Below are positions 1-61,274 of a DNA stretch of 61,274 bases, piece after piece. Under the pieces are notes generated by a model that did not search any database, was not told where the DNA came from, and worked only from the letters and a program-made list of their open reading frames with translations. Source of the stretch: an uncultured Roseburia sp. (GTDB taxonomy: Bacteria; Bacillota; Clostridia; Lachnospirales; Lachnospiraceae); NCBI GenBank assembly GCA_947567625.1, contig CANONN010000018.1, positions 1 to 61,274 on the forward strand. Direction: 5' to 3'. Every line of letters starts with the position of its first letter. Position 1 is the first letter of the stretch. Made by a program: the position numbers and the translations under genes.

Positions 1-7
1 CGAAGAC

Positions 8-61
8 AAACTTTAAATGAGCCGGATTCCGTAACTATGAAGCCGAAGGCTGAATTGTTAC
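8..61 (-). repeat. Dispersed non-coding repeat, left-end copy
   Basis: These 54 bases are the reverse complement of the last 54 bases of the window (61221-61274) with one mismatch (T at 57 where the other copy implies C). A third, more diverged copy lies at 61070-61122. The unit holds a GTAAC/GTTAC inverted pair around an AGCC-TTC-GGCT hairpin. No reading frame is conserved. That both ends fall in the same repeat suggests a contig break. Confidence 0.9.
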
Positions 62-91
62 CCAATAACAAAAGGTGCCATAAAATGTTAC

Positions 92-120
92 TTGAGAAAA
101 TCTGTGATATGTTATAAAAT
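92..120 (+). promoter_or_regulatory. Sigma-A-like promoter upstream of small membrane protein
   Basis: TTGAGA at 92-97, a 17-base spacer and TAAAAT at 115-120. It would start transcription near 127, upstream of the structured leader at 151-247. An alternative reading is a sigma-E-like pair, TGATATG then CATATAAT with a 14-base spacer, ending near 132; I rate it lower. Confidence 0.5.
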
Positions 121-150
121 GATTACATATAATATCAGAAACGGAGATTA

Positions 151-247
151 GTGTGAAAAATAAATTTTTCACACGGCGATTTGTGTCTGCGCGTTGCTTG
201 CCACAAAGTCGCTTATGCACAAAAGCAGCGCAGAAATTGGGATTTTT
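151..247 (+). promoter_or_regulatory. Structured 5' leader element, copy A (candidate cis-regulatory RNA)
   Basis: The stem GTGTGAAAAA (151-160) pairs with TTTTTCACAC (165-174) around a TAAA loop. One base later GCGA-TTTGTG (176-185) pairs with CACAAA-g-TCGC (202-212). The loop of this second stem contains CTGCGC (187-192), complementary to GCGCAG (228-233), which lies just before the ribosome site, so an H-type pseudoknot is possible. The 16-mer GATTTGTGTCTGCGCG (178-193) recurs exactly in copy B. The leader ends at the ATG of the next gene. Copies C and B precede thiC and a CPBP protease gene. Confidence 0.75.
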
Positions 248-553
248 ATGGAAGAATTGTTAAGAAAACAGTTGTTGTTTCAAAAAATTATCGCAGGTTT
301 GTTAGCGCTTTTTGTGGTGATTGTACTTGTCATTGTTTTGACGCTGCGAAGTTATGTGGGCCAGATGGCAGACTCATTGGAGGAGGCCATGGTAAAAATC
401 GAGCAGATTGATGTGGAAGCCATCAACGATACGGTCGGCACGACGCAGGATCTGATGGACAGTGTGGAAGATTTGTCAGATGCCGTAGATCAGGTCACCG
501 GCAGGGTGCAGCAGTTTGATACATGGATACAGGGGCTTGGTATTTTTCAATAA
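248..553 (+). CDS. Small single-pass membrane protein with acidic coiled-coil tail
   Basis: Function not recognised; 101 residues. Residues 12-34 form one strongly hydrophobic helix. The remaining ~65 residues are acidic with hydrophobic residues at heptad-like spacing (for example EDLSDAVDQVTGRVQQFD), suggesting a short coiled coil outside the bilayer. In layout it recalls small DUF948-type proteins, but I do not claim membership. ATG 248 is preferred to an in-frame TTG at 194 because the intervening bases belong to a structured leader shared with two other genes, and a GGGA lies shortly before this ATG. The gene converges with the flavin reductase gene, with 12 bases between the two stops and no terminator visible. 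Confidence 0.75.
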   Translation: MEELLRKQLLFQKIIAGLLALFVVIVLVIVLTLRSYVGQMADSLEEAMVKIEQIDVEAINDTVGTTQDLMDSVEDLSDAVDQVTGRVQQFDTWIQGLGIFQ

Positions 554-565
554 AACAGCTTCCTA

Positions 566-1189
566 TTATTTTCTGCGCTTCGTGTGCTTCTTTCCCGCTA
601 CGCTGTAGCCGAATGTGCCAAGTTTTTCACCGAGAAGAAAATATTCTCCGTGAGAGTAGGCGAGAAGACCGGCGGCATGGAGGTCAAATTTACCGTTTTC
701 GCGCAGATACCGTTCGTCGACCGTGACGCCTGCCACGTCGGCGAGAAACATAGAATGGCTGCCAAGCGGCAGTATCCGGTTTACTTTACATTCGATATTG
801 ACAGGGCTCTCGGCGATGCCGGGGGCCTTGACGTGTTTGGAGGGTAAAGGCGTGAGTCCCAGCTCTGCAAATTTATCGTGTTCTCTGCCGGAGCGCACGC
901 CGCAGTAGTCGGTGGCACGGGCCAGTTTTTTGGTGGTCAGATTCACCACAAATTCGCCGGATGCCTCGATGATATGGTAGGAATAGCGCGAGGGGCGCAG
1001 CGAGACGGAGAGCATGGGGGGATTGGTGCATACCGTGCCGGCCCAGGCTGCCGTTATAATATTCGGTTTCCCCAATAGTTCGGGTTTGGCGTTTTCAAAG
1101 GCATCGTCCATCAGTTGGCAGCTGATCATCACAGCCGGCAGCGGATAGAGCATATTTCCTGGCTTAAATTCCTGTTTTCCCATCCTCAT
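566..1189 (-). CDS. Flavin reductase-like (flavoredoxin-type) FMN-binding protein
   Basis: A protein of 207 residues of the flavin reductase-like split-barrel family, whose members bind FMN and carry out NAD(P)H-dependent flavin reduction or electron transfer in the cytoplasm. The family pattern is seen in the N-terminal PLPAVMISC and the FMN-contact segment AAWAGTVCTNPPMLSVSL (about residues 47-64), followed by FVVNLTTKKLARATDYCG. The C-terminus is basic (GKKHTKRRK). Length fits the anaerobe flavoredoxin group. The first ATG is chosen because AAGGA lies 7 bases upstream; the second, two codons later, has poorer spacing. It is the last gene of a leftward series that starts with malic enzyme, 97 bases after the DUF4364 gene. 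Physiological partner unknown. Confidence 0.85.
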   Translation of the reverse strand: MRMGKQEFKPGNMLYPLPAVMISCQLMDDAFENAKPELLGKPNIITAAWAGTVCTNPPMLSVSLRPSRYSYHIIEASGEFVVNLTTKKLARATDYCGVRSGREHDKFAELGLTPLPSKHVKAPGIAESPVNIECKVNRILPLGSHSMFLADVAGVTVDERYLRENGKFDLHAAGLLAYSHGEYFLLGEKLGTFGYSVAGKKHTKRRK

Positions 1190-1286
1190 AACATTCCTTT
1201 TTCTTCAATTATAAATAGTCTGCCGCCCGCCTTTCTTATGAATAGCGGCATCGGATAACATATCCCGTAATACGAATGTGCAGCCT

Positions 1287-1802
1287 CTACGGAATCAAAA
1301 TATCCATCAGATAGGCATAGACTTGTTCGCTCTGTTTTTTCCAGTTTTCACAGATAGCATTTGCCTGATTTTTGTCCGGTACGGTGAGGGTCAGATCGAT
1401 CAGATTTTTCCCCCGCACCTGGAAACGGCAGCGCACCGCATAGTCTTTGTCGGGCGTGCGGTCATAATCGGCCAGGAAGGCATTGTCGTTTCTAAGCCGC
1501 ATCTGATTCATTTCCAGATAGGCAGTGATATCCCGGTCGATGCCGTCCGTGATTTTGTCGCGAAATAAGTCTAACGTCTCTTTCCCGGCAGCGGTCAGCG
1601 AGTAGAGGGTATTGTTGTGCGTGGACTCCGTCAACACCAGCTTTGCGTCGACAAGCTCGGCGATCGCTTGCTGCGCCTGAAAATATCCGGTATATTCCTG
1701 TTGCAGAAAAAAATTGCAGATCTGTGTGTTGGTCAGAGAAAAATCCACTTTGTCCAGCATGTTTAAAATCGTCAGTTTGTAAATGGTAAAGGGTTTTGCC
1801 AT
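1287..1802 (-). CDS. DUF4364 family winged-helix protein
   Basis: A protein of 171 residues matching the DUF4364 family of Clostridia. Residues 1-80 look like a winged helix: IYKLTILNMLDKV, then TNTQICNFFLQ as the likely helix-turn-helix, then ALTA-type wing residues around LYSLTAAGKETLDLF. The C-terminal half (RCRFQVRGKNLIDLTLTVP) is a beta-rich domain of unknown role. By family resemblance it is probably a transcription regulator, but no target is known. It follows the radical SAM gene by 27 bases and is probably co-transcribed with it. GGAGG lies 10 bases before the ATG. Confidence 0.85.
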   Translation of the reverse strand: MAKPFTIYKLTILNMLDKVDFSLTNTQICNFFLQQEYTGYFQAQQAIAELVDAKLVLTESTHNNTLYSLTAAGKETLDLFRDKITDGIDRDITAYLEMNQMRLRNDNAFLADYDRTPDKDYAVRCRFQVRGKNLIDLTLTVPDKNQANAICENWKKQSEQVYAYLMDILIP

Positions 1803-1829
1803 GGTGAGCGGACCTCCGTCACATGAAAA

Positions 1830-2774
1830 TCATTGTTGCAGGGGACGTGCGCATCCCTGAAAGATGTTTTTCTCCCGCAGATTTCTTTGAATGGTGTTTA
1901 ACACGCGCTTTTTGTCGGTACTCCAAAGCGGAGCGATGAGAAGGTTTCTCGGTCCGTCGCCCGTCAGACGGTGAATGACGAGTTCGGGCGGCAGCAAGCC
2001 GATCAGCTCTGCCACATAATCGCAGTATTCCTCCAGCGAATAGACAGGGAACGGCGTTTGCTCGTATAATGCGCCAAGCTTCGTCCCTTTTAATATGTGA
2101 AGCAACTGTAACTTGACGCCGTCACAGGGCAGGGATAGCGTGCGCAGCACGGAAGCCGTTGTGTCTGATCTTGTTTCATGCGGCAGGCCGATGATGAGAT
2201 GGGTGACTATTTTAATCCCTCTCTCGCGCAGCTTAAATACGGCATCTTCATACTGCGCAAACGAAAATCCGCTGTGGAGGGTTTTCCTGATGTCATCGTT
2301 GGCAGTCTGTAGGCCAAGCTCAACCCAAACCGGTTTCGTCTGATTGAGTTCAGAAAGCAGCGCCAATACCTCCGGCGGCAGGCAGTCACAGCGGGTCGCG
2401 ACGGAGAGGGCAGCGATTTCGGGAGCGGCGATGGCCTCGGTAAAAATCCGGCGCAGATATGCTACCGGGGCATAAGTGTTGGTAAACGCCTGAAAGTAGG
2501 CGATAAACTTTTTACACCCTGATTTGGGGGCGACGCGCTCTTTGGCCTGTCTGATCTGTTCGGGGATGGGCAAAAGGGGTGATGCGGCGAAATCGCCGGA
2601 GCCTCCCCCGCTGCAAAAAATGCAGCCTCCCGTATTGAGGCTGCCGTCCCGGTTGGGACAGGTCATGCCGCCGTTTAATGACAGGCGGTAGACCTTTTCT
2701 CCGAATGTTTCTTTTAAGTAATAATCTAAGGAGTAATAGCGCTTGTCCCCCCAAAACGGTGCGTTCCTACGCAT
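1830..2774 (-). CDS. TIGR01212-family radical SAM protein (YhcC-like)
   Basis: A radical SAM protein of 314 residues. The [4Fe-4S] cysteines are C39, C51 and C54 (C-X11-C-X2-C, within CPNRDGSLNTGGCIFC), the unusual long spacing characteristic of the TIGR01212/YhcC family rather than the common CX3CX2C. SAM-binding segments follow (VWVELGLQTANDDIRKTL, then IVTHLIIGLPHE). The C-terminal region resembles the Elp3-like radical SAM part. The substrate of this family is not securely known. The gene starts inside the end of the malic enzyme gene (8-base overlap), so translational coupling is likely. Confidence 0.9.
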   Translation of the reverse strand: MRRNAPFWGDKRYYSLDYYLKETFGEKVYRLSLNGGMTCPNRDGSLNTGGCIFCSGGGSGDFAASPLLPIPEQIRQAKERVAPKSGCKKFIAYFQAFTNTYAPVAYLRRIFTEAIAAPEIAALSVATRCDCLPPEVLALLSELNQTKPVWVELGLQTANDDIRKTLHSGFSFAQYEDAVFKLRERGIKIVTHLIIGLPHETRSDTTASVLRTLSLPCDGVKLQLLHILKGTKLGALYEQTPFPVYSLEEYCDYVAELIGLLPPELVIHRLTGDGPRNLLIAPLWSTDKKRVLNTIQRNLREKNIFQGCARPLQQ

Positions 2775-3936
2775 GGTGGTGCGACTTTACGGCCTCACTC
2801 ACCACCTCTGCAACGCGCGGGTCAAACGCCTCCGGCATAATAAAATCGTCGGCCAGCTGCTCGTCCGATACGAGATAGGCCAGCGCATTGGCGGCAGCCA
2901 GCTTCATCTCCTCCGTAATCTGTGCGGCGCGACATTCCAGTGCGCCTTTAAAAATGCCCGGAAAGGCGATGACATTGTTGACCTGATTGGGAAAGTCGCT
3001 GCGGCCTGTACCGACCACTCTTGCGCCGGCGGCCTTTGCCGCATCCGGCATGATCTCGGGGACGGGGTTGGCCATGGCAAAGAGGATGGCGTCTTTGTTC
3101 ATGGAGGCGACCATCTCCGGTGTCACAATATTGGGAGCGGATACGCCCACAAAGATATCTGCGCCTTTTAGCGCGTCGGCCAGTGTTCCCCTGGCGTTGG
3201 AGCGGTTGGTCACTTCCGTCATCTTTTGCTGCATCCAGTTTAAGTTCGGGTAATCTTTGCCGATGATGCCCTCCCTGTCGCACATCGTCACATCAGGAAA
3301 GCCGTAGGTCAAAAGCAGCTTTGTGATGGCAATGCCGGCGGAACCGGCACCGTTTACCACAACCTTGCAGGTCTGCTTGTCTTTGCCGGTCAGGCGCAGC
3401 CCGTTGATGATGCCGGCGAGCACGACAATGGCCGTGCCGTGCTGGTCGTCATGAAATACGGGAATGTCCAGCATTTCTTTCAGACGTTCCTCGATCTCAA
3501 AACAGCGGGGCGCGGAAATGTCTTCGAGATTGATGCCGCCGTAGGCGGGGGCGATATTTTTGACAGTGGCAATGATTTCTTCGGTATCCTGTGTGTCCAG
3601 GCAGATCGGCACGGCGTTTACGTCGCCAAACTCTTTGAAAAGCACGCATTTGCCCTCCATGACAGGCATTGCGGCGTAGGCGCCGATATTGCCGAGCCCA
3701 AGGACGGCGCTGCCGTCGGAAACCACGGCGATCGTGTTGGCCTTTGTTGTATAGCGGTAAGCGGCTTCTTTATTCTGCGCGATGACCTTGCAGGGCTCGG
3801 CAACGCCCGGCGTGTAGGCGAGCGCCAGATCTTCACGGGAGCTGACTTTTGATTTTGCTACGGTTTCGAGTTTGCCTTTCCACTGTTCGTGCAGCAACAG
3901 CGCTTTCTCGGCGTTGGTAAGGTTCTGGTTATCCAT
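2767..3936 (-). CDS. Malic enzyme (oxaloacetate-decarboxylating malate dehydrogenase)
   Basis: Short bacterial malic enzyme, 389 residues, converting malate to pyruvate and CO2 with reduction of NAD(P). Visible motifs are LAYTPGVAEPCK near residue 40, metal-binding FHDDQHGTAIVVLAG, the Rossmann loop VVNGAGSAGIAITKL, and FAMANPVPEIMPDAA. I cannot assign NAD or NADP preference from sequence alone. The start is ATG 3936, since AAAGGAGA lies 8 bases upstream; longer in-frame starts run into the promoter region. First gene of a leftward operon (malic enzyme, radical SAM, DUF4364, flavin reductase), transcribed from a promoter at 4053-4081. The C-terminus ends in a short His run (HHHA). Confidence 0.95.
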   Translation of the reverse strand: MDNQNLTNAEKALLLHEQWKGKLETVAKSKVSSREDLALAYTPGVAEPCKVIAQNKEAAYRYTTKANTIAVVSDGSAVLGLGNIGAYAAMPVMEGKCVLFKEFGDVNAVPICLDTQDTEEIIATVKNIAPAYGGINLEDISAPRCFEIEERLKEMLDIPVFHDDQHGTAIVVLAGIINGLRLTGKDKQTCKVVVNGAGSAGIAITKLLLTYGFPDVTMCDREGIIGKDYPNLNWMQQKMTEVTNRSNARGTLADALKGADIFVGVSAPNIVTPEMVASMNKDAILFAMANPVPEIMPDAAKAAGARVVGTGRSDFPNQVNNVIAFPGIFKGALECRAAQITEEMKLAAANALAYLVSDEQLADDFIMPEAFDPRVAEVVSEAVKSHHHA

Positions 3937-4052
3937 TCCGGTGTCTCCTTTATCACGTTTTAAATCATTCAGGGTAAAACTCCCGGTGTACGGTGTGACA
4001 GGCAGGGGAGAGATATCCTTGGATTTTACTAAAATAGCATACAATATTATCC

Positions 4053-4081
4053 ATTATAACATGCGGGACCATGAAATTCAA
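4053..4081 (-). promoter_or_regulatory. Promoter of the malic enzyme operon
   Basis: On the minus strand, TTGAAT (4081-4076), a 17-base spacer and TATAAT (4058-4053). It is back to back with the CotH-gene promoter; the two -35 boxes are only 24 bases apart. Confidence 0.75.
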
Positions 4082-4105
4082 TATACGGCTTTGGAGGAAA
4101 TCTGT

Positions 4106-4134
4106 TTGAAAGAATGAACGCGCAATGTTATAAT
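4106..4134 (+). promoter_or_regulatory. Promoter of the CotH-kinase gene
   Basis: TTGAAA at 4106-4111, a 17-base spacer and a perfect TATAAT at 4129-4134, about 60 bases before the start codon. Divergent from the malic enzyme promoter. Confidence 0.8.
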
Positions 4135-4195
4135 AAAAATAATAGCAAAATCGAAAATCGCTGCCCGGCAGAGCTTGGCAGAGAGGAGGATAAGG

Positions 4196-7100
4196 ATGAG
4201 AAAAAATAAGAAGAAAAAGTGGACGGCGGCGCTTTGCGCGTTTGCAATCTTTGCCGCATCGCTTGGCGGCCGGGCGGGCGGGATAGACGGCGCGCTGACC
4301 GTTTGGGCAGAGGAGACGGGGGAAGCCGGCGGGGCGGCCGAGGAGCAGCCGCAAATCTTGCTGCGAATCAATGAGGAGTATGCGGTGCCCGGAACGCCTC
4401 TTACGGTCGGCTTATCGGGGGCGCCGGACGATATGTCGTGCACATATGCGTGGAGTGTGGACGGAGTGCAAAAAGCGACGGGAGAGACATATACCCCGCA
4501 GGACGCGGATTTGGAGAAGATGCTGACGGTCACTGCGACGGCGTCCGGCACATACAGCGGCACTTACCAGACGAGTATGTATGTCAGCAGGCTGCCGGTT
4601 TTCTATATTGATACACAGGACGGCCAGGCGATTACCAGTAAGGAAGACTACATAAGCGGTTCGTGCAGAATCCAGGGCAATGCTCTCTACAATGCGGGAA
4701 ATACTACGCTCTATGACGGCGGTATCCAGATTCGGGGGCGTGGCAATACCACATGGAATAAGCCCAAGAAGCCGTATAAGATAAAGCTGGACGCCAAAAC
4801 GGATATATTTGGATTCGGGAAAAATAAGCACTGGGTGCTTTTGGCCAATTATTTGGATGAAACCCATATGAGAAACATGCTTTCCTATAATCTGGCGGGC
4901 TCTATGGGAATGCCTTATATGCAGTCGGCAGCCGTGGACTTAATTCTAAACGGGGAGTATCAGGGAACCTATCAATTCTGCGAACAGGTGCGGATTGCGG
5001 GAGACAGGGTTGACATCTGGGACTGGGAGAGTTATGCCGGCGACGTGGCGAAAGCGATTTACAAAAAAGCGCAGGGGTTGACGAAAGACGATCAGGATGC
5101 GATAGAGACGTATTTGGCGGAAACGGACATGACCTGGCTGACTACCAAACGCTTCTTATACAAGGGCGTGGAATACAAGATTGAAGATTATCTTGCCATG
5201 CCGGATTTTACCGGGGGATTTTTGATGGAGCTGGACTCGTACTATGACGAGATATCCAAATTTAAGACCGGCAAGGGTCAGCCGCTCCAGTTTAAGAGCC
5301 CCGAATTTATCTCCACGAACGAGACTGCGATGCAGTATGTCAAGGACTACATGCAGGCGTTTGAAACGGCGATCGATGCGGCGGATTTTACGACAGATTA
5401 TCAGCAGAAAAAGGTTCATTACAGCGAGCTGTTTGACATGGATGCCATGGTGCAGTATTGGCTTGTCAGCGAGTTCTTTATGAACCAGGATGCCATGAAA
5501 AAAAGCACCTATTTCTATAAAGGCATTGACGGCCCTGCCTATATGGGGCCGATCTGGGATATGGACTGGTCATCGAACAGCCTGGTGGGCAGGAAGCATG
5601 ATTCCGGCAAATATGACGTATGGCAGACGGTCTATTTCCACGACAGGGCGCAGGCGTATCAGTGGAACAAATCGATCATCAAGGACCCGTATTTTGCTGT
5701 CAGGGCGTATGAGTGGTATACCAGGATGCGCGATGAGATGGGAAGTATCGTGGCGGACGGCGGCAAAATTGACGCTGCCAAGGCGCTGCTTTTGGAGTCG
5801 GCAAACGCCAACGCGGCGAAATGGTATGGGCAGAGCGAGGAGAAAGAGTTTACCAGACAGGTAGAGGAATTGCGGACCTATCTGATCAACCGTCTGGACT
5901 GGCTTGATCAGAAGTTTACATCCATAGAGACGCTGGCTGGCTCGCTGGGTGCCCCCGCGTCGTATGGAGTTACGGTAGCGCCGGAAGATATCGCAGATCA
6001 GCCGGACGGCGGTGTGTCCGTTACGGCGCATGTGACGGACAAGAGCACGAAAAATGTAGAGTTTATCGTAAACGGAAAGAGAGCCGGCGCCGCTGTGGTG
6101 CAGGAGGGCAAAGCGACAGCTCTTGTGCCGGCAGAATTGCTTGAATATGACATTTTAAATGTTGTGCAGGTGTATGGGCTTGGCGCGGGCGGCAGCGTCG
6201 TGGTTTCCGGCGACAGCAAAGTCACCGATTATCAGACTTTTGAGGCAAAAGAGCCGCAGGCGCCAGGTGAGACGGAAACACCGGGAAACACACAGAATCC
6301 GAATGAGACGGAAAATCCGGGAAATACGCAGAATCCAGGAGGGACGGAAAATCCAGGAAATACGCAGAACCCAGGCGGAACGGAAACACCGGGCAATACG
6401 CAAAACCCGAATGAGACGGAAAATCCGGGAAACACGCAGAACCCCAATGATTCAGAACATCCGGGAAGCACACAAAATCCAGGCGGCCCGGCGGACACGG
6501 GCAACACGCAAAACCCGAATCATCCGGCGCACCAGGACGTAACGTCGGTGGCATTTTTACAGACTTCGGTGACCGTGCCCAAAGGCGGCGCCGCATATCT
6601 TTCGGTAGACGTCAAAGCGCCGGAAGGGGTCGATCGGACTGTGACATTTCAATCTTCGGATGCGTCGGTAGCGCAGGTTTTTGCCGACGGCAGAGTGCGC
6701 GCGGTAAAAAAAGGCACTGCGGTGATTACCGCGAAGGCGGGAAGCCTTTCGGCAAGCTGTACGGTTACGGTGTCGCAGGTTGTGCTCAATGCCGCGTCCG
6801 CGCCGATGCAAAAAGGCCAAAAAACGACGGCGATTCAGATTGCTTCCGTATATCCGGCAGGCGAAAAGATTGCCTCCTGGGAGTCCTCAAAGCCATCGGT
6901 TGCTTCCGTCAACAGGAAAGGTAAAATTACCGCCAAAAAGACCGGGACTGCCGTGATAACGGTTACTACAAAGAGCGGCGCCAAAGCTTCCTGCAAGATT
7001 CGCGTCATCAAGGGGCAGGTAAAGACCAAAAAGCTTGCGCTGGCAAAGAAAAAGATTGTATTGAAAAAAGGAAAAACGTATCAGATCAAGACGGTCCGCA

Positions 7101-7261
7101 CGCCGGTTACGGCAAACGACAAGCTCTCGTACTATGTGGCAGATCAAAAAATCGTGAGCGTATCGTCCAAAGGAAAAATCAAGGCTTTGAAGGCGGGCAA
7201 AACAAAAATTACCGTCAAAGCGGGAAAAAAGAAAGTGCAGCTCGAGGTGCGGGTGAAATAG
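4196..7261 (+). CDS. Secreted CotH-kinase protein with repeat linker and Big_2 Ig domains
   Basis: A surface or secreted protein of 1021 residues. Residues 1-40 are a signal peptide (basic MRKNKKKK, then a hydrophobic stretch). An N-terminal Ig-like region precedes the CotH kinase domain at about 165-560: IQIRGRGNTTWNKPKKPYK, FGFGKNKHWVLLANYLDE, GGFLMELDSYYDE and IWDMDWSSNS. CotH proteins are atypical protein kinases first known from spore coats, but secreted relatives with Ig repeats are common in Lachnospiraceae. A Pro/Asn/Thr linker of 12-residue repeats (about 690-779) follows, then three Big_2 domains, the last very lysine-rich. No LPXTG motif is present. GAGGAGG sits 5 bases before the chosen ATG. 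It is monocistronic and divergent from malic enzyme. Confidence 0.9.
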   Translation: MRKNKKKKWTAALCAFAIFAASLGGRAGGIDGALTVWAEETGEAGGAAEEQPQILLRINEEYAVPGTPLTVGLSGAPDDMSCTYAWSVDGVQKATGETYTPQDADLEKMLTVTATASGTYSGTYQTSMYVSRLPVFYIDTQDGQAITSKEDYISGSCRIQGNALYNAGNTTLYDGGIQIRGRGNTTWNKPKKPYKIKLDAKTDIFGFGKNKHWVLLANYLDETHMRNMLSYNLAGSMGMPYMQSAAVDLILNGEYQGTYQFCEQVRIAGDRVDIWDWESYAGDVAKAIYKKAQGLTKDDQDAIETYLAETDMTWLTTKRFLYKGVEYKIEDYLAMPDFTGGFLMELDSYYDEISKFKTGKGQPLQFKSPEFISTNETAMQYVKDYMQAFETAIDAADFTTDYQQKKVHYSELFDMDAMVQYWLVSEFFMNQDAMKKSTYFYKGIDGPAYMGPIWDMDWSSNSLVGRKHDSGKYDVWQTVYFHDRAQAYQWNKSIIKDPYFAVRAYEWYTRMRDEMGSIVADGGKIDAAKALLLESANANAAKWYGQSEEKEFTRQVEELRTYLINRLDWLDQKFTSIETLAGSLGAPASYGVTVAPEDIADQPDGGVSVTAHVTDKSTKNVEFIVNGKRAGAAVVQEGKATALVPAELLEYDILNVVQVYGLGAGGSVVVSGDSKVTDYQTFEAKEPQAPGETETPGNTQNPNETENPGNTQNPGGTENPGNTQNPGGTETPGNTQNPNETENPGNTQNPNDSEHPGSTQNPGGPADTGNTQNPNHPAHQDVTSVAFLQTSVTVPKGGAAYLSVDVKAPEGVDRTVTFQSSDASVAQVFADGRVRAVKKGTAVITAKAGSLSASCTVTVSQVVLNAASAPMQKGQKTTAIQIASVYPAGEKIASWESSKPSVASVNRKGKITAKKTGTAVITVTTKSGAKASCKIRVIKGQVKTKKLALAKKKIVLKKGKTYQIKTVRTPVTANDKLSYYVADQKIVSVSSKGKIKALKAGKTKITVKAGKKKVQLEVRVK
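6263..6532 (+). repeat. 36-bp in-frame tandem repeat encoding a proline-rich linker
   Basis: Six to seven imperfect copies of a 36-base unit encode NP-x4-(E/D)xPGNTQ 12-mers such as NPNETENPGNTQ. They join the CotH kinase domain to the Ig domains. Such runs can change length by slippage. Confidence 0.85.
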
Positions 7262-7382
7262 GCCGGGGCGAAAATAGGGACTTCCTATTTGGAGAAAAAG
7301 GGTGTATAATACATACATCACTGATATTCATTCGTCAATTCGGCGCAGATATCCCAGTTTAGATGATAGGAGTCAATATGAT

Positions 7383-8762
7383 ATGAGAGAAAAGTATGAA
7401 AGTCTTTCCTTGGTAGTGTTACGTGATTTGGCGAGAGCGCGTGGATTAAAAGGAATTACTACGCTCAAGAAAGCAGATCTTGTGGAAGCGATGCTGGCAG
7501 AGGACGCGCGCGTGGCGGGAGAGGCGAAACCGGCCGCGCAGGAGAGAGTGCAGCAGACAGAGCGGGAAGAGAGGCCGGAGCGGCAGGAGAGAGCGGTCAG
7601 AGAAAAGACAGCGGATGATGCGATGGACAATTTGGACAGCGGCATGGAGGCAAACGGTATCCTCGAAGTTATGCCGGACGGTTACGGGTTTATCCGCTGT
7701 GCCAATTATCTTCCGGGAGAAAACGACGTCTATGTTTCACCGACGCAGATTCGCAAGTTCTGTCTGAAAACAGGCGATATTATCGTGGGCAACACCCGCA
7801 TCCGCACGCAGCAGGAGAAGTTTGCGGCGCTGCTGTACGTCACGGCGGTCAACGGATATCATCCAAGCGTATTGCAGCGCAGGAAAAATTTTGAGGACCT
7901 GACCCCGATATTCCCGAACGAGCGTATCCGCTTAGAGCGTCCGGGCAGCAGCATGGCCATGCGTATCGTCGATCTGGTTTCGCCGATTGGCAAAGGACAG
8001 CGCGGCATGATCGTTTCTCCGCCCAAAGCAGGAAAAACTACCTTATTGAAAGAGATCGCAAAATCTGTGGCGGCCAATAATCCCGGTATGCATCTGATTA
8101 TTCTGCTGATTGATGAGCGCCCGGAGGAGGTCACCGATATCCGGGAGGCGATCGAGGGCAACAATGTGGAAGTCATCTATTCCACATTCGATGAGCTTCC
8201 AGAGCACCATAAGCGTGTGTCGGAGATGGTGATTGAACGCGCCAAGCGCTTAGTCGAGCACGGCAAAGACGTCACGATCTTGCTGGATTCCATCACCCGA
8301 CTTGCACGCGCCTACAACCTGATTGTTCCGCCGAGCGGGCGCACTTTGTCCGGCGGTCTTGACCCGGCTGCTTTGCATATGCCCAAGCGCTTTTTTGGCG
8401 CGGCCAGAAATATGAGAGAGAGCGGTAGCCTTACGATATTGGCGACGGCGCTCGTGGATACGGGCAGCAAGATGGATGATGTGGTATTTGAGGAATTTAA
8501 GGGGACCGGCAACATGGAGCTGGTGCTCGACCGCAAGCTTTCCGAGAAGCGTGTATTTCCCGCGATCGATATTGTCAAGTCGGGAACCCGCCGGGAAGAT
8601 CTGCTGCTCGACGCGGAGGAGCGCGAGGCGGTGGATATCATGCGCAAGGCGTTCAACGGCATGCGCACCGACGAGGCAGTGGAGAATATTCTCAATATGT
8701 TTGCGAGGACACGCTCAAACAGAGAATTTCTGCACATGGTAAAAAAGAACCGTATTCTGTGA
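7383..8762 (+). CDS. rho: Transcription termination factor Rho
   Basis: Hexameric RNA helicase that ends Rho-dependent transcripts; 459 residues. The N-terminal Rho_N/SAP-like part (LRDLARARGLKGITTLKKAD) is followed by a charged insert rich in Glu and Arg (about 55-95). Then come the cold-shock-like RNA-binding domain (GILEVMPDGYGFIRCANYL) and the RecA ATPase with Walker A PPKAGKTTLL near residue 212, LIDERPEEVTD and the Q/R-loop region. ATG 7383 is used because AGGAG lies 10 bases upstream; an ATG at 7378 is in another frame and stops after two codons. A TATAAT at 7305-7310 could be its -10, but the -35 is weak. The gene is followed by the ribosomal and release-factor genes, a common clostridial order. 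Confidence 0.97.
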   Translation: MREKYESLSLVVLRDLARARGLKGITTLKKADLVEAMLAEDARVAGEAKPAAQERVQQTEREERPERQERAVREKTADDAMDNLDSGMEANGILEVMPDGYGFIRCANYLPGENDVYVSPTQIRKFCLKTGDIIVGNTRIRTQQEKFAALLYVTAVNGYHPSVLQRRKNFEDLTPIFPNERIRLERPGSSMAMRIVDLVSPIGKGQRGMIVSPPKAGKTTLLKEIAKSVAANNPGMHLIILLIDERPEEVTDIREAIEGNNVEVIYSTFDELPEHHKRVSEMVIERAKRLVEHGKDVTILLDSITRLARAYNLIVPPSGRTLSGGLDPAALHMPKRFFGAARNMRESGSLTILATALVDTGSKMDDVVFEEFKGTGNMELVLDRKLSEKRVFPAIDIVKSGTRREDLLLDAEEREAVDIMRKAFNGMRTDEAVENILNMFARTRSNREFLHMVKKNRIL

Positions 8763-8779
8763 CGTCGTGCAAAAAACGC

Positions 8780-8808
8780 TTGCATTATATAAAAACATAT
8801 GCTATAGT
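8780..8808 (+). promoter_or_regulatory. Promoter of rpmE
   Basis: TTGCAT at 8780-8785, a 17-base spacer and TATAGT at 8803-8808. It implies a 5' untranslated region of about 115 bases before rpmE. Confidence 0.7.
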
Positions 8809-8930
8809 AATAACGCTGTTTGTGCGAGAGTATCTCTTGTGGGAAGTGCCATATACGGATCGGGTATACGGGTACAAAGGGATACAGAACATAAAAACCA
8901 AAAACGATAAGAAATAAAGAGGTGAAAATC

Positions 8931-9131
8931 ATGAGAGAAGGAATCCATCCAGATTACTATCAGGCAACCGTTACCTGCAACTGCGGCAATACATTTGTTA
9001 CAGGCTCAACCAAGCAGGATATCCACGTTGAGATCTGCTCTAAGTGCCATCCGTTCTATACCGGACAGCAGAAAGCGGCAAAGGCTCGTGGACGTATTGA
9101 TAAGTTCAATAAGAGATACGGTATACAGTAA
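8931..9131 (+). CDS. rpmE: 50S ribosomal protein L31, zinc-binding type
   Basis: Ribosomal protein L31 of the large subunit, 66 residues. It is the zinc-containing (C+) form: C16, C18, C36 and C39 (VTCNCGNTF and [12 protein letters not shown]). ATG 8931 is preceded by AGAGGTG with 6-base spacing; a GTG at 8922 lies inside that ribosome site and is rejected. It has its own promoter and is followed directly by a terminator, so it forms a short transcript of its own between rho and the DUF1385 gene. C+ L31 paralogues are often replaced by zinc-free ones under zinc limitation; no such copy is in this window. Confidence 0.97.
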
Positions 9132-9149
9132 ATTCAAATGGTTACGGAT

Positions 9150-9182
9150 AAGGTTGAGGTTTTTAAAATCTCAGCCTTTTTT
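9150..9182 (+). terminator. Rho-independent terminator after rpmE
   Basis: The stem AAGGTTGAG/CTCAGCCTT (one G-T pair) around an 11-base loop is followed by six T. Confidence 0.85.
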
Positions 9183-9227
9183 GCTTTCAAAGAATCGTCG
9201 TTTGGTGTGAAAGAATTGAGGAACTAT

Positions 9228-10166
9228 ATGAAATATTCAGGAATCGGCGGACAGGCAGTGATGGAGGGCGTCATGATGAAAAACAAAGACGCATACGCCG
9301 TCGCGGTCCGCACACCGGAGCGGAACATTGTCGTAGATACCGGGGAGTACCCGGGCATTGTAAAAAATAAAAAGCTGCGGAAGCTGCCCTTTGTGCGCGG
9401 CGTCATCAGTTTTGTGGAATCACTGGCACTCGGCATGAAGACATTGACATTTTCCGCCTCTTTTTTTGAGGAGGAAGAGGCGGAAAGCGGGCAGAAGCCC
9501 AGGGATGCAAAGCGGGAAAAGAGAGAAGAAAATATGATGATGGGAGGCTCGATTGCGATTGCCCTTCTGCTGGCGGTCGGAATTTTTATGGTATTGCCTT
9601 ACTATCTCTCGCTGATTTTCAAACAATACATCCAATCTGCCTGGCTGCTGGCGTTGATCGAGGGGCTCATCCGCATGGTTCTGTTTCTCGCCTATGTGGC
9701 GGGCATTTCGCTTGTGCCGGATATCAAACGCGTCTATATGTACCATGGCGCAGAGCATAAATGCATCAATTGCATCGAACACGGCATGGATTTGACCGTC
9801 GACAATGTGCGAAAAAGTTCGAGACTGCATAAGCGCTGCGGGACCAGTTTTTTGTTTCTGGTGGTATTTATCAGCGTTATCTTTTTTATGTTTATACAGA
9901 CAGACGTCAGGTTTTTGCGCCTGCTATTGCGCATTTTGCTGATACCGGTGATCGCCGGGATTTCGTATGAATTTATCCGGCTGGCGGGGCGCAGCGATCA
10001 CTGGCTAGTCAACCTGTTTAGCAAACCGGGGCTTTGTATTCAGAAGATTACGACAAGGGAGCCGTCGGACGACATGATTGAGGTGGGAATCGCTGCCGTG
10101 GAGGCAGTTTTCGACTGGAAAACCTATGTCAAAGAAATGCGGCAAGAGCAGCGGATGGGCCGATAA
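9228..10166 (+). CDS. DUF1385 integral membrane protein (YqhQ-like)
   Basis: A membrane protein of 312 residues in the DUF1385 family, of unknown function. The family signature opens the protein (YSGIGGQAVMEGVMMK) and YHGAEHKCINCIEHG lies in the middle, with conserved His, Glu and Cys that could bind metal. Four hydrophobic segments are visible at about 107-129, 140-160, 210-225 and 233-250. A charged cytoplasmic loop rich in Glu and Lys (80-104) comes before the first. ATG 9228 has GAGG 6 bases upstream. The gene sits between rpmE and prmC-prfA, an order common in clostridia. Confidence 0.93.
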   Translation: MKYSGIGGQAVMEGVMMKNKDAYAVAVRTPERNIVVDTGEYPGIVKNKKLRKLPFVRGVISFVESLALGMKTLTFSASFFEEEEAESGQKPRDAKREKREENMMMGGSIAIALLLAVGIFMVLPYYLSLIFKQYIQSAWLLALIEGLIRMVLFLAYVAGISLVPDIKRVYMYHGAEHKCINCIEHGMDLTVDNVRKSSRLHKRCGTSFLFLVVFISVIFFMFIQTDVRFLRLLLRILLIPVIAGISYEFIRLAGRSDHWLVNLFSKPGLCIQKITTREPSDDMIEVGIAAVEAVFDWKTYVKEMRQEQRMGR

Positions 10167-10207
10167 ACCGCCATATATGGGCCGCTGCCGCTTGGGAAAG
10201 GAAGCGT

Positions 10208-11035
10208 ATGACGTACAAGGAATTGTTGTATTGGGGAGAAAAAGCCCTTATGACGGCCAAAATCAAGGAGGCCCGAAACGACGCCTGGCTGTTGCTGGCA
10301 GCACTCTGTAAGATCGACCGCAGCTTTTATTATCTGCATATGGAGGAAGCGGCGGGCCAGGAACAGGTCAGAGAATATCAACAATTGATAAAAAAAAGGG
10401 CGGAGCGGATTCCGCTGCAATATATTGTGGGGGAAACCGAGTTTATGGGACTGCGCTTCCTTGTCAACTCTAACGTGCTGATACCGAGACAGGATACGGA
10501 AACCCTTGTGGAGGAAGCGTTAAAATATACGGCGCCGGGGATGAAGGTGCTTGATCTGTGTACCGGGTCCGGCTGCGTGATCATCAGTCTTTTGCACTAT
10601 GCGCCGTATATTCAGGGATATGGCGTTGACATTTCAAAACAGGCGCTTCTCGTGGCAAAAGAAAATGCCGGTTTGAACGGGGCGCCGGTGCATCTGACGG
10701 CGGGAGATTTGTTTGCGCGCGTCGAAGGCGTTTATGATATGATTGTCTGCAACCCTCCGTATATCAAAAGAGACGACATTGCGGGATTGATGCCGGAGGT
10801 CAGGCAGTTTGAACCGTGGGAGGCGCTGGACGGAGGGGAGGACGGGCTTTCTTTTTACCGGAGAATCATCGCCGAGTGTCCCGCGTTTTTGCAGGAGGGA
10901 GGCCGTCTTATGTTTGAGATTGGCTGTGAGCAGGGGCAGGATGTGAGAGAGCTTCTTATGCAGGCAGACTTTCACGAAATAAAAATCTTGCAGGATTTGG
11001 CGCATAATGATAGAGTAGTATCAGCAGTAAAATAG
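10208..11035 (+). CDS. prmC: Release factor glutamine methyltransferase
   Basis: N5-glutamine methyltransferase, 275 residues, that uses SAM to methylate the GGQ glutamine of release factors in the cytoplasm. The N-terminal helical domain recognises the factor. The SAM-binding motif LDLCTGSGCVIISL (near 116-129) and the catalytic NPPY (VCNPPYIKRDD, near 181) are both present. AAAGGAAG precedes the ATG at good spacing. Its substrate gene prfA begins 15 bases downstream, so the enzyme and target are made together. Confidence 0.97.
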   Translation: MTYKELLYWGEKALMTAKIKEARNDAWLLLAALCKIDRSFYYLHMEEAAGQEQVREYQQLIKKRAERIPLQYIVGETEFMGLRFLVNSNVLIPRQDTETLVEEALKYTAPGMKVLDLCTGSGCVIISLLHYAPYIQGYGVDISKQALLVAKENAGLNGAPVHLTAGDLFARVEGVYDMIVCNPPYIKRDDIAGLMPEVRQFEPWEALDGGEDGLSFYRRIIAECPAFLQEGGRLMFEIGCEQGQDVRELLMQADFHEIKILQDLAHNDRVVSAVK

Positions 11036-11050
11036 AAAGGAACGTGGGAA

Positions 11051-12124
11051 ATGTTTGATAAGTTAGAAGATTTACTGATTCGTTTTGAGGAGCTGATGAG
11101 TGAGCTCAGTGAGCCGGATGTGGCAAACAACCCGGAGCGTTTTCGTAAATTGATGAAAGAACAGAGCGACTTGACGCCGATTGTCGAGGCATACAGAGAA
11201 TATAAACAGTGTAATCAGAACATAGAGGACTCGCTGGCGATGCTCGAGGAGGAGTCGGACGAGGAGATGCGCGAGATGGCCAAAGAGGAGTTGAACGATG
11301 CCAAGGAGCGCGTAGGTGAATTGGAAAACCGCCTGAAGATTCTGCTTCTGCCCAAAGACCCCAATGACGATAAAAATGTCATCGTCGAGATTCGTGCAGG
11401 GGCAGGCGGTGACGAGGCCGCGCTCTTCGCCGCGGAGATTTACCGCATGTACCAGCACTATGTGGAGACAAAAAACTGGAAAACAGAGATTATGGAGTGT
11501 GACGAGACGGGAATCGGCGGCATGAAGAGTGTGACATTCATGATTACCGGCGCGGGCGCGTACTCCGTGATGAAATACGAATCGGGCGTGCACCGCGTGC
11601 AGCGCGTGCCGGAGACCGAATCGGGCGGCCGTATCCATACCTCGACCATCAGTGTGGCCGTGATGCCGGAGGCGGAGGAGGTTGAAGTGGAGATCGACGA
11701 GAAAGATATCCGCATCGATGTCATGAGAGCGTCGGGAAACGGCGGACAGTGTGTCAACACCACGGATTCGGCGGTAAGATTGACGCATTATCCGACCGGA
11801 ATCGTCGTGTACAGCCAGACCGAAAAATCGCAGCTGCAGAATAAGGCGAAGGCGTTTGCCCTGCTGCGCGCAAAGCTTTATGATATGGAGTGCCAGAGGG
11901 CGCACGACGCGGAGGCGGAGGCGCGAAGAAGCCAGATCGGGACCGGGGACCGCTCCGAGAAAATCCGCACTTATAATTTCCCGCAGGGGCGCGTGACAGA
12001 CCACCGGATTAACCTGACCCTGTATAAGCTCGATAAGGTTATGAACGGGGATATACAGGAGATCATCGACGGCTGTATTGCGGCCGACCAGGCGGCGAAG
12101 CTGGCGAAGATGAACGAGATATAA
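11051..12124 (+). CDS. prfA: Peptide chain release factor 1
   Basis: Class I release factor reading UAA and UAG; 357 residues, normal length. The codon-recognition tripeptide appears as PET in [10 protein letters not shown], and the catalytic loop as [12 protein letters not shown]; the residue after GGQ is Cys where most RF1 proteins have His. The N-terminal domain is a long charged coiled coil. AAAGGAA precedes the ATG. It is co-transcribed with prmC and ends at a strong terminator (12180-12220). Confidence 0.98.
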
Positions 12125-12179
12125 TCTTTTGCCGGATGGTGAAAACCGGGCAGGGCGGCTTGATAGAGAGTAACAGCAT

Positions 12180-12220
12180 TATCCTATATTGGCTTTTGGG
12201 AGCCGGTATAGGATATTTTT
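12180..12220 (+). terminator. Rho-independent terminator after prfA
   Basis: The stem TATCCTATA/TATAGGATA, extended by TGGCT/AGCCG, is followed by TTTTT. Confidence 0.88.
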
Positions 12221-12411
12221 GTGGAAAAAATTAGTTTCCTGTATCTTTTGTGGTATGAAAACGATCTAATATTATGAAACGACATAACAGTTTACTCATG
12301 ACGTTTCCCGGAACATCACACATGTGAAAAGATAACGCGCCGGGCGCACACAGCGCTATGCCGCTGCAGAGGCATAGTTTTGAATCAGAGGAAATGAAGG
12401 TGATAGACACG

Positions 12412-12954
12412 ATGAAGAAGACGAAGGGCCTGAAATTAGTCGAGAAAGCGGTCAAGGGAAACCGGGAGGCTTTTGGCGATTTGATTGTCATGCATCAGGA
12501 ATACCTGTATAAACTGGCATATCTGTATACCAAAAATGAGCAGGACGCCTTGGATGCCGTACAGGAATGTGCCATGCGCGCAATGATTTCCATGGATAAG
12601 CTGCGGGAGCCCGCATATTTTAAGACATGGATTACGCGCATCCTGCTCAACTGCATCTATCAGGAGCAGAAGAAGCGCAGAAATGACAGTCCTTTCGAGG
12701 AATACAGCGAGGCGGCGCCACAGCTGCCGGTTTCCATTGAGGAGAAGGCCGACTTGTATGAAGCCATTGATTTGCTGCCGCCGACTTATAAGACGGTGGT
12801 AGTGTTACAGTATTTTGCCGGAATCAAACTAAAAGACATAGCGCAGATCATGGATATACCCATGGGCAGTGTGAAAGGATATCTGTTCCGCGCCAAAGAA
12901 GCGCTCAGGAATCAGTTGGAGGAGCGCCCCATTGGCGGCGCAGAAGCCAGATGA
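12412..12954 (+). CDS. ECF-type RNA polymerase sigma factor
   Basis: Sigma-70 family protein of the ECF type, 180 residues. Region 2 includes FGDLIVMHQEYLYKLAYLY and AVQECAMRAM; region 4 carries the helix-turn-helix LKDIAQIMDIPMGSVKGYL. ATG 12412 is preferred because GGTGAT lies 7 bases upstream; ATG 12394 has its purine run too close. The next gene, 31 bases on, encodes a DUF4179 membrane protein, the usual partner and likely anti-sigma factor. The inducing signal is unknown. I could not identify an ECF-type promoter upstream, although 290 bases separate it from prfA. Confidence 0.93.
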   Translation: MKKTKGLKLVEKAVKGNREAFGDLIVMHQEYLYKLAYLYTKNEQDALDAVQECAMRAMISMDKLREPAYFKTWITRILLNCIYQEQKKRRNDSPFEEYSEAAPQLPVSIEEKADLYEAIDLLPPTYKTVVVLQYFAGIKLKDIAQIMDIPMGSVKGYLFRAKEALRNQLEERPIGGAEAR

Positions 12955-12985
12955 ACCAAAAACAATTGAGACGAGGAGGAACAGA

Positions 12986-14245
12986 ATGAACAGTGAAAGA
13001 TTCGATCAGATTACGGTACCTGAAAATTTATCACAGCGTGTGCGCAAAGGAATCAGAGAGGGGGAAAAAATATATATGCAAAGAAAACGTAAAAAAGTAA
13101 TCGTGCGGACTGCGGCGGCAGCGGCGGCCGTCTTCATGAGTGTGGGAGTTTTCGCAACACAGCCCGCGCTGGCGTCCAAAATCCCGGTGATCGGGAATAT
13201 ATTTAAACTGCTGCAGGGGGACTATTCTTATCAGGGAGATTTAGACGCCGTAGCGCAAAAATTCGACAGCCCGCAAGGCATTGGCGGCGAGACGGAGACA
13301 AAACACGACAGCCTGCCGTCGGCAGACTCTTCTTATACCAGGACAGTGGACGGTGTGACGGTCTCTGTTTCCGAGGCGTATTGTTCGGTGGAGGCCATCT
13401 ATTTGTCGCTGATGATCACCAGTGAGAAAGATTTCCCGGATACATTGATTGATATGGAGGGAAGGCCGGTGATCTCATTGAAAGGTGAGACGGCTTATTC
13501 CTTCGCTCCGGCAAGGGGCGGCGAGGAGGAAGGATATGCGGGTGCGAGCGGTTCGCTGGAGGGAACATTCCTTGATTCCCGCACATACGCGGGCATTTAC
13601 CGCATTGATATTGTCGATATCTGCGGGAACGATGACGCGATGAAAGAAGCGTACCGGGCGTTGCGTGAATTTGATATGGATTTGACCATAGAGCAGATTA
13701 TCGGGGATAAAGCTAACCCCCAACCGCTGGATTTACAAGGGAAAACGGAAGCAGATCTGGAAGCGATGACGGATGAGGAGTGGAAAGCGTTTATGTATGA
13801 GATCACCCCGGAGGACTGGTATCAGTTTCCGAACCAATATGAGAACTGGTGGCTGGACGGACCGTTCACATTCCGTCTCCACATAGAGGCGGACAACGAG
13901 AACGCGCAGGTCGTCACAGTCGATGAGATGAACGATACCGGAGCAGGGCTTTATCAGGTGGTGAAGACAAACTTTGAGATTACAGTCGAAGCAAAATGCA
14001 GCGAAGCGCGCGGACAGAGCGGTATTTTCACAGTGGTTTTGGATGCGGACGGAAAGCTTTTGCCATCTGGAAGCAGTTCGTACGCGGACACTTATGCCAT
14101 TAACGGCAGGGATACATCTAAAATCTATGTCTATGTCTGTGACTATGTGGAATATATGGATGAAATCAAGGGTTATCGCAATGATGAGGGATTTCAAGAG
14201 CTGTTAGAGGAAAAGGCGCTATACGGTAAGGAAATTATGTTTTAA
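12986..14245 (+). CDS. DUF4179 membrane protein, probable anti-sigma factor
   Basis: A protein of 419 residues in the DUF4179 family, normally encoded just after an ECF sigma factor and thought to restrain it. Residues 1-35 are cytoplasmic and charged, about 38-60 form one transmembrane helix (alanine- and valine-rich, followed by ATQPALAS). The rest is an extracellular beta-rich domain with repeated acidic patches (EAMTDEEWKAFMYEITPEDW). GAGGAGGA lies 5 bases before ATG. It is followed by a terminator, so the sigma factor and this gene form a two-gene operon. Confidence 0.88.
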   Translation: MNSERFDQITVPENLSQRVRKGIREGEKIYMQRKRKKVIVRTAAAAAAVFMSVGVFATQPALASKIPVIGNIFKLLQGDYSYQGDLDAVAQKFDSPQGIGGETETKHDSLPSADSSYTRTVDGVTVSVSEAYCSVEAIYLSLMITSEKDFPDTLIDMEGRPVISLKGETAYSFAPARGGEEEGYAGASGSLEGTFLDSRTYAGIYRIDIVDICGNDDAMKEAYRALREFDMDLTIEQIIGDKANPQPLDLQGKTEADLEAMTDEEWKAFMYEITPEDWYQFPNQYENWWLDGPFTFRLHIEADNENAQVVTVDEMNDTGAGLYQVVKTNFEITVEAKCSEARGQSGIFTVVLDADGKLLPSGSSSYADTYAINGRDTSKIYVYVCDYVEYMDEIKGYRNDEGFQELLEEKALYGKEIMF

Positions 14246-14256
14246 ACAGATAAGGG

Positions 14257-14291
14257 GCGTCATCGGGGATTTTCTTCGGTGGCGCTTTTTT
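14257..14291 (+). terminator. Rho-independent terminator after the DUF4179 gene
   Basis: The stem GCGTCATCG/CGGTGGCGC (two G-T pairs) is followed by six T. Confidence 0.8.
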
Positions 14292-14323
14292 AGAATCTTT
14301 GATTTGCCTTTTTCAAAAGGGGG

Positions 14324-14360
14324 TTGTTTTTGACAAAAAAGCTGGTATAATTGTGATAAT
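14324..14360 (+). promoter_or_regulatory. Probable promoter of the hybrid histidine kinase gene
   Basis: Two overlapping readings: TTGTTT (14324-14329), 16 bases, TATAAT (14346-14351); or TTGACA (14330-14335), 19 bases, GATAAT (14355-14360). Confidence 0.5.
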
Positions 14361-14439
14361 AGGTGCACTTTAGCCGAAAACGGCAGATATGATAACAGGC
14401 TAGTTGCGAGGACAGGCGAGGTAAGGAGGAAAGCACAAT

Positions 14440-17010
14440 ATGGATATCCAGGATAAAAAGCGGAGAAACCATACGACGAGATTTTTGTTTGGAAGTTTCG
14501 TGGTTCTTCTGTTTATAAGTGCGGCGGCATTTCTGTGTCTGGGTGCTTATATGAGCCATGTGAGCGAGGATGCCATCGACAGAGTGGGCGACTTGTATAT
14601 GAAGGGCATAGATGAACAGATATCTTCGCATTTTCAGACGCTGATGGATTTGAAGATGGAGCAGGCCGAGACCGTGGTGGAGGTTGTCTGGAATGATATG
14701 GATATCGATGAGGTGTACGAGGAATTGGTCTACAGGGTTCAGGTAAGGAATTTTAATTATCTGGCGCTTTGCTCCGAGAGCGGGACTATGGAAATGCTTT
14801 ACGGGGAACAGATCTATCTCGCCGACCCGGAGCCTTTTTTTGCGTCGTTAAAGGCCGGCATGAAAAAGATTGCGGTCGGCAGGGATGAATCCGGAAACGG
14901 TGTGGTGTTGTTTGGTATCGGTGCCGATTATCCGATGAAAAGCGGCGGCAACAGCATGGCGATGATCGTTGCCGTTCCGATCGAGTATATCAGTGTAATG
15001 TTAGATACGGAAAGTGAGAATCCGCTGTTGTCTTCCCATATCATCCGTGTGGACGGCACATTTATCATGAGTGATCTGAGCTCGGAATACGCGGATTATT
15101 TCAGCAGTCTGTATGGAAGATATACAAATGACGATCCCGGCAAGATCGATCGATTTGTGCGGGACATAGCCAATGCCATGGAGCGGGGGGAGGATTTTTC
15201 CGCGATACAGGATTTTGACGGCAGCAGGCAGCAAATTTACTGTACGTCGCTCCCCTATTCGGAGTGGCATTTGGTCACGATACTGCCGTTTGGTATCCTC
15301 AACGAGACGGTGGACAGTTTAAGCAGGAGCAGGACGATTGCCACGATTTCTGCCTGTGCCATGATTATTGCGGTATTGCTGATTATTTTCTTTATCTATT
15401 CCCGGATGACGTACCGGCAGTTACAGGAATTGGAGGCGGCACGCCAGGACGCCCTGCGCGCCACCAAGGCCAAGAGCGAGTTCCTCTCCAATATGAGCCA
15501 CGATATCCGTACGCCGATGAATGCGATTGTCGGTATGACGGCCATCGCAACAACGCATATAGACGACAAGGAGCAGGTGAGGAATTGCCTCAGAAAAATT
15601 GCGCTCTCCGGCAAACATTTGCTCGGCTTAATCAATGATGTCCTCGATATGTCAAAGATCGAGAGCGGTAAGATGACGCTGACTGCGGAGCGGATTTCCC
15701 TGCGCGAGGTCATCGAGGGGATTGTCAGTATTGTGCAGACGCAGGTGAAAGGTAAGGCACAGAACTTTAACGTACATATTGACAATATTGCGGTGGAAGA
15801 CGTGTACTGTGACAGCGTGCGCCTGAACCAGATGCTGCTCAATCTTTTATCCAATGCCGTCAAATATACGCAGGAGGGCGGTACGATTCAGTTGTCGCTC
15901 TATCAGGAGGATGCCCCGACCGAAAAAGGCGATGCTTTCGTCAGGACGCATGTTGTGGTGAAAGATAACGGTATCGGTATGACGGCCGAGTTTTTAGAGC
16001 ATATTTTTGATTCCTATTCCAGAGCGGACAACAAGAGAGTGCAAAAGACCGAGGGCGCGGGACTGGGCATGGCGATCACGAAGTATATCGTTGACGCGAT
16101 GAAAGGGACGCTCACGGTGAAAAGCGAGCCAAACAAGGGCACAGAGTTTCATCTGATTTTAGATTTGGAAAAGGCCGCTGCGCAGGAGCTGGACATGCTA
16201 CTTCCGGCTTGGAAGATGTTAGTGGTGGACGACGATGAGATCTTGTGCCGCACCGCCGTTGACGCACTCGAGTCAATCGGTATCCAGGCTGACTGGGCGC
16301 TCAGCGGGCAGAAAGCGATCACCATGATAACAAAGCATCATGAAAGACGCGACGATTATCAGATTGTTTTGCTCGACTGGAAGCTTCCTGACACAGACGG
16401 GCTTTTGGTTGCGAAGCAGATTCGCAAGATCGTCGATAAGGATATGCCGATTATCCTGATCTCGGCTTACGACTGGAGCGAGTTTGAAGATGAGGCGCGA
16501 GAGGCGGGAATCGACGGCTTTATTGCGAAACCGCTGTTTAAATCCACACTGTTTTATGGCTTGAAGAAATATATGGTGACCGAAGAGGAACCCGACGAGG
16601 TGCAGTCCAGAGAAGATGTGGAGCTGACCGGCCGTCGTGTATTAGTGGCCGAGGATAACGATCTCAACTGGGAGATTTTGGAGGAGCTCTTGTCCGATAT
16701 CGGCATGGAGCTGGAATGGGCAGAAAACGGCAAGGTATGTCTGGAGAAGTTTGAGGCGTCCAAGGAAGGCGACTACGACGTGATTCTTATGGATGTGCGT
16801 ATGCCCGTGATGAACGGTTATGAGGCCACGGAAGCGATCCGCGCCCTCGAGCGCCCGGACGCAAAGACCATTCCGATTATAGCCATGACGGCGGATGCTT
16901 TTTCCGAGGATATCAAGCGCTGCTTAGAGAGCGGCATGAACGCGCATACGGCGAAGCCGATCAACTTAAATGAGGTGATCTCTCTGCTGAAAAAGCATAT
17001 ACTCACATGA
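14440..17010 (+). CDS. Hybrid sensor histidine kinase with two receiver domains
   Basis: Membrane-bound sensor, 856 residues. TM1 is at about 14-36, an extracellular sensor region at 37-295 (dCache-like by size), and TM2 at 297-320. HisKA has the phosphorylated His at about 354 (SNMSHDIRTPMNA). The ATPase domain follows: N box NLLSNAVKYT, G1 DNGIGM, G2 GAGLGMAI. Two receivers come next: REC1 with Asp near 646 (LLDWKLPDTDG) and REC2 with Asp near 784 (LMDVRMPVMNG). No C-terminal HPt domain is present, so an external HPt or phospho-sink role of a receiver is likely. AAGGAGG precedes the ATG. It is monocistronic, and no output regulator is adjacent. The ligand is unknown. Confidence 0.95.
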   Translation: MDIQDKKRRNHTTRFLFGSFVVLLFISAAAFLCLGAYMSHVSEDAIDRVGDLYMKGIDEQISSHFQTLMDLKMEQAETVVEVVWNDMDIDEVYEELVYRVQVRNFNYLALCSESGTMEMLYGEQIYLADPEPFFASLKAGMKKIAVGRDESGNGVVLFGIGADYPMKSGGNSMAMIVAVPIEYISVMLDTESENPLLSSHIIRVDGTFIMSDLSSEYADYFSSLYGRYTNDDPGKIDRFVRDIANAMERGEDFSAIQDFDGSRQQIYCTSLPYSEWHLVTILPFGILNETVDSLSRSRTIATISACAMIIAVLLIIFFIYSRMTYRQLQELEAARQDALRATKAKSEFLSNMSHDIRTPMNAIVGMTAIATTHIDDKEQVRNCLRKIALSGKHLLGLINDVLDMSKIESGKMTLTAERISLREVIEGIVSIVQTQVKGKAQNFNVHIDNIAVEDVYCDSVRLNQMLLNLLSNAVKYTQEGGTIQLSLYQEDAPTEKGDAFVRTHVVVKDNGIGMTAEFLEHIFDSYSRADNKRVQKTEGAGLGMAITKYIVDAMKGTLTVKSEPNKGTEFHLILDLEKAAAQELDMLLPAWKMLVVDDDEILCRTAVDALESIGIQADWALSGQKAITMITKHHERRDDYQIVLLDWKLPDTDGLLVAKQIRKIVDKDMPIILISAYDWSEFEDEAREAGIDGFIAKPLFKSTLFYGLKKYMVTEEEPDEVQSREDVELTGRRVLVAEDNDLNWEILEELLSDIGMELEWAENGKVCLEKFEASKEGDYDVILMDVRMPVMNGYEATEAIRALERPDAKTIPIIAMTADAFSEDIKRCLESGMNAHTAKPINLNEVISLLKKHILT

Positions 17011-17031
17011 TAGATGCGGGCAAAATAGAGA

Positions 17032-17060
17032 TTGCATTTGCGGCCCGGTTGTTGTATCTT
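17032..17060 (+). promoter_or_regulatory. Promoter of the thiamine operon
   Basis: TTGCAT (17032-17037), a 17-base spacer and TATCTT (17055-17060), placed about 35 bases before the TPP riboswitch. Confidence 0.55.
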
Positions 17061-17095
17061 ATAAAGGGACGGTTGCAAATACAGCCGATCACAAT

Positions 17096-17190
17096 TGCAT
17101 AGAGGGGAGCTTGCGGCAGCAGGCTGAGAGGAAAGTCAGTCTTTCGACCCATAACCTGATTTGGATAATGCCAACGTAGGGATGACAGAG
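17096..17190 (+). promoter_or_regulatory. TPP riboswitch (THI element)
   Basis: All hallmark pieces of the thiamine-pyrophosphate aptamer are present in order: GGGGAGC, CTGAGAG (17124-17130), the ACCC and ACCTGAT segments (17154-17160), GGATAATGCC (17163-17172) and ACGTAGGGA. A terminator follows immediately (17206-17238), so TPP binding probably stops transcription before thiS. Confidence 0.97.
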
Positions 17191-17205
17191 GATAGTAATA
17201 TTCTG

Positions 17206-17238
17206 AAGAAGTTACCTTGAGTGGTAGCTTCTTTTTTT
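17206..17238 (+). terminator. Riboswitch-controlled terminator
   Basis: AAGAAGTTACC (17206-17216) pairs with GGTAGCTTCTT (17223-17233) around a six-base loop, and is followed by a T run. It is the expression platform of the TPP riboswitch. Confidence 0.9.
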
Positions 17239-17245
17239 ATGCACA

Positions 17246-17366
17246 GGGGTGCGTAAGGAAATTAGCAGCTTTGCTGCACGCACCCCGCGCGGCGAGTAGG
17301 GGGGAAATCTTTCCTACTCGATTGCACAGGGGAAACTGGCTCTTCCCTACTCGATTCGGAAAGGAG
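17246..17366 (+). promoter_or_regulatory. Extra hairpins between the riboswitch terminator and thiS
   Basis: After the terminator there are two further strong hairpins: GGGGTGCGT (17246-17254) with ACGCACCCC (17278-17286), enclosing a GCAGC/GCTGC stem, and CGAGTAGG (17293-17300) with CCTACTCG (17313-17320). GCACAGGGG and CCTACTCGATT each occur twice here. No frame is open. Their role is unknown; they could protect or control the processed thiS mRNA. Confidence 0.5.
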
Positions 17367-17373
17367 GTAAGAA

Positions 17374-17568
17374 ATGGTAAAAATTAACGGCAAACAGGAG
17401 GAGGCGGCGGGAAGAACCATCGCGGAATATTTGGAGGCGGCGGGCTATCGGACGGATTATATTGTCGTGGAGCGCAACTTGGAGATCGTGCCAAAGACAG
17501 AATATGCCGCCACCGTTTTGCAGGAAGGGGACGAAGTAGAAATTGTAAGTTTTATGGGGGGCGGCTGA
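17374..17568 (+). CDS. thiS: Sulfur carrier protein ThiS
   Basis: Ubiquitin-like sulfur carrier of 64 residues whose C-terminal Gly-Gly (ends SFMGGG) is adenylated and turned into a thiocarboxylate that feeds sulfur into the thiazole ring. The N-terminal VKINGK and YIVVERNLEIVPKT match the family. AAAGGAGG lies 8 bases before the ATG. First gene of the riboswitch-controlled operon. The adenylating enzyme ThiF is not encoded in this window. Confidence 0.95.
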   Translation: MVKINGKQEEAAGRTIAEYLEAAGYRTDYIVVERNLEIVPKTEYAATVLQEGDEVEIVSFMGGG

Positions 17569-17688
17569 AGTTTACTGCGGCTGGATGGATGAAACGTCAG
17601 GGATATCACAATCATTGCCCAGGAATAAGGGGAGACGGAGCGATGAGAGTGAGTAAGTGGGAGAGAAGAGAGCGAGCGGGAGGGAAAG

Positions 17689-18462
17689 ATGCAAAAAGAA
17701 GATAAGTTAGTCATTGGAGGCCATGAATTTGATTCCAGATTTATTCTGGGTTCGGGGAAGTATTCACTTCATCTGATCGAAGCGGCGGTGCGGGATGCGG
17801 GCGCGCAGATGATCACGTTGTCGGTGCGGCGCGCCAATACCAAAGAACAGGAAAATATTTTGGATTATATACCGGACGGGGTTACACTGCTGCCCAATAC
17901 TTCCGGGGCCAGGGACGCCGATGAGGCCGTGCGGATTGCCCGCCTCGCGCGGGGGCTTGGTTGCGGAGATTTCATTAAGATCGAGATAATGAGGGACTCC
18001 AAGTATCTATTGCCGGATAATTATGAGACGATACGGGCGACAGAGATTTTGGCCAAAGAAGGGTTTGTGGTTATGCCCTATATGTATCCCGATTTAAATG
18101 TGGCGAGAGATCTGGTCAGTGCGGGCGCCGCGGCGGTTATGCCGTTGGCGGCGCCGATCGGCTCGAACAGGGGGCTGGCGACAAAGGATTTTATCGGCAT
18201 ACTGATACAGGAAATTGAGCTGCCGATCATCGTGGATGCGGGGATTGGCAGTCCCGCCCAGGCGTGTGAGGCGATGGAGATGGGCGCCGCGGCGATTATG
18301 GCCAACACGGCGTTGGCGACAGCGGGGAATCTGCCCTTGATGGCGGCCGCGTTTCGCCAGGCGGTAGAGGCGGGAAGAAAAGCATATCTCTCCGGTTTGG
18401 GGAGGGTGCTTGTGCGCGGGGCATCCGCGTCCGACCCGCTGACGGGATTTTTGCGGGATTAA
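17689..18462 (+). CDS. thiG: Thiazole synthase
   Basis: Thiazole synthase, 257 residues, a TIM barrel that joins deoxyxylulose 5-phosphate, dehydroglycine and ThiS-carried sulfur into the thiazole phosphate. The Schiff-base lysine is K97 in FIKIEIM. Further family segments are [38 protein letters not shown] and [20 protein letters not shown]. It begins 120 bases after thiS and ends 10 bases before thiH, within the TPP-controlled operon. Confidence 0.97.
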
Positions 18463-18472
18463 GGAGGAGAAC

Positions 18473-19726
18473 ATGGATAATCAGTATTTTGTGGATGCAG
18501 GCCATTTGTCCGGGGAGGCGCTTATAAAAAAGCACCGGCTCGAGCGCGATCCGTCGAGCCGGACGAGCCATATGGAATATCAGCCCGGCATGGAACAGAT
18601 CGCGTCGGATGTGCGCCGCAGGGTCACGGAACAGATTAATGGCTATGACGCGTCCGTGTACACCGTCAGGGAGGTAAAAGCCGCTTTGGAACATGAAATT
18701 TGTTCGATCGAAGATCTAAAGGCGCTGTTATCGCCGGCGGCGGAAGCCTATCTCGAGCAGATGGCGAAAAGGGCGCAGAGCGAGACCGGAAAGCATTTCG
18801 GCAATACCGTGTATCTGTTCACGCCGCTCTATATTGCCAATTACTGCGAGAATTACTGCGTGTATTGCGGATTTAACCGCTATAACCATATCAGGCGGAT
18901 GCAGCTTTCGATCGAACAGATCGAGCGTGAGATGAAAGTCATTGCAGATTCCGGTATGGAAGAAATCTTGATTCTTACCGGGGAGAGCAGGGCAAAGAGC
19001 GATGTGCACTATATCGGGGAGGCATGTAAGCTGGCGCGCAGATATTTTCGCATGGTGGGGCTTGAGGTATATCCCATGAACACGGAGGAGTACCGCTATC
19101 TGCACGCGTGCGGCGCCGACTATGTGACCGTGTTTCAGGAGACATACGATGCCGATACCTATGAGACGCTGCATCTGGCAGGTCACAAGCGCGTGTGGCC
19201 CTACCGCATGGAAGCGCAGGAACGCGCCCTGATGGGCGGTATGCGGGGCGTAGCGTTCGCGGCGCTCCTTGGCCTGTCTGATTTCCGAAAAGATGCGCTG
19301 GCGACGGCGCTGCACGCCTACTATCTGCAAAAGAAATATCCCCACGCGGAGATATCGCTCTCCTGTCCAAGGCTGCGCCCGATCGTCAATAACGATAAAT
19401 TAAGACCCATGGACGTGCACGAGAGGCAGCTGTGCCAGATCATCTGTGCATACCGCATCTTTTTGCCGTATGCGGGCATTACCGTCTCATCGAGGGAGAG
19501 CGCTGATTTTCGCGACGGCATCGTAAAAATTGCGGCCACTAAAGTTTCCGCGGGGGTCTCCACGGGAATCGGCGACCATGAAAGCAAATATACCGGAAAG
19601 GAGAGCGGCGGCAGCGCGGGGGACGAGCAGTTTGAGATCAGCGACGGGCGGAGCCTGACACGCATGTACCAGGATATTTTGGGGGAAGGATTGCAGCCGG
19701 TGATGAACGATTATCTGTATGTGTAA
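18473..19726 (+). CDS. thiH: 2-iminoacetate synthase ThiH
   Basis: Radical SAM enzyme, 417 residues, that cleaves tyrosine to give dehydroglycine for the thiazole ring, the oxygen-sensitive alternative to ThiO and consistent with an anaerobe. The cluster cysteines C125, C129 and C132 lie in CENYCVYCGFNRYN. AAGGAGGAGA lies directly before the ATG at 18473. It overlaps the start of tenI by 8 bases, indicating translational coupling. Confidence 0.97.
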   Translation: MDNQYFVDAGHLSGEALIKKHRLERDPSSRTSHMEYQPGMEQIASDVRRRVTEQINGYDASVYTVREVKAALEHEICSIEDLKALLSPAAEAYLEQMAKRAQSETGKHFGNTVYLFTPLYIANYCENYCVYCGFNRYNHIRRMQLSIEQIEREMKVIADSGMEEILILTGESRAKSDVHYIGEACKLARRYFRMVGLEVYPMNTEEYRYLHACGADYVTVFQETYDADTYETLHLAGHKRVWPYRMEAQERALMGGMRGVAFAALLGLSDFRKDALATALHAYYLQKKYPHAEISLSCPRLRPIVNNDKLRPMDVHERQLCQIICAYRIFLPYAGITVSSRESADFRDGIVKIAATKVSAGVSTGIGDHESKYTGKESGGSAGDEQFEISDGRSLTRMYQDILGEGLQPVMNDYLYV

Positions 19727-20324
19727 TGTGATATGTGTGACAAACCGCAGCTTGTGCGGGGGAAGCTTTCTGCGGCGGCTGGAAGAGATTGCTGCGGCGG
19801 GCGTTTCGGCCGTCATTTTGCGGGAAAAAGACATGACAAGTGGGCAGTACCGTTTGCTTGCGGCCAGGAGTATGGAGGTGTGCAGGCGGCGCCGCGTACC
19901 TTGTATCTTACATAATTTCCCCGGGCCTGCGCTGGAACTGGGGGCAAAGGCGCTTCATCTGCCGATGCCGAAACTGCGCGCGTTAGGGGAGGAGGAACGG
20001 AAACAGTTTGATGTTTTGGGCGCTTCCTGCCATACCCTGGCGGAGGCGCGCGAGGCGGAGGCGCTCGGATGTACTTATATCACGGCCGGACATATTTTTG
20101 CGACCGACTGCAAACGGGGACTTGCGCCGCGCGGAACCGATTTTTTGCGGGAAGTGTCTCGTGCGGTGGAGATTCCGGTCTATGCGATCGGCGGTATTCA
20201 CGCCGCCAATGTGGGCGAAGTGATGCAAACGGGGGCGGCGGGCGTCTGTGTGATGAGCGGACTGATGCGCTGCGCCGATGTGGCGCAGTATATCGACGGG
20301 CTGAGACGGAATATGAGCCGTTAA
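19719..20324 (+). CDS. tenI: TenI-like thiazole tautomerase
   Basis: A ThiE-fold protein of 201 residues that I read as TenI rather than a second ThiE. The segment GHIFATDCKRGLAPRG matches the TenI signature, including the His thought to be catalytic, and the ThiE pyrophosphate pocket is altered (LHNFPGPALELGAKALHL in place of NDxxxxA...GVHLGQ). TenI speeds isomerisation of the thiazole carboxylate made by ThiG. The start overlaps the end of thiH by 8 bases, and the authentic thiE follows 13 bases after its stop. Confidence 0.85.
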   Translation: MCNVICVTNRSLCGGSFLRRLEEIAAAGVSAVILREKDMTSGQYRLLAARSMEVCRRRRVPCILHNFPGPALELGAKALHLPMPKLRALGEEERKQFDVLGASCHTLAEAREAEALGCTYITAGHIFATDCKRGLAPRGTDFLREVSRAVEIPVYAIGGIHAANVGEVMQTGAAGVCVMSGLMRCADVAQYIDGLRRNMSR

Positions 20325-20337
20325 GAAAGGTGTGATT

Positions 20338-20985
20338 ATGATCAAACGGGAACAATTATTGCTCTATGCGGTGACAGACCGCAGATGGGCAGTGCGCCAG
20401 ACCTTGTACGAGCAGGTAGAGCAGGCGCTTTTGGGCGGTGTAACCTGCGTGCAGCTGCGGGAGAAGCAGATGGAGGAGACGGATTTCCTTCGGGAGGCCA
20501 CTCAAATTTGCAGCCTCTGCCATGCGCACGGAGTGCCGCTCCTTGTCAATGATAATCTGGACGTGGCGCTAAAATCCGGCGCCGACGGCGTGCATCTGGG
20601 GCAGGGGGACGGCTCCGTGTCGACGGCACGCATGCGGGCGGGCGCCGATTTTATCATCGGTGTAACTGCCAAGACAGTGGAGCAGGCCAGGCGGGCCGAG
20701 GCGGAGGGAGCCGACTATCTGGGAGTCGGGGCAGTGTTTGGCTCCCCGACAAAGCAGAACGCCATCCGCATTACAAGAGAACAGCTGCGGGATATCTGTA
20801 ATGCCGTGGCGATACCCGCCGTGGCCATCGGCGGTATCGGCAGCGATAATATGGAGGCGCTGGCAGGGTGCGGCATGGCCGGCGTGGCGCTGGTTTCGGC
20901 GGTGTTTGGAGCCAGGGACATCCGCGCTGCCGCTTCGGAATTAAAAAAGCTGACAAGACGGGTTATAGAGGTAGATGGTAATTGA
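20338..20985 (+). CDS. thiE: Thiamine phosphate synthase
   Basis: Joins the pyrimidine pyrophosphate and thiazole phosphate to make thiamine phosphate; 215 residues. The family motifs are all there: CVQLREKQM, LLVNDNLDVALKSGADGVH, LGQGD, GVTAKTVEQARRA, YLGVGAVFGSPTKQNA and AIGGIGSDNMEAL. ATG 20338 is preferred (AAAGGTG six bases upstream) over an in-frame GTG at 20332. It is in the same operon as tenI. Confidence 0.96.
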   Translation: MIKREQLLLYAVTDRRWAVRQTLYEQVEQALLGGVTCVQLREKQMEETDFLREATQICSLCHAHGVPLLVNDNLDVALKSGADGVHLGQGDGSVSTARMRAGADFIIGVTAKTVEQARRAEAEGADYLGVGAVFGSPTKQNAIRITREQLRDICNAVAIPAVAIGGIGSDNMEALAGCGMAGVALVSAVFGARDIRAAASELKKLTRRVIEVDGN

Positions 20986-21129
20986 TCCTTAAAACTGCCG
21001 GCAGACAAGAGAGCCAATCCCGAATAAGAACGTATGGTTCAGGTTTTGCTTGTGCTCGGAAAGAGAGGAATAAAATCATTGAAAAATGCGTCGTCAGACG
21101 AAAGAGATCACTATGAAAAACGAGATTAA

Positions 21130-21248
21130 GATTGAAAAGTTAAATGTTCAATCTGCAAGTTTGTGTCTGTGCGGCATCCACAAACTTGTTCATGCGCATA
21201 GTCTCAGCAAAGCTGAGCCTTTAAAGCCGCGCAGAAATGAGGGAAAAT
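21130..21248 (+). promoter_or_regulatory. Structured 5' leader element, copy C (before thiC)
   Basis: A first hairpin, GATTGAA (21130-21136) with TTCAATC (21147-21153), has TTAAA in its loop. Next, CAAG-TTTGTG (21156-21165) pairs without a gap with CACAAA-CTTG (21179-21188). The loop sequence CTGTGCGG (21167-21174) is complementary to CCGCGCAG (21227-21234), just ahead of the GAGGG ribosome site of thiC: a possible pseudoknot. An extra hairpin CTCAG/CTGAG sits in the variable middle. It has the same plan as copies A and B, with compensating changes in the paired bases. It bears no resemblance to a TPP aptamer. Confidence 0.75.
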
Positions 21249-22559
21249 ATGGAACATTATACGACACAGATGGATGCGGCGCGAAAGGGGATTGTGACGG
21301 AGGAACTTAAGATCGTCGCCGAAAAAGAGCATATGGAAACGGCGGCGTTACAAAAGCTTGTGGCAGAGGGGAAGGCGGTGATCTGTGCCAATAAAGGGCA
21401 CACCTGCTTAAATCCTGAGGGGGTCGGCAGTATGCTGCGCACCAAGATCAATGTAAACCTGGGGGTGTCGAGAGATTGTAAGGATTACGATATGGAGATG
21501 CTAAAAGTGATGCGGGCGGTGGATATGGGCGCCGAGGCGATCATGGATCTCTCCAGCCATGGCGACACGAGGCCGTTTCGTCGCAAATTGACCAGTGAAT
21601 GTCCGGCGATGATCGGAACCGTGCCGGTATATGACAGTGTGATTCACTATCAGAGAGATCTGGCGGAACTGACCGCGAAAGATTTTGTTGATGTGGTGCG
21701 CCTGCATGCGGAGGACGGCGTGGATTTCGTCACACTTCATTGCGGCATTACCAGAAAGACGATCGAGCAGATCAAAGCGCACCGGCGAAAAATGAATATC
21801 GTCAGCCGCGGCGGCAGCCTCGTCTTTGCGTGGATGTCTATGACGGGCGAGGAGAATCCTTTTTACGAGTATTATGATGAGATATTGGAGATCTGTGAGA
21901 AGCATGACGTGACGATTTCACTGGGAGACGCCTGCCGGCCGGGCTGTCTGGCGGACGCCACGGATGTCTGCCAGATAGAGGAACTGGTGCGCCTTGGGGA
22001 GCTGACGAAGCGCGCGTGGAATCATAATGTGCAGGTGATGGTTGAGGGACCCGGCCATGTCCCGCTTGACCAGATCGCCGCCAACATGAAGGTGCAGAAT
22101 AGTATCTGTATGGGAGCGCCGTTTTATGTGTTGGGTCCGCTGGTCACGGATATCGCGCCGGGGTATGACCATATTACCGGCGCCATCGGCGGAGCGGTGG
22201 CAGCCATGCACGGGGCGGCGTTTCTCTGCTATGTCACGCCGGCCGAGCACCTGGCTCTGCCCAATGTCGACGACGTAAAACAGGGGATTATCGCCTCAAA
22301 AATTGCGGCCCACGCGGCGGATATTGCCAAGGGGATACCGGGAGCGCGGGATATGGATGACCGGATGGCAGAGGCGCGCCGGGAATTGGACTGGGAGAGA
22401 CAGTTTGACTGTGCCATCGACCAGGAGACTGCGCGGGCAATCCGTGAGAGCAGAAGCCCGGAGGAGGATCACAGTGATACCTGCAGCATGTGCGGCAAGT
22501 TCTGTGCCGTGCGCAGCATGAACCGGGCGCTGCGCGGAGAACATATTGACATACTCTAG
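21249..22559 (+). CDS. thiC: Phosphomethylpyrimidine synthase ThiC
   Basis: Radical SAM enzyme converting aminoimidazole ribotide to the hydroxymethylpyrimidine of thiamine; 436 residues, the short form of the family. Motifs seen: [45 protein letters not shown] and [18 protein letters not shown]. The C-terminal cluster is CSMCGKFC, spaced C-X2-C-X3-C, one residue tighter than the C-X2-C-X4-C of long ThiC. ATG 21249 (GAGGG five bases upstream) is chosen over ATG 21237, which falls inside the leader. The 263-base gap after thiE holds leader copy C, so thiC may be controlled both by the upstream TPP switch and by this element. Confidence 0.96.
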
Positions 22560-22598
22560 GTGATTATTTATAGGTGTGCAAAAATTTCAGAGAAACGC

Positions 22599-22627
22599 TT
22601 GTATCTGATTCCCGTTTTTGATAAAAT
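22599..22627 (+). promoter_or_regulatory. Promoter of the PH-like/MraY-like operon
   Basis: TTGTAT (22599-22604), a 17-base spacer and TAAAAT (22622-22627). No terminator is visible between thiC and this promoter. Confidence 0.6.
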
Positions 22628-22762
22628 AACATAATATCTTATTGTGTTGTAACAGAAAGATTTTACGAAAATGATAATTTTTATCGCCGTTTTGTCATAA
22701 GATGAAAAGGGATGCCTTGTCTTTGAGGATAGGCGCCCGCTGTCGGCGAATGGAGGGTTACG

Positions 22763-23146
22763 ATGGATACGATATGGAAAGACAGGAAGCGAACATTTTT
22801 GGGGTTGCCGTGGAGTTTTACGAAGTACTCACTCACGGAGGAGCGGTTGTTTATCGAGACGGGATTTTTTCATTCGGTGGAGGATGAAGTCAGGCTTTAC
22901 CGCATTTTGGATTTGCAGTTGAGCCGCACGCTGTCCCAGAAGATTTTTGGCGTGGGTTCGATCACGGTGAGCTCTTCCGACAAATCCATGGGCAATTTTG
23001 TGATAAAAAACATCAAAAGACCCAAAGAAGTCAAGGAGCTGCTCTCCGAGTCGGTGGAAAAACAGAGAAATTTGAAACGTGTCGCGGGCAGGGAATATAT
23101 GAGTGATGAGCACGGCGACGACATGCGTGAAGATGAGGAATCGTGA
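22763..23146 (+). CDS. Bacterial PH-domain-like protein
   Basis: A soluble protein of 127 residues that fits the bacterial PH (bPH_2/YdbT-like) pattern: YSLTEERLFIETGFF, then VRLYRILDLQLSRTLSQ, then VGSITVSSSDKS and FVIKNIKRPKEVKELL, followed by an acidic tail. Unlike YdbS and YdbT it has no membrane segment of its own. Function unknown. GGAGG precedes ATG. It is 37 bases upstream of the MraY-like gene and likely co-transcribed with it. Confidence 0.7.
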   Translation: MDTIWKDRKRTFLGLPWSFTKYSLTEERLFIETGFFHSVEDEVRLYRILDLQLSRTLSQKIFGVGSITVSSSDKSMGNFVIKNIKRPKEVKELLSESVEKQRNLKRVAGREYMSDEHGDDMREDEES

Positions 23147-23183
23147 TGACAGAAGAACGAAAAAAGTATAGTCGGAGGATGGC

Positions 23184-24134
23184 ATGTTAGTATCGGTTTT
23201 AAACGGATATCTGGAGAATTATCAGATTATAATGATAGGAATCCTGTTGACCTGGCTGGTAACGCTGCAGGCGCTGCGCTGCAAATTTTCTTTCCTGCCG
23301 CATGATCTGGGGAGAGCGTATGCGGTCAACGGTGAGTTGTCAAAGGGCAAACTCCGCGGCGTGGGGTTAGTGATGGTGATCTGTTATCTGGTCCTGTCGG
23401 TTCTTTTTGTCCCGCTGACGAAAGAGTATCTTTTTTACGGCGGCCTGCTGTTTCTGGTGATGCTCAGCGGGTATATGGATGACGCGGCCAAGACGCCGTG
23501 GAGTGAATACAAAAAGGGCTTGATTGACTTTGTCTTAGCGGCGGCAACCGTGGCGATCTTTGTCATGAACAACGATACGACAGTCTCTTTCCTGCAATAT
23601 GACTTTGTGATTCCCAAGCCTCTATACGCCGTATTGGGCGTTATCCTGCTCTGGACAAGTATCAACGTTACGAACTGTTCCGATGGCGTGGACGGCCTGT
23701 GCGGCTCGCTGAGTGTGGTGACGATCGGTTCTTTTGCCTGCATCTATGCGGCCGAGCTTGGTAGCTACCGCGATTACTGTTTTCTGTTTATGGCGGTGTT
23801 GTTTGCCTATTTATATTTTAATACATCCCCCAGCAGTATGCTGATGGGGGACGCGGGCAGCAGGACGATCGGTTTCTTTATCGCTTTGGTTGCCATGAAG
23901 TCCGGCCATCCGTTCAGCTTTCTTCTGTTGGCGCTGGTTTTGTTGGTGGACGGTGGTATCGGACTGATCAAAGTATCGCTGCTTAGGTTTTTAAAGATAC
24001 ACATACTAAAGAATACCAGGACGCCGCTGCACGATGAAATGCGCAAAAACAGAGGCTGGTCGGATACGCAGGTGGTCTTTCGGTTTCTGATGATACAGCT
24101 TGCCGTCTCGGTGTTTATGTTTTTTTGGAGATAA
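23184..24134 (+). CDS. MraY-like glycosyl-1-phosphate transferase (family 4)
   Basis: Polytopic membrane protein, 316 residues, of the MraY/WecA family, which moves a sugar-1-phosphate from a nucleotide to undecaprenyl phosphate. Motifs present are the first aspartate pair YMDDAAKT, NVTNCSDGVDGLCGS, and MLMGDAGSRTIGF with the catalytic Asp. The MraY-specific loop reads TPLHDEMRKNRGWSDTQVVF, so the HHH triplet of true MraY (PIHHH) is reduced to HDE while the KxGWS(E/D)T part is kept. It lies outside any division/cell-wall cluster. It may be a second, specialised MraY-type enzyme, or transfer a different sugar. GGAGGATGGC precedes ATG. Confidence 0.85.
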   Translation: MLVSVLNGYLENYQIIMIGILLTWLVTLQALRCKFSFLPHDLGRAYAVNGELSKGKLRGVGLVMVICYLVLSVLFVPLTKEYLFYGGLLFLVMLSGYMDDAAKTPWSEYKKGLIDFVLAAATVAIFVMNNDTTVSFLQYDFVIPKPLYAVLGVILLWTSINVTNCSDGVDGLCGSLSVVTIGSFACIYAAELGSYRDYCFLFMAVLFAYLYFNTSPSSMLMGDAGSRTIGFFIALVAMKSGHPFSFLLLALVLLVDGGIGLIKVSLLRFLKIHILKNTRTPLHDEMRKNRGWSDTQVVFRFLMIQLAVSVFMFFWR

Positions 24135-24164
24135 AAATTGACGCCCCAAGGGGGCGTCAATTTT
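24134..24164. terminator. Bidirectional terminator between convergent genes
   Basis: A perfect 14-bp stem, AAAATTGACGCCCC with its complement, has a 3-base loop and A/T tails on both sides. It serves the MraY-like gene (+) and the solute-binding protein gene (-), whose TGA stop lies inside the stem. Confidence 0.92.
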
Positions 24165-25410
24165 GGCTTTCGGCGATCGTCTCTGCAAGGGCGTCCAGAA
24201 ATTTCTGCGCCTCATCATTGGCGCTGTTCTTTTCATAGAGTACCGTGTTACAGCTTTCGATAAACAAATCTATGACCGTCGCGTTTTCAAAGTAAAAACT
24301 GATGACGGACATATCCTCGAGGTGTTCTTCCATTTTTAAGAAGGCGTCATATTTGATGCCGTTTAACATGCTGTGGTCTTCCAGATAGGTGCGCGCGCGG
24401 CTGCTGATCGGAATACCTTTTTCGATGCCCTGCTTTTCGGCCATTTCCTCGCTGTTGAGCAGATAGTCGAGCAGCATGGCCGATTCCCTGGGATACTCGG
24501 TGTTTTTGCTGATGGCGTACATGGTGGCGGGTTTGCTGTACCAGTCGGAGGCGGCGGCAGGGTAGTCCATAATGACAAACTGATATCTGCTGTCGATCGC
24601 GCTCTGCATATAGTCGGCGTCGCTGAGCCACTGCATGGTCCCGGCATAGTCGCCGGATTCCAGATTGAGCTTGTTAAAGTATTCGACCTGGGGGATTACT
24701 TGTTTGTTTACCATGTCCCGGTAGAATTCCAGCATGATTTGGACGTCGGCGGCGTCGAAGCCGATCGTGCCGTCCTGCGCCATGATATGGTGGCCGGTCT
24801 GTTGACCGGCGTAGGAGGCCGCTGCAAACCACAGGGATTTGGAGTTTAGGGAGAGCGGATAACATGTGCCGTTCATCGCTTCGGCGGCCGCGAAGAAATC
24901 GTCCCAGCCGGTCGGAACGGCAAGGCCGTGCTGCTTATAGATCGTCTCGTTGATATAGATCGTCATGGTGTTGAGCGCGATCGGGATGGCGTTTAATTTG
25001 CCGTTCATCATGCCGTAGTTGAGCGTTTCCTCCGAGAACGAAGAAAAGTCGATGTAGTCTTGCAGCGTGGAGAGATCATAGAAACCGCTGCCGTCGTGGG
25101 AGTACTCTTCCAGCCAGGCGTAATTGATCTGCATCACGTCCGCCTCGGTGTTGGAGACCATCTGGATATTGTAGCGTGTCTGATAACCGGAGGAGTCGGA
25201 GTATTTGCAGATAACTTTGATATGGGGGTGCAACTCCTCGAACTGTTTGATGGCGTCCAGCGTATATTCGTTTCTGGCGTCTTTTCCCCACCAGGAAAAA
25301 GAGATTTCGATCTGTTCTGCATGTTCTACGATCGCGGTATGTTTGGGGCCGCAGCAACAGAGGCAAATACTCATGCAGCCGCAGAGCAGCAGGGCAAGCT
25401 TTTTTATCAT
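24157..25410 (-). CDS. Solute-binding lipoprotein (family 1-like), in operon with a GGDEF cyclase
   Basis: Extracellular solute-binding protein, 417 residues. Signal peptide with lipobox-like cysteines (SICLCCCG) at about 15-21, so it is membrane-anchored. The mature part has the sugar-type pattern: ISFSWWGKDARNEYTLDAI, ADVMQINYAWLEEYS, IPIALNTMTIYINETIYK, a Trp-rich binding region and a C-terminal YLLNSEEMAEKQGIEKGIP. There is no ABC permease or ATPase next to it. Instead it is downstream of, and overlaps by ATGA, a membrane diguanylate cyclase gene. It is therefore likely to present a ligand to that sensor rather than to a transporter, an inference from context. AGGAGG precedes ATG. Confidence 0.9.
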   Translation of the reverse strand: MIKKLALLLCGCMSICLCCCGPKHTAIVEHAEQIEISFSWWGKDARNEYTLDAIKQFEELHPHIKVICKYSDSSGYQTRYNIQMVSNTEADVMQINYAWLEEYSHDGSGFYDLSTLQDYIDFSSFSEETLNYGMMNGKLNAIPIALNTMTIYINETIYKQHGLAVPTGWDDFFAAAEAMNGTCYPLSLNSKSLWFAAASYAGQQTGHHIMAQDGTIGFDAADVQIMLEFYRDMVNKQVIPQVEYFNKLNLESGDYAGTMQWLSDADYMQSAIDSRYQFVIMDYPAAASDWYSKPATMYAISKNTEYPRESAMLLDYLLNSEEMAEKQGIEKGIPISSRARTYLEDHSMLNGIKYDAFLKMEEHLEDMSVISFYFENATVIDLFIESCNTVLYEKNSANDEAQKFLDALAETIAESQN

Positions 25411-26930
25411 GTGGTTCCTCCTGTCGTATGGTTATCCTCATCCGCATTACAGATCACATAAGTGTCTTTGCCTTTGTGCTTGGAGGCGTAGAGCGCGCCG
25501 TCTGATTTCCGGTAGAGGTCTTCAAAATGCTGTCCCGTTTTTTCGACCGGTGTGACGCCGATGCTGACGGAGATGCGCGCAGAGCCGTCCGGCGGCTGAA
25601 ATGTGACGTCCTCGTGAAAGTAGTCCCGCAGGCGCAGACAACGCTCCTCGATATGAAACATAAAAGTATCATGGCGCGTGTTGTTTGTTTTGAGCAGGAC
25701 ACAGAATTCATCGCCGCCGATGCGCCCGATGATATCTTTTTGCTCGCGAAATGTCTTTCTTAGTATCTTGCCGATCTGTGCGAGGATTTTGTCGCCGTAG
25801 GCGTGACCGAAATCATCGTTGACGTGCTTGAAGTTATCGACGTCGATGAGGATGAGCGCGTAGCGGTTTCCCGGTTTCATCTCTGAGAGCGCCCGCTCCG
25901 TGAGCTCCTCAAACGATTTTTTATTGAATATGCCGGTCAAGAGGTCGATCTGCGCCTTTTTGTCCAAAGCGTGTACGGTGTCGGCAACACGGCCGTTTAA
26001 CCGCAGGGCGAAAGCGACGCCGAGTGTGATGGCGGTCACGCCCGCGATGATTCCCACAATGATAATATAAAACTGCATTTCCTCTTTTTCGCGCAGGATT
26101 GCCTGCGTTTTGGTCGAGCAGATGATGTACCAGTCATTGTCTGTCTGATTGACGGTGATCAAATAATCCTCGTCCATGACGGTCACCGAACCGTCGGCGG
26201 TGATGCGCTGCCTGAGCTCTTTTGGCAGGGCGGAGCCGATTACATCCGTAGAGGACGAGGAGTACATCGTCACATAGTCGGCGTTTGTCAGCCGTACCGT
26301 AATATCGCTGACGTTATTTGGATGGTCAAACACGTTTTCCAGCTCCAGGGTATAGAGGGAGGTCAGCAAAATGGCGTGTTTGTTCAGCCGTTTGACATAG
26401 TAGATGCGCTTGAAATCCCCGTTGTAGCCGGAGAACCAGCCGTTTTGAATCTTGGGATTGCCGATCATCGCCTGGGCACATTCGTACAACTCGGCGCCGA
26501 ATAATTGCTCGGAGCCGCTTGAAATGCGCCCTACGGTGTGATTGTTGCTGTAGACGATGCCGAAATCCACAAAATTCTGCATGACACAGATGTCGAACAG
26601 CTTTTTCGTGATATCGGCCTCTTTGCTCAGCGCGTCGTAATCGTCGAGCCCGGAGTCCGTGGCGTCATACTTGTAGATGTCTTCGTAGGCAAAAACGAGT
26701 GCGGCGGTCGTCTCCACCGTATCGAGATAGCGGTCCATGTTCATTTTTAGCAGGACGGTGAGCTCTGTCGTTAAGTCGCCGACTTTGGCCTTTAGGACGG
26801 TGTCGGTCTTGTACATGGTGAGTGCGGAGATGAAGACGGTGAGTGCGACGATGATCACAGAAAATCCGATGATCATCGTGAATTTGATCTGCTTTACGCG
26901 GGTGGAGGCATCTTTTGGTTTTTTGGTCAT
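25407..26930 (-). CDS. Membrane-bound diguanylate cyclase with extracellular sensor
   Basis: Makes cyclic di-GMP; 507 residues. TM1 is at about 20-42, an extracellular sensor region of ~240 residues follows (Cache-like by length and placement), then TM2 at about 290-315 and a GGDEF domain at 335-495. The active site is intact (RIGGDEFC, GGDEF at about 405-409) with IDLLTGIFNKKSFEEL and DVDNFKHVNDDFGHAYGD. ATG 26930 is preferred because AAAGGA lies 7 bases before it; an ATG two codons earlier is too close. First gene of the operon with the solute-binding lipoprotein (4-base overlap), from a promoter at 26987-27015. Divergent to an EAL phosphodiesterase. Confidence 0.93.
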   Translation of the reverse strand: MTKKPKDASTRVKQIKFTMIIGFSVIIVALTVFISALTMYKTDTVLKAKVGDLTTELTVLLKMNMDRYLDTVETTAALVFAYEDIYKYDATDSGLDDYDALSKEADITKKLFDICVMQNFVDFGIVYSNNHTVGRISSGSEQLFGAELYECAQAMIGNPKIQNGWFSGYNGDFKRIYYVKRLNKHAILLTSLYTLELENVFDHPNNVSDITVRLTNADYVTMYSSSSTDVIGSALPKELRQRITADGSVTVMDEDYLITVNQTDNDWYIICSTKTQAILREKEEMQFYIIIVGIIAGVTAITLGVAFALRLNGRVADTVHALDKKAQIDLLTGIFNKKSFEELTERALSEMKPGNRYALILIDVDNFKHVNDDFGHAYGDKILAQIGKILRKTFREQKDIIGRIGGDEFCVLLKTNNTRHDTFMFHIEERCLRLRDYFHEDVTFQPPDGSARISVSIGVTPVEKTGQHFEDLYRKSDGALYASKHKGKDTYVICNADEDNHTTGGTT

Positions 26931-26986
26931 AGACATATCCTTTGCAGTGCACAATTTCGGTCAATAGAAGTCTGTGTATGAATCCT

Positions 26987-27015
26987 ATTATGACATATAT
27001 AAATGTTTTCGTCAA
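26987..27015 (-). promoter_or_regulatory. Promoter of the cyclase/solute-binding protein operon
   Basis: On the minus strand, TTGACG (27015-27010), a 17-base spacer and CATAAT (26992-26987). Confidence 0.65.
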
Positions 27016-27192
27016 TTGAGTGCGGTCGAAGCCGGCGTAAGCGTTTTGACAAATGATATCAGGATTGCGCCCTATCAAGAAATCTGCATATTTTTCTGTC
27101 ATATTTGCCTTAAATGTGATAAAATAATTTTATCTGCTTTTTGAGGAGAACGGGACGGAAAGATAAATACCAGACAGGAAGGAGTGGGGGAG

Positions 27193-29613
27193 ATGGGCTC
27201 GGAAGCGCCGGATACCAAAGATACCTACAAGAAAAGGATACAGGACCGCAGAGATCCTCTGACATCATTTTATAACTATGCGGGAGCCAAAAAAGCGGTG
27301 AGTGAGCTGATGGAAAAAGAACCGCCGCAAAAATATCACGCAGCGCTGCTTTGTTTTGATAACTTGGAACAGTATGTAGAGGAATACGGTTCTGCTTTTG
27401 TAGTGGCAATGATGGAAAATCAGGCGATTTTTTTGCGGAGATATTTTGAGGGACTTGGCGTTTCCTATGTGATCGCGCGCTTGAAAAAGAATATGTTTCT
27501 GTTTTTCTGGGCGTGCGAGGAAATTTCCGAGAGTGAACGGCAGATTTCGCAGGTTTATGACACGCTGCTGGGCGGATATTTTGGCAGAAACGAGTACTTA
27601 AAGCCGCGGCTTTATCTTGGATTTTGGCACTTAAAGAGCGGCGGGGCAGCTTATGAGGAGATTCTTGCGTACACCCTGGCTGCGGTGGAGGCGGGGAGGG
27701 CAAAAGAAAGTCCCATTACCTGCTATGAGCAAAGGATGGGATATGGGCACCTCGAGCTTGAGGGCGAAGATCTGACCGGAAGGCAGAGGGAAGACCAGAT
27801 GGCGTATTTTGACCGTCAATTTATCTCTTTTGTCGTGAGTATGCTCTCCAATGCCAAGGATTTGGACAGCAGCACCGACATGGTGATCGCGCGCATCGGG
27901 GAAACGTTCTGTTTTGATGATGTGCTGGTTTCGGAGTTTGTGGGAAAATCCGCCACGAAGGTCACAAACCGCTGGATGCGTGAAAAGGGCGTGGTCTTAG
28001 ACGATATGGACGTCCACACGTTTGAAGATTGGGACGGCTTTTTCTGGGGGTTTGATGAAAACGGCATCAATTATGTCACGGATGTCGACGAGGCGCCGTT
28101 TTCGGAGCAGGATCGGGGCTTCTTTCGGATGAAGAACATAAGAGCCTTTATCAATATTATGCTCTATAGCAATGATCAGGCGATCGGTTATATCACCTGC
28201 AGTAAACGGCGGCCCATGGAACGGCTTGGGGATAAGACATACAATTCACTGATTCAGTTCAGCAAGATTATCGCCTCGTTTGTGGCGCTTCGGATTCATA
28301 AGAGCAGCAGCCATAAGAAAATAGAGGCGTTGTCGGTGGATGAGCTGACGGGACTTTACCAGTATGCGGCGTTCCAGCGCAAAGTAAAAAAGCGGTTGTA
28401 CCGGTTTACGCCCGATCGCGTCTATGCGTTTGTGTCGCTCGACATCAGCAATTTTTCGCATTTGAACGAAAACTTTGGCTACAAGGAGGGCGATCTGGTA
28501 TTAAAGGAGTTTGCCCTGCGCCTAAAGAGCGGGGCGGGGCACACGCTGGCCTGCAGACAGGGCTGCGATCATTTTATCATGCTGTTGGAGGACAGTAAGC
28601 GGGAGACGATCGAGCAGCGGATACGGGTGGGCAATGAGAAATTTGAGTCATATTTGCGGGAGCGCTATCCGATGAGCGGCCTGCAGGTCAACGCGGGCAT
28701 CTACTATGTGACGGACCCGGGCAAAAATCTCTTTTATATGATCGATTCGGCCATTCATGCCAGAAAAAGTGTCAAAGGCCGCTATTATCACAATATCGCC
28801 GTCTATTCGGATGAGCTGCGCACGCGCAAAAAGCTGGTGCTTGATGTGGTGGGAACCATTCACGAGGCCATCGAGGGCGGTGAAATCGAGACGTTTTTGC
28901 AGCCCAAGTTTTCCATGACGAGCCGCAGGGCGGTGGGGGCCGAGGCATTGGTCCGCTGGAGAAATCCAGACGGCAGTTACAAATACCCCGACCAGTTTAT
29001 CCCGATCCTGGAGGGAGCGGGATTGATTATCAATCTGGATATGTGTGTGTTCGAGCAGGTTCTTAGGGTATTGGCGCGCTGGCAGGCCGAGGGGAAGGAA
29101 CTCGTTCCGGTTTCGGTCAATTTTTCCAGAATCCATTTTCACACGGACGATTTCTGCGAAAAAGTGACGGCGCTCATGCAGCGCTATCAGGTGGAGCCGC
29201 GATTTATTGAGATCGAAATTACCGAGAGCTGTTTTGGCGATAATCGCCATAACCTTTATCAGCAGCTTGAAAAGGTGCGGGAATACGGCTTTAAAGTGGA
29301 TATTGATGATTTCGGGACCGGTTACTCTTCGCTCAATATGCTTTTGTCTGCGCCGGTGGATATCGTGAAGGTTGACAAGAGCTTTATCGATCACTATGAG
29401 ACGAAAGAGCAGCAGGAGTATATCAACCAGATCGGCAATCTGATTCTTTCCGCCAGGAAAGGCATCATTTTTGAGGGCGTGGAGACCGAGGCGCAGATCG
29501 AGTTTTTGACGAGATATGGCTATGATAACGCGCAGGGCTATTTTTTCTCGAAACCCGTTCCCGTGGACGAATTTGAACGGAATTTTTTATATAAAAGGAA
29601 AGAACAGGAATAA
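27193..29613 (+). CDS. c-di-GMP phosphodiesterase with EAL domain and two degenerate GGDEF-like domains
   Basis: A cytoplasmic protein of 806 residues. Region 1 (about 12-180) begins DPLTSFYNYAGAKKAV and resembles a worn GGDEF domain. Region 2 (205-365) is GAF-like. Region 3 (385-535) is a second GGDEF fold whose signature has become RQGCDHF, so no cyclase activity is expected. The C-terminal EAL domain (550-800) looks active: AEALVRW (E near 584), EIEITES, DIDDFGTGYSS, DIVKVDKSFID and FEGVETE. It should degrade c-di-GMP, perhaps controlled by ligand or GTP binding at the lost domains. ATG 27193 has AGGAG 8 bases upstream. It is co-transcribed with the EIIC gene 5 bases on, and divergent to the cyclase operon. 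Confidence 0.92.
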   Translation: MGSEAPDTKDTYKKRIQDRRDPLTSFYNYAGAKKAVSELMEKEPPQKYHAALLCFDNLEQYVEEYGSAFVVAMMENQAIFLRRYFEGLGVSYVIARLKKNMFLFFWACEEISESERQISQVYDTLLGGYFGRNEYLKPRLYLGFWHLKSGGAAYEEILAYTLAAVEAGRAKESPITCYEQRMGYGHLELEGEDLTGRQREDQMAYFDRQFISFVVSMLSNAKDLDSSTDMVIARIGETFCFDDVLVSEFVGKSATKVTNRWMREKGVVLDDMDVHTFEDWDGFFWGFDENGINYVTDVDEAPFSEQDRGFFRMKNIRAFINIMLYSNDQAIGYITCSKRRPMERLGDKTYNSLIQFSKIIASFVALRIHKSSSHKKIEALSVDELTGLYQYAAFQRKVKKRLYRFTPDRVYAFVSLDISNFSHLNENFGYKEGDLVLKEFALRLKSGAGHTLACRQGCDHFIMLLEDSKRETIEQRIRVGNEKFESYLRERYPMSGLQVNAGIYYVTDPGKNLFYMIDSAIHARKSVKGRYYHNIAVYSDELRTRKKLVLDVVGTIHEAIEGGEIETFLQPKFSMTSRRAVGAEALVRWRNPDGSYKYPDQFIPILEGAGLIINLDMCVFEQVLRVLARWQAEGKELVPVSVNFSRIHFHTDDFCEKVTALMQRYQVEPRFIEIEITESCFGDNRHNLYQQLEKVREYGFKVDIDDFGTGYSSLNMLLSAPVDIVKVDKSFIDHYETKEQQEYINQIGNLILSARKGIIFEGVETEAQIEFLTRYGYDNAQGYFFSKPVPVDEFERNFLYKRKEQE

Positions 29614-29618
29614 TTACC

Positions 29619-30710
29619 ATGGAAAAAGTAAAGGATTTTCTTAAGAAAAAGGACATTGTCATCTCGCTGCGGCGCTACGGTATCGACGCGCTGGGTGCGA
29701 TGGCACAGGGACTGTTTTGCTCTCTGCTGATCGGCACCATTTTAAATACGCTGGGGACGCAATTCCACATTCCGTTTCTCTCGGCGGTGGTTGCGAGTGT
29801 CGGCGGCACGGAGTACACGGTCGGCGGACTTGCCGGGGCGATGAGCGGTCCGGCGATGGCTGTAGCGATCGGTTACGCGCTGCACTGTCCGCCGCTGGTG
29901 CTCTTCTCCCTGATCACGGTGGGATTTTCGTCAAACGCCCTTGGCGGCGCCGGGGGACCGCTGGCAGTGCTTTTTATCGCGATTATCGCCGGCGAATGTG
30001 GCAAAGCGGTCTCTAAGGAGACCAGGGTAGATATTTTGGTGACGCCGCTTGTCACAATCGGCGTCGGCGTGGCGTTGTCGGCATGGTGGGCGCCCGCGCT
30101 GGGAGCCGCGGCCATGAAGCTGGGGAGCTTAATTATGTGGGCGACGAGCTTACAGCCGTTATTGATGGGGATTTTGGTTTCGGTCATCGTGGGCATCGCA
30201 TTGACGCTGCCGATCTCTTCCGCGGCGATCTGCGCGGCGCTGGGGCTTACCGGGATTGCGGGCGGAGCCGCGCTCGCGGGCTGCTGTGCGCAGATGGTCG
30301 GGTTTGCGGTCATATCTTTTCGGGAAAACCGCTGGGGCGGCCTGATTTCGCAGGGCATCGGCACATCCATGCTTCAGATGGCCAATATCGTCAAAAATCC
30401 GCGCATCTGGATAGCGCCGATCGTCACCTCCGCCATCACCGGTCCGCTGGCTACCTGCCTGTTTCATCTGGAGATGAACGGTACGCCCGTATCATCCGGC
30501 ATGGGGACCTGCGGGCTGGTCGGGCAGATCGGTGTGTACACCGGCTGGATGAGCGATATCGCATCCGGCGCCAAAAGCGGCGTGACGGCGTTTGACTGGA
30601 TTGGTCTTTTCCTGATCTCTTTTGTGCTGCCGGCGGTGATCTGCCCGCTCATCCATCTGGTTCTTGTAAAGATCGGCTGGGTAAAAGAGGGCGATCTGAA
30701 GCTGTCTTAA
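29619..30710 (+). CDS. PTS_EIIC_2 (PfoR-like) membrane protein
   Basis: A polytopic membrane protein of 363 residues matching the PTS_EIIC_2/PfoR group: GIDALGAMAQGLFCSLLIG, SNALGGAGGPLAVLFIAI, LPISSAAICAALGLTGIAGG and MNGTPVSSGMGTCGLVGQIG. It has about nine hydrophobic segments and no EIIA or EIIB domains. Group members have been linked to sugar transport or to toxin-gene regulation, but their true substrate is unclear. It starts 5 bases after the EAL phosphodiesterase, with which it forms a two-gene operon. Confidence 0.85.
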   Translation: MEKVKDFLKKKDIVISLRRYGIDALGAMAQGLFCSLLIGTILNTLGTQFHIPFLSAVVASVGGTEYTVGGLAGAMSGPAMAVAIGYALHCPPLVLFSLITVGFSSNALGGAGGPLAVLFIAIIAGECGKAVSKETRVDILVTPLVTIGVGVALSAWWAPALGAAAMKLGSLIMWATSLQPLLMGILVSVIVGIALTLPISSAAICAALGLTGIAGGAALAGCCAQMVGFAVISFRENRWGGLISQGIGTSMLQMANIVKNPRIWIAPIVTSAITGPLATCLFHLEMNGTPVSSGMGTCGLVGQIGVYTGWMSDIASGAKSGVTAFDWIGLFLISFVLPAVICPLIHLVLVKIGWVKEGDLKLS

Positions 30711-30719
30711 CAAATAACA

Positions 30720-30748
30720 TTGCATTTTGTGAAAAAATGCCATATAAT
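30720..30748 (+). promoter_or_regulatory. Promoter of relA/spoT
   Basis: TTGCAT (30720-30725), a 17-base spacer and a perfect TATAAT (30743-30748), about 70 bases before the start. Confidence 0.8.
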
Positions 30749-30823
30749 AGGAAAATACCTATTTATGGCATTACCGATACCGGTTAGAGATAACAGTGAG
30801 AGTAGATGAAGCAGGTGATGAAT

Positions 30824-33169
30824 ATGGCAGATTTTCCGGAAGAAAAGTCAATCGAGCATATTGAGAAGAAGTTTCGTGAGGAAGACGATGTTTTGAAGCC
30901 TACGAAAGAGTTTGAGAGTCCAGAGGCTTTGTATGACGAATTGATCGCCAGCGTGCACAAGTACCATCCGTCGTCGGATACTTCATTGATCGAAAAAGCG
31001 TACCAGGTTGCCCGCGCCATGCACGAGGGGCAGGTTCGCAAGTCCGGCGAACCCTACATTATACATCCGCTTTGCGTGTCGATTATCCTGGCGGAGCTGG
31101 AATTGGACAAAGAGACGATCGTTGCGGGGCTTTTGCATGATGTTTTGGAGGACACGACCATGTCCGAGAAAGAGATCGCGGCCGAGTTTGGCGAGGAAGT
31201 GCTTCTTTTGGTGGACGGCGTGACAAAGCTACAGCATCTGCATCTGACTGACAACACCAACGAGAAGGATAAATCGGCCGTGCGGCTGGAGATGCAGGCG
31301 GAAAATCTGCGCAAGATGTTTTTGGCGATGGCAAAGGATATCCGTGTCGTCATGATAAAGCTTGCGGACCGTCTGCACAATATGCGCACGCTGAAATATC
31401 AGTCCACGGAAGGCCAAATCCGCATTGCCCGTGAGACGCAGGAGATCTACTGTCCGCTGGCGCAGCGGCTGGGTATTTCCAAGATTAAGATAGAGCTTGA
31501 CGATCTCTCGCTTAAGTATCTGGAGCCGGAGGCATACTATGATCTGGTGCGCCAGATCGACCAGCGCAAGAGTATGCGCGAAGAGTATGTGCAAAAGCTG
31601 GTGCAGGTTGTGCGGGAGCATATCAAAGACGCCGGCATCTATGCAAAGATTGATGGCCGCGCAAAGCATTTTTTCAGTATCTATAAAAAGATGGTCAATC
31701 AGGATAAGACGCTCGACCAGATCTACGATCTGTTTGCAATCCGCATTATCGTGGATTCCGTGAAGGACTGTTATGCGGCGCTCGGCGTGATTCATGAGAT
31801 GTACAAACCGATTCCCGGCAGGTTTAAGGACTATATCGCTATGCCCAAACCGAATATGTACCAGTCACTGCACACGACGTTAATTGGGCCGACCGGGCAG
31901 CCGTTTGAGATACAGATTCGCACGTTTGAGATGCACCGCACCGCAGAATACGGTATCGCTGCCCACTGGAAATACAAGGAGGCAAGCAACAAAGGCGGAG
32001 CGGCTGAGGCGATGACTGTCTCGGAGGAGGAAAAGCTAAGCTGGCTGAGACAGATTTTGGAATGGCAGCAGGATTTGTCGGACAACAAAGAATTTATGAG
32101 CCTCTTAAAGAGCGATCTCGATTTGTTTTCCGATACGGTATTTTGCTTTACGCCGACCGGGGATGTGAAGAATCTGCCGCAGGGTTCCAATCCCATTGAT
32201 TTTGCCTACAGTATCCACTCGGCGGTCGGCAATAAGATGATCGGCGCCAAAGTCAACGGCAAATTAGTGCCGATCGACTATGTGATACGCAACGGCGACA
32301 GGGTCGAGGTCATCACTTCCCAAAATTCCAAGGGGCCAAGCCGCGACTGGCTGAGTATCGTAAAGAGTACCCAGGCCAAAAACAAAATCAATCAGTGGTT
32401 CCGCAGCGAGTTAAAGGAAGAAAATATCATCCGCGGCAAGGAGCTGCTCGTGGCCTGCGCGAAGTCGAAGGGCATCAATTTCCCGGACATCAATAAGCCG
32501 GAGTACCAGGCAAAGATTTTGCGCAAATACGGCTTCCACGACTGGAATTCCTGTCTTGCCACCGTAGGGCATGGCGGCTTAAAAGAGACGCAGATCATCA
32601 ACAAAATGTACGAGGAATATAAAAAAGACCACCTTGCGCATATCACGGATGAGGATGTGCTGGAGATCTTGTCGGAAAACCGTGAGAGACAGCCTTTGAA
32701 GCGGTCAAAGAGCGGGATTATCGTCCAGGGCTTGTATGACGTGGCCGTTCATTTTTCCAAGTGTTGCAGCCCGGTGCCGGGGGATGAGATCGTGGGATTT
32801 GTCACCAGGGGCCGCGGTGTGTCCATACACCGCACCGACTGTATCAATATGATCAATCTCTCCGAGGTGGAACGGGAGCGCCTGATTGATGCGGAGTGGC
32901 AGAGCACCGGGGACAATGCCGATAACGGGCATTATCTGGCGGAAATCAAGCTTTTTGGCAATAACCGCACCGGCCTTCTTGTGGATATCACGAAGGTATT
33001 TACAGAGCGGGAGATCGATATCAATGCGATTCACTCCAAGACGAGCAAGCAGGGGATTGCCACGATCGAGGTGTCTTTTTGCACCAAAGGCAGGGAGGAG
33101 CTCAACAGTGTGATCGAGAGGCTGCGCGCCGTGGAGAGCATTATCGATATTGAGAGGACTTCCGGCTAA
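30824..33169 (+). CDS. relA: Bifunctional (p)ppGpp synthetase/hydrolase (RelA/SpoT)
   Basis: Long RSH protein, about 781 residues, setting the stringent-response alarmone. The HD hydrolase domain is intact (GEPYIIHPLCV, GLLHDVLEDT near residue 104), as is the synthetase domain (RFKDYIAMPKPNMYQSLHTT near 333). TGS domain from about 439 (VFCFTPTGDVKNLPQGSNPI), then the helical and zinc-finger region (FSKCCSPVPGDEIVGF) and a C-terminal ACT domain (NNRTGLLVDITKVFTEREID). I use ATG 30824, with AGGTGAT 6 bases upstream; ATG 30806 and ATG 30818 are also in frame, so six extra residues are possible. It is probably monocistronic, as a hairpin terminator follows. Confidence 0.96.
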   Translation: MADFPEEKSIEHIEKKFREEDDVLKPTKEFESPEALYDELIASVHKYHPSSDTSLIEKAYQVARAMHEGQVRKSGEPYIIHPLCVSIILAELELDKETIVAGLLHDVLEDTTMSEKEIAAEFGEEVLLLVDGVTKLQHLHLTDNTNEKDKSAVRLEMQAENLRKMFLAMAKDIRVVMIKLADRLHNMRTLKYQSTEGQIRIARETQEIYCPLAQRLGISKIKIELDDLSLKYLEPEAYYDLVRQIDQRKSMREEYVQKLVQVVREHIKDAGIYAKIDGRAKHFFSIYKKMVNQDKTLDQIYDLFAIRIIVDSVKDCYAALGVIHEMYKPIPGRFKDYIAMPKPNMYQSLHTTLIGPTGQPFEIQIRTFEMHRTAEYGIAAHWKYKEASNKGGAAEAMTVSEEEKLSWLRQILEWQQDLSDNKEFMSLLKSDLDLFSDTVFCFTPTGDVKNLPQGSNPIDFAYSIHSAVGNKMIGAKVNGKLVPIDYVIRNGDRVEVITSQNSKGPSRDWLSIVKSTQAKNKINQWFRSELKEENIIRGKELLVACAKSKGINFPDINKPEYQAKILRKYGFHDWNSCLATVGHGGLKETQIINKMYEEYKKDHLAHITDEDVLEILSENRERQPLKRSKSGIIVQGLYDVAVHFSKCCSPVPGDEIVGFVTRGRGVSIHRTDCINMINLSEVERERLIDAEWQSTGDNADNGHYLAEIKLFGNNRTGLLVDITKVFTEREIDINAIHSKTSKQGIATIEVSFCTKGREELNSVIERLRAVESIIDIERTSG

Positions 33170-33187
33170 AAAACAATTGCGAATATA

Positions 33188-33239
33188 GGGGGCTGTCTTT
33201 GGTAACCGCAAAACGCTGGCAAAAGACAGCCCCGTTTTT
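33188..33239 (+). terminator. Terminator after relA/spoT
   Basis: GGGGGCTGTCTTT (33188-33200) pairs with AAAGACAGCCCCG (33222-33234) around a 21-base loop, followed by five T. It lies just before the MBL gene's ribosome site. Confidence 0.8.
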
Positions 33240-33255
33240 GGGAGGAGAGGAAAAT

Positions 33256-33885
33256 ATGGCACCTGTAAAAGTAGAGACGTATGTGGTGGGGTCCGTGCAG
33301 ACCAATTGTTACTTTGCAATCAATGAGGAGACCAGGGAGACGCTGATCATCGATCCGGGGGCGAGTGCGGGCAGGCTTGCGGAGCGGCTTGCGGAGCAGC
33401 AGCTTAAGCCGGAGGCGATATTGCTGACGCACGGGCACTTTGACCATGCCGGCGGGGCGGCCGAGCTTGCGGCGCATTTCGGCATCAAAGTATACGCGCA
33501 CGAGCGGGAGCGGGAGACGCTCGATACGCCGTCATTAAATCTCAGCGGCTGGGGCGGCGGCGCCGAGAGCTACCATGTAGATGAGTTTTTAAAAGACGAA
33601 CAGGAGATCGATCTGGCCGGATTCCATATCCGTGTGTTTCACACGCCGGGTCACACGGAGGGAGGCTGCTGCTTTTACTTCCCATACCAGAATATCTTGT
33701 TTTCCGGCGACACACTGTTTCATATGTCGGTGGGAAGAACCGATTTCCCCAGAGGCAGCATGTCGGCGATCGTGCGTTCCATCCGTGAAAAGATTCTGCC
33801 GCTGCCGGAGCAAACCAGAGTATATCCCGGCCATAATGATGAGACGACCGTAGGCACAGAAAGGATGTATAATCCCTACTTATGA
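33256..33885 (+). CDS. MBL-fold metallohydrolase (glyoxalase II-like)
   Basis: A cytoplasmic protein of 209 residues with the dinuclear zinc signature THGHFDHAGG (HxHxDH), the later ligand in FHTPGHTEGGCCFYF, and SGDTLFHMSVGRTD with the bridging Asp. This is the short hydroxyacylglutathione-hydrolase-like type common in Firmicutes, whose physiological substrate is often unknown. GGAGGAGAGG precedes ATG. It overlaps hemZ by four bases (ATGA). Confidence 0.92.
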   Translation: MAPVKVETYVVGSVQTNCYFAINEETRETLIIDPGASAGRLAERLAEQQLKPEAILLTHGHFDHAGGAAELAAHFGIKVYAHERERETLDTPSLNLSGWGGGAESYHVDEFLKDEQEIDLAGFHIRVFHTPGHTEGGCCFYFPYQNILFSGDTLFHMSVGRTDFPRGSMSAIVRSIREKILPLPEQTRVYPGHNDETTVGTERMYNPYL

Positions 33886-35330
33886 TACTCGTAAAATTAA
33901 ACCAGGCCAATTTTGAATATGACATTTATTCGTTAATCAAGGCGTTTTATCCGAGAGAAAATGTCGGTGTGACCGCAGAAGACAAAACATATGACGAGCC
34001 GGCGGACATGGTGTTTGAGATCACCTATCTGCCGGATTCCGTGCGGATTGCAGGGAAGGGCGAATATTCTGTAGATGAAGTGTTTGCGGAAGACTATGCG
34101 GACCGTATTGAGACAAAAAATCGCTTAAAGCGCAAATTATATGAGATTTTGGCGGCGCATACCAAACAGGCGCTGCCCTGGGGCACGCTGACCGGGATAC
34201 GCCCGACCAAGATACCGCTGAAAATGTTGGAGGCGGGCGGCAGTGATGCACAGATCGCGGCGCATATGCGAAAAGAGTATTATGTATCCGCAGAAAAGAT
34301 TGCACTTTCCACGGCGATCGCCAAGCGCGAGCTTGCCCTTTTAAACAGGCTGGATTATGAGAACGGCTATAGCCTCTACATCGGGATTCCGTTCTGTCCG
34401 ACGACCTGCCTTTACTGTTCGTTCCCCTCAAACCCGGTGGCCGCGTGGAGCGGGCGGGTGGATGAATATTTACGGGCGCTGGAACGGGAGATCGAATATG
34501 CCGCCGATGCGTTTTTGGACAAGCATCTGAATACCGTCTACATCGGAGGCGGGACTCCCACGACCTTGGAGCCCGCCCAGCTGGAGCGGCTGCTTTGCAA
34601 AGTAAAGGGGAGCTTTTCGTTTGCGCATTGCCTGGAGTTTACGGTCGAGGCGGGCAGGCCGGACAGCATCACAAAGGAGAAGCTTTCGGTACTGCGCGAG
34701 CAGGGCATCAGTCGCATTTCGATCAACCCGCAGACGATGAAACAGCAGACGCTGCGGACGATCGGACGCCGTCACACGGTGGAGCAGACGGTGGAAAGCT
34801 TTCATATGGCGCGCGCGCTCGGCTTTGACAATATCAATATGGACCTGATTTTAGGGCTGCCGGGCGAGAGCTTAGAGGATGTGGAGTCGACGCTTAAGCA
34901 GATTCAGGCGCTTGCCCCGGAAAATCTCACGGTACATTCCCTTGCCCGAAAGCGCGCGGCGCGCCTGTCGATCGAGTGGGAGGACTACAAGGGATACCAG
35001 ATGGTAAACACGCAGGAGCACATGGATCTGGCGATGGATTATGCGGCGCGCATGGGGCTTGAGCCCTACTATCTCTATCGGCAGAAGGGCATGGCCGGCA
35101 ATCTGGAAAACGTGGGTTTTGCCGCCGAAGGTATGGCCGGCATCTATAATATTTTGATTATGGAGGAGAAACAGACGATCGTGGCGCTTGGCGCCGGCTC
35201 GATCACGAAACGGGTATTTATGGACGGACAGGCCAGACGGTGCGAAAATGTCAAGGATGTCGCCCAGTATATCGGGAGAATTGATGAGATGATCGAGAGA
35301 AAGAAACGGCTTTTTGAGGATAAGGCATGA
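33882..35330 (+). CDS. hemZ: Oxygen-independent coproporphyrinogen dehydrogenase HemZ
   Basis: Radical SAM protein, 482 residues, of the HemZ branch of HemN-like enzymes. The N-terminal ~150 residues are specific to HemZ (IYSLIKAFYPRENVG, LTGIRPTKIPLKMLEAG). The cluster lies in IPFCPTTCLYCSFPS (C-X3-C-X2-C). Downstream motifs are VYIGGGTPTTLEPAQ, RISINPQTMKQQTL and NMDLILGLPGE. Activity of HemZ in haem synthesis is not firmly settled. It starts in an ATGA overlap with the MBL gene and ends in an ATGA overlap with the TauE gene, so the three are translated as a coupled unit. Confidence 0.93.
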   Translation: MILVKLNQANFEYDIYSLIKAFYPRENVGVTAEDKTYDEPADMVFEITYLPDSVRIAGKGEYSVDEVFAEDYADRIETKNRLKRKLYEILAAHTKQALPWGTLTGIRPTKIPLKMLEAGGSDAQIAAHMRKEYYVSAEKIALSTAIAKRELALLNRLDYENGYSLYIGIPFCPTTCLYCSFPSNPVAAWSGRVDEYLRALEREIEYAADAFLDKHLNTVYIGGGTPTTLEPAQLERLLCKVKGSFSFAHCLEFTVEAGRPDSITKEKLSVLREQGISRISINPQTMKQQTLRTIGRRHTVEQTVESFHMARALGFDNINMDLILGLPGESLEDVESTLKQIQALAPENLTVHSLARKRAARLSIEWEDYKGYQMVNTQEHMDLAMDYAARMGLEPYYLYRQKGMAGNLENVGFAAEGMAGIYNILIMEEKQTIVALGAGSITKRVFMDGQARRCENVKDVAQYIGRIDEMIERKKRLFEDKA

Positions 35331-36106
35331 AACTAGGGATAACGGTTGTTGTAACTTTTTTGGCAGGTATGGGGGCGGGACTTGGGACGGGGTTTGCCGG
35401 TATGAGCGCGGCGGCTGTCATCAGTCCCATGCTGATTACGTTTCTGGGGATTGAGCCGTATATGGCTGTGGGAATTGCCCTGTCGTCCGACGTGCTGGCG
35501 AGCGCCGTATCGGCCTACACATATGGCAAACATAAAAATCTTGATATCAAAAACGGTATCATCATGATGGCAAGCGTGCTGATCTTTACTGTGATCGGCA
35601 GCTATCTCTCCAGTCTGGTCCCGTCCACGGCGATGGGCAATTTTTCGGTATGTATGACCTTGCTGCTGGGGATAAAATTTATCGTGAGACCTGTCATGAC
35701 GACAAAGGAGTCGATGAAAAATGTGTCCGCGAACAAACGGGCGCTGCAATCTGTTTTCTGCGGCATGATAATCGGTTTTATCTGTGGGTTTGTCGGAGCC
35801 GGCGGCGGTATGATGATGCTCTTAATACTGACGTCTGTGCTCGGATATGAGCTTAAGACCGCAGTCGGCACCAGCGTTTTTATCATGACCTTTACTGCGC
35901 TGACCGGGGCGGCGTCCCATTTTGCGATCGGCGGCATGCCGGATACGTTTGTCTGGGTTTCCTGTGTGGTGTTTACACTGCTGTGGGCGAGGATTGCCGC
36001 AGTGTTTGCAAACAGGGCGCAGCCCAAAACCTTAAACAGGGTGACGGGAATCGTTTTGGTCATATTGGGAGCGGCAATTTTGGTGTTTTCCAAGCTGGTT
36101 CCTTGA
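35327..36106 (+). CDS. TauE/SafE-family sulfite exporter-like permease
   Basis: A membrane protein of 259 residues with seven to eight hydrophobic segments and the two-repeat TauE/SafE pattern (GTGFAGMSAAAVISPMLI in the first half, GFICGFVGAGGGMMMLLIL in the second). Members move sulfite, sulfonates or related anions; the substrate here cannot be told. Last gene of the coupled MBL-hemZ-TauE unit. No terminator hairpin is visible, and the hisS promoter starts inside its stop codon region. Confidence 0.9.
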   Translation: MKLGITVVVTFLAGMGAGLGTGFAGMSAAAVISPMLITFLGIEPYMAVGIALSSDVLASAVSAYTYGKHKNLDIKNGIIMMASVLIFTVIGSYLSSLVPSTAMGNFSVCMTLLLGIKFIVRPVMTTKESMKNVSANKRALQSVFCGMIIGFICGFVGAGGGMMMLLILTSVLGYELKTAVGTSVFIMTFTALTGAASHFAIGGMPDTFVWVSCVVFTLLWARIAAVFANRAQPKTLNRVTGIVLVILGAAILVFSKLVP

Positions 36107-36131
36107 CTTTTTTGCCGTACAAAAATATAAT
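36103..36131 (+). promoter_or_regulatory. Promoter of hisS
   Basis: TTGACT (36103-36108), a 17-base spacer and TATAAT (36126-36131). It overlaps the last codons of the TauE gene. No T-box is seen in the ~105-base leader. Confidence 0.8.
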
Positions 36132-36217
36132 ATTTTTCGGGGATGGGTGGCCGTGATAAGCGCTTTTTGATTTGAAAGCGAAAGACAATCTTTCCCCTGA
36201 GACTGGGAGAACACAAT

Positions 36218-36253
36218 ATGGATAGAGAGGATGAGTTTAGTTTATGGCACTGA
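36218..36253 (+). CDS. Eleven-codon leader ORF overlapping the hisS start
   Basis: ATG 36218 opens the peptide MDREDEFSLWH, ending at TGA 36251-36253, 7 bases inside hisS in a different frame. It has a GGGAG at good spacing, whereas hisS itself has its nearest GAGG about 14 bases from ATG. The last sense codon is a His codon (CAC). It could couple translation, and possibly histidyl-tRNA supply, to hisS expression. Inference from sequence only. Confidence 0.45.
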   Translation: MDREDEFSLWH

Positions 36254-37494
36254 GTAAAAAGCCGGTCAACGGTATGAAAGATATTCTGCCGGAAGAGATG
36301 CAGATACGCGATTATGTGCAGCAGGTTATCAAGGATACCTACCGGAGTTTTGGGTTTACCCCGATCGAGACGCCCTGCATGGAAAACATTGCCAACCTGA
36401 GCAATAAGCAGGGGGGAGAGAACGAGAAGCTTATTTTTAAGGTGATGAAGCGAGGTGAGAAGTTAAAGCTCCAGGAGGCTATGACAGAGGCAGATCTGGT
36501 GGATTTTGGGATGCGCTATGATCTGACGGTGCCGTTGGCCCGCTTTTATTCCAACCATGCCAACGATCTGCCGTCGCCCTTTAAGGCGTTGCAGATGGGC
36601 AGTGTGTGGAGGGCGGACCGGCCGCAGAGAGGGCGCTACCGTCAGTTTATGCAGTGCGACATCGATATAATAGGAGAGCCGAGTAATCTGGCGGAGATTG
36701 AGCTGATTTTGGCTACGACTACCACGATCGGCAAACTGGGCTTTAAACGGTTTGAAATCCGCATCAACGAGCGGCGCATCCTAAAGGCGATGGCGGCTTA
36801 CAGCGGTTTTAAGGAAGAAGAATACGATACCGTATTTATCATATTGGACAAGATGGATAAGATCGGGCCAGACGGTGTCGCCGAAGAGCTTCTCAAAGAG
36901 GGTTATCCGAATGATGCGGTGGAGAAATATCTGGCGCTGTTTCGCGGTGTGGAGACGGCCGAAAATGGTCTTTCCTATCTGGCAAAGGAGCTGACAGGCT
37001 ATCTGGAGCCGGAGGTTGAGCAGAATTTAAGAGAGATCATGGGCAGCGTGGAGGCGGCAAAGACAGCTGATTTTCAGCTGGTATTTGACCCGACGCTGGT
37101 GCGCGGTATGAGCTATTACACCGGGACGATCTTTGAGATCGCCATGCCGGAGCTTGGGGCGGCCTGCGGCGGCGGCGGGCGCTACGATAAGATGGTCGGC
37201 AAATTTACGGGAAACGACGTCCCGGCGTGCGGATTTTCCATCGGCTTCGAGCGCATTGTGCTGCTGTTGATGGAGAGCGGTTTCGTTGTGCCCGATCAGA
37301 GGGAAAAGATCGCTTATCTGATCGAAAAAGGATATCCGGCCGAAGCGCTTTCCCAGGTGATCGCCAAAGCGCAGGCCGAGCGGGCCGAAGGCAGGCAGGT
37401 GCTGGTGGTGCGCATGAACAAAAATAAAAAGTTCCAGAAGGACAAGCTTGCCGCCGAGGGGTACGGGCAGATCGTAGAGTTTTTTGCACCGTAA
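36244..37494 (+). CDS. hisS: Histidine--tRNA ligase
   Basis: Class II aminoacyl-tRNA synthetase charging tRNA-His; 416 residues. Motif 2 region FRADRPQRGRYRQFMQCD is present here as VWRADRPQRGRYRQFMQCD. The histidine-specific segments are LVFDPTLVRGMSYYTGTIFE, CGGGGRYDKMVG and GFSIGFERI. N-terminal NGMKDILPEEM matches the family. The C-terminal anticodon domain is short. The ribosome site is poor, and an 11-codon ORF overlaps the start, so translation is probably coupled to it. Confidence 0.96.
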   Translation: MALSKKPVNGMKDILPEEMQIRDYVQQVIKDTYRSFGFTPIETPCMENIANLSNKQGGENEKLIFKVMKRGEKLKLQEAMTEADLVDFGMRYDLTVPLARFYSNHANDLPSPFKALQMGSVWRADRPQRGRYRQFMQCDIDIIGEPSNLAEIELILATTTTIGKLGFKRFEIRINERRILKAMAAYSGFKEEEYDTVFIILDKMDKIGPDGVAEELLKEGYPNDAVEKYLALFRGVETAENGLSYLAKELTGYLEPEVEQNLREIMGSVEAAKTADFQLVFDPTLVRGMSYYTGTIFEIAMPELGAACGGGGRYDKMVGKFTGNDVPACGFSIGFERIVLLLMESGFVVPDQREKIAYLIEKGYPAEALSQVIAKAQAERAEGRQVLVVRMNKNKKFQKDKLAAEGYGQIVEFFAP

Positions 37495-37577
37495 GACGGG
37501 CTGTGTTGCCTTTGTGTTTTATTCCGTTATTGATAAAGAAAGTATGAGTGGGAGATACCTCTTTCACTCCCAGGTTT

Positions 37578-37620
37578 GCGCCCGCACAAACTTGAGATGG
37601 ACAAAATACAGTGCGGGCGC
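37578..37620 (+). promoter_or_regulatory. Perfect GC hairpin abutting the aspS ribosome site
   Basis: GCGCCCGCAC (37578-37587) and GTGCGGGCGC (37611-37620) are exact complements, separated by 23 bases. The stem ends one base before the GAGGTG Shine-Dalgarno of aspS. There is no T run, so this is not a terminator. A translation-control hairpin or RNase-processing site is plausible. Confidence 0.6.
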
Positions 37621-37630
37621 GAGGTGAATT

Positions 37631-39427
37631 ATGGCAGAGTCAATGCGCGGCTTAAAGAGAAGCCACCGCTGCACCGAGGTTTGCAGCCAAAATATCGGCG
37701 AGACCGTCACCGTGATGGGCTGGGTGCAGAAGAGAAGAAATTTGGGAAGTTTGATTTTTATTGATCTAAGGGACCGCTCCGGTATCTTGCAGCTGGTATT
37801 CAACGAGGAGACCGTCGGCAGTGAGGGATACCAAAAGGCCGGGAGACTGCGGAGCGAATATGTGATTGCCGTCACGGGCAGGGTCGAGAAGCGCTCGGCG
37901 GCGGTCAATGAAAACTTAAAGACCGGCGATATCGAAGTGGTTGCCTCCGATATCCGTATCCTTTCAGAATCCGAGACGCCGCCGTTTCAGATTGAGGAGA
38001 ACAGCCAGACGAAGGACGAAGTGCGTCTGAAATACCGCTATTTAGACCTCAGAAGGCCGGATATTCAGCGAAATCTGATGCTCAGAAGCAAAGTGGCGCA
38101 GCTGATGCGCGCGTTTATGAGCAGAGAGGGATTTTTGGAAATCGAGACGCCGATGCTCTGTAAGTCCACACCGGAGGGAGCGAGAGATTATCTGGTGCCC
38201 AGCCGCGTACATCCCGGGCATTTTTATGCGCTGCCGCAGTCGCCGCAGCTCTACAAACAGCTTTTGATGTGTTCCGGGTATGACCGCTATTTTCAGATTG
38301 CCAGATGCTTCCGTGACGAGGACTTGAGGGCCGACCGCCAGCCGGAGTTTACCCAGGCGGATATGGAGCTTTCGTTTGTGGATGTGGAGGATGTGCTGGA
38401 CGTAAACGAGCGCCTGCTCCAATATATCTTTCAAGAGGCGATCGGTGTGACGGTATCGCTTCCTCTGCCGCGCATGTCATGGCAGGAGGCGATGGACCGT
38501 TTCGGCTCCGACAAGCCGGATACGCGCTTTGGCATGGAGCTTATGGATGTCTCGGCCGTAGTGGCGGGCTGCGGTTTTTCCGTGTTCACCGGCGCGTTAG
38601 AGGGCGGCGGTTCCGTCCGCGGCATCAATGTAAAGGGCCAGGCCGGGATGCCGCGCAAGAGGATTGACAAGCTGGTGGAATTTGCCAAGGGCTACGGAGC
38701 CAAAGGATTGGCCTATCTCGCGGTCGGCGCGGACGGAAGCTATAAGTCCTCTTTCGCAAAGTTCATGACGGAGGACGAGCTTAAAGCATTGGTGGAGGCG
38801 ATGGCCGCGGAGCCGGGCGATCTGCTTTTGTTTGCCGCGGACAAGAATAAGATTGTCTGGAATGTGCTTGGCGCGCTGCGCTTGGAGCTGGCAAAAGAAC
38901 TGGATTTGCTGGAACCGAATCAGTACAATTTCCTGTGGATTACCGAATTCCCGCTTTTGGAGTGGTCTGACGAGGAGCATCGCTTTATGGCCATGCACCA
39001 TCCGTTTACGATGCCGATGGAGGAGGACTGGGACCAGATCGATTCCAACCCGGGCGCGGTGCGCGCGAAAGCGTACGATATTGTGTTAAATGGCACGGAG
39101 CTTGGCGGCGGGTCGGTCCGTATCCACCAGAATGATATTCAGGAGAAGATGTTTGAAGTGCTGGGATTTACCAGAGAGCTTGCGCATGAACAGTTCGGGT
39201 TCCTTTTGGATGCGTTTCAGTACGGCGTGCCGCCGCACGCAGGCCTTGCCTACGGCCTGGACCGTCTGGTGATGCACATGGTGCATGCGGACTCGATTCG
39301 CGACGTGATCGCGTTTCCGAAGGTCAAGGACGCGTCCTGCCTGATGACGCAGGCGCCCGGCGCCGTGGACGATAAACAGCTTCAGGAGCTGGGAATTGAT
39401 ATCGTGGAAGCGCGGGAAGAAGCATAA
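37631..39427 (+). CDS. aspS: Aspartate--tRNA ligase
   Basis: Bacterial-type AspRS, 598 residues. The N-terminal OB fold binds the anticodon (VTVMGWVQKRRNLGSLIFID), the class II core has FLEIETPMLCKSTPEGARDY (motif 1 region) and FQIARCFRDEDLRADRQPEF (motif 2), and the bacterial GAD insertion lies in the middle. Motif 3 is AGLAYGLDRLVM. GAGGTG lies 5 bases before the ATG. It follows hisS by 136 bases, an order widely conserved in Firmicutes, with a long hairpin in the gap, and ends at a strong terminator. Confidence 0.97.
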   Translation: MAESMRGLKRSHRCTEVCSQNIGETVTVMGWVQKRRNLGSLIFIDLRDRSGILQLVFNEETVGSEGYQKAGRLRSEYVIAVTGRVEKRSAAVNENLKTGDIEVVASDIRILSESETPPFQIEENSQTKDEVRLKYRYLDLRRPDIQRNLMLRSKVAQLMRAFMSREGFLEIETPMLCKSTPEGARDYLVPSRVHPGHFYALPQSPQLYKQLLMCSGYDRYFQIARCFRDEDLRADRQPEFTQADMELSFVDVEDVLDVNERLLQYIFQEAIGVTVSLPLPRMSWQEAMDRFGSDKPDTRFGMELMDVSAVVAGCGFSVFTGALEGGGSVRGINVKGQAGMPRKRIDKLVEFAKGYGAKGLAYLAVGADGSYKSSFAKFMTEDELKALVEAMAAEPGDLLLFAADKNKIVWNVLGALRLELAKELDLLEPNQYNFLWITEFPLLEWSDEEHRFMAMHHPFTMPMEEDWDQIDSNPGAVRAKAYDIVLNGTELGGGSVRIHQNDIQEKMFEVLGFTRELAHEQFGFLLDAFQYGVPPHAGLAYGLDRLVMHMVHADSIRDVIAFPKVKDASCLMTQAPGAVDDKQLQELGIDIVEAREEA

Positions 39428-39469
39428 GATGCGCGACGCGGCTTGGCTCTGAACGAATCCATATTAGAA

Positions 39470-39512
39470 CGCCCTTAGCTGTTGATAGGAACTCATCGCT
39501 AAGGGCGCTTTT
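39470..39512 (+). terminator. Rho-independent terminator after aspS
   Basis: CGCCCTTAGC pairs perfectly with GCTAAGGGCG around an 18-base loop, followed by TTTT. Between here and the lipoprotein gene (39513-39625) I see nothing else. Confidence 0.88.
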
Positions 39513-39625
39513 GTCGTGCTTGATACTCTTGCTTGCTGATTTCTTCAGCAGAGAGTGAATTTGCCTGCGCTAACCAAGAGCAGGGCATTTTCAGTAGGCG
39601 TATAAACAAATTTTTGCAAGTTACA

Positions 39626-40198
39626 TCAGGAAATCTTTATCAATCGAATCTCTGTAGCATAAAATACATCATTTTCAAAACTGCCCTTCATCTCCACCTC
39701 CATATGTTCCTCAATATCTGAAAAATCAGCTTCTTTATCTTCATGGCTTTCCCCATTGCCGTAGATAGTTCTCATATAAAAGTACGTTTGATCGTCAAAC
39801 GCCACCGGAATCAATTGGGAATCCGAAATATCGGCATTGGTGCTGGGGGAACTGGTCGTCAGGGAGCCGTCGTCAAGAATTTGGGCTTTCGTTTCCGCGA
39901 CAAAAAAGGAATCCTCTGTAATTTTCCTGACATCGCCCATGAAATCGGCGTCAAAAGCGGCGGCGGTCTTGGGGTCTAAAACCTGCCATTTGCCCGTCGC
40001 AGCTTCCGGCGCTTCCTGGGTGTCTTGTGTGTGTTCTTCTGATGACGTATCATTTGGCGCTTCCGATGATTGCGTGTTCACCTGAGTTTGTTCTGTTTTT
40101 GCGGCAGTCTCCGCGCCAATACCGCATCCCGCGGACAGCATCGGCAGGATGCACAGGGCACCGGATAGTACCATTGCGTTTTTTAACTTTGTTTTCAT
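39626..40198 (-). CDS. Small secreted lipoprotein of unknown function
   Basis: A lipoprotein of 190 residues. The signal peptide ends in a lipobox LSAGC (Cys near 25). A Thr/Glu/Ser-rich linker (about 30-70) follows. The C-terminal part (KITEDSFFVAETKAQILDDG, then LIPVAFDDQTYFYMRTIYG) forms a small beta-rich domain. I do not recognise the family. ATG 40198 is preferred, with GGAG about 8 bases upstream; an ATG four codons earlier has none. It lies alone, convergent with aspS. Confidence 0.8.
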   Translation of the reverse strand: MKTKLKNAMVLSGALCILPMLSAGCGIGAETAAKTEQTQVNTQSSEAPNDTSSEEHTQDTQEAPEAATGKWQVLDPKTAAAFDADFMGDVRKITEDSFFVAETKAQILDDGSLTTSSPSTNADISDSQLIPVAFDDQTYFYMRTIYGNGESHEDKEADFSDIEEHMEVEMKGSFENDVFYATEIRLIKIS

Positions 40199-40304
40199 GT
40201 CGGTCTCCATTCTTGTGTTATTTACTGCACAGAGCAGTTAATTTTGCGGTTTTTATTATAGCATGGAAACCTTAAAAAACTCTTTAAGTGAAAAAAATGG
40301 AAAC

Positions 40305-41012
40305 TCAGTCGATTCCGACGCGGATACCGCCGCGCCGTTCCGAAGGCTGGATGATCACAGAGACCGGCTGGCTGCCGTTCCACTCGAAAGCGTAAGACTC
40401 GCCGGAAGCCTGCCCGATAAAGGTTTTCCAGGAGAGGTCGGTCGTGATCTGCGGGTCGCAGTAGCCCGACTGCCCCATCCAGCAGATGACGGCGTCCGGG
40501 TCCACCGATATCGTATTGCGGTTTTGCAGATTGCTTAAAACAATCGGGTTGCCGTCGCAGAGCACGGCGACATAGGCGTTTGGCCCCACGCCGGTCAGCG
40601 TCGTGGTGGCTAAGCCTTTCTGGGAGAGGATACCGCAGCCGATAAAGCGCACATCGTATTTGCAGTCCTGGGTGAATGCCAGGATATTTTCTGATTCTAC
40701 GGAAACGACCTCGCCCGAGGCCAGCTTGTAGATCACGACGTGCTGGCCGTAGTTGGCATAATAGGTAACCGAATTGCCGGAAAAGGTAACTTTCATCAGC
40801 GGGATATTTTCACCTGTCACGCGCCGCACCAGGGAGCCGAGCGCGGCCTGCGCAAAGTTGCCCTGCGGGCCGAGCAAAAGCTTTTCAAAGCGGTAATTCT
40901 TGCTGCCCGCGTTGTCCCCGGCGATAAAAGCGCCGGCTTTCGCGATCAGAACGTCGTTCCCGGTACAGGTAACTTTCAAAGTCAATTCATTTACAGTTTC
41001 AAACGTCAACAT
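40305..41012 (-). CDS. AIM24 family protein
   Basis: A protein of 235 residues of the AIM24/DUF124 family, recognised from VLIAKAGAFIAGDNAG, GLATTTLTGVGPNAYVAVL and CDPQITTDLSWKTFIG with the C-terminal glutamine-rich strand. The family forms TNF-like beta barrels, and its bacterial role is not established. Of two adjacent ATGs the second (41012) has AGGAGG at 6 bases. It is downstream of a TerD gene by 36 bases in the same operon; this pairing is seen in stress-related ter-type clusters. Confidence 0.85.
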   Translation of the reverse strand: MLTFETVNELTLKVTCTGNDVLIAKAGAFIAGDNAGSKNYRFEKLLLGPQGNFAQAALGSLVRRVTGENIPLMKVTFSGNSVTYYANYGQHVVIYKLASGEVVSVESENILAFTQDCKYDVRFIGCGILSQKGLATTTLTGVGPNAYVAVLCDGNPIVLSNLQNRNTISVDPDAVICWMGQSGYCDPQITTDLSWKTFIGQASGESYAFEWNGSQPVSVIIQPSERRGGIRVGID

Positions 41013-41048
41013 CATATTCCTCCTGATACGGATTTTTGTTTTGTATTT

Positions 41049-41837
41049 TTAGACTACTTCGACGCCGTAGAACTCACACAGTCCGGCGAGGTCTCTCGCC
41101 AGTCCGTTCCCCGCGGCGCAAAATTTCCAGACTCCGTTGTATTGATAGATTTCTCCGATCATCAGGGAAATCACGTTGGCAAACGATTCTTCGTGCAAAA
41201 AGCTAACGAGTTCGCTGCCGCCGGAGGCGTCCATAATGCGGATATATGCGTCTTTTATCATAGCGAAATTCAATTTTTTCTCAAAGGCATCGTTGATGGT
41301 CAGCACAAAGGCGATTTTTGTTACCGCGGGATTCAATTTCGTGAAATCTATGGTGATCATTTCCCTGTCGTCTGGGGCGTGGTCAAGAAAGCAGATACTG
41401 CTGTCAGGGCTTTTGGCCTGTCCATAAAATACAAACCAGTCGTCGCCGATCACTTTCCCCGAGCCGTCCAGAAGAAACGCGGAGACATCAACGTCACAGG
41501 CCGCATTTTGCACATTCCACCCAAAACAGGCCCGGATGCTTGAAAGCTGGCCCCCGTCTTTGAGCGTGGCTTTCTGTCCTTTCGCAATCGGATGGCGGAA
41601 CGTTGGAACTGCCATTCTGGCGGGAGAGGGGACAGGAGCGGTCCGGGAGGCGGATGCCGATGGGTTTTGCAAAGCAGTTGGCGGAGGGCTTTGGGAGGCA
41701 GAAGGCGAGCGGGCTGATCTGGTATTAAGGGTTAATAGATTGTCTGCGGATATGACCGCAGAGGGTTTTAAGTTGTTGACAGAAGCGATGGAAGAGCGGT
41801 CGAACGCTTTCGTGCTGTGCATTGGCAATTGAATCAT
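41049..41837 (-). CDS. TerD-family protein with Ser/Pro-rich N-terminal extension
   Basis: TerD-type calcium-binding stress protein, up to 262 residues. The TerD domain occupies about residues 75-262: KGQKATLKDGGQ, CFGWNVQNAACDVDVSAFLL, ICFLDHAPDDREMITIDF and IRIMDASGGSELVSF. The usual TerD starts at its MAV(S)LxKG; here an in-frame MAV occurs at 41615 but has no ribosome site, while ATG 41837 has AAAGG about 12 bases upstream. If 41837 is right, the domain carries a ~74-residue Ser/Pro/Ala-rich extension, which is unusual. The start is therefore uncertain. First gene of an operon with AIM24, with its own promoter. Confidence 0.8.
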   Translation of the reverse strand: MIQLPMHSTKAFDRSSIASVNNLKPSAVISADNLLTLNTRSARSPSASQSPPPTALQNPSASASRTAPVPSPARMAVPTFRHPIAKGQKATLKDGGQLSSIRACFGWNVQNAACDVDVSAFLLDGSGKVIGDDWFVFYGQAKSPDSSICFLDHAPDDREMITIDFTKLNPAVTKIAFVLTINDAFEKKLNFAMIKDAYIRIMDASGGSELVSFLHEESFANVISLMIGEIYQYNGVWKFCAAGNGLARDLAGLCEFYGVEVV

Positions 41838-41888
41838 AAGTATTTTGCAACCTTTCCTTGTGCAAACGAAACATAGGTTTTCTTTTGT

Positions 41889-41917
41889 ATTTTATCTCAG
41901 CGGTGCGAGAATGACAA
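41889..41917 (-). promoter_or_regulatory. Promoter of the terD-AIM24 operon
   Basis: On the minus strand, TTGTCA (41917-41912), a 17-base spacer and TAAAAT (41894-41889). Confidence 0.65.
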
Positions 41918-41977
41918 GCGCAAAATAAAAAGTTCTTTGTTTCGGATTAAAAAATGAAAGATGATTGGACGTCATTT

Positions 41978-42007
41978 TGTATATCGCGTTTGGAACTGCA
42001 CATACTA
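41978..42007 (+). promoter_or_regulatory. Sigma-G-type (forespore) promoter of spoVAC
   Basis: TGTATA (41978-41983), exactly 17 bases, then CATACTA (42001-42007). This matches the sigma-G/sigma-F consensus (TGNATA and CATNNTA). No sigma-A promoter is seen here. Confidence 0.75.
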
Positions 42008-42104
42008 CGATCATAAAACGTTACTTTGCATGGCGCCGCAGATGAGAAAACACCTGAGTGAAATTTTGTCGCGCAGCCGCAAAGGACGCAGCAGGAGGGT
42101 TCCT

Positions 42105-42566
42105 ATGGATAAAGAAAAAGAACAGTTGCAAAAAAAGTACAATAGTTATGTCAAGGAGGTGACGCCGACCCACAATCTTTGGCTCAATATGTTAAAGGCG
42201 TTTATCACCGGAGGCATCATCTGCATCATCGGGCAGTGGATTTTAAATATCGGCATGAATACGTTTGGTCTGGAAAAAGATGCGGCCGGCGGCTGGTGCA
42301 GCATGCTTTTAATCCTGCTGTCGGTCGTTTTAACCGGTTTTAATATTTATCCTTCGATTGCCAACTGGGGCGGCGCCGGGGCGCTGGTGCCAATCACAGG
42401 CTTTGCCAACGGCGTGGCGGCGCCGGCGATCGAGTTTCAGAAAGAGGGGCAGGTCTTTGGCATAGGCTGTAAGATTTTTACGATTGCCGGTCCGGTAATT
42501 TTATACGGTATTTTTTCCAGCTGGATATTGGGGGTCATTTACTGGGTTTTAAAGATGTGGATGTAG
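42105..42566 (+). CDS. spoVAC: Stage V sporulation protein AC
   Basis: SpoVAC, 153 residues, an inner forespore membrane channel protein for dipicolinic acid in spores. Family segments: YVKEVTPTHNLWLNMLKAF, GGIICIIGQW, GFNIYPSIANWGGAGALVP, TGFANGVAAPAIEFQKEGQV and FTIAGPVILYGI. ATG 42105 (GGAGGG upstream) is chosen; longer frames enter the promoter. Unlike the usual spoVAC-spoVAD-spoVAE order, it is followed only by a 64-residue unknown protein. The sigma-G-like promoter 98 bases upstream fits forespore expression. Divergent to terD. Confidence 0.93.
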   Translation: MDKEKEQLQKKYNSYVKEVTPTHNLWLNMLKAFITGGIICIIGQWILNIGMNTFGLEKDAAGGWCSMLLILLSVVLTGFNIYPSIANWGGAGALVPITGFANGVAAPAIEFQKEGQVFGIGCKIFTIAGPVILYGIFSSWILGVIYWVLKMWM

Positions 42567-42593
42567 ATATGAAAAGACAGGGAGGAGATTACA

Positions 42594-42788
42594 ATGGTAG
42601 AATATGATACGGCTCTGCCGTCCGGTCTTGGATTCGGACTGGCTATGAATCAGAAAGCAATGGAAAACTTTGCGTGTATGACCGAAGAGGAAAAACAGCA
42701 GGTCATTTCGGCCGCGCGAAACGTACAGTCAAAAAAGGAGATGCAGAACCTGGTGCGGGATATTGCAGATTTAAACCGTACATTTTAA
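42594..42788 (+). CDS. Small unknown protein downstream of spoVAC
   Basis: A soluble protein of 64 residues: LPSGLGFGLAMNQKAMENF, then MTEEEKQQVISAARNV and SKKEMQNLVRDIADL. The layout, a Gly/Leu-rich start, Met-rich helix and a final charged helix, is seen in short clostridial proteins of unknown role; I give no function. GGGAGGAG precedes ATG at good spacing. It is 27 bases after spoVAC and likely shares its sigma-G-type promoter, so it may be a forespore protein. Confidence 0.75.
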   Translation: MVEYDTALPSGLGFGLAMNQKAMENFACMTEEEKQQVISAARNVQSKKEMQNLVRDIADLNRTF

Positions 42789-42844
42789 GCATCCGATCAC
42801 AGCGAAAAGAGCGTTTTAAAATAGGTTGCGGACTGTGCGGGAGC

Positions 42845-42868
42845 GGGCAGGCGTAAGCCTGCCCACTT
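42845..42868 (+). terminator. Possible terminator after the spoVAC pair
   Basis: GGGCAGGC-GTAA-GCCTGCCC, a perfect 8-bp stem with a GNRA-like loop, followed by a weak tract (ACTTTC). Confidence 0.45.
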
Positions 42869-42915
42869 TCTGTACACCGCAGAAACGGTTCGTTTGGCGC
42901 GCAATAAAAATAAGA

Positions 42916-42944
42916 TTGTATGAAATTACCAAATTAGATATAAT
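42916..42944 (+). promoter_or_regulatory. Promoter of the GH115 gene
   Basis: TTGTAT (42916-42921), a 17-base spacer and TATAAT (42939-42944). Confidence 0.75.
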
Positions 42945-43013
42945 AAAGTATACTTTTTGATATGCCCGGCCCGACAGAGGGGACCGATTGGCAAAATACT
43001 TGCGGAGGAGACT

Positions 43014-45059
43014 ATGTTTTTATTCAATGGCAATACACAGATTGACATCGCCGCATCGGTGCGGCGAACCAAGGGCGTCGAAAACGCCGTCGCGATATTG
43101 AAGCGGGATCAGCAGAAGGTTTTTTACAGGACAGATGAGGCGGGCGGCAGGATTGTTTTGCGGCAGTCGGACGATGGCCTTACCGACGAGCAGTATCGCG
43201 TTACAGTAAGGACAGATGTAATGGAGATTTGGGCCAGAGATGAGCTTGGATTTATCTACGGGCTTTTACATATCAGTGAGAACCATCTTGGGATTTTACC
43301 GTTTTGGTTTTGGATGGACCAGAAAATCGAAAAAAGAGAGCGGGAATGGCTCCAGGAGACCGATTTTGTGTCAGAGAAGAGGGCGGTCCGTTTTCGCGGC
43401 TGGTTTTACAATGACGAAGTGCTGCTGTTAAAGTGGAAGTTTAACCAAAACGGCGAGGAAGGCTGGCGGATGGCGTTTGAAGCGCTTCTAAGATGCGGCG
43501 GCAATATCACGATACCCGGAACAGACAAAATGTCGATCAAAAACAGACAGTTGGCCTCCGACATGGGGTTATGGATTACCCACCACCACGCGGAGCCTTT
43601 GGGAGCAGGGATGTTTGTGCGCGCGTATCCCGAGCTGTCGCCCAATTATCTGCAATATCAGGAGAAGTTTTTAAAGCTTTGGGAGGAAGGCGTGACTGCC
43701 CAGAAAGACAAAAAAGTAGTGTGGAATGTGGGATTTCGGGGACAGGGGGACGCGCCGTTCTGGGAATTTGATACCACCGGGGCTTTTGACACGCCCCAAA
43801 AGAGGGGCAGGCTTATCAGCGATATAATAAAGACGCAGTGTGATCTGGTGCGCAGACAGGTGGAGCATCCGATTTTTTGTACGAACCTTTACGGGGAGAT
43901 CATCGAACTGTATGAAAAGGGATACATCGAGCTTGCCGACGATATCATCAGAGTGCGCGCCGATAACGGCTACGGTAAGATGGTGAGCAGGAGACGGGAG
44001 AATCATGCGGGCAGGGCGGCGGCGATGCCCAATCCCAACGATTCCAGTATGCAGGGGATTTATTACCACGTCTCTTTTTATGATTTGCAGGCTGCCAATC
44101 ATATCACGATGCTGCCCAATTCGGTGGATTTTGTCAGCGGGGAGTTGCAGGAGGTATTAAAAAACCGCGGGGACGCACTCTGGGTGATCAACTGCTCGAA
44201 TGTGCGGCCCCATGTCTACTATCTGGATGCCGTGGCGAAAATCTGGAACAACCGGGCGGTCGGTGACGAGATACAAAGCGGGGAGTTCGCCGGCGATTAC
44301 TTTGGCGGATATGACACGGTGGCGGCCTGCTTTCTAAAATATGCGGATGCCATGCTTTCCTACGGCCCGCATGACGACGAACATGCAGGAGAGCAGTTTT
44401 ATACCGAAAATGTGCGCCTCCTCGCCCACCAGATCATCGCAGATCGGACAAAGAACTGCGATGCGATGCGCTGGCTGAGCGCAGATGCGTCGCTGGCGCA
44501 GCAGGCAGAAAAACTGCGCGGCATATGTGCGGCGGGATTATCCGGTTTACAGGCGCTGCAAAGACAGTGCCAAAAGACCGCCGAGGGGATACGCGAGCCG
44601 CAATGGCGTCTGCTGTTTGAAGCTACAATCGGACTGCAATCGTATCTGCATATGGAGTGCGCGAAGGGAACGGTGCTTTTTGGCAGCGGCTGTGAGGCGC
44701 TATGGGAGAAAGACTATGAGCGGTCATTTGTGTTGTTTGGAAATGCGGCTTTGTGCTTTGAGAGGGCGCGTCAGAAAATGAGGGACGCCGAGTATGGCGT
44801 GTGGGATAGTTTTTATCTGAATGACTGCTTTGCAGATGTCGGGCACACGGCCTTTATGCTGCGCAAACTGATGGGATATGTGCGGGAACTCGGCGACAAC
44901 GGGCGTCATGATGCGTGGTATCGCAAGTATTGCCTGCCCAGAGAAGATCAGGGGGTATTCCTGCAATTGGTATTTGATCAGCACATGGATGACGAAGAAC
45001 TGTTTCTGGTGATGCGCGAACGGCTGCATATGGATGCAGACGAAACATGCAGTTTATGA
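43014..45059 (+). CDS. Glycoside hydrolase family 115 protein
   Basis: A protein of 681 residues matching GH115, whose characterised members remove 4-O-methyl-glucuronic acid from xylan. Conserved stretches: LGFIYGLLHISENHLGILPF, VRFRGWFYNDEVLL, MGLWITHHHAEPLG and GFRGQGDAPFWEF; the acidic and His residues in these are typical of the active-site barrel. No signal peptide is seen, so it probably acts in the cytoplasm on imported oligosaccharides. It is shorter than most GH115 proteins and lacks their C-terminal accessory domain. ATG 43014 has GGAGG 5 bases upstream. It is a lone gene with no sugar transporter beside it. Confidence 0.85.
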   Translation: MFLFNGNTQIDIAASVRRTKGVENAVAILKRDQQKVFYRTDEAGGRIVLRQSDDGLTDEQYRVTVRTDVMEIWARDELGFIYGLLHISENHLGILPFWFWMDQKIEKREREWLQETDFVSEKRAVRFRGWFYNDEVLLLKWKFNQNGEEGWRMAFEALLRCGGNITIPGTDKMSIKNRQLASDMGLWITHHHAEPLGAGMFVRAYPELSPNYLQYQEKFLKLWEEGVTAQKDKKVVWNVGFRGQGDAPFWEFDTTGAFDTPQKRGRLISDIIKTQCDLVRRQVEHPIFCTNLYGEIIELYEKGYIELADDIIRVRADNGYGKMVSRRRENHAGRAAAMPNPNDSSMQGIYYHVSFYDLQAANHITMLPNSVDFVSGELQEVLKNRGDALWVINCSNVRPHVYYLDAVAKIWNNRAVGDEIQSGEFAGDYFGGYDTVAACFLKYADAMLSYGPHDDEHAGEQFYTENVRLLAHQIIADRTKNCDAMRWLSADASLAQQAEKLRGICAAGLSGLQALQRQCQKTAEGIREPQWRLLFEATIGLQSYLHMECAKGTVLFGSGCEALWEKDYERSFVLFGNAALCFERARQKMRDAEYGVWDSFYLNDCFADVGHTAFMLRKLMGYVRELGDNGRHDAWYRKYCLPREDQGVFLQLVFDQHMDDEELFLVMRERLHMDADETCSL

Positions 45060-45067
45060 TAATTCAC

Positions 45068-45115
45068 AAAAAAAGAAGTGCCAAAAACCCATTAAAATCA
45101 GGGTGTTCCAGCACT
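45068..45115 (-). terminator. Terminator after tRNA-Ala (minus strand)
   Basis: On the minus strand, the outer stem AGTGC/GCACT and the inner CACCC/GGGT-rich stem are followed by TCTTTTTTT. Confidence 0.65.
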
Positions 45116-45122
45116 CGTAAGA

Positions 45123-45195
45123 TGGAGATAGCGAGACTCGAACTCGTGACCTATACGTTGCGAACGTATCGCTCTCCCAGCTGAGCTATATCCCC
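45123..45195 (-). tRNA. tRNA-Ala (anticodon CGC)
   Basis: A 73-base cloverleaf: acceptor GGGGATA/TATCTCC with the G3-U70 pair that marks alanine, D-stem GCTC/GAGC, anticodon stem ATACG/CGTAT with loop TTCGCAA (CGC at 34-36), and a T-loop of TTCGAGT. It reads GCG codons. The outermost T-stem pair is an A-C mismatch. CCA is not encoded. It has its own promoter and terminator. Confidence 0.93.
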
Positions 45196-45203
45196 ATAAC
45201 TTT

Positions 45204-45231
45204 ATTATAACATATACATAAAAAATTTCAA
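45204..45231 (-). promoter_or_regulatory. Promoter of tRNA-Ala
   Basis: On the minus strand, TTGAAA (45231-45226), a 16-base spacer and TATAAT (45209-45204), close to the mature tRNA 5' end. Confidence 0.8.
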
Positions 45232-45297
45232 GAAAAAATTGTATCATTTTGTCGCGCTTAAGTAAATTTTTGTATAGGACAGGCAATGATGTCTGGT

Positions 45298-45338
45298 GGG
45301 GCGTTCCTTTTTCTATTTTGATGGGGGCGTTCCTTTTT
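45298..45338. repeat. Two direct copies of a GGGGCGTTCC motif in a gene-free stretch
   Basis: GGGGCGTTCCTTTTT occurs at 45298-45312 and again at 45324-45338, 26 bases apart. The surrounding 45232-45446 has no gene that I can support. Confidence 0.6.
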
Positions 45339-45446
45339 TTTGACTTTGCCCAATGTTTTTTACCGAAGAATGTTTGATAAAGTGCATTGTAAGGAATAGG
45401 CCCAAAAGAAGGATTGGCTGGCAATTCATTTTTCTACAGAAGAGAC

Positions 45447-45475
45447 TTGACAGGATCAAAAGATTGGATTATAGT
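45447..45475 (+). promoter_or_regulatory. Promoter of the PadR-DUF2812 operon
   Basis: TTGACA (45447-45452), a 17-base spacer and TATAGT (45470-45475). A 40-base dyad follows at 45502. Confidence 0.8.
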
Positions 45476-45501
45476 ATGTATAGAAACGATATGTCGATAC
45501 T

Positions 45502-45541
45502 CGATATATTAATACACGACATGTCATGTGTTAATATATCG
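45502..45541 (+). promoter_or_regulatory. Large dyad, probable operator of the PadR regulator
   Basis: CGATATATTAATACA (45502-45516) pairs with TGTGTTAATATATCG (45527-45541), all 15 positions with one G-T pair. The 10-base centre CGACATGTCA itself holds the palindrome GACATGTC. It lies about 27 bases downstream of the -10, where a bound repressor or a transcript hairpin would block expression. PadR proteins bind such dyads and usually autoregulate. Confidence 0.65.
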
Positions 45542-45576
45542 GGCAAAAACATATCTGCACGGACGGGAGGGAGGAA

Positions 45577-45903
45577 ATGGACGAGGCGTTACACAAAAAA
45601 TATATTCCAATGACAGAAACCACGTACTACACGCTGTTGTCGGTGACGGAGCCCAGACACGGGTATGCCATTATGCGCTATGTCGATGAGTTGACGGGAG
45701 GGCGCATTGCGCTTGGAACTGGGACGCTTTACACCATGGTGGGGCGTCTGGTGGCCGACGGTGTGATCGTGGTGGTGCCCAGTGAGTCGGGAAAGAAGGA
45801 GTACCGCATCACGGCGTTGGGGAGGGAGCTTTTGGAATTGGAGACGAGACGGCTGAGAGAGCAGCTTTCAGACGGGCAGAATGTATTGTATGGAGGAGAC
45901 TAA
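45577..45903 (+). CDS. PadR-family transcription regulator
   Basis: A winged-helix protein of 108 residues with the PadR core: MTETTYYTLLSVTEPRHGYA, LGTGTLYTMVGRLVADGVI and SGKKEYRITALGRELLELE. The short C-terminal helix places it in the two-component PadR/DUF2812 type. GGAGGAA precedes ATG. It ends 2 bases before the DUF2812 gene, and its own promoter carries a large dyad, so autoregulation is likely. Confidence 0.93.
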   Translation: MDEALHKKYIPMTETTYYTLLSVTEPRHGYAIMRYVDELTGGRIALGTGTLYTMVGRLVADGVIVVVPSESGKKEYRITALGRELLELETRRLREQLSDGQNVLYGGD

Positions 45904-45905
45904 GT

Positions 45906-47000
45906 ATGAGCGAAGGGCAAAAAAGAAAAGAGTGGAACGTTTTTGTCAGCTATCACAGAGAAATCAAATGGCTGGAACGGATGGCAGAGGAAGGATGGTT
46001 TTTAGAAAACATTTCTTTCGGCATGCGCTATACTTTTGTCAGGGGAGAACCGCGGCGTGTGGTTTATGACATAGACCACTTTTCCCTGCCGGCAAATCCG
46101 ACGCTCGAGAAAATACAGGAAAAGGAAGTCTTTATGGAGATGGCACAGGAGATGGGGTGGAAGGAGGTGACACACGATGAGGGCCAGGTCTATTATTTTG
46201 TGAAGGATTATGTGCCGGGTGAGATCAACGAACTGCACAATGATGAGGAGTCCAGGTGCTACCGCGCGGAAAAGTTTCGTAATATAATAACAGATAAAGC
46301 AGTGATTTTGCTGTGGATGATTGTCGTTGTCTGCATTACGGACCTGGCCGTGCGCAGTTTAGAGACGGCGGCGGGAGAACGGTTCATAGGCTGGTTCGAC
46401 TGGTTTACTGTGATTTACAGCGCGTTTGTCAGTGTATACATTTTGCTCTTGCGCCAGCTTGCCGCCAGAGTCGCGAGAGAATTGTCCGTCACCCGCAGCG
46501 AGTGGGAACATGTGACCGATACCGCCACCCACAAAAAAGTATACCGTCTGATTCTCACCGTCCGCGGATTAAACCGCTTTCTCCACAGACAGCAGCAGGC
46601 GGGGTGGATGCTTAAAGATATGACGCCGCTTTCCTATTCCTTTGAGAAAAAAGAGGAGCGACAAAAGGTGTACGCGATGGACAGCAAATGGCTCATTGCC
46701 AGGCGTTGGAGGGAGAGACAATCATTCACGGACAAAAAAGACTGGATGGGGCTAAACAGCGACTGGGAAATTGCGAGCGTGAATGAGGCGCGGCAAAAGG
46801 GATGGTCATTCGTATGCGCGTTCGGCGGCCGCTGCATCATCTATTGCGGCGATAAGAGCCGGGTACAGCCGTTGAATGATGCAAAATATGACAGGAGCCT
46901 GCGATTTATTTCTATGGTAGGGCAATTGGGAGCTTTTTTGCTGTGCTGTGGACTGATCGGAGGAATCTGCGGATTTTTTGCAGGGTATTTCGGATTTTAA
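45906..47000 (+). CDS. DUF2812 membrane protein paired with PadR
   Basis: A protein of 364 residues of the DUF2812 family, nearly always next to a PadR regulator. Two copies of the DUF2812 pattern are visible (REIKWLERMAEEGWFLENIS and, in the second half, LNRFLHRQQQAGWMLKDMTP). Three hydrophobic segments lie at about 130-150, 163-182 and near the C-terminus (340-360). Function unknown; an effector that relays a membrane signal to PadR has been the usual guess. It is the second gene of the operon. Confidence 0.88.
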   Translation: MSEGQKRKEWNVFVSYHREIKWLERMAEEGWFLENISFGMRYTFVRGEPRRVVYDIDHFSLPANPTLEKIQEKEVFMEMAQEMGWKEVTHDEGQVYYFVKDYVPGEINELHNDEESRCYRAEKFRNIITDKAVILLWMIVVVCITDLAVRSLETAAGERFIGWFDWFTVIYSAFVSVYILLLRQLAARVARELSVTRSEWEHVTDTATHKKVYRLILTVRGLNRFLHRQQQAGWMLKDMTPLSYSFEKKEERQKVYAMDSKWLIARRWRERQSFTDKKDWMGLNSDWEIASVNEARQKGWSFVCAFGGRCIIYCGDKSRVQPLNDAKYDRSLRFISMVGQLGAFLLCCGLIGGICGFFAGYFGF

Positions 47001-47018
47001 ACCAAGAAAGGGTAGTAA

Positions 47019-47150
47019 GATTGAAAATTAAAATTTTCAATCGCGAGATTTGTGTCTGCGCGCTGCAAAGCCATTTATGGCTTACACAAACTCGATATGC
47101 GCAATAAAGCTAATGCGAACATAGTTCGCAATGCAGAAATGGAGAAAATT
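47019..47150 (+). promoter_or_regulatory. Structured 5' leader element, copy B (before the CPBP protease)
   Basis: GATTGAAAAT (47019-47028) pairs with ATTTTCAATC (47033-47042) around a TAAA loop. One base on, CGAG-a-TTTGTG (47044-47054) pairs with CACAAACTCG (47085-47094). In the loop, CTGCG (47056-47060) can pair with TGCAG (47132-47136) just before the GGAG ribosome site. Extra hairpins (AAGCC/GGCTT, GCGAAC/GTTCGC) fill variable positions. It shares the exact 16-mer GATTTGTGTCTGCGCG with copy A. No separate promoter is visible; it starts 18 bases after the DUF2812 stop. Confidence 0.75.
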
Positions 47151-48143
47151 ATGATGCAAGAAAATATGAGAGTAGAACAAACGGTGGAGACGGAGCAGGG
47201 CATGCGTGCGCTGCCGCCGGATGAAAAGCAGATCAGGGCTCATTTTTCCAAACTGGGGTCCATGATGTTTTGCGGCACCCTGATTATTATAATTGGGCAG
47301 GTGATCTGTCAGGGAATTGCGAGCGCCGTCAATCCGAATATTGCGGACAATTATAATCTTTTGCTCGCCTCACAGATGGTGCCTATGTATTTGATCGGTT
47401 ATCCGATCATGTTTCTTTTGGTAAAACAGGTGAAGCCGTCCTCCATAGCGCAGCATGACATGAAAGGAACACAGTTGTTTGTGGCGTTTACCATCACCTA
47501 TGCGCTGATGATTCTTGGCAATCTGCTCGGACTTGGCGTCACCAGCGTGATTGGGTTTTTAAAGGGCGACGGGGTTGTCAATCCGCTGCTCAACATAGTT
47601 TCCTCGGGCAATATCTGGATCAATGCGATCTACACCGTGTTGCTTGCGCCGGTATTTGAAGAGTTTTTGTTCCGCAAGCTGGTGGTGGACCGCACCATCC
47701 GGTACGGAGAGGGAACCGCAGTCGTATTGTCAGGGCTGATGTTCGGGCTGTTTCACGGCAATTTAAATCAGTTTGTGTACGCGCTTCCCATGGGACTGTT
47801 TTTCGCTTTCCTCTATGCCAAAACCGGCAAAATCAGATATACCGTCATTCTCCATATGGCGGTGAACTTTATGGGAACCGTGCTCGGGCCTTTGTGTACG
47901 ACAGGCTTTGAGGAGGGAAGTGCGGCGGGGATGGCGGCTTCGGCTGTATTTTCCATCCTGGTGTACGCGTTTCTAATCACAGGAATCGTGTTTCTCGTCA
48001 AAAACCGCAAGTTATTTCACCTTTCGGCCGGTGAGGTGGCACTTGCAAAGGGGCGCCGTTTTCGCAATGTCATCGTTAATCTTGGCATGATATTGTACTG
48101 CGGGTTTTGGATGTTGAATATTATCCTTATGCTGTTTGTGTAG
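47151..48143 (+). CDS. CPBP (CAAX/Abi) intramembrane glutamic endopeptidase
   Basis: Membrane protease of the CPBP family, 330 residues with about eight transmembrane helices. Motif 1 EEFLFRKLVVD (paired glutamates), motif 2 FGLFHGNLNQF and motif 3 HMAVNF are all intact. Bacterial members act in peptide maturation, bacteriocin immunity or stress, but no substrate peptide gene is next to this one. ATG 47151 has GGAG 6 bases upstream; ATG 47139, in frame, has none. Translation is probably influenced by the structured leader 47019-47150. Confidence 0.92.
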   Translation: MMQENMRVEQTVETEQGMRALPPDEKQIRAHFSKLGSMMFCGTLIIIIGQVICQGIASAVNPNIADNYNLLLASQMVPMYLIGYPIMFLLVKQVKPSSIAQHDMKGTQLFVAFTITYALMILGNLLGLGVTSVIGFLKGDGVVNPLLNIVSSGNIWINAIYTVLLAPVFEEFLFRKLVVDRTIRYGEGTAVVLSGLMFGLFHGNLNQFVYALPMGLFFAFLYAKTGKIRYTVILHMAVNFMGTVLGPLCTTGFEEGSAAGMAASAVFSILVYAFLITGIVFLVKNRKLFHLSAGEVALAKGRRFRNVIVNLGMILYCGFWMLNIILMLFV

Positions 48144-48217
48144 ACCTGTGTTTCTGCCAAAAACCTCCATACAAATTTTACCAAACACCACTTTACGTTA
48201 AAATGTATGAAAATTTA

Positions 48218-48246
48218 TTGCGGAAAGGGGAAAAATTTGTTATACT
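48218..48246 (+). promoter_or_regulatory. Promoter of the rhamnogalacturonan enzyme gene, with nearby palindromes
   Basis: TTGCGG (48218-48223), a 17-base spacer and TATACT (48241-48246). Right after it, TATACT-A-AGTATA (48248-48260) is a perfect palindrome, and GTATAAG (48256-48262) recurs inverted as CTTATAC (48278-48284). These are candidate regulator sites; no regulator gene is adjacent. Confidence 0.6.
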
Positions 48247-48359
48247 GTATACTAAGTATAAGCCTTGAACGCTATGACTTATACAGTGGAAACAAAAAAG
48301 TGGGGAAAAGTAAAGTGTTATGAACAAAAATCACAACACAAAAAGAATGGAGGTTATTT

Positions 48360-51300
48360 ATGAAGCGAAAAGTGTTGGCGTACATACTGGCGGCCGCAGT
48401 GACGGTCACCGGCATTGTACAGACAGACGCGACGGCATTTGCGCATAATACGACGGATGCCGCCACGGAAAGGAGCGGGGAGAGTACGGAGGATGTCATA
48501 GACGTGACAGACGCTGTGAAAGCGGAAGCGCTCGGCAGTGAAGGTTACAAACAGATCACGGAAGAGACATCGACTTATGTTTTCGGGACGGATGTGACGG
48601 AAGGCAGCGCTTATTCCGAAGCCGCAGGCAAGGGATTTTCGCGTGTGGAGTTCCCGAACGAGGCCGCAGGCTGGGATGGCGGCAGCAGCGGCAAGGGTGT
48701 TTACCATCCAAGGCAGGAAGTGCGGACAGAGGGAGATACCGTGTATGTGGCAGCGGCTGACGGGGCGCTTGCCATTTCTTCGAGAGTCTGGACGGAGAAG
48801 GAGAGTACCGGATACGGTGTCTATACATATGAAGAGACGAATACATTTGATCTCGACTGTGCGAGCGCTGACTATGAGATCACGGTAGAGTTTGTAAACC
48901 CGACATCCGCGGCTTACACGGCTTATGTATCGGCGGAGGATATCGCCAGAGGTTACGATTTCAAGAATGACGGCAAAGACAACATGGCTCCGGTCACCGA
49001 TGTCACGGTGGCGGCAGGTGAGACCAAAGCGATTACGGTCAATGCCTGTGTCTACGACGGGCAGCTGAACCTGAAGTTCCTTGGGGCGAGCAGCGCCACT
49101 TCAAGGGCGGCAGCCATCAGACAGACTGTGTATGTCTCCAAAGTGACGGTGAAAAGAAAAGCGACGGAAGAGGCCGGTACAAAACCGACGATCTTCCTTG
49201 TCAGCGATTCTACGGTGCAGTCCTATACGGATTATTACGCGCCGCAGACCGGATGGGGCGAGGTGCTCTGCGAGTATTTTGGCGTGAGCGATTATAAAGC
49301 GGCGGCAAAGCATGCCGATAACAGTGTGCGTCATGAGTCCATGATATATGAGGCTGACGATGTGATTGTCGAGAACCGCGCGCTCGGCGGCCGTTCCTCC
49401 GCTTCCTTTATTCAGGAGGGACTTTTGGACGACGTGCTCGAGGACGTAAAGCCCGGAGATTATATGTTTATCCAGTTTGGCCATAACGACAATACGCCGT
49501 CCCGCCCGAACCGCTATGTGGCTCCGGCAGATTTCGGAAAATGGATGCAGACGTATGTAAACGGCGCGATCCAGAGGGGCGTGACGCCGGTTCTCGTGAC
49601 GCCGGTAGCGCGCTACGACTATTCGACAAATTCGGACGGCAGTTTAAAGACGTTCAACAGCGGATTTGCCAAATATGGCGCCGTGATGAAAGACATTTCC
49701 GAAAAACAGAATATCCCGTTGATCGACCTGACCGCACGCTCGATCGCAGTGTGTAACAAATACGGCATCGCGGACAGTAAAAAATTGTTCTTGCATGTTG
49801 CAGCAGGACAGTATACGGGGCAGTATGCAAACGGTGCAACGGATAATACGCATTTGCAGGTGCTCGGCGCAAAAGAGTTTTCCAAATGCGTGGCACAGGG
49901 CTTAAAGGCAAGCAAACACCCGGCTCTCGCTGCGATTGCGCAGTATGTGAACGTGGAGATGCCGCCTGAGGCGCCAAAGAATGTGCGCTTTGTCACCCCT
50001 GCGGAAGGCACGGCCTTGCAGCGGTCCGTTACGATCGAGTGGGATGCTTCCGAGGGGGCAACAAGCTATATCGTTTACCGCCGTTCTGTCAAGGGTGAAT
50101 ATTTAAAGATTGCGGAAGTTACCGGGACGTCTTATACGGATGAGAATGATGTCGCGACCAATATCCACAACTATTATACGGTGGCAGCGAGCAATACGGT
50201 TGGTGTCGGCGAGCAGTCCGATGTCTGTGAGACGCCGATTATCGGTTCGATGACGCTGGCAAATATGGAGAAGTACAGCGACAGAGCGCTGACCGGAATC
50301 GATCTCGCGGGCGGCAAGGGCGCCGGAACGCTGGTGTCTGCTACCGATGCGGACGGTAACGAATATACTTCCGGTGTATATTTAAGCTGGAGAAGCTTCG
50401 CGTCGGATTTTGATGACAACGATAATCTGACGACAACGTTTGATGTCTTTAAGGGGGAGACGAAAATTGCCTCCAACATTAAAGTGACGAACTTGATCGA
50501 TCCGGCAGGCACGGCAAGCGATACCTACAAGGTAGTCGGAAGCAACGACGCCACGATCGGTGTTACGGCAAAAGCGATCAAGCCTTGGGATAAACAGTAT
50601 CTTGAGTTTAGCCTGTATGCGCCGGCGGACGAGACGATGCCGGATAAGTCCAAATGTGATTACAGCGCAAACGATATGAGTGTCGGCGATGTGGACGGCG
50701 ACGGTGTCTTAGAGCTCATTGTGAAATGGTATCCGTCCAATGCACAGGATAATTCCAAGGGCGGTTACACGGGCAAGACGTTTTTGGATACCTATAAGCT
50801 GGACTGCTCGGCTGGTACGGCAAGCCTGATGACCCGTATTGACATGGGCGTCAATATCCGTTCCGGCGCTCACTATACACAGTTCCAGGTATGGGATTTT
50901 GACGGCGACGGCAAAGCGGAGCTTGCTGTTAAGACAGCGGACGGCACGACAACTTATAAGAGCAAAGACGGAACAGATAACAATTTAGAGAAAGTGGCGC
51001 ACGTAGGTGCAGTGGATGCAGCCGCGCTTCCGGTGGAAACGCAGCAGTCGGCCGCAAATCACGATTACCGCAGTTCATCCGGTTATGTGCTGGACGGCCC
51101 GGAGTACTTCTCATTCTTTAATCTGGATGACGGAACAAAGGCAGGGGAAGAGGTAGAGTATGCACCGGTGCGTGGCACGGTTGGCAATTGGGGTGATACT
51201 TATGGTAACCGTGTCGACAGATTTTTGTCGGCTGTGGCATATTTAGACGGTGAGAATCCGTATGCCGTGTTCTGCCGCGGCTACTATACGAGAACAACCC

Positions 51301-54300
51301 TGACCGCATATTATTATGATCAGGCAAGCAGCACGATCAAAACGCTTTGGAAATTTGATACGGACAAAGACGGAACAAATTATTGTTCTCAGGGTAATCA
51401 TGGCCTTTCTGTCAATGATGTGGACGGCGACGGAAAAGACGAGATTATCTATGGTTCCCTGACGATTGACCATAACGGTCAGGCGTTGTATTCGACTGGT
51501 CTTGGGCATGGCGACGCCATGCATGTGTCAGACTGGATGCCGTGGCGCGACGGTCTGGAGATCATGAATGTCCATGAAGAGGGCAACGCCAAATACAAGG
51601 CGGAAATCCATGACGCCGCGACAGGCGAGATGCTGATGGGTTATTGGATTAAAGAGGATACCGGGCGAGGCGCTGCGGCTGACATCGACCCCACGGCTCC
51701 CGGAGCAGAGTGGTGGACGATTGCAAAGCCTGGATTTAACGGCAAGCCGGCATGGGATTCTCTGGACGGAGCCGTTATGTCTACGACCTCTACCTTAGAA
51801 GATATTGTGATGCTGGCAGATGTCAATCCGCCTGCAAACTTTACGCTTTTCTGGGACGGAGACCTGCTCAGCGAGATTCAGGATCACAAATTTAACGAGA
51901 GCAACGGCTATGTGCCGATCGGAAGCAATATCTTAAAATGGGATTACGCGAACAGCAAAACCGAAGAATTATTGTATTCTGAGGAGATCTGGTCAAACAA
52001 CGGTACCAAAGGTAATATGGGTCTTGTAGCCGATATCCTTGGCGATTGGCGTGAGGAGATCATTACAAGGACGACAGACGCTAAGAGCGCGGACGGCAGT
52101 TATGTCGATGGCAACAATAAGATTCGCGTTTATATGACGACAATCCAGACGGATTACGTCGTTCCCTGCCTGTTAGAAAACCTCGCATACAGAGAGGGTA
52201 TCGCATGGCAGAACGTAGGTTACAACCAGCCGGCAAACGTAGATTACTTATTGTCTGAGGATGTGATTACGGCACAGCTTACGGCGGTTGACAGTGATGC
52301 CAAGGAGACAAAGATCGGCTTTACGGCGGCTAATGACGGCAAGTACGGCCACAAGATCGTGGGCTACAATGTTTACAGGGCAGATGTGGATGCCGAGGGC
52401 AAAGCCGGGGCATACACACAGCTTACCACGCTTGTGGTGCCTACAGCGGCAGACGCAGGAGCAGAGTATGATTATGTATACACGGATACGGAAGTAGAGT
52501 TCAATAAGACCTACAGCTACAAGATTGCGGCCGTTGTGGAAGCGCAGGGCGTTGTTGCAGGTGAGGGCGGAACAGCCGGCCAGACCGTGACAAGAGATTC
52601 TTATATGTCAAGAGCGGTAGAGGCAGACACGCCGGTAGATATCGCATCGGTTGAGCCGATTACCCTGGAGGATGTGGTACAGGGCACGCCGTGTGAGAGT
52701 GTTGCGGATTTACTGCCTAAGACGGTGAAAGTAACAGATAAAGCGGGCGCTGCGGTAGACGCAAAAGTTACCTGGGATGTATCGGCAGTGAAGCTCGCAG
52801 AGGTGGGCACCTATGATGTAAAGGCGAAAGTCAAAGGTTATGCACAGGAAATTGCGACGACATTGAAAGTTGTGGCAAATGTGATGACTGACCAGAGCAT
52901 CAAAGAGTTTAATATCGTAAAAGACAAGACGGATCTCTACGAAGTACTTCCAAATACCATGACGCTGACGTTTTTAAATGGCGTGCAGGCAGAAGTTGCA
53001 GTTACCTGGGATAAGGCGAGTGTAGAAGCGATTGATACTTCGGTGGTTGACGCTACCTACGTGGTGACAGGTACCTGGAAGAACAATGAGGTGATCGCGG
53101 ATGATAAGAGCGTTCAGATCACGGTGAAGATTGTAACGAATTATATCGTATCGGTGGACCCGATCAATGTAGATGTGGCAATCGGCGCAGGTGATATTCT
53201 CTCCATGCTGCCGGGTAAAGTGATGGCAACATATGAAAACGGAGAAAAGCAGCAGGTAGACATTGTTTGGTCGCAGGAAGACCTTGCGAAAGTGGATACC
53301 ACCAAGCCGGGTACTTACGAGATCGGATTCACGACAGAGCAGTACAATGGTGTATTGAAAGCGACGGTCAATGTATTGTATCCGGACATGTATAAGTTTG
53401 ATTTTGGAATTGATTCGAACTTGAAAGACAAGGGATGGACTGATGTCACAGTAAATCAGAAAAAAGGTACTAAGACAGTTGAGCAGCTAGGCCTTACCTA
53501 CTCAGATGAGAAAGGCTATGGATTCCTGGATGGTTCAAAAGTGATAGAGGGACGTACTGAAACCGGTTATACACAGGATGGTATTTACTCGAAAAATGTT
53601 TATCAGGATTTTGTATTGGGTCAGCCGGGTATTGAATTTGCGGTAAAAGTACCGAACGGCAAATATCAGGTACTGCTGATGTCCGGCAGCCAGGACAAAT
53701 CAAGAAATGTCGTAGCCGGTACGTTTGAAAAAGATACCGACAATGCAGTTGCGGTCAATTTCAGTTCCGATTCCAAGACATACGTTGTGGCAACTTTTGA
53801 AGTGGTTGTGGAAGACGGAAGACTTGATTTTGCTTGGACGGGCAGCAATGCCAGAACCAATATGATGATTGTACGTCGCATGGCGAGCATGTCCCTGTCC
53901 GAGCAGTCTGCGAAGCTTGAGCTGGGAGAAACGCTGGGATTGTCTGTGACCTATTTCCACGATGAGTATGATCCGGAGGCAACGGCGGACGGCGCTGTTT
54001 GGACGTCTAACAATAAGGATGTCGCGACAGTCGATGCCAACGGAGTTGTCACGGCAGTTGCGTCTGGAACGGCAGTTATCACAGCAACGAAAAATGGCGT
54101 GTCGGCCTCCTGTACGGTAAAGGTAGGTTCCGATGATACGGAAGGAAGCGAAAATACCGGAGACAGCCAGCCAGGAAACAGCGAGGGAACCGGGGACAGC
54201 CAGCCGGGAAGCAGCGAGGGAACCGGAGACAGTCAGGGAAATAGCGAAGCGACCGGAGACAGCCAGCCGGGAAGCAGCGAGGGAACCGGAGACAGTCAGG

Positions 54301-55199
54301 GAAATAGCGAAGCGACCGGAGACAGCCAGCCAGGAAACAGCGAGACCGGAAGCAGTCAGCCAGGAAACAGCGAGACTGGAAGCAGTCAGCCAGGAAACAG
54401 CGAGACCGGAAGCAGTCAGCCAGGAAACAGCGAGACCGGGAACAGCCAGGCGCCGGGAGCTAATCTCACCGAGCAGCAGAAGAAGCAGGTAGCAACACTG
54501 ACGAAGAAACTTGGCGTTTCTGAGGAAACGGCGATTAAGATTCAGGCATTGGGAGAACAGTATAATGTACCGCAGGAGACGCTTTTGATCAACGATAAGA
54601 CGATCACAGGCCAGAAATCCGATGCGGATATCAAAGGTTCGTCCTTTGCATTGCTACAGGCACGGGCAGCGAAGACCACAACCAATCAGATTACCCTCAA
54701 GTGGACCAAAGTAAAGGGTGCGGACGGATATCTGATTTATGGAAACAAGTGTGGCAAGTCCAACAAGTATAAACTGATTAAGACGATCAAGAAGGGCGGT
54801 ACCACTTCGTTTACGCAGAAGAAATTGAAGAAAGGAACTTTCTACAAATATATCGTGCGTGCATACAAAGAGGTGGACGGACACAAAGTTACACTCGCGG
54901 CATCCAAGACGATTCATTTTGTGACGAACGGCGGCAAGAACGGAAACGAGAAAGCTGTCAAAGTAAATAAGACGAAAGTGAATCTGAAACGAGGAAAGAG
55001 CGTTACCATCAAGGGAACGGCGGTAAAGGGTTCCAAGAAGCTCGTTTCGCACAGGAAAGTTGCTTATGAGTCAACGAATCCGAAAGTAGCGAAAGTGACG
55101 TCGGCTGGTAAGATCACGGCGGTAAAAAAAGGCAAATGTACGATTTATGTATATTCGCAGAGCGGATTGTTCAAAAAAGTTACCGTAACAGTCAGTTAA
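48360..55199 (+). CDS. Giant secreted rhamnogalacturonan acetylesterase-lyase with Ig repeats
   Basis: Secreted pectin-degrading enzyme, 2279 residues. Signal peptide 1-30. The first catalytic part (275-515) is an SGNH/CE12-type acetylesterase: FLVSDSTV with the nucleophile S284, GHND, and DNTH with D495 and H498. FN3 at about 537-625. Then a PL11-type rhamnogalacturonan lyase (641-1300): LAGGKGAGTLVSATD, DMSVGDVDGDGVLELIVKW, VWDFDGDGKAEL-like calcium loops. FN3-like 1305-1425, three Ig-like domains (1430-1672), a malectin-like carbohydrate module (1678-1841), Big_2 (1842-1920), a 110-residue Ser/Gly/Pro linker, FN3-like and a final Big_2 domain. No LPXTG. Deacetylation and backbone cleavage of rhamnogalacturonan I are thus joined in one chain. 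Monocistronic, with a strong terminator. Confidence 0.92.
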   Translation: MKRKVLAYILAAAVTVTGIVQTDATAFAHNTTDAATERSGESTEDVIDVTDAVKAEALGSEGYKQITEETSTYVFGTDVTEGSAYSEAAGKGFSRVEFPNEAAGWDGGSSGKGVYHPRQEVRTEGDTVYVAAADGALAISSRVWTEKESTGYGVYTYEETNTFDLDCASADYEITVEFVNPTSAAYTAYVSAEDIARGYDFKNDGKDNMAPVTDVTVAAGETKAITVNACVYDGQLNLKFLGASSATSRAAAIRQTVYVSKVTVKRKATEEAGTKPTIFLVSDSTVQSYTDYYAPQTGWGEVLCEYFGVSDYKAAAKHADNSVRHESMIYEADDVIVENRALGGRSSASFIQEGLLDDVLEDVKPGDYMFIQFGHNDNTPSRPNRYVAPADFGKWMQTYVNGAIQRGVTPVLVTPVARYDYSTNSDGSLKTFNSGFAKYGAVMKDISEKQNIPLIDLTARSIAVCNKYGIADSKKLFLHVAAGQYTGQYANGATDNTHLQVLGAKEFSKCVAQGLKASKHPALAAIAQYVNVEMPPEAPKNVRFVTPAEGTALQRSVTIEWDASEGATSYIVYRRSVKGEYLKIAEVTGTSYTDENDVATNIHNYYTVAASNTVGVGEQSDVCETPIIGSMTLANMEKYSDRALTGIDLAGGKGAGTLVSATDADGNEYTSGVYLSWRSFASDFDDNDNLTTTFDVFKGETKIASNIKVTNLIDPAGTASDTYKVVGSNDATIGVTAKAIKPWDKQYLEFSLYAPADETMPDKSKCDYSANDMSVGDVDGDGVLELIVKWYPSNAQDNSKGGYTGKTFLDTYKLDCSAGTASLMTRIDMGVNIRSGAHYTQFQVWDFDGDGKAELAVKTADGTTTYKSKDGTDNNLEKVAHVGAVDAAALPVETQQSAANHDYRSSSGYVLDGPEYFSFFNLDDGTKAGEEVEYAPVRGTVGNWGDTYGNRVDRFLSAVAYLDGENPYAVFCRGYYTRTTLTAYYYDQASSTIKTLWKFDTDKDGTNYCSQGNHGLSVNDVDGDGKDEIIYGSLTIDHNGQALYSTGLGHGDAMHVSDWMPWRDGLEIMNVHEEGNAKYKAEIHDAATGEMLMGYWIKEDTGRGAAADIDPTAPGAEWWTIAKPGFNGKPAWDSLDGAVMSTTSTLEDIVMLADVNPPANFTLFWDGDLLSEIQDHKFNESNGYVPIGSNILKWDYANSKTEELLYSEEIWSNNGTKGNMGLVADILGDWREEIITRTTDAKSADGSYVDGNNKIRVYMTTIQTDYVVPCLLENLAYREGIAWQNVGYNQPANVDYLLSEDVITAQLTAVDSDAKETKIGFTAANDGKYGHKIVGYNVYRADVDAEGKAGAYTQLTTLVVPTAADAGAEYDYVYTDTEVEFNKTYSYKIAAVVEAQGVVAGEGGTAGQTVTRDSYMSRAVEADTPVDIASVEPITLEDVVQGTPCESVADLLPKTVKVTDKAGAAVDAKVTWDVSAVKLAEVGTYDVKAKVKGYAQEIATTLKVVANVMTDQSIKEFNIVKDKTDLYEVLPNTMTLTFLNGVQAEVAVTWDKASVEAIDTSVVDATYVVTGTWKNNEVIADDKSVQITVKIVTNYIVSVDPINVDVAIGAGDILSMLPGKVMATYENGEKQQVDIVWSQEDLAKVDTTKPGTYEIGFTTEQYNGVLKATVNVLYPDMYKFDFGIDSNLKDKGWTDVTVNQKKGTKTVEQLGLTYSDEKGYGFLDGSKVIEGRTETGYTQDGIYSKNVYQDFVLGQPGIEFAVKVPNGKYQVLLMSGSQDKSRNVVAGTFEKDTDNAVAVNFSSDSKTYVVATFEVVVEDGRLDFAWTGSNARTNMMIVRRMASMSLSEQSAKLELGETLGLSVTYFHDEYDPEATADGAVWTSNNKDVATVDANGVVTAVASGTAVITATKNGVSASCTVKVGSDDTEGSENTGDSQPGNSEGTGDSQPGSSEGTGDSQGNSEATGDSQPGSSEGTGDSQGNSEATGDSQPGNSETGSSQPGNSETGSSQPGNSETGSSQPGNSETGNSQAPGANLTEQQKKQVATLTKKLGVSEETAIKIQALGEQYNVPQETLLINDKTITGQKSDADIKGSSFALLQARAAKTTTNQITLKWTKVKGADGYLIYGNKCGKSNKYKLIKTIKKGGTTSFTQKKLKKGTFYKYIVRAYKEVDGHKVTLAASKTIHFVTNGGKNGNEKAVKVNKTKVNLKRGKSVTIKGTAVKGSKKLVSHRKVAYESTNPKVAKVTSAGKITAVKKGKCTIYVYSQSGLFKKVTVTVS
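54133..54450 (+). repeat. In-frame tandem repeats encoding a Ser/Gly/Pro linker
   Basis: About ten imperfect units. The last four are 30-base copies of GNSETGSSQP and nearly identical at the DNA level; earlier ones encode SEGTGDSQPG and SEATGDSQ. Likely prone to length change. Confidence 0.85.
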
Positions 55200-55224
55200 G
55201 CTTTGATCTGATTTGACCGTACAC

Positions 55225-55270
55225 AAAAACACCATATCTCTGTTGAAGAAACGGAGATATGGTGTTTTTT
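55225..55270. terminator. Bidirectional terminator
   Basis: AACACCATATCTC and its exact complement flank a 13-base loop, with A and T runs on either side. It ends the pectin enzyme gene and can also serve the cyclophilin gene on the other strand. Confidence 0.92.
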
Positions 55271-55339
55271 CATCCCAGTGGTAGTTGACAATGCTGCTTG
55301 TATCCTGGATTTAAAATTGCTATAATAATCTGGTCTGAT

Positions 55340-55858
55340 CTAGCACTGCTGCGGCTCGGGATACTCTGTGCCAAAGCAGTCCACCGTGACGGTTTTCATC
55401 ATCTGCTTTTCAAGCGGCCGATCCGAATAATCGGTGGCTGTCTCGGCGATGCGGTTGACCACGTCCATCCCTTCCGTAACTTTTCCAAATGCCGCATAGG
55501 CGCCGTCTAAATGAGGGCTGTCCTTATGCATGATAAAAAACTGGCTGCCGGCAGAGTCCGGGTGCATGGCGCGGGCCATGGAGAGGACGCCTGCGGTGTG
55601 CAGCAGATCATTTTGGAAGCCGTTTTGATGAAATTCCCCTTTGATATTGTAACCGGGACCGCCCATGCCCGTGCCGTCGGGACATCCGCCCTGAATCATA
55701 AAGCCTTTGATGACGCGGTGAAAAATCAGGCCGTTATAAAAGCCGCGGTTGATCAAATGGATGAAATTGTTTACCGTATTGGGGGCGATTTCGGGGTAGA
55801 GATCCGCTTTGATGATATCGCCGTTTTCCATTTCGATGGTAACGATGGGGTTTGCCAT
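55340..55858 (-). CDS. Cyclophilin-type peptidyl-prolyl isomerase
   Basis: Cyclophilin of 172 residues, catalysing cis-trans isomerisation at proline, probably cytoplasmic as no signal peptide is seen. Family residues: GLIFHRVIKGFMIQGGCPDG (Arg and Phe of the active site), GVLSMARAMHPDSAGSQFFI and LDGAYAAFGKV. ATG 55858 is chosen: GAGGAC lies shortly upstream and the domain begins at once; a longer in-frame reading would add 46 unrelated residues. A single gene, convergent with the pectin enzyme. Confidence 0.95.
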   Translation of the reverse strand: MANPIVTIEMENGDIIKADLYPEIAPNTVNNFIHLINRGFYNGLIFHRVIKGFMIQGGCPDGTGMGGPGYNIKGEFHQNGFQNDLLHTAGVLSMARAMHPDSAGSQFFIMHKDSPHLDGAYAAFGKVTEGMDVVNRIAETATDYSDRPLEKQMMKTVTVDCFGTEYPEPQQC

Positions 55859-56055
55859 ATGTTTGTCCTCTTTTCTGGATATGCCCATGGTCACGGTGCA
55901 ATATCCTTTTTTATATATCATTCTATCTGATCTTTTATGGTTCGTAAAGCTTTTTTTCGCGATACGGAAGTTGCGCCGTATCAGTTCAGCCTGCAATTCT
56001 AACAGGTGCCGCCGAGCCGTATTTTTACTGTATTGTAGTTATGGAGGTAAGTTTT

Positions 56056-57015
56056 ATGCCAGAATCTGTACTTCGCCATATATTGGTGATCGGCCTGCCG
56101 CCGATTGAGAGCAGGAAGTTAATGGTCAATTTAATAAAACAGTTAGAGACGGAGGATATGAAGGAGCAGCCTGTCTGTTATCCCGGTTTGTCGGAGCATA
56201 TGGACGCTGCATTTTATTGTCTGGCGGAACATGAGGCGGGGCAGGAGTGGGGCGGCGGCCATGTGCGGCTGACAGCGCAGGAGACGTTTTTGTCTGATTT
56301 TGCACATGATCTGCCGCAAGAGTGTTTGATGGTATCGGGGGAACGCTGTTGTCTGCAACTGGCGCAAAATTGCGGTATGGCGGCGCTGGGATTTGAGAGT
56401 GAAGAAGCGGAGGGAGACGAAGAGCGTCCCAGGGCGGTCATGTATGCGCAGGGGTTTGAGGAGATCGACTGGTATTTTCTGCGGCATGTCTACGAGCGGT
56501 ATCACGGTTTGCCGTGGACGATACTAAAAACGCCGCGCTGTGTACTGCGGGAGTTTTCTATGGAACGCCTGCCGGAATTGTATCAATTATACCAGGGACA
56601 GGGCATGACGGACTATATAGAGCCTTTATTTCCATATGAAAAAGAGCGGGAATATCAGAAGGCATACATCAAAAACATGTATGGGTTTTATGGGTTTGGT
56701 ATGTGGATTGTCTGTGACAGGCAGACAGACGAGCTGATTGGGCGGGTAGGACTGGAATTTCGGGAGGAATCGGGAGGGATATTAGAGCTTGGCTATGCGA
56801 TTGGCGCGCCTTATCAGGGACAAGGCTACGCGATGGAAGCCTGTCTGGCAGCGCTTTCTTTTGCCCGCGATAAGCTGGAGGCACGGGAAGTCTACTGTCT
56901 GATTCAGCGGGGAAATGAAAAGTCACTGCGGCTGGCAGGACGTCTGGGCTTTCGCAGAGTCGATGAATGGAATCTGGGCGGCAAGTGCATGATGCGGTTT
57001 TGCAAAATCTTGTAG
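56056..57015 (+). CDS. GNAT acetyltransferase with HAD-like N-terminal half
   Basis: A protein of 319 residues. The C-terminal half (about 160-319) is a RimJ/RimL-type GNAT domain: LKTPRCVLREFSMERLPELY, ELGYAIGAPYQGQGYAMEAC (acetyl-CoA loop) and NEKSLRLAGRLGFRRVDEW. The N-terminal half contains ECLMVSGERCCLQLAQNCGM, which looks like the late part of a HAD phosphatase fold, but no DxD catalytic motif is seen, so it is probably a non-catalytic remnant. ATG 56056 is favoured, since GGAGG lies 8 bases upstream; ATG 56041 has nothing. Substrate unknown. Confidence 0.82.
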   Translation: MPESVLRHILVIGLPPIESRKLMVNLIKQLETEDMKEQPVCYPGLSEHMDAAFYCLAEHEAGQEWGGGHVRLTAQETFLSDFAHDLPQECLMVSGERCCLQLAQNCGMAALGFESEEAEGDEERPRAVMYAQGFEEIDWYFLRHVYERYHGLPWTILKTPRCVLREFSMERLPELYQLYQGQGMTDYIEPLFPYEKEREYQKAYIKNMYGFYGFGMWIVCDRQTDELIGRVGLEFREESGGILELGYAIGAPYQGQGYAMEACLAALSFARDKLEAREVYCLIQRGNEKSLRLAGRLGFRRVDEWNLGGKCMMRFCKIL

Positions 57016-57064
57016 GTAAAATACCTGTCAATAATTTATAAAAAGAGGAGCGGTTATACAGCAA

Positions 57065-57499
57065 ATGAATGTCAAAATATATACCGACGGTCTGCCTGTA
57101 GAGGCGAAGGAGATCAGAGAAGCGGTTTTTGTGGAGGAGCAGGGGTTTTTGCATGAGTTTGACCAAGTGGACGAGACAGCGGCACATATCGTTTTGTACG
57201 ACAACGGGCAGGCGCCCGTCGCAGCCTGCCGGGTCTTTTGGGATTGCAGCGCCGATTCTTATATTATTGGGCGCCTGGCGGTGGTACAAAAACACCGCGG
57301 AAAAAAGATCGGCGGCGTTCTTCTGCGGGAGGCAGAACAATATATTGTCGGTCAAAACGGGCGGAGCGCCGCACTGTGCGCGCAGTGCCGGGTGATGGAT
57401 TTTTACCGCAAATGTGGTTATACTCCATATGGAGAAGTAAAAGACGACGAGGGGTGTCCGCATATATGGATGAGAAAGCAATTGGTATGCCGGCCATAG
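57065..57499 (+). CDS. GNAT-family N-acetyltransferase (ElaA-like)
   Basis: Small acetyltransferase of 144 residues. [20 protein letters not shown] is the entry motif of the ElaA/YjcF-type GNATs. [20 protein letters not shown] is the acetyl-CoA binding loop and [19 protein letters not shown] the C-terminal signature. The purine-rich AGAGGAG lies rather far (about 15 bases) from the ATG, so translation may be weak. It is 49 bases after the larger GNAT gene and 28 before DUF1905; the three could be one transcript. Confidence 0.88.
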
Positions 57500-57527
57500 A
57501 TGGGCAAAAAGGAGGGATAACCTGTGT

Positions 57528-57818
57528 ATGAACAACAAAACTTACAGATTTGATGCGGTGATTGAGGCTGTTCCCGATCAGGGCGGCGCATATGTGCGTT
57601 TTCCCTATGATCTCAAAAAAGAATTCGGCAAGGGAAGGGTCAGGGCAAAAATTACGTTTGACGGTGAGCCGTATACCGGAAGTATTGTAAATATGGGCGT
57701 AAAAAATGAGGACGGTTCAATCTGCCATATCATCGGAATCCGCAAGGACATCCGCGAGAAGATCGGAAAACAGCCGAACGATACGGTCACGGTCACAGTC
57801 ACTGCCATAGACGGGTAG
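57528..57818 (+). CDS. DUF1905 domain protein
   Basis: A protein of 96 residues consisting of one DUF1905 domain ([57 protein letters not shown]). The fold is a small beta barrel of unknown function, in other proteins joined to an OmdA-type domain that is absent here. GGAGGG lies upstream of the ATG. It is probably co-transcribed with the preceding GNAT genes. Confidence 0.88.
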
Positions 57819-57833
57819 TCATATCCAAAACGG

Positions 57834-58071
57834 TCAGTACACGAATCATTTCGTACGGTTTGCGATTGGCAGCGCCAAAGCAGGTGATGCGGTAAAGACT
57901 TGCCGGTAGATGAGAACGGGACGGCTAAGGCTGTCGGGACGGCGACGATCACCGTGACGGACGAGCTAAAATGGCCGGTTATTTCATTTTCTGACGCAAT
58001 GGCCGATTTTGCCCTAAATTTACCAGTCCTGTTGTCCGATATAGAACATAACAGGGAAGTGAATGTTTGAG
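57834..58071 (+). pseudogene. Decayed fragment resembling a surface Ig-like (Big_2) domain
   Basis: No intact gene lies between DUF1905 and DUF6033. One frame reads NGQYTNHFVRFAIGSAKAGD until about 57900 and meets a stop; the next frame continues LPVDENGTAKAVGTATITVT, which carries the G-x-A-x-A-x-GTATITV pattern of Big_2 domains, and runs open to a TGA at 58069-58071 with no start codon. It looks like the tail of a lost surface protein with a frameshift. Confidence 0.5.
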
Positions 58072-58089
58072 GCAAAGGAGAGCAAAAGG

Positions 58090-58833
58090 ATGAGTATGGA
58101 CTACAATCAGATTTATAACGGTATGACGGGCGCGGGCGCTTACGGCAAAAAAGACAGCTGGGGTACATCACGCGCCGGCGAGAGAACGGCAGGCCGGGCA
58201 TCCAATCAGGCGAACAGCGTGGAGGAGAGGGCGAAGGCCGCGAACACTACGCCGGTGGAGCTGAGCGCTAAGGCGCAGAAGCTGTTGGAGCAGTTGAAAA
58301 AGACTTACGGCAATATGGATTTTATGGTGGCCGATTATAAGGATCAGGAGGATGCCAGATCTATTTTGTCCCGCGGCACGAAAGAGTTTTCCGTGTTGTT
58401 TTCTTCGGAGGAGCTGGAAAAAATGGCTTCCGACGAAAAGTATAAGCAGGAAAAGTTAAACGGCATGAAAGGCGCGGTGCGCATGTCCGAGCAGATCAAC
58501 AAGCAGTTTGGCACGGCTTCCGGTTTTGGCAAGGACAGCGAGAAGGGAGAGGTCACAAGAGTGGGCATGTCCTTTAACAAGGACGGCTCCGTCTCTTATT
58601 TCGCAGAATTAGAGAAGTCCTCCAATGCGCAGAAGGACCGCATCGAGGCGGCGCGGGCAAAGCGTGCCCAGGAGAAGAAAGAGGCGTCAAAGAGCCAGAC
58701 ACCGGTGAAGCGCGCCAGTGTGCAGGCAAATTCCTGGAAAGAGCTGGTAGATAAGATCAACCAGATTGATTGGGATGCCATTCACGAGGAAGCGATAGAG
58801 GCATCAGGCGCCAGATATGATTTCAGCATCTGA
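58090..58833 (+). CDS. DUF6033 family protein
   Basis: A protein of about 247 residues matching DUF6033, a clostridial family of unknown function. The N-terminus is flexible (YNQIYNGMTGAGAYGKK). VELSAKAQKLLEQLKKTYGN, then MDFMVADYKDQEDARSILSR and GTKEFSVLFSSEELEKMA are its core. The C-terminal third is a charged helix with many Ala, Lys and Glu. No signal peptide. ATG 58090 or 58096 could start it; both have purine-rich sequence ahead. Ends at a strong terminator. Confidence 0.8.
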   Translation: MSMDYNQIYNGMTGAGAYGKKDSWGTSRAGERTAGRASNQANSVEERAKAANTTPVELSAKAQKLLEQLKKTYGNMDFMVADYKDQEDARSILSRGTKEFSVLFSSEELEKMASDEKYKQEKLNGMKGAVRMSEQINKQFGTASGFGKDSEKGEVTRVGMSFNKDGSVSYFAELEKSSNAQKDRIEAARAKRAQEKKEASKSQTPVKRASVQANSWKELVDKINQIDWDAIHEEAIEASGARYDFSI

Positions 58834-58885
58834 TTGACGGCGCTGTTCCTTTGCATAAGACGGCGGTAAAAACAGGATAAAGCTT

Positions 58886-58930
58886 CGGAAAACGGCGCAG
58901 CCCAAAGGCTGCGTCGTTTTCCGATTTTTA
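58886..58930 (+). terminator. Rho-independent terminator after DUF6033
   Basis: CGGAAAACGGCGCAGCC pairs with GGCTGCGTCGTTTTCCG (one G-T pair) around a CAAA loop, then ATTTTTA. Confidence 0.93.
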
Positions 58931-58931
58931 T

Positions 58932-58959
58932 TTGTCTTTTGAGGAAAGTGTGTTATACT
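58932..58959 (+). promoter_or_regulatory. Promoter of the chemoreceptor gene
   Basis: TTGTCT (58932-58937), a 16-base spacer and TATACT (58954-58959). Downstream, AATTGTCC repeats at 58997-59004 and 59018-59025, exactly 21 bases apart. A second -10-like TATAAT lies at 59056-59061. Confidence 0.6.
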
Positions 58960-59100
58960 GGTAGTAACGTGAAAAGATAACAGCAAGACAGCGGTCAATT
59001 GTCCATTAAATAATGCAAATTGTCCCCAAATGCAGATGAATCGGGGCGTATTTGTTATAATTGTATGGGATAATTGAAAATTTTGTAAGGAGAGGCACCG

Positions 59101-60978
59101 ATGAAGAAAATTTTTACCAAACGGCTTTCGATCTATATGACAGCGGCATTTTTGTTGACAATTTCGGCAATTTTTGTTTTGCAGACGGTGATCACACAAA
59201 AGAACAATGCGGCGGCAAGCCAGAGTAAATTGCAGGATGTGAAAGAAAAGCTGGCGGACAACGACGAGAATGTCAAAAGGCTTAAAGATAATCTCAGCGC
59301 GGACAATCTTGCCAAAACGAGGGCCTTTGCGGATATGCTGGCAATGGACCCGTCGATCGCAAAGGATTCCGCCAGGTTAGCCGAAATCAAGGAAAAACTT
59401 CAAGTCAACGAATTACATATTATAGATGAGGACGGTATTATCACGAGCAGCACGATAGATTCCTATGTCGGTTTCGATATGAAGAGCGGTGAACAGTCCA
59501 ACGCGTTTATGGTGATTGTGGAAGACCCGTCGATCGAGATCGCCCAGGAGCCGCAGGTGAACGTGGCGGAGGGCATTGTGATGCAGTATATCGGTGTGGC
59601 GCGCAGCGATGCGAAAGGGCTGGTGCAGGTTGGCGTGCGGCCGGAGGTCTTGGAGAGTATGCTTGCCAGTACCGGAATCGACGAGGTTTTGAGCAGTATT
59701 GACTACGGGAAAGAGGGATATGTCTACGCGATTGACGCCAATGACGGCACGATACTGGCGCACAGAGATGCTTCCCTGGTCGGGACACCCGCTGTCTCGG
59801 CCGGTTTTCCCGCAAACTTTACAGGGCGTGGAAAAGCGGTGATCAATGGCGTAAAAGGCTATTATTATGCACAGCCGTATGAGGAGCAGGTGATCGGGAC
59901 ATTCATGCCGGCGGGGGAGTATTATGCGGAACGCCGCAATCAGACGCTGGTCGTAACCGTCAGCATGATTCTTATTTTCGGCGCCTTATTATTTATGATT
60001 AACCGGCTGGTAGATCAGAAGATCGTCCAGGGCATTGACAAGATCTCCAACGCTATGAAGGCGATATCGGACGGAGATTTTGAGGTTACGGTAAACGAGC
60101 AGGGCAATCCTGAGTTTTCCCAGCTCTCAGACAGCATCAATAAGATGGTCGAGAGTATCGGCCAGAGCATGGAAGAAAATGATCAGCTCCTGAAGCATCA
60201 GAAAGAGGACATGGAAACAAACCGCACGCTGATGCAGAATATCAAAAACGTCTGTGTGGACCTCGATCAGGTGTCGGGAGAGACGCAGGAAAATGCAGAT
60301 AATATCTATCACGGAACAGGGGAGCAGGAGCAGGCGGTTGAGGATTTAAAAAAGATTATGGTTCGGTTGACGGAAGAGCTCAACAACAGCGTGAGTACAT
60401 CCGCAGATGTGATGGCGGAAACAGGCCGTACCGTGGAGAAGATTTTGAATACGCAGTCGCAGATGGATTTGCTGAAGGAATCAATGCAGAAAATCACCGA
60501 TATGTCCATGGCGATTGAGACCATTATCAGCGAGATTAATTCCATTGCGGAGCAGACGGACCTGCTTTCCTTAAATGCGTCCATCGAGGCGGCCAGGGCC
60601 GGCGAAATGGGCAAGGGTTTTGCGGTCGTGGCAACGCAGGTGGGAGAGCTTGCGGCCAGAAGCTCGCAGGCCGCGCGCGAGACCAACGAGCTTATCACCA
60701 ATTCGATCAAAGCGGTGGAGAGCGGCAAAGAGATTACCGACCAGACCGTGGAGGCGTTTGGCATTGTGGTGGGGAATATCGAAAAGACAAACCGGGATGT
60801 ACAGCAGATGACCGATATGGTGCGGCGGAATGTGGACATCGTGGCGGATGCTGTTTCCAGAATGGGCAGAATTTCCGATGTGGTTGAAAAAAATGTGCAG
60901 ATTTCCCATAATACAAAACAGGTGTCCTCCAATATGGCGGATGTCGCCGGCAAGCAGCTAAAGCTGGTTGAGCAGTAG
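59101..60978 (+). CDS. Methyl-accepting chemotaxis protein
   Basis: Transmembrane chemoreceptor of 625 residues. TM1 is at about 9-32, an extracellular dCache-type sensor at 33-280 ([20 protein letters not shown] and [20 protein letters not shown] are the two PAS-like halves), TM2 at 281-301, HAMP at 303-360 and the cytoplasmic signalling domain to the end. The hairpin tip is [20 protein letters not shown] near 481-500. No C-terminal CheR-binding pentapeptide is visible (ends KQLKLVEQ). The GGAGAGG site precedes ATG. It indicates a chemotactic, probably flagellated cell. Confidence 0.95.
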
Positions 60979-61049
60979 CATCATGAGCGGATGCTTGGCT
61001 ATGCGGCACTATTGACTGCTGACTGCGCAGCAGGTGCGCAGTTGCAGTC

Positions 61050-61274
61050 TGAACGGTTACTCACTGTCAGTAACGATTCAGCTTTCGGCTTCATAGTTAC
61101 GGAATCCAGCCTATTAAAGTTTGCCTTACGGCAAAGCGTCCGGATTCTATTCCAAGTGTTACGCGTTCTTACGGGCTTTGCAGCGAGTGCAAAGTCTTGG
61201 GCTGAACGGTTGCCTCTGTCGTAACGATTCAGCCTTCGGCTTCATAGTTACGGAATCCGGCTCATTTAAAGTTT
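61050..61274 (+). repeat. Two tandem copies of the dispersed repeat at the right end
   Basis: TGAACGGTT begins each copy, at 61050 and 61203 (period 153). The shared core is CGATTCAGC(C/T)TTCGGCTT, then CATAGTTACGGAATCC. The second copy runs to the end of the window and its last 54 bases match 8-61 inverted. Small hairpins occur throughout (CGGTTAC/GTAACG, GCC-TTAC-GGC). The 296 bases from 60979 hold no gene that I can support. Confidence 0.88.

Follow-up and report, generated by a model that had tools for sequence, protein, structure and literature searches.

The window, by which we mean the whole stretch of DNA that was analysed, is 61,274 nt long and comprises positions 1-61,274 of the forward strand of contig CANONN010000018.1 from an uncultured Roseburia sp. 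(GCA_947567625.1). The genome it belongs to, called G000 or the own genome below, is a 93%-complete draft of 3.42 Mb. Three copies of one sequence plan were found in the window and are designated A, B and C. Their first hairpin, P1, begins at positions 151, 21130 and 47019, and the start codons behind them lie at 248, 21249 and 47151. The preliminary description had placed the copies at 151-247, 21130-21248 and 47019-47150, each ending at a start codon, and these coordinates were exact. Within the window, TTTGTGTCTGYGC occurs without mismatch at the three copy sites only. The common plan starts with P1, a palindromic hairpin of 24 bases, and continues with a stem P2, a loop segment L, a segment R, a Shine-Dalgarno (SD)-like word and the start codon. 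The P1 stem is either GTGTG/CACAC or GATTG/CAATC, L starts with TCTGYGC, and R ends with GCGCAGA and is shorter in copy C. In P2, TTTGTG/CACAAA is invariant and paired changes occur in the lower part of the stem. The constant P2 segment and the paired changes in both stems had been pointed out before and were confirmed. A TAAA in or near the loop of the first hairpin, also noted earlier, is one of several P1 loop types.

All features of the copies lie on the forward strand. In copy A, P1 (GTGTGAAAAATAAATTTTTCACAC) occupies 151-174. It is followed at 176-212 by P2 (176-185 pairing with 202-212) with L at 186-197 (TCTGCGCGTTGC), and the 3' pseudoknot strand R, the partner of L, lies at 225-234 (GCAGCGCAGA). 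These assignments rest on the sequence and on the covariation of P1, P2 and L:R described below. The SD-like word TTGGGA and the start codon (ATG, 248-250) take up 237-250. A second SD-like word, GGAG at 143-146, is located outside the element and would be the original SD. The gene behind copy A (248-553) encodes a protein of 101 aa that weakly resembles DUF948 (27.2 bits; the Pfam cut-off is 37.2). In copy B, P1 is found at 21130-21153 and P2 with its loop at 21155-21189, where sequence and folding indicate a stem of 21155-21165 with 21179-21189 and L at 21166-21175 (TCTGTGCGGC). The R strand at 21226-21235 (GCCGCGCAGA) is a 10-bp complement of L with one G.U, and the SD-like GAGGGA and the ATG (21249-21251) lie at 21239-21251. 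The gene downstream (21249-22559) is thiC, coding for phosphomethylpyrimidine synthase (NF009895, 646.3 bits, cut-off 410).

Copy C starts with P1 at 47019-47042 (GATTGAAAATTAAAATTTTCAATC, from sequence and folding), followed at 47044-47094 by P2 (47044-47054 with 47085-47094), L (47055-47066) and an inner hairpin (47068-47083). A middle segment M (ATGCGCA, 47097-47103) complements L and the usual R, with slight covariation only. The stretch 47115-47137 contains a hairpin GCGAAC/GTTCGC (47115-47129) and the R remnant GCAGA (47133-47137), and the SD-like TGGAG with the ATG (47151-47153) is found at 47140-47153. Downstream of copy C, a CPBP/Rce1-like membrane protein of 330 aa is encoded (47151-48143; PF02517, 74.3 bits, cut-off 22.4). 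The preliminary description noted that CTGYGC of the P2 loop can pair with GCGCAG-like bases directly 5' of the SD. This holds, with GCGCAG, for copies A and B, but in copy C the contiguous L/R complement is reduced to TCTGC/GCAGA, because the hairpin GCGAAC..GTTCGC splits the 3' strand. The gene right 3' of the host gene of copy C (48360-55199, forward strand) encodes a 2279-aa protein with a rhamnogalacturonan lyase family 11 domain and bacterial Ig-like repeats. The window further contains a TPP riboswitch (17093-17199, forward strand; 57.0 bits against an Rfam gathering score of 54.3), together with a thiamine monophosphate synthase gene (20332-20985) and thiC.

The element is not restricted to three copies. 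When up to one mismatch was allowed, a 13-base core was found at 72 sites of the own genome (47 without mismatch), and the reversed pattern at 7. Of these 72 sites, at least four hold something other than a whole element: the sequences of L019, L049 and L008:2988 are unrelated, and L013 is a fold-back. A covariance model, R1, was built from 24 own-genome copies. The own-genome alignment had been cleared of six rows that were partial or unrelated and of copies whose 90-base cores were identical, and 11 of 35 copies were left out of the training set (P1 absent or altered). R1 yielded 57 matches in the own genome at E<=0.001. Subfamilies are distinguished by their P1 (GATTG, GTGTG or GAGTG), their L/R pair and the small hairpin cassettes they carry, and several copies have an identical 90-base core in common.

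The model was then applied to other genomes. Matches were obtained in 14 of 61 genomes, namely the own genome, 12 of 36 genomes of the same genus and 1 of 24 from other families; the remaining 24 same-genus genomes had none. Among the relatives, the numbers were 29 in G023, 17 in G011, 14 in G015, 12 in G026 and 10 in G006. Within the family Lachnospiraceae, 28 of 299 genomes were matched, the own genome included, and among 291 genomes of the class the own genome alone was matched, with none in the 290 others. Since few candidates were scored per genome and the filters were strict, the family and class searches give lower bounds both for the copies and for the absences. Named genomes were scanned with a pattern, which gave at least 118 stretches; the 80 listed came mostly from Lachnospiraceae genera and isolates and from uncultured Clostridia. 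Carriers among the matches listed include Roseburia, Lachnospira, Butyribacter intestini TF01-11, Parablautia and the Lachnospiraceae bacteria 28-4, 10-1 and 526-35. The named-genome and relative sets overlap, as L263 is the same DNA as L098 (G015) and L298 the same as L129 (G023). In total, about 290 model matches were obtained: 57 in the own genome, about 105 more in the 61-genome set and about 125 more in the family set. That the family is wider than three copies is thus supported by the covariance-model search. The earlier statement that no named motif has this plan holds for Rfam 15, which at the gathering threshold returned only tRNA and TPP in the whole window, and for copy C searched at E up to 10, where the best match reached 16.8 bits (gathering score 80). 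Among the titles and abstract beginnings listed from the open-access literature, which leaves out most subscription journals, none described such an element.

Folding energies (z) were -1.46 for copy A, -2.67 for copy B and -3.16 for copy C. Energy alone is weak evidence and the folding program cannot represent a pseudoknot; it was therefore set aside as sole evidence of structure, and the case rests on covariation. Alignment A3 comprised 102 matches, 101 of them distinct, with 100 hand-chosen loci (73 of 80 from named genomes, 23 from relatives and 4 from the own genome). Pairing was found in 91.6% of the cells of P1, 99.7% of P2 and 87.3% of L:R. Two-sided changes occurred in 18 of the 25 pairs, a number reached in none of 500 shuffles, and all five measures of covariation were above all 500 shuffles. 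As P1 and P2 are part of the model, this alignment leans to these stems and not to L:R. For 86 distinct variable L/R types, L with its own partner gave -5.77 kcal/mol, against -4.50 +/- 0.16 kcal/mol when the partners were permuted (none of 2000 permutations was as low); this permutation, like the covariation and G.U controls, removes relatedness in part only. In P1, P2 and the inner pseudoknot, 95 G.U cells stood against 22 A.C cells, a ratio of 4.3 compared with 1.9-3.2 in 300 shuffles, which favours folding of the coding strand. When the four outer pseudoknot pairs, whose register differs between subfamilies, were included, the excess was small (160:67 against 194:98 shuffled). Thus, the compensatory changes expected of a structured RNA are present and the fold is real: P1 and the pseudoknot of the P2 loop with the SD flank covary across 101 distinct copies. 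The folded RNA proposed at the outset is supported by the covariation above all shuffles and by the coding-strand preference.

The pseudoknot is not universal, because two copies of G035 (L090 and L109) have a P2 loop without L and retain M:R complementarity. In some copies, a hairpin cassette AAGCCATNNATGGCTT lies within the P2 loop and in others 3' of P2 (L026 and L030 compared with L017), an arrangement suggestive of a modular hairpin insert inside the element. A leader peptide starting at a GTG or TTG in P1 and reading through the element was also considered. This idea was dropped, since by inspection the frame of the ORF relative to the gene varies among copies.

In the 30 best own copies, the distance from GCAGAAATG to the ATG was 18 bases in 28 and 19 bases in 2, and an ORF of at least 60 aa followed 27 of them. 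Such an ORF was present behind 108 of 124 copies from the own genome and relatives, and behind 81 of 85 named-genome copies among the matches listed (both L246 rows excluded). The spacing from AAATG to ATG was 9 in 61 of the 77 copies with an ATG in range. The flanks were analysed in the 78 and 80 copies with a script-recognised P1, out of 195 collected rows (109 with any P1 call). In 59 of 80 copies, the 16 bases preceding P1 contained GGAG, GAGG or AGGA, while control windows of 16 bases farther upstream contained an SD-like word in 12, 17, 8 and 8 of 80. Together with the placement before start codons, this upstream word indicates that in most cases the element is flanked by an SD-like word on one side and by the start codon on the other, and that it carries a further SD at the 3' end.

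Next to the position, the identity of the host genes was analysed. In the own genome, valS, glyS, fabF, deoC, ilvN, trmB, trpC and thiC scored above the NCBIfam cut-offs. Below the cut-off were N-terminal parts of a transketolase-like (278 aa) and a glmU-like (245 aa) protein, and the rest of the 20 host proteins tested (ABC transporters, methyltransferase-like, shikimate-kinase-like and others) were below the cut-off or had no match. Hosts in other genomes, by reading of the sequences, presumably include recA, pheS, uvrA, rbfA, def and dapF. Host genes are unrelated, often housekeeping, and mostly different between species. Few likely orthologous host pairs were found between carriers (ClpX-like, 84%; trpC, 41%). 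A comparison of the own genome with 81 named-genome proteins revealed fsa (83%), ilvN (61%) and one pair of 43% as shared hosts, and secE (94%) and one pair of 71% were shared between named genomes. Carriers perhaps have more host genes in common than expected by chance.

At 45 orthologous loci of same-genus relatives (13 fabF, 21 valS and 11 thiC; one genome per species), no copy was detected at E<=0.01; the relatives' intergenic DNA is too divergent for base-by-base alignment. The best match below the threshold was at thiC of G019 (E 0.031). In G004, G019 and G020, GCAGAAATGRRG lies directly 5' of the thiC start and is probably a relic of the element. Hence, the same element is found at non-orthologous places and is absent at orthologous ones, as in a mobile element. 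At valS, the own protein begins with MGKEL.. straight after the element (L189), and that of several relatives (valS loci L190-L210) starts with MCQN.. behind a GGTGGTACCGCG leader, which we take to be T-box-like. Judged from these sequences, valS of the own genome may have acquired a different start site through the insertion.

Copies were also found inserted next to one another. In L107, a 5'-shortened copy follows closely on the SD in the right end of an older copy, and L109 (G035) has a 5'-shortened copy without P1 behind an older right end in the same way. Further tandem cases are L105, L081 and L073. On contig C11 of the own genome (L397), units of some 30 bases that contain only middle and right-end segments are repeated in tandem about 100 bases upstream of position 605. 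L104 (G000 C16:41432-41565) is a fold-back copy in which an inverted P2 5' arm precedes the 3' half, an arrangement as might arise after template switching at the P2 hairpin. We then compared the left flank by P1 with the right-end SD region. At least 8 bases were identical in 6 of 78 copies, where permutation within P1 type gave an expectation of 1.4 (p 0.0016). This suffix measure was devised after inspection of the flanks, and its four statistics gave p 0.0044, 0.0104, 0.0046 and 0.0016. With the first, looser measure (longest common word), p was 0.06 for the mean, 0.17 for at least 6 bases and 0.05 for at least 7. Examples of duplicated flanks are GAGGAATAAA in L096 and GAGGAGAAA in L111. 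Most copies have no target duplication, and the signal is modest.

Carriers of the element were sought as well. None of 72,556 plasmid records contained a match. Among 50,697 phage records there were 14 matches, all in unannotated faecal 'Bacteriophage sp.' scaffolds, and 12 of them cover the first 47-48 query bases. Four scaffolds (MT838294, MT836618, MT836374 and MT838019, L449-L452; UNVERIFIED, 5-18 kb) all carry an apparently whole element before bacterial-looking genes, with ORFs of 354-422 aa behind it in three of the four by frame reading. Given these whole elements and ORFs, the scaffolds are as likely to be bacterial DNA among the virome data as phage DNA, and the idea of a plasmid or phage origin was dropped. 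The four pattern matches in viral contigs consisted of one real copy (L338) and one unrelated sequence occurring three times. As candidate for an autonomous copy, only L108 emerged, which among 104 distinct P1 sites of three types is the only one without P2 on both strands. Its right end is 44 bases off; thus no cargo was seen there, and the candidate was rejected.

Based on these observations, we consider it quite probable that the copies belong to a mobile element that is non-autonomous, enters the spacer separating the SD from the start codon and brings along an SD of its own. That a mobile element might carry the structure had been suggested early on, and this suggestion gained weight from the high copy number, the near-identical copies before unrelated genes, the patchy distribution, the mostly non-orthologous sites in different species and the nested and tandem copies. 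The outcomes named in advance as contrary were a lack of covariation, an Rfam match and copies away from start codons; none occurred. According to the proposed mechanism, an element of about 100-140 bases in Lachnospiraceae would land in sense orientation between the SD of a gene and its start codon. It consists of the 5' hairpin P1, of P2 with loop L pairing with R (GCGCAGA) as a pseudoknot, and of a 3' end, GCAGAAATGRGGA, with a new SD about 9 bases ahead of the existing ATG. After insertion, the original SD would be left about 100 bases upstream, and translation would start from the element-borne SD, so that the gene stays on. The pseudoknot may hold this SD in a defined, accessible context, and insertion before essential genes would thereby be tolerated. 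Movement would have to be driven in trans by an enzyme.

One form of this explanation is movement through RNA, in which the leader RNA would be reverse-transcribed in trans into a new ribosome-binding site, starting from its 3' end, as for a SINE. We regard this route as possible, though less likely than not. It is compatible with the kept 3' ends, the frequent 5' loss and the lack of long terminal inverted repeats, and the putative target duplications, variable as they are, would fit it as well. G000 has 25 P1 sites of the GATTG type; the right end is retained at 24 of them (22 whole elements and two, L108 and L404, joined almost directly to it), and the other one runs off the contig. Near-consensus copies without the 5' part break off at differing points (L043, L047, L050, L103 and L107). 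The right-end pattern GCAGAAATGRRG-N4-7-ATG is present in 22 of 41 genomes, with 66 occurrences in G000, 34 in G023, 31 in G015, 13 in G011 and 12 in G006; the reversed control gave none in all 41. Twenty further stretches of the own genome contain 21 right ends, with the L core in none of them within 110 bases upstream, and in L396 a right-end fragment lies straight behind GGAGAG, adjoining an SD. These counts indicate that 5' ends are frequently lost and 3' ends seldom. Not all right ends are stubs, as those of L416, L420 and L426 in G015 retain a P2 and L that are diverged by eye, and single stubs may be convergent SD contexts, as 0-2 right ends are also found in same-genus genomes without R1 matches.

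Hence, 5'-shortened copies with intact 3' ends do exist, but selection to keep the ribosome-binding site functional could be enough to account for the kept 3' ends and the constant spacing, and could cause the 5' loss as well as RNA-templated insertion could. In addition, one GTGTG-type copy (L009) has no right end. The search for a reverse transcriptase (RT) likewise speaks against this route. No retroelement RT was found in the own draft genome, where one long RT and one fragment are present; the former (575 aa, L341:1577-3301, contig C55) has RT_UG31 as best PADLOC match and is a candidate defence RT. Conversely, G016 has 15 RT matches, eleven with open frames of 466 aa, and no element. RT and Y1 transposase searches covered the own genome, 22 of the same genus and 14 others (G023 and G026 lie outside this set), and within it neither a transposase nor a retroelement RT emerged that could be tied to the element.

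It is less likely that the element is an ordinary product of DNA transposition, of the MITE, REP/RAYT or IS200/IS605 type, whose targeting of start sites is only apparent because other insertions were lost or missed. P1 is perfectly palindromic, and the SD-like GGAG of the left flank and the GRGG of the right end look like a short target word; GTAG/GGAG words occur in RAYT elements. However, the longest inverted match between the 20-base ends was only 3-6 bases in 75 copies, with a mean of 4.27 compared with 3.92 for shuffled right ends, so that the terminal inverted repeats of DDE-type MITEs are not present. The Y1 transposase (PF01797) was found in G004, G020 and G022 but is absent from G000, G006, G011 and G015, despite their 57, 10, 17 and 14 copies. 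Moreover, insertions between genes and away from start codons should be neutral and survive, yet most copies have an ORF of at least 60 aa behind them, as counted above.

Rather improbable is a reading as a cis-regulatory RNA with a large regulon (a riboswitch, a protein-binding leader or a thermometer), in which L:R pairing or competition by M gates the SD in response to one signal. Compensated, conserved structure in a 5' leader at the SD and the many metabolic host genes would suit it. The segments L, M and R further allow alternative pairings, which might hide or expose the ribosome site as first suggested, with L:M pairing in 88.5% and M:R in 87.0% of the cells. The covariation of these pairings is barely above that of shuffles (0.192 against 0.171 for L:M and 0.183 against 0.155 for M:R), M is lost in several copies, and the two G035 copies mentioned above are without L. 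Near-identical copies precede valS, glyS, fabF, a membrane protease-like gene and others with no common pathway, and among the hosts of the own genome and relatives no conserved link to the genes of one pathway was found, as a metabolite riboswitch would have. Hosts that mostly differ between species, the lack of the element in 24 of 36 congeners, the nested copies and the 5' stubs argue against this reading, too. The spread is unlikely to be due to a ligand switch with a regulon; gene regulation is possible but is not what the distribution suggests. Chance similarity or an assembly artefact, for which nothing but the draft state of the genome speaks, is practically eliminated by about 290 model matches in independent genomes and by the reversed-pattern control.

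If the mobile-element explanation is true, dozens of genes, housekeeping genes included, use the ribosome-binding site of a mobile element instead of the ancestral one. Gene start sites would then be the safe harbour of such an element, tolerated through the replacement that it carries. Should the SINE-like route apply, each target gene would gain a self-contained pseudoknotted ribosome-binding site, and the start site itself would be the target. Nearly one leader before dozens of genes would provide natural parallel experiments on 5' structure and translation, and may give portable, insulated ribosome-binding parts for Lachnospiraceae. It would also raise the question which machinery can find a start site. 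For annotation, a leader sequence shared by unrelated genes would be due to insertion and not to a regulon.

Several known systems resemble the element in part. Eukaryotic SINEs are short structured repeats with 5'-shortened copies and variable target duplications. The element shares the short structured repeats and the 5'-shortened copies by way of analogy, and its putative target duplications would be a third likeness. REP sequences, moved by RAYT/Y1 enzymes, are dispersed palindromic hairpins with a short conserved word by the hairpin. Palindromic hairpin, dispersal and adjoining short word are common to both; the element differs in its start-site location and in that the own and three other element-rich genomes have no Y1_Tnp match. 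In translational riboswitches such as preQ1-II, a pseudoknot strand of the leader lies at the SD. The element, like these and other leader pseudoknots, has a pseudoknot strand at or beside the SD in the 5' leader. The pnuC motif is described as belonging to one kind of gene and as able to pair with the SD itself (PMC8632094), whereas the element has dispersed copies before unrelated genes and its R lies just upstream of the SD. The MRSC-65-2 motif is structured and covarying, has dozens of copies per genome and was classed as mobile or repeat by its authors (NAR 2024, PMC11109978). It is a single long stem with a UYCCGG repeat in diverse phyla, and in the parts consulted no pseudoknot or start-codon placement is described for it (PMC11109978). 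Reviews of MITEs (2024, PMC10969869) and of small mobile sequences (2007, PMC2229807) do not contain 'ribosome binding', 'Shine-Dalgarno' or 'start codon' in their main text. MITEs and small mobile sequences share with the element that they are short, non-autonomous, patchy, mostly intergenic and foldable as RNA, with many near-identical copies. Unlike MITEs, the element lacks long terminal inverted repeats, lies sense to the gene between SD and ATG, and carries its own SD.
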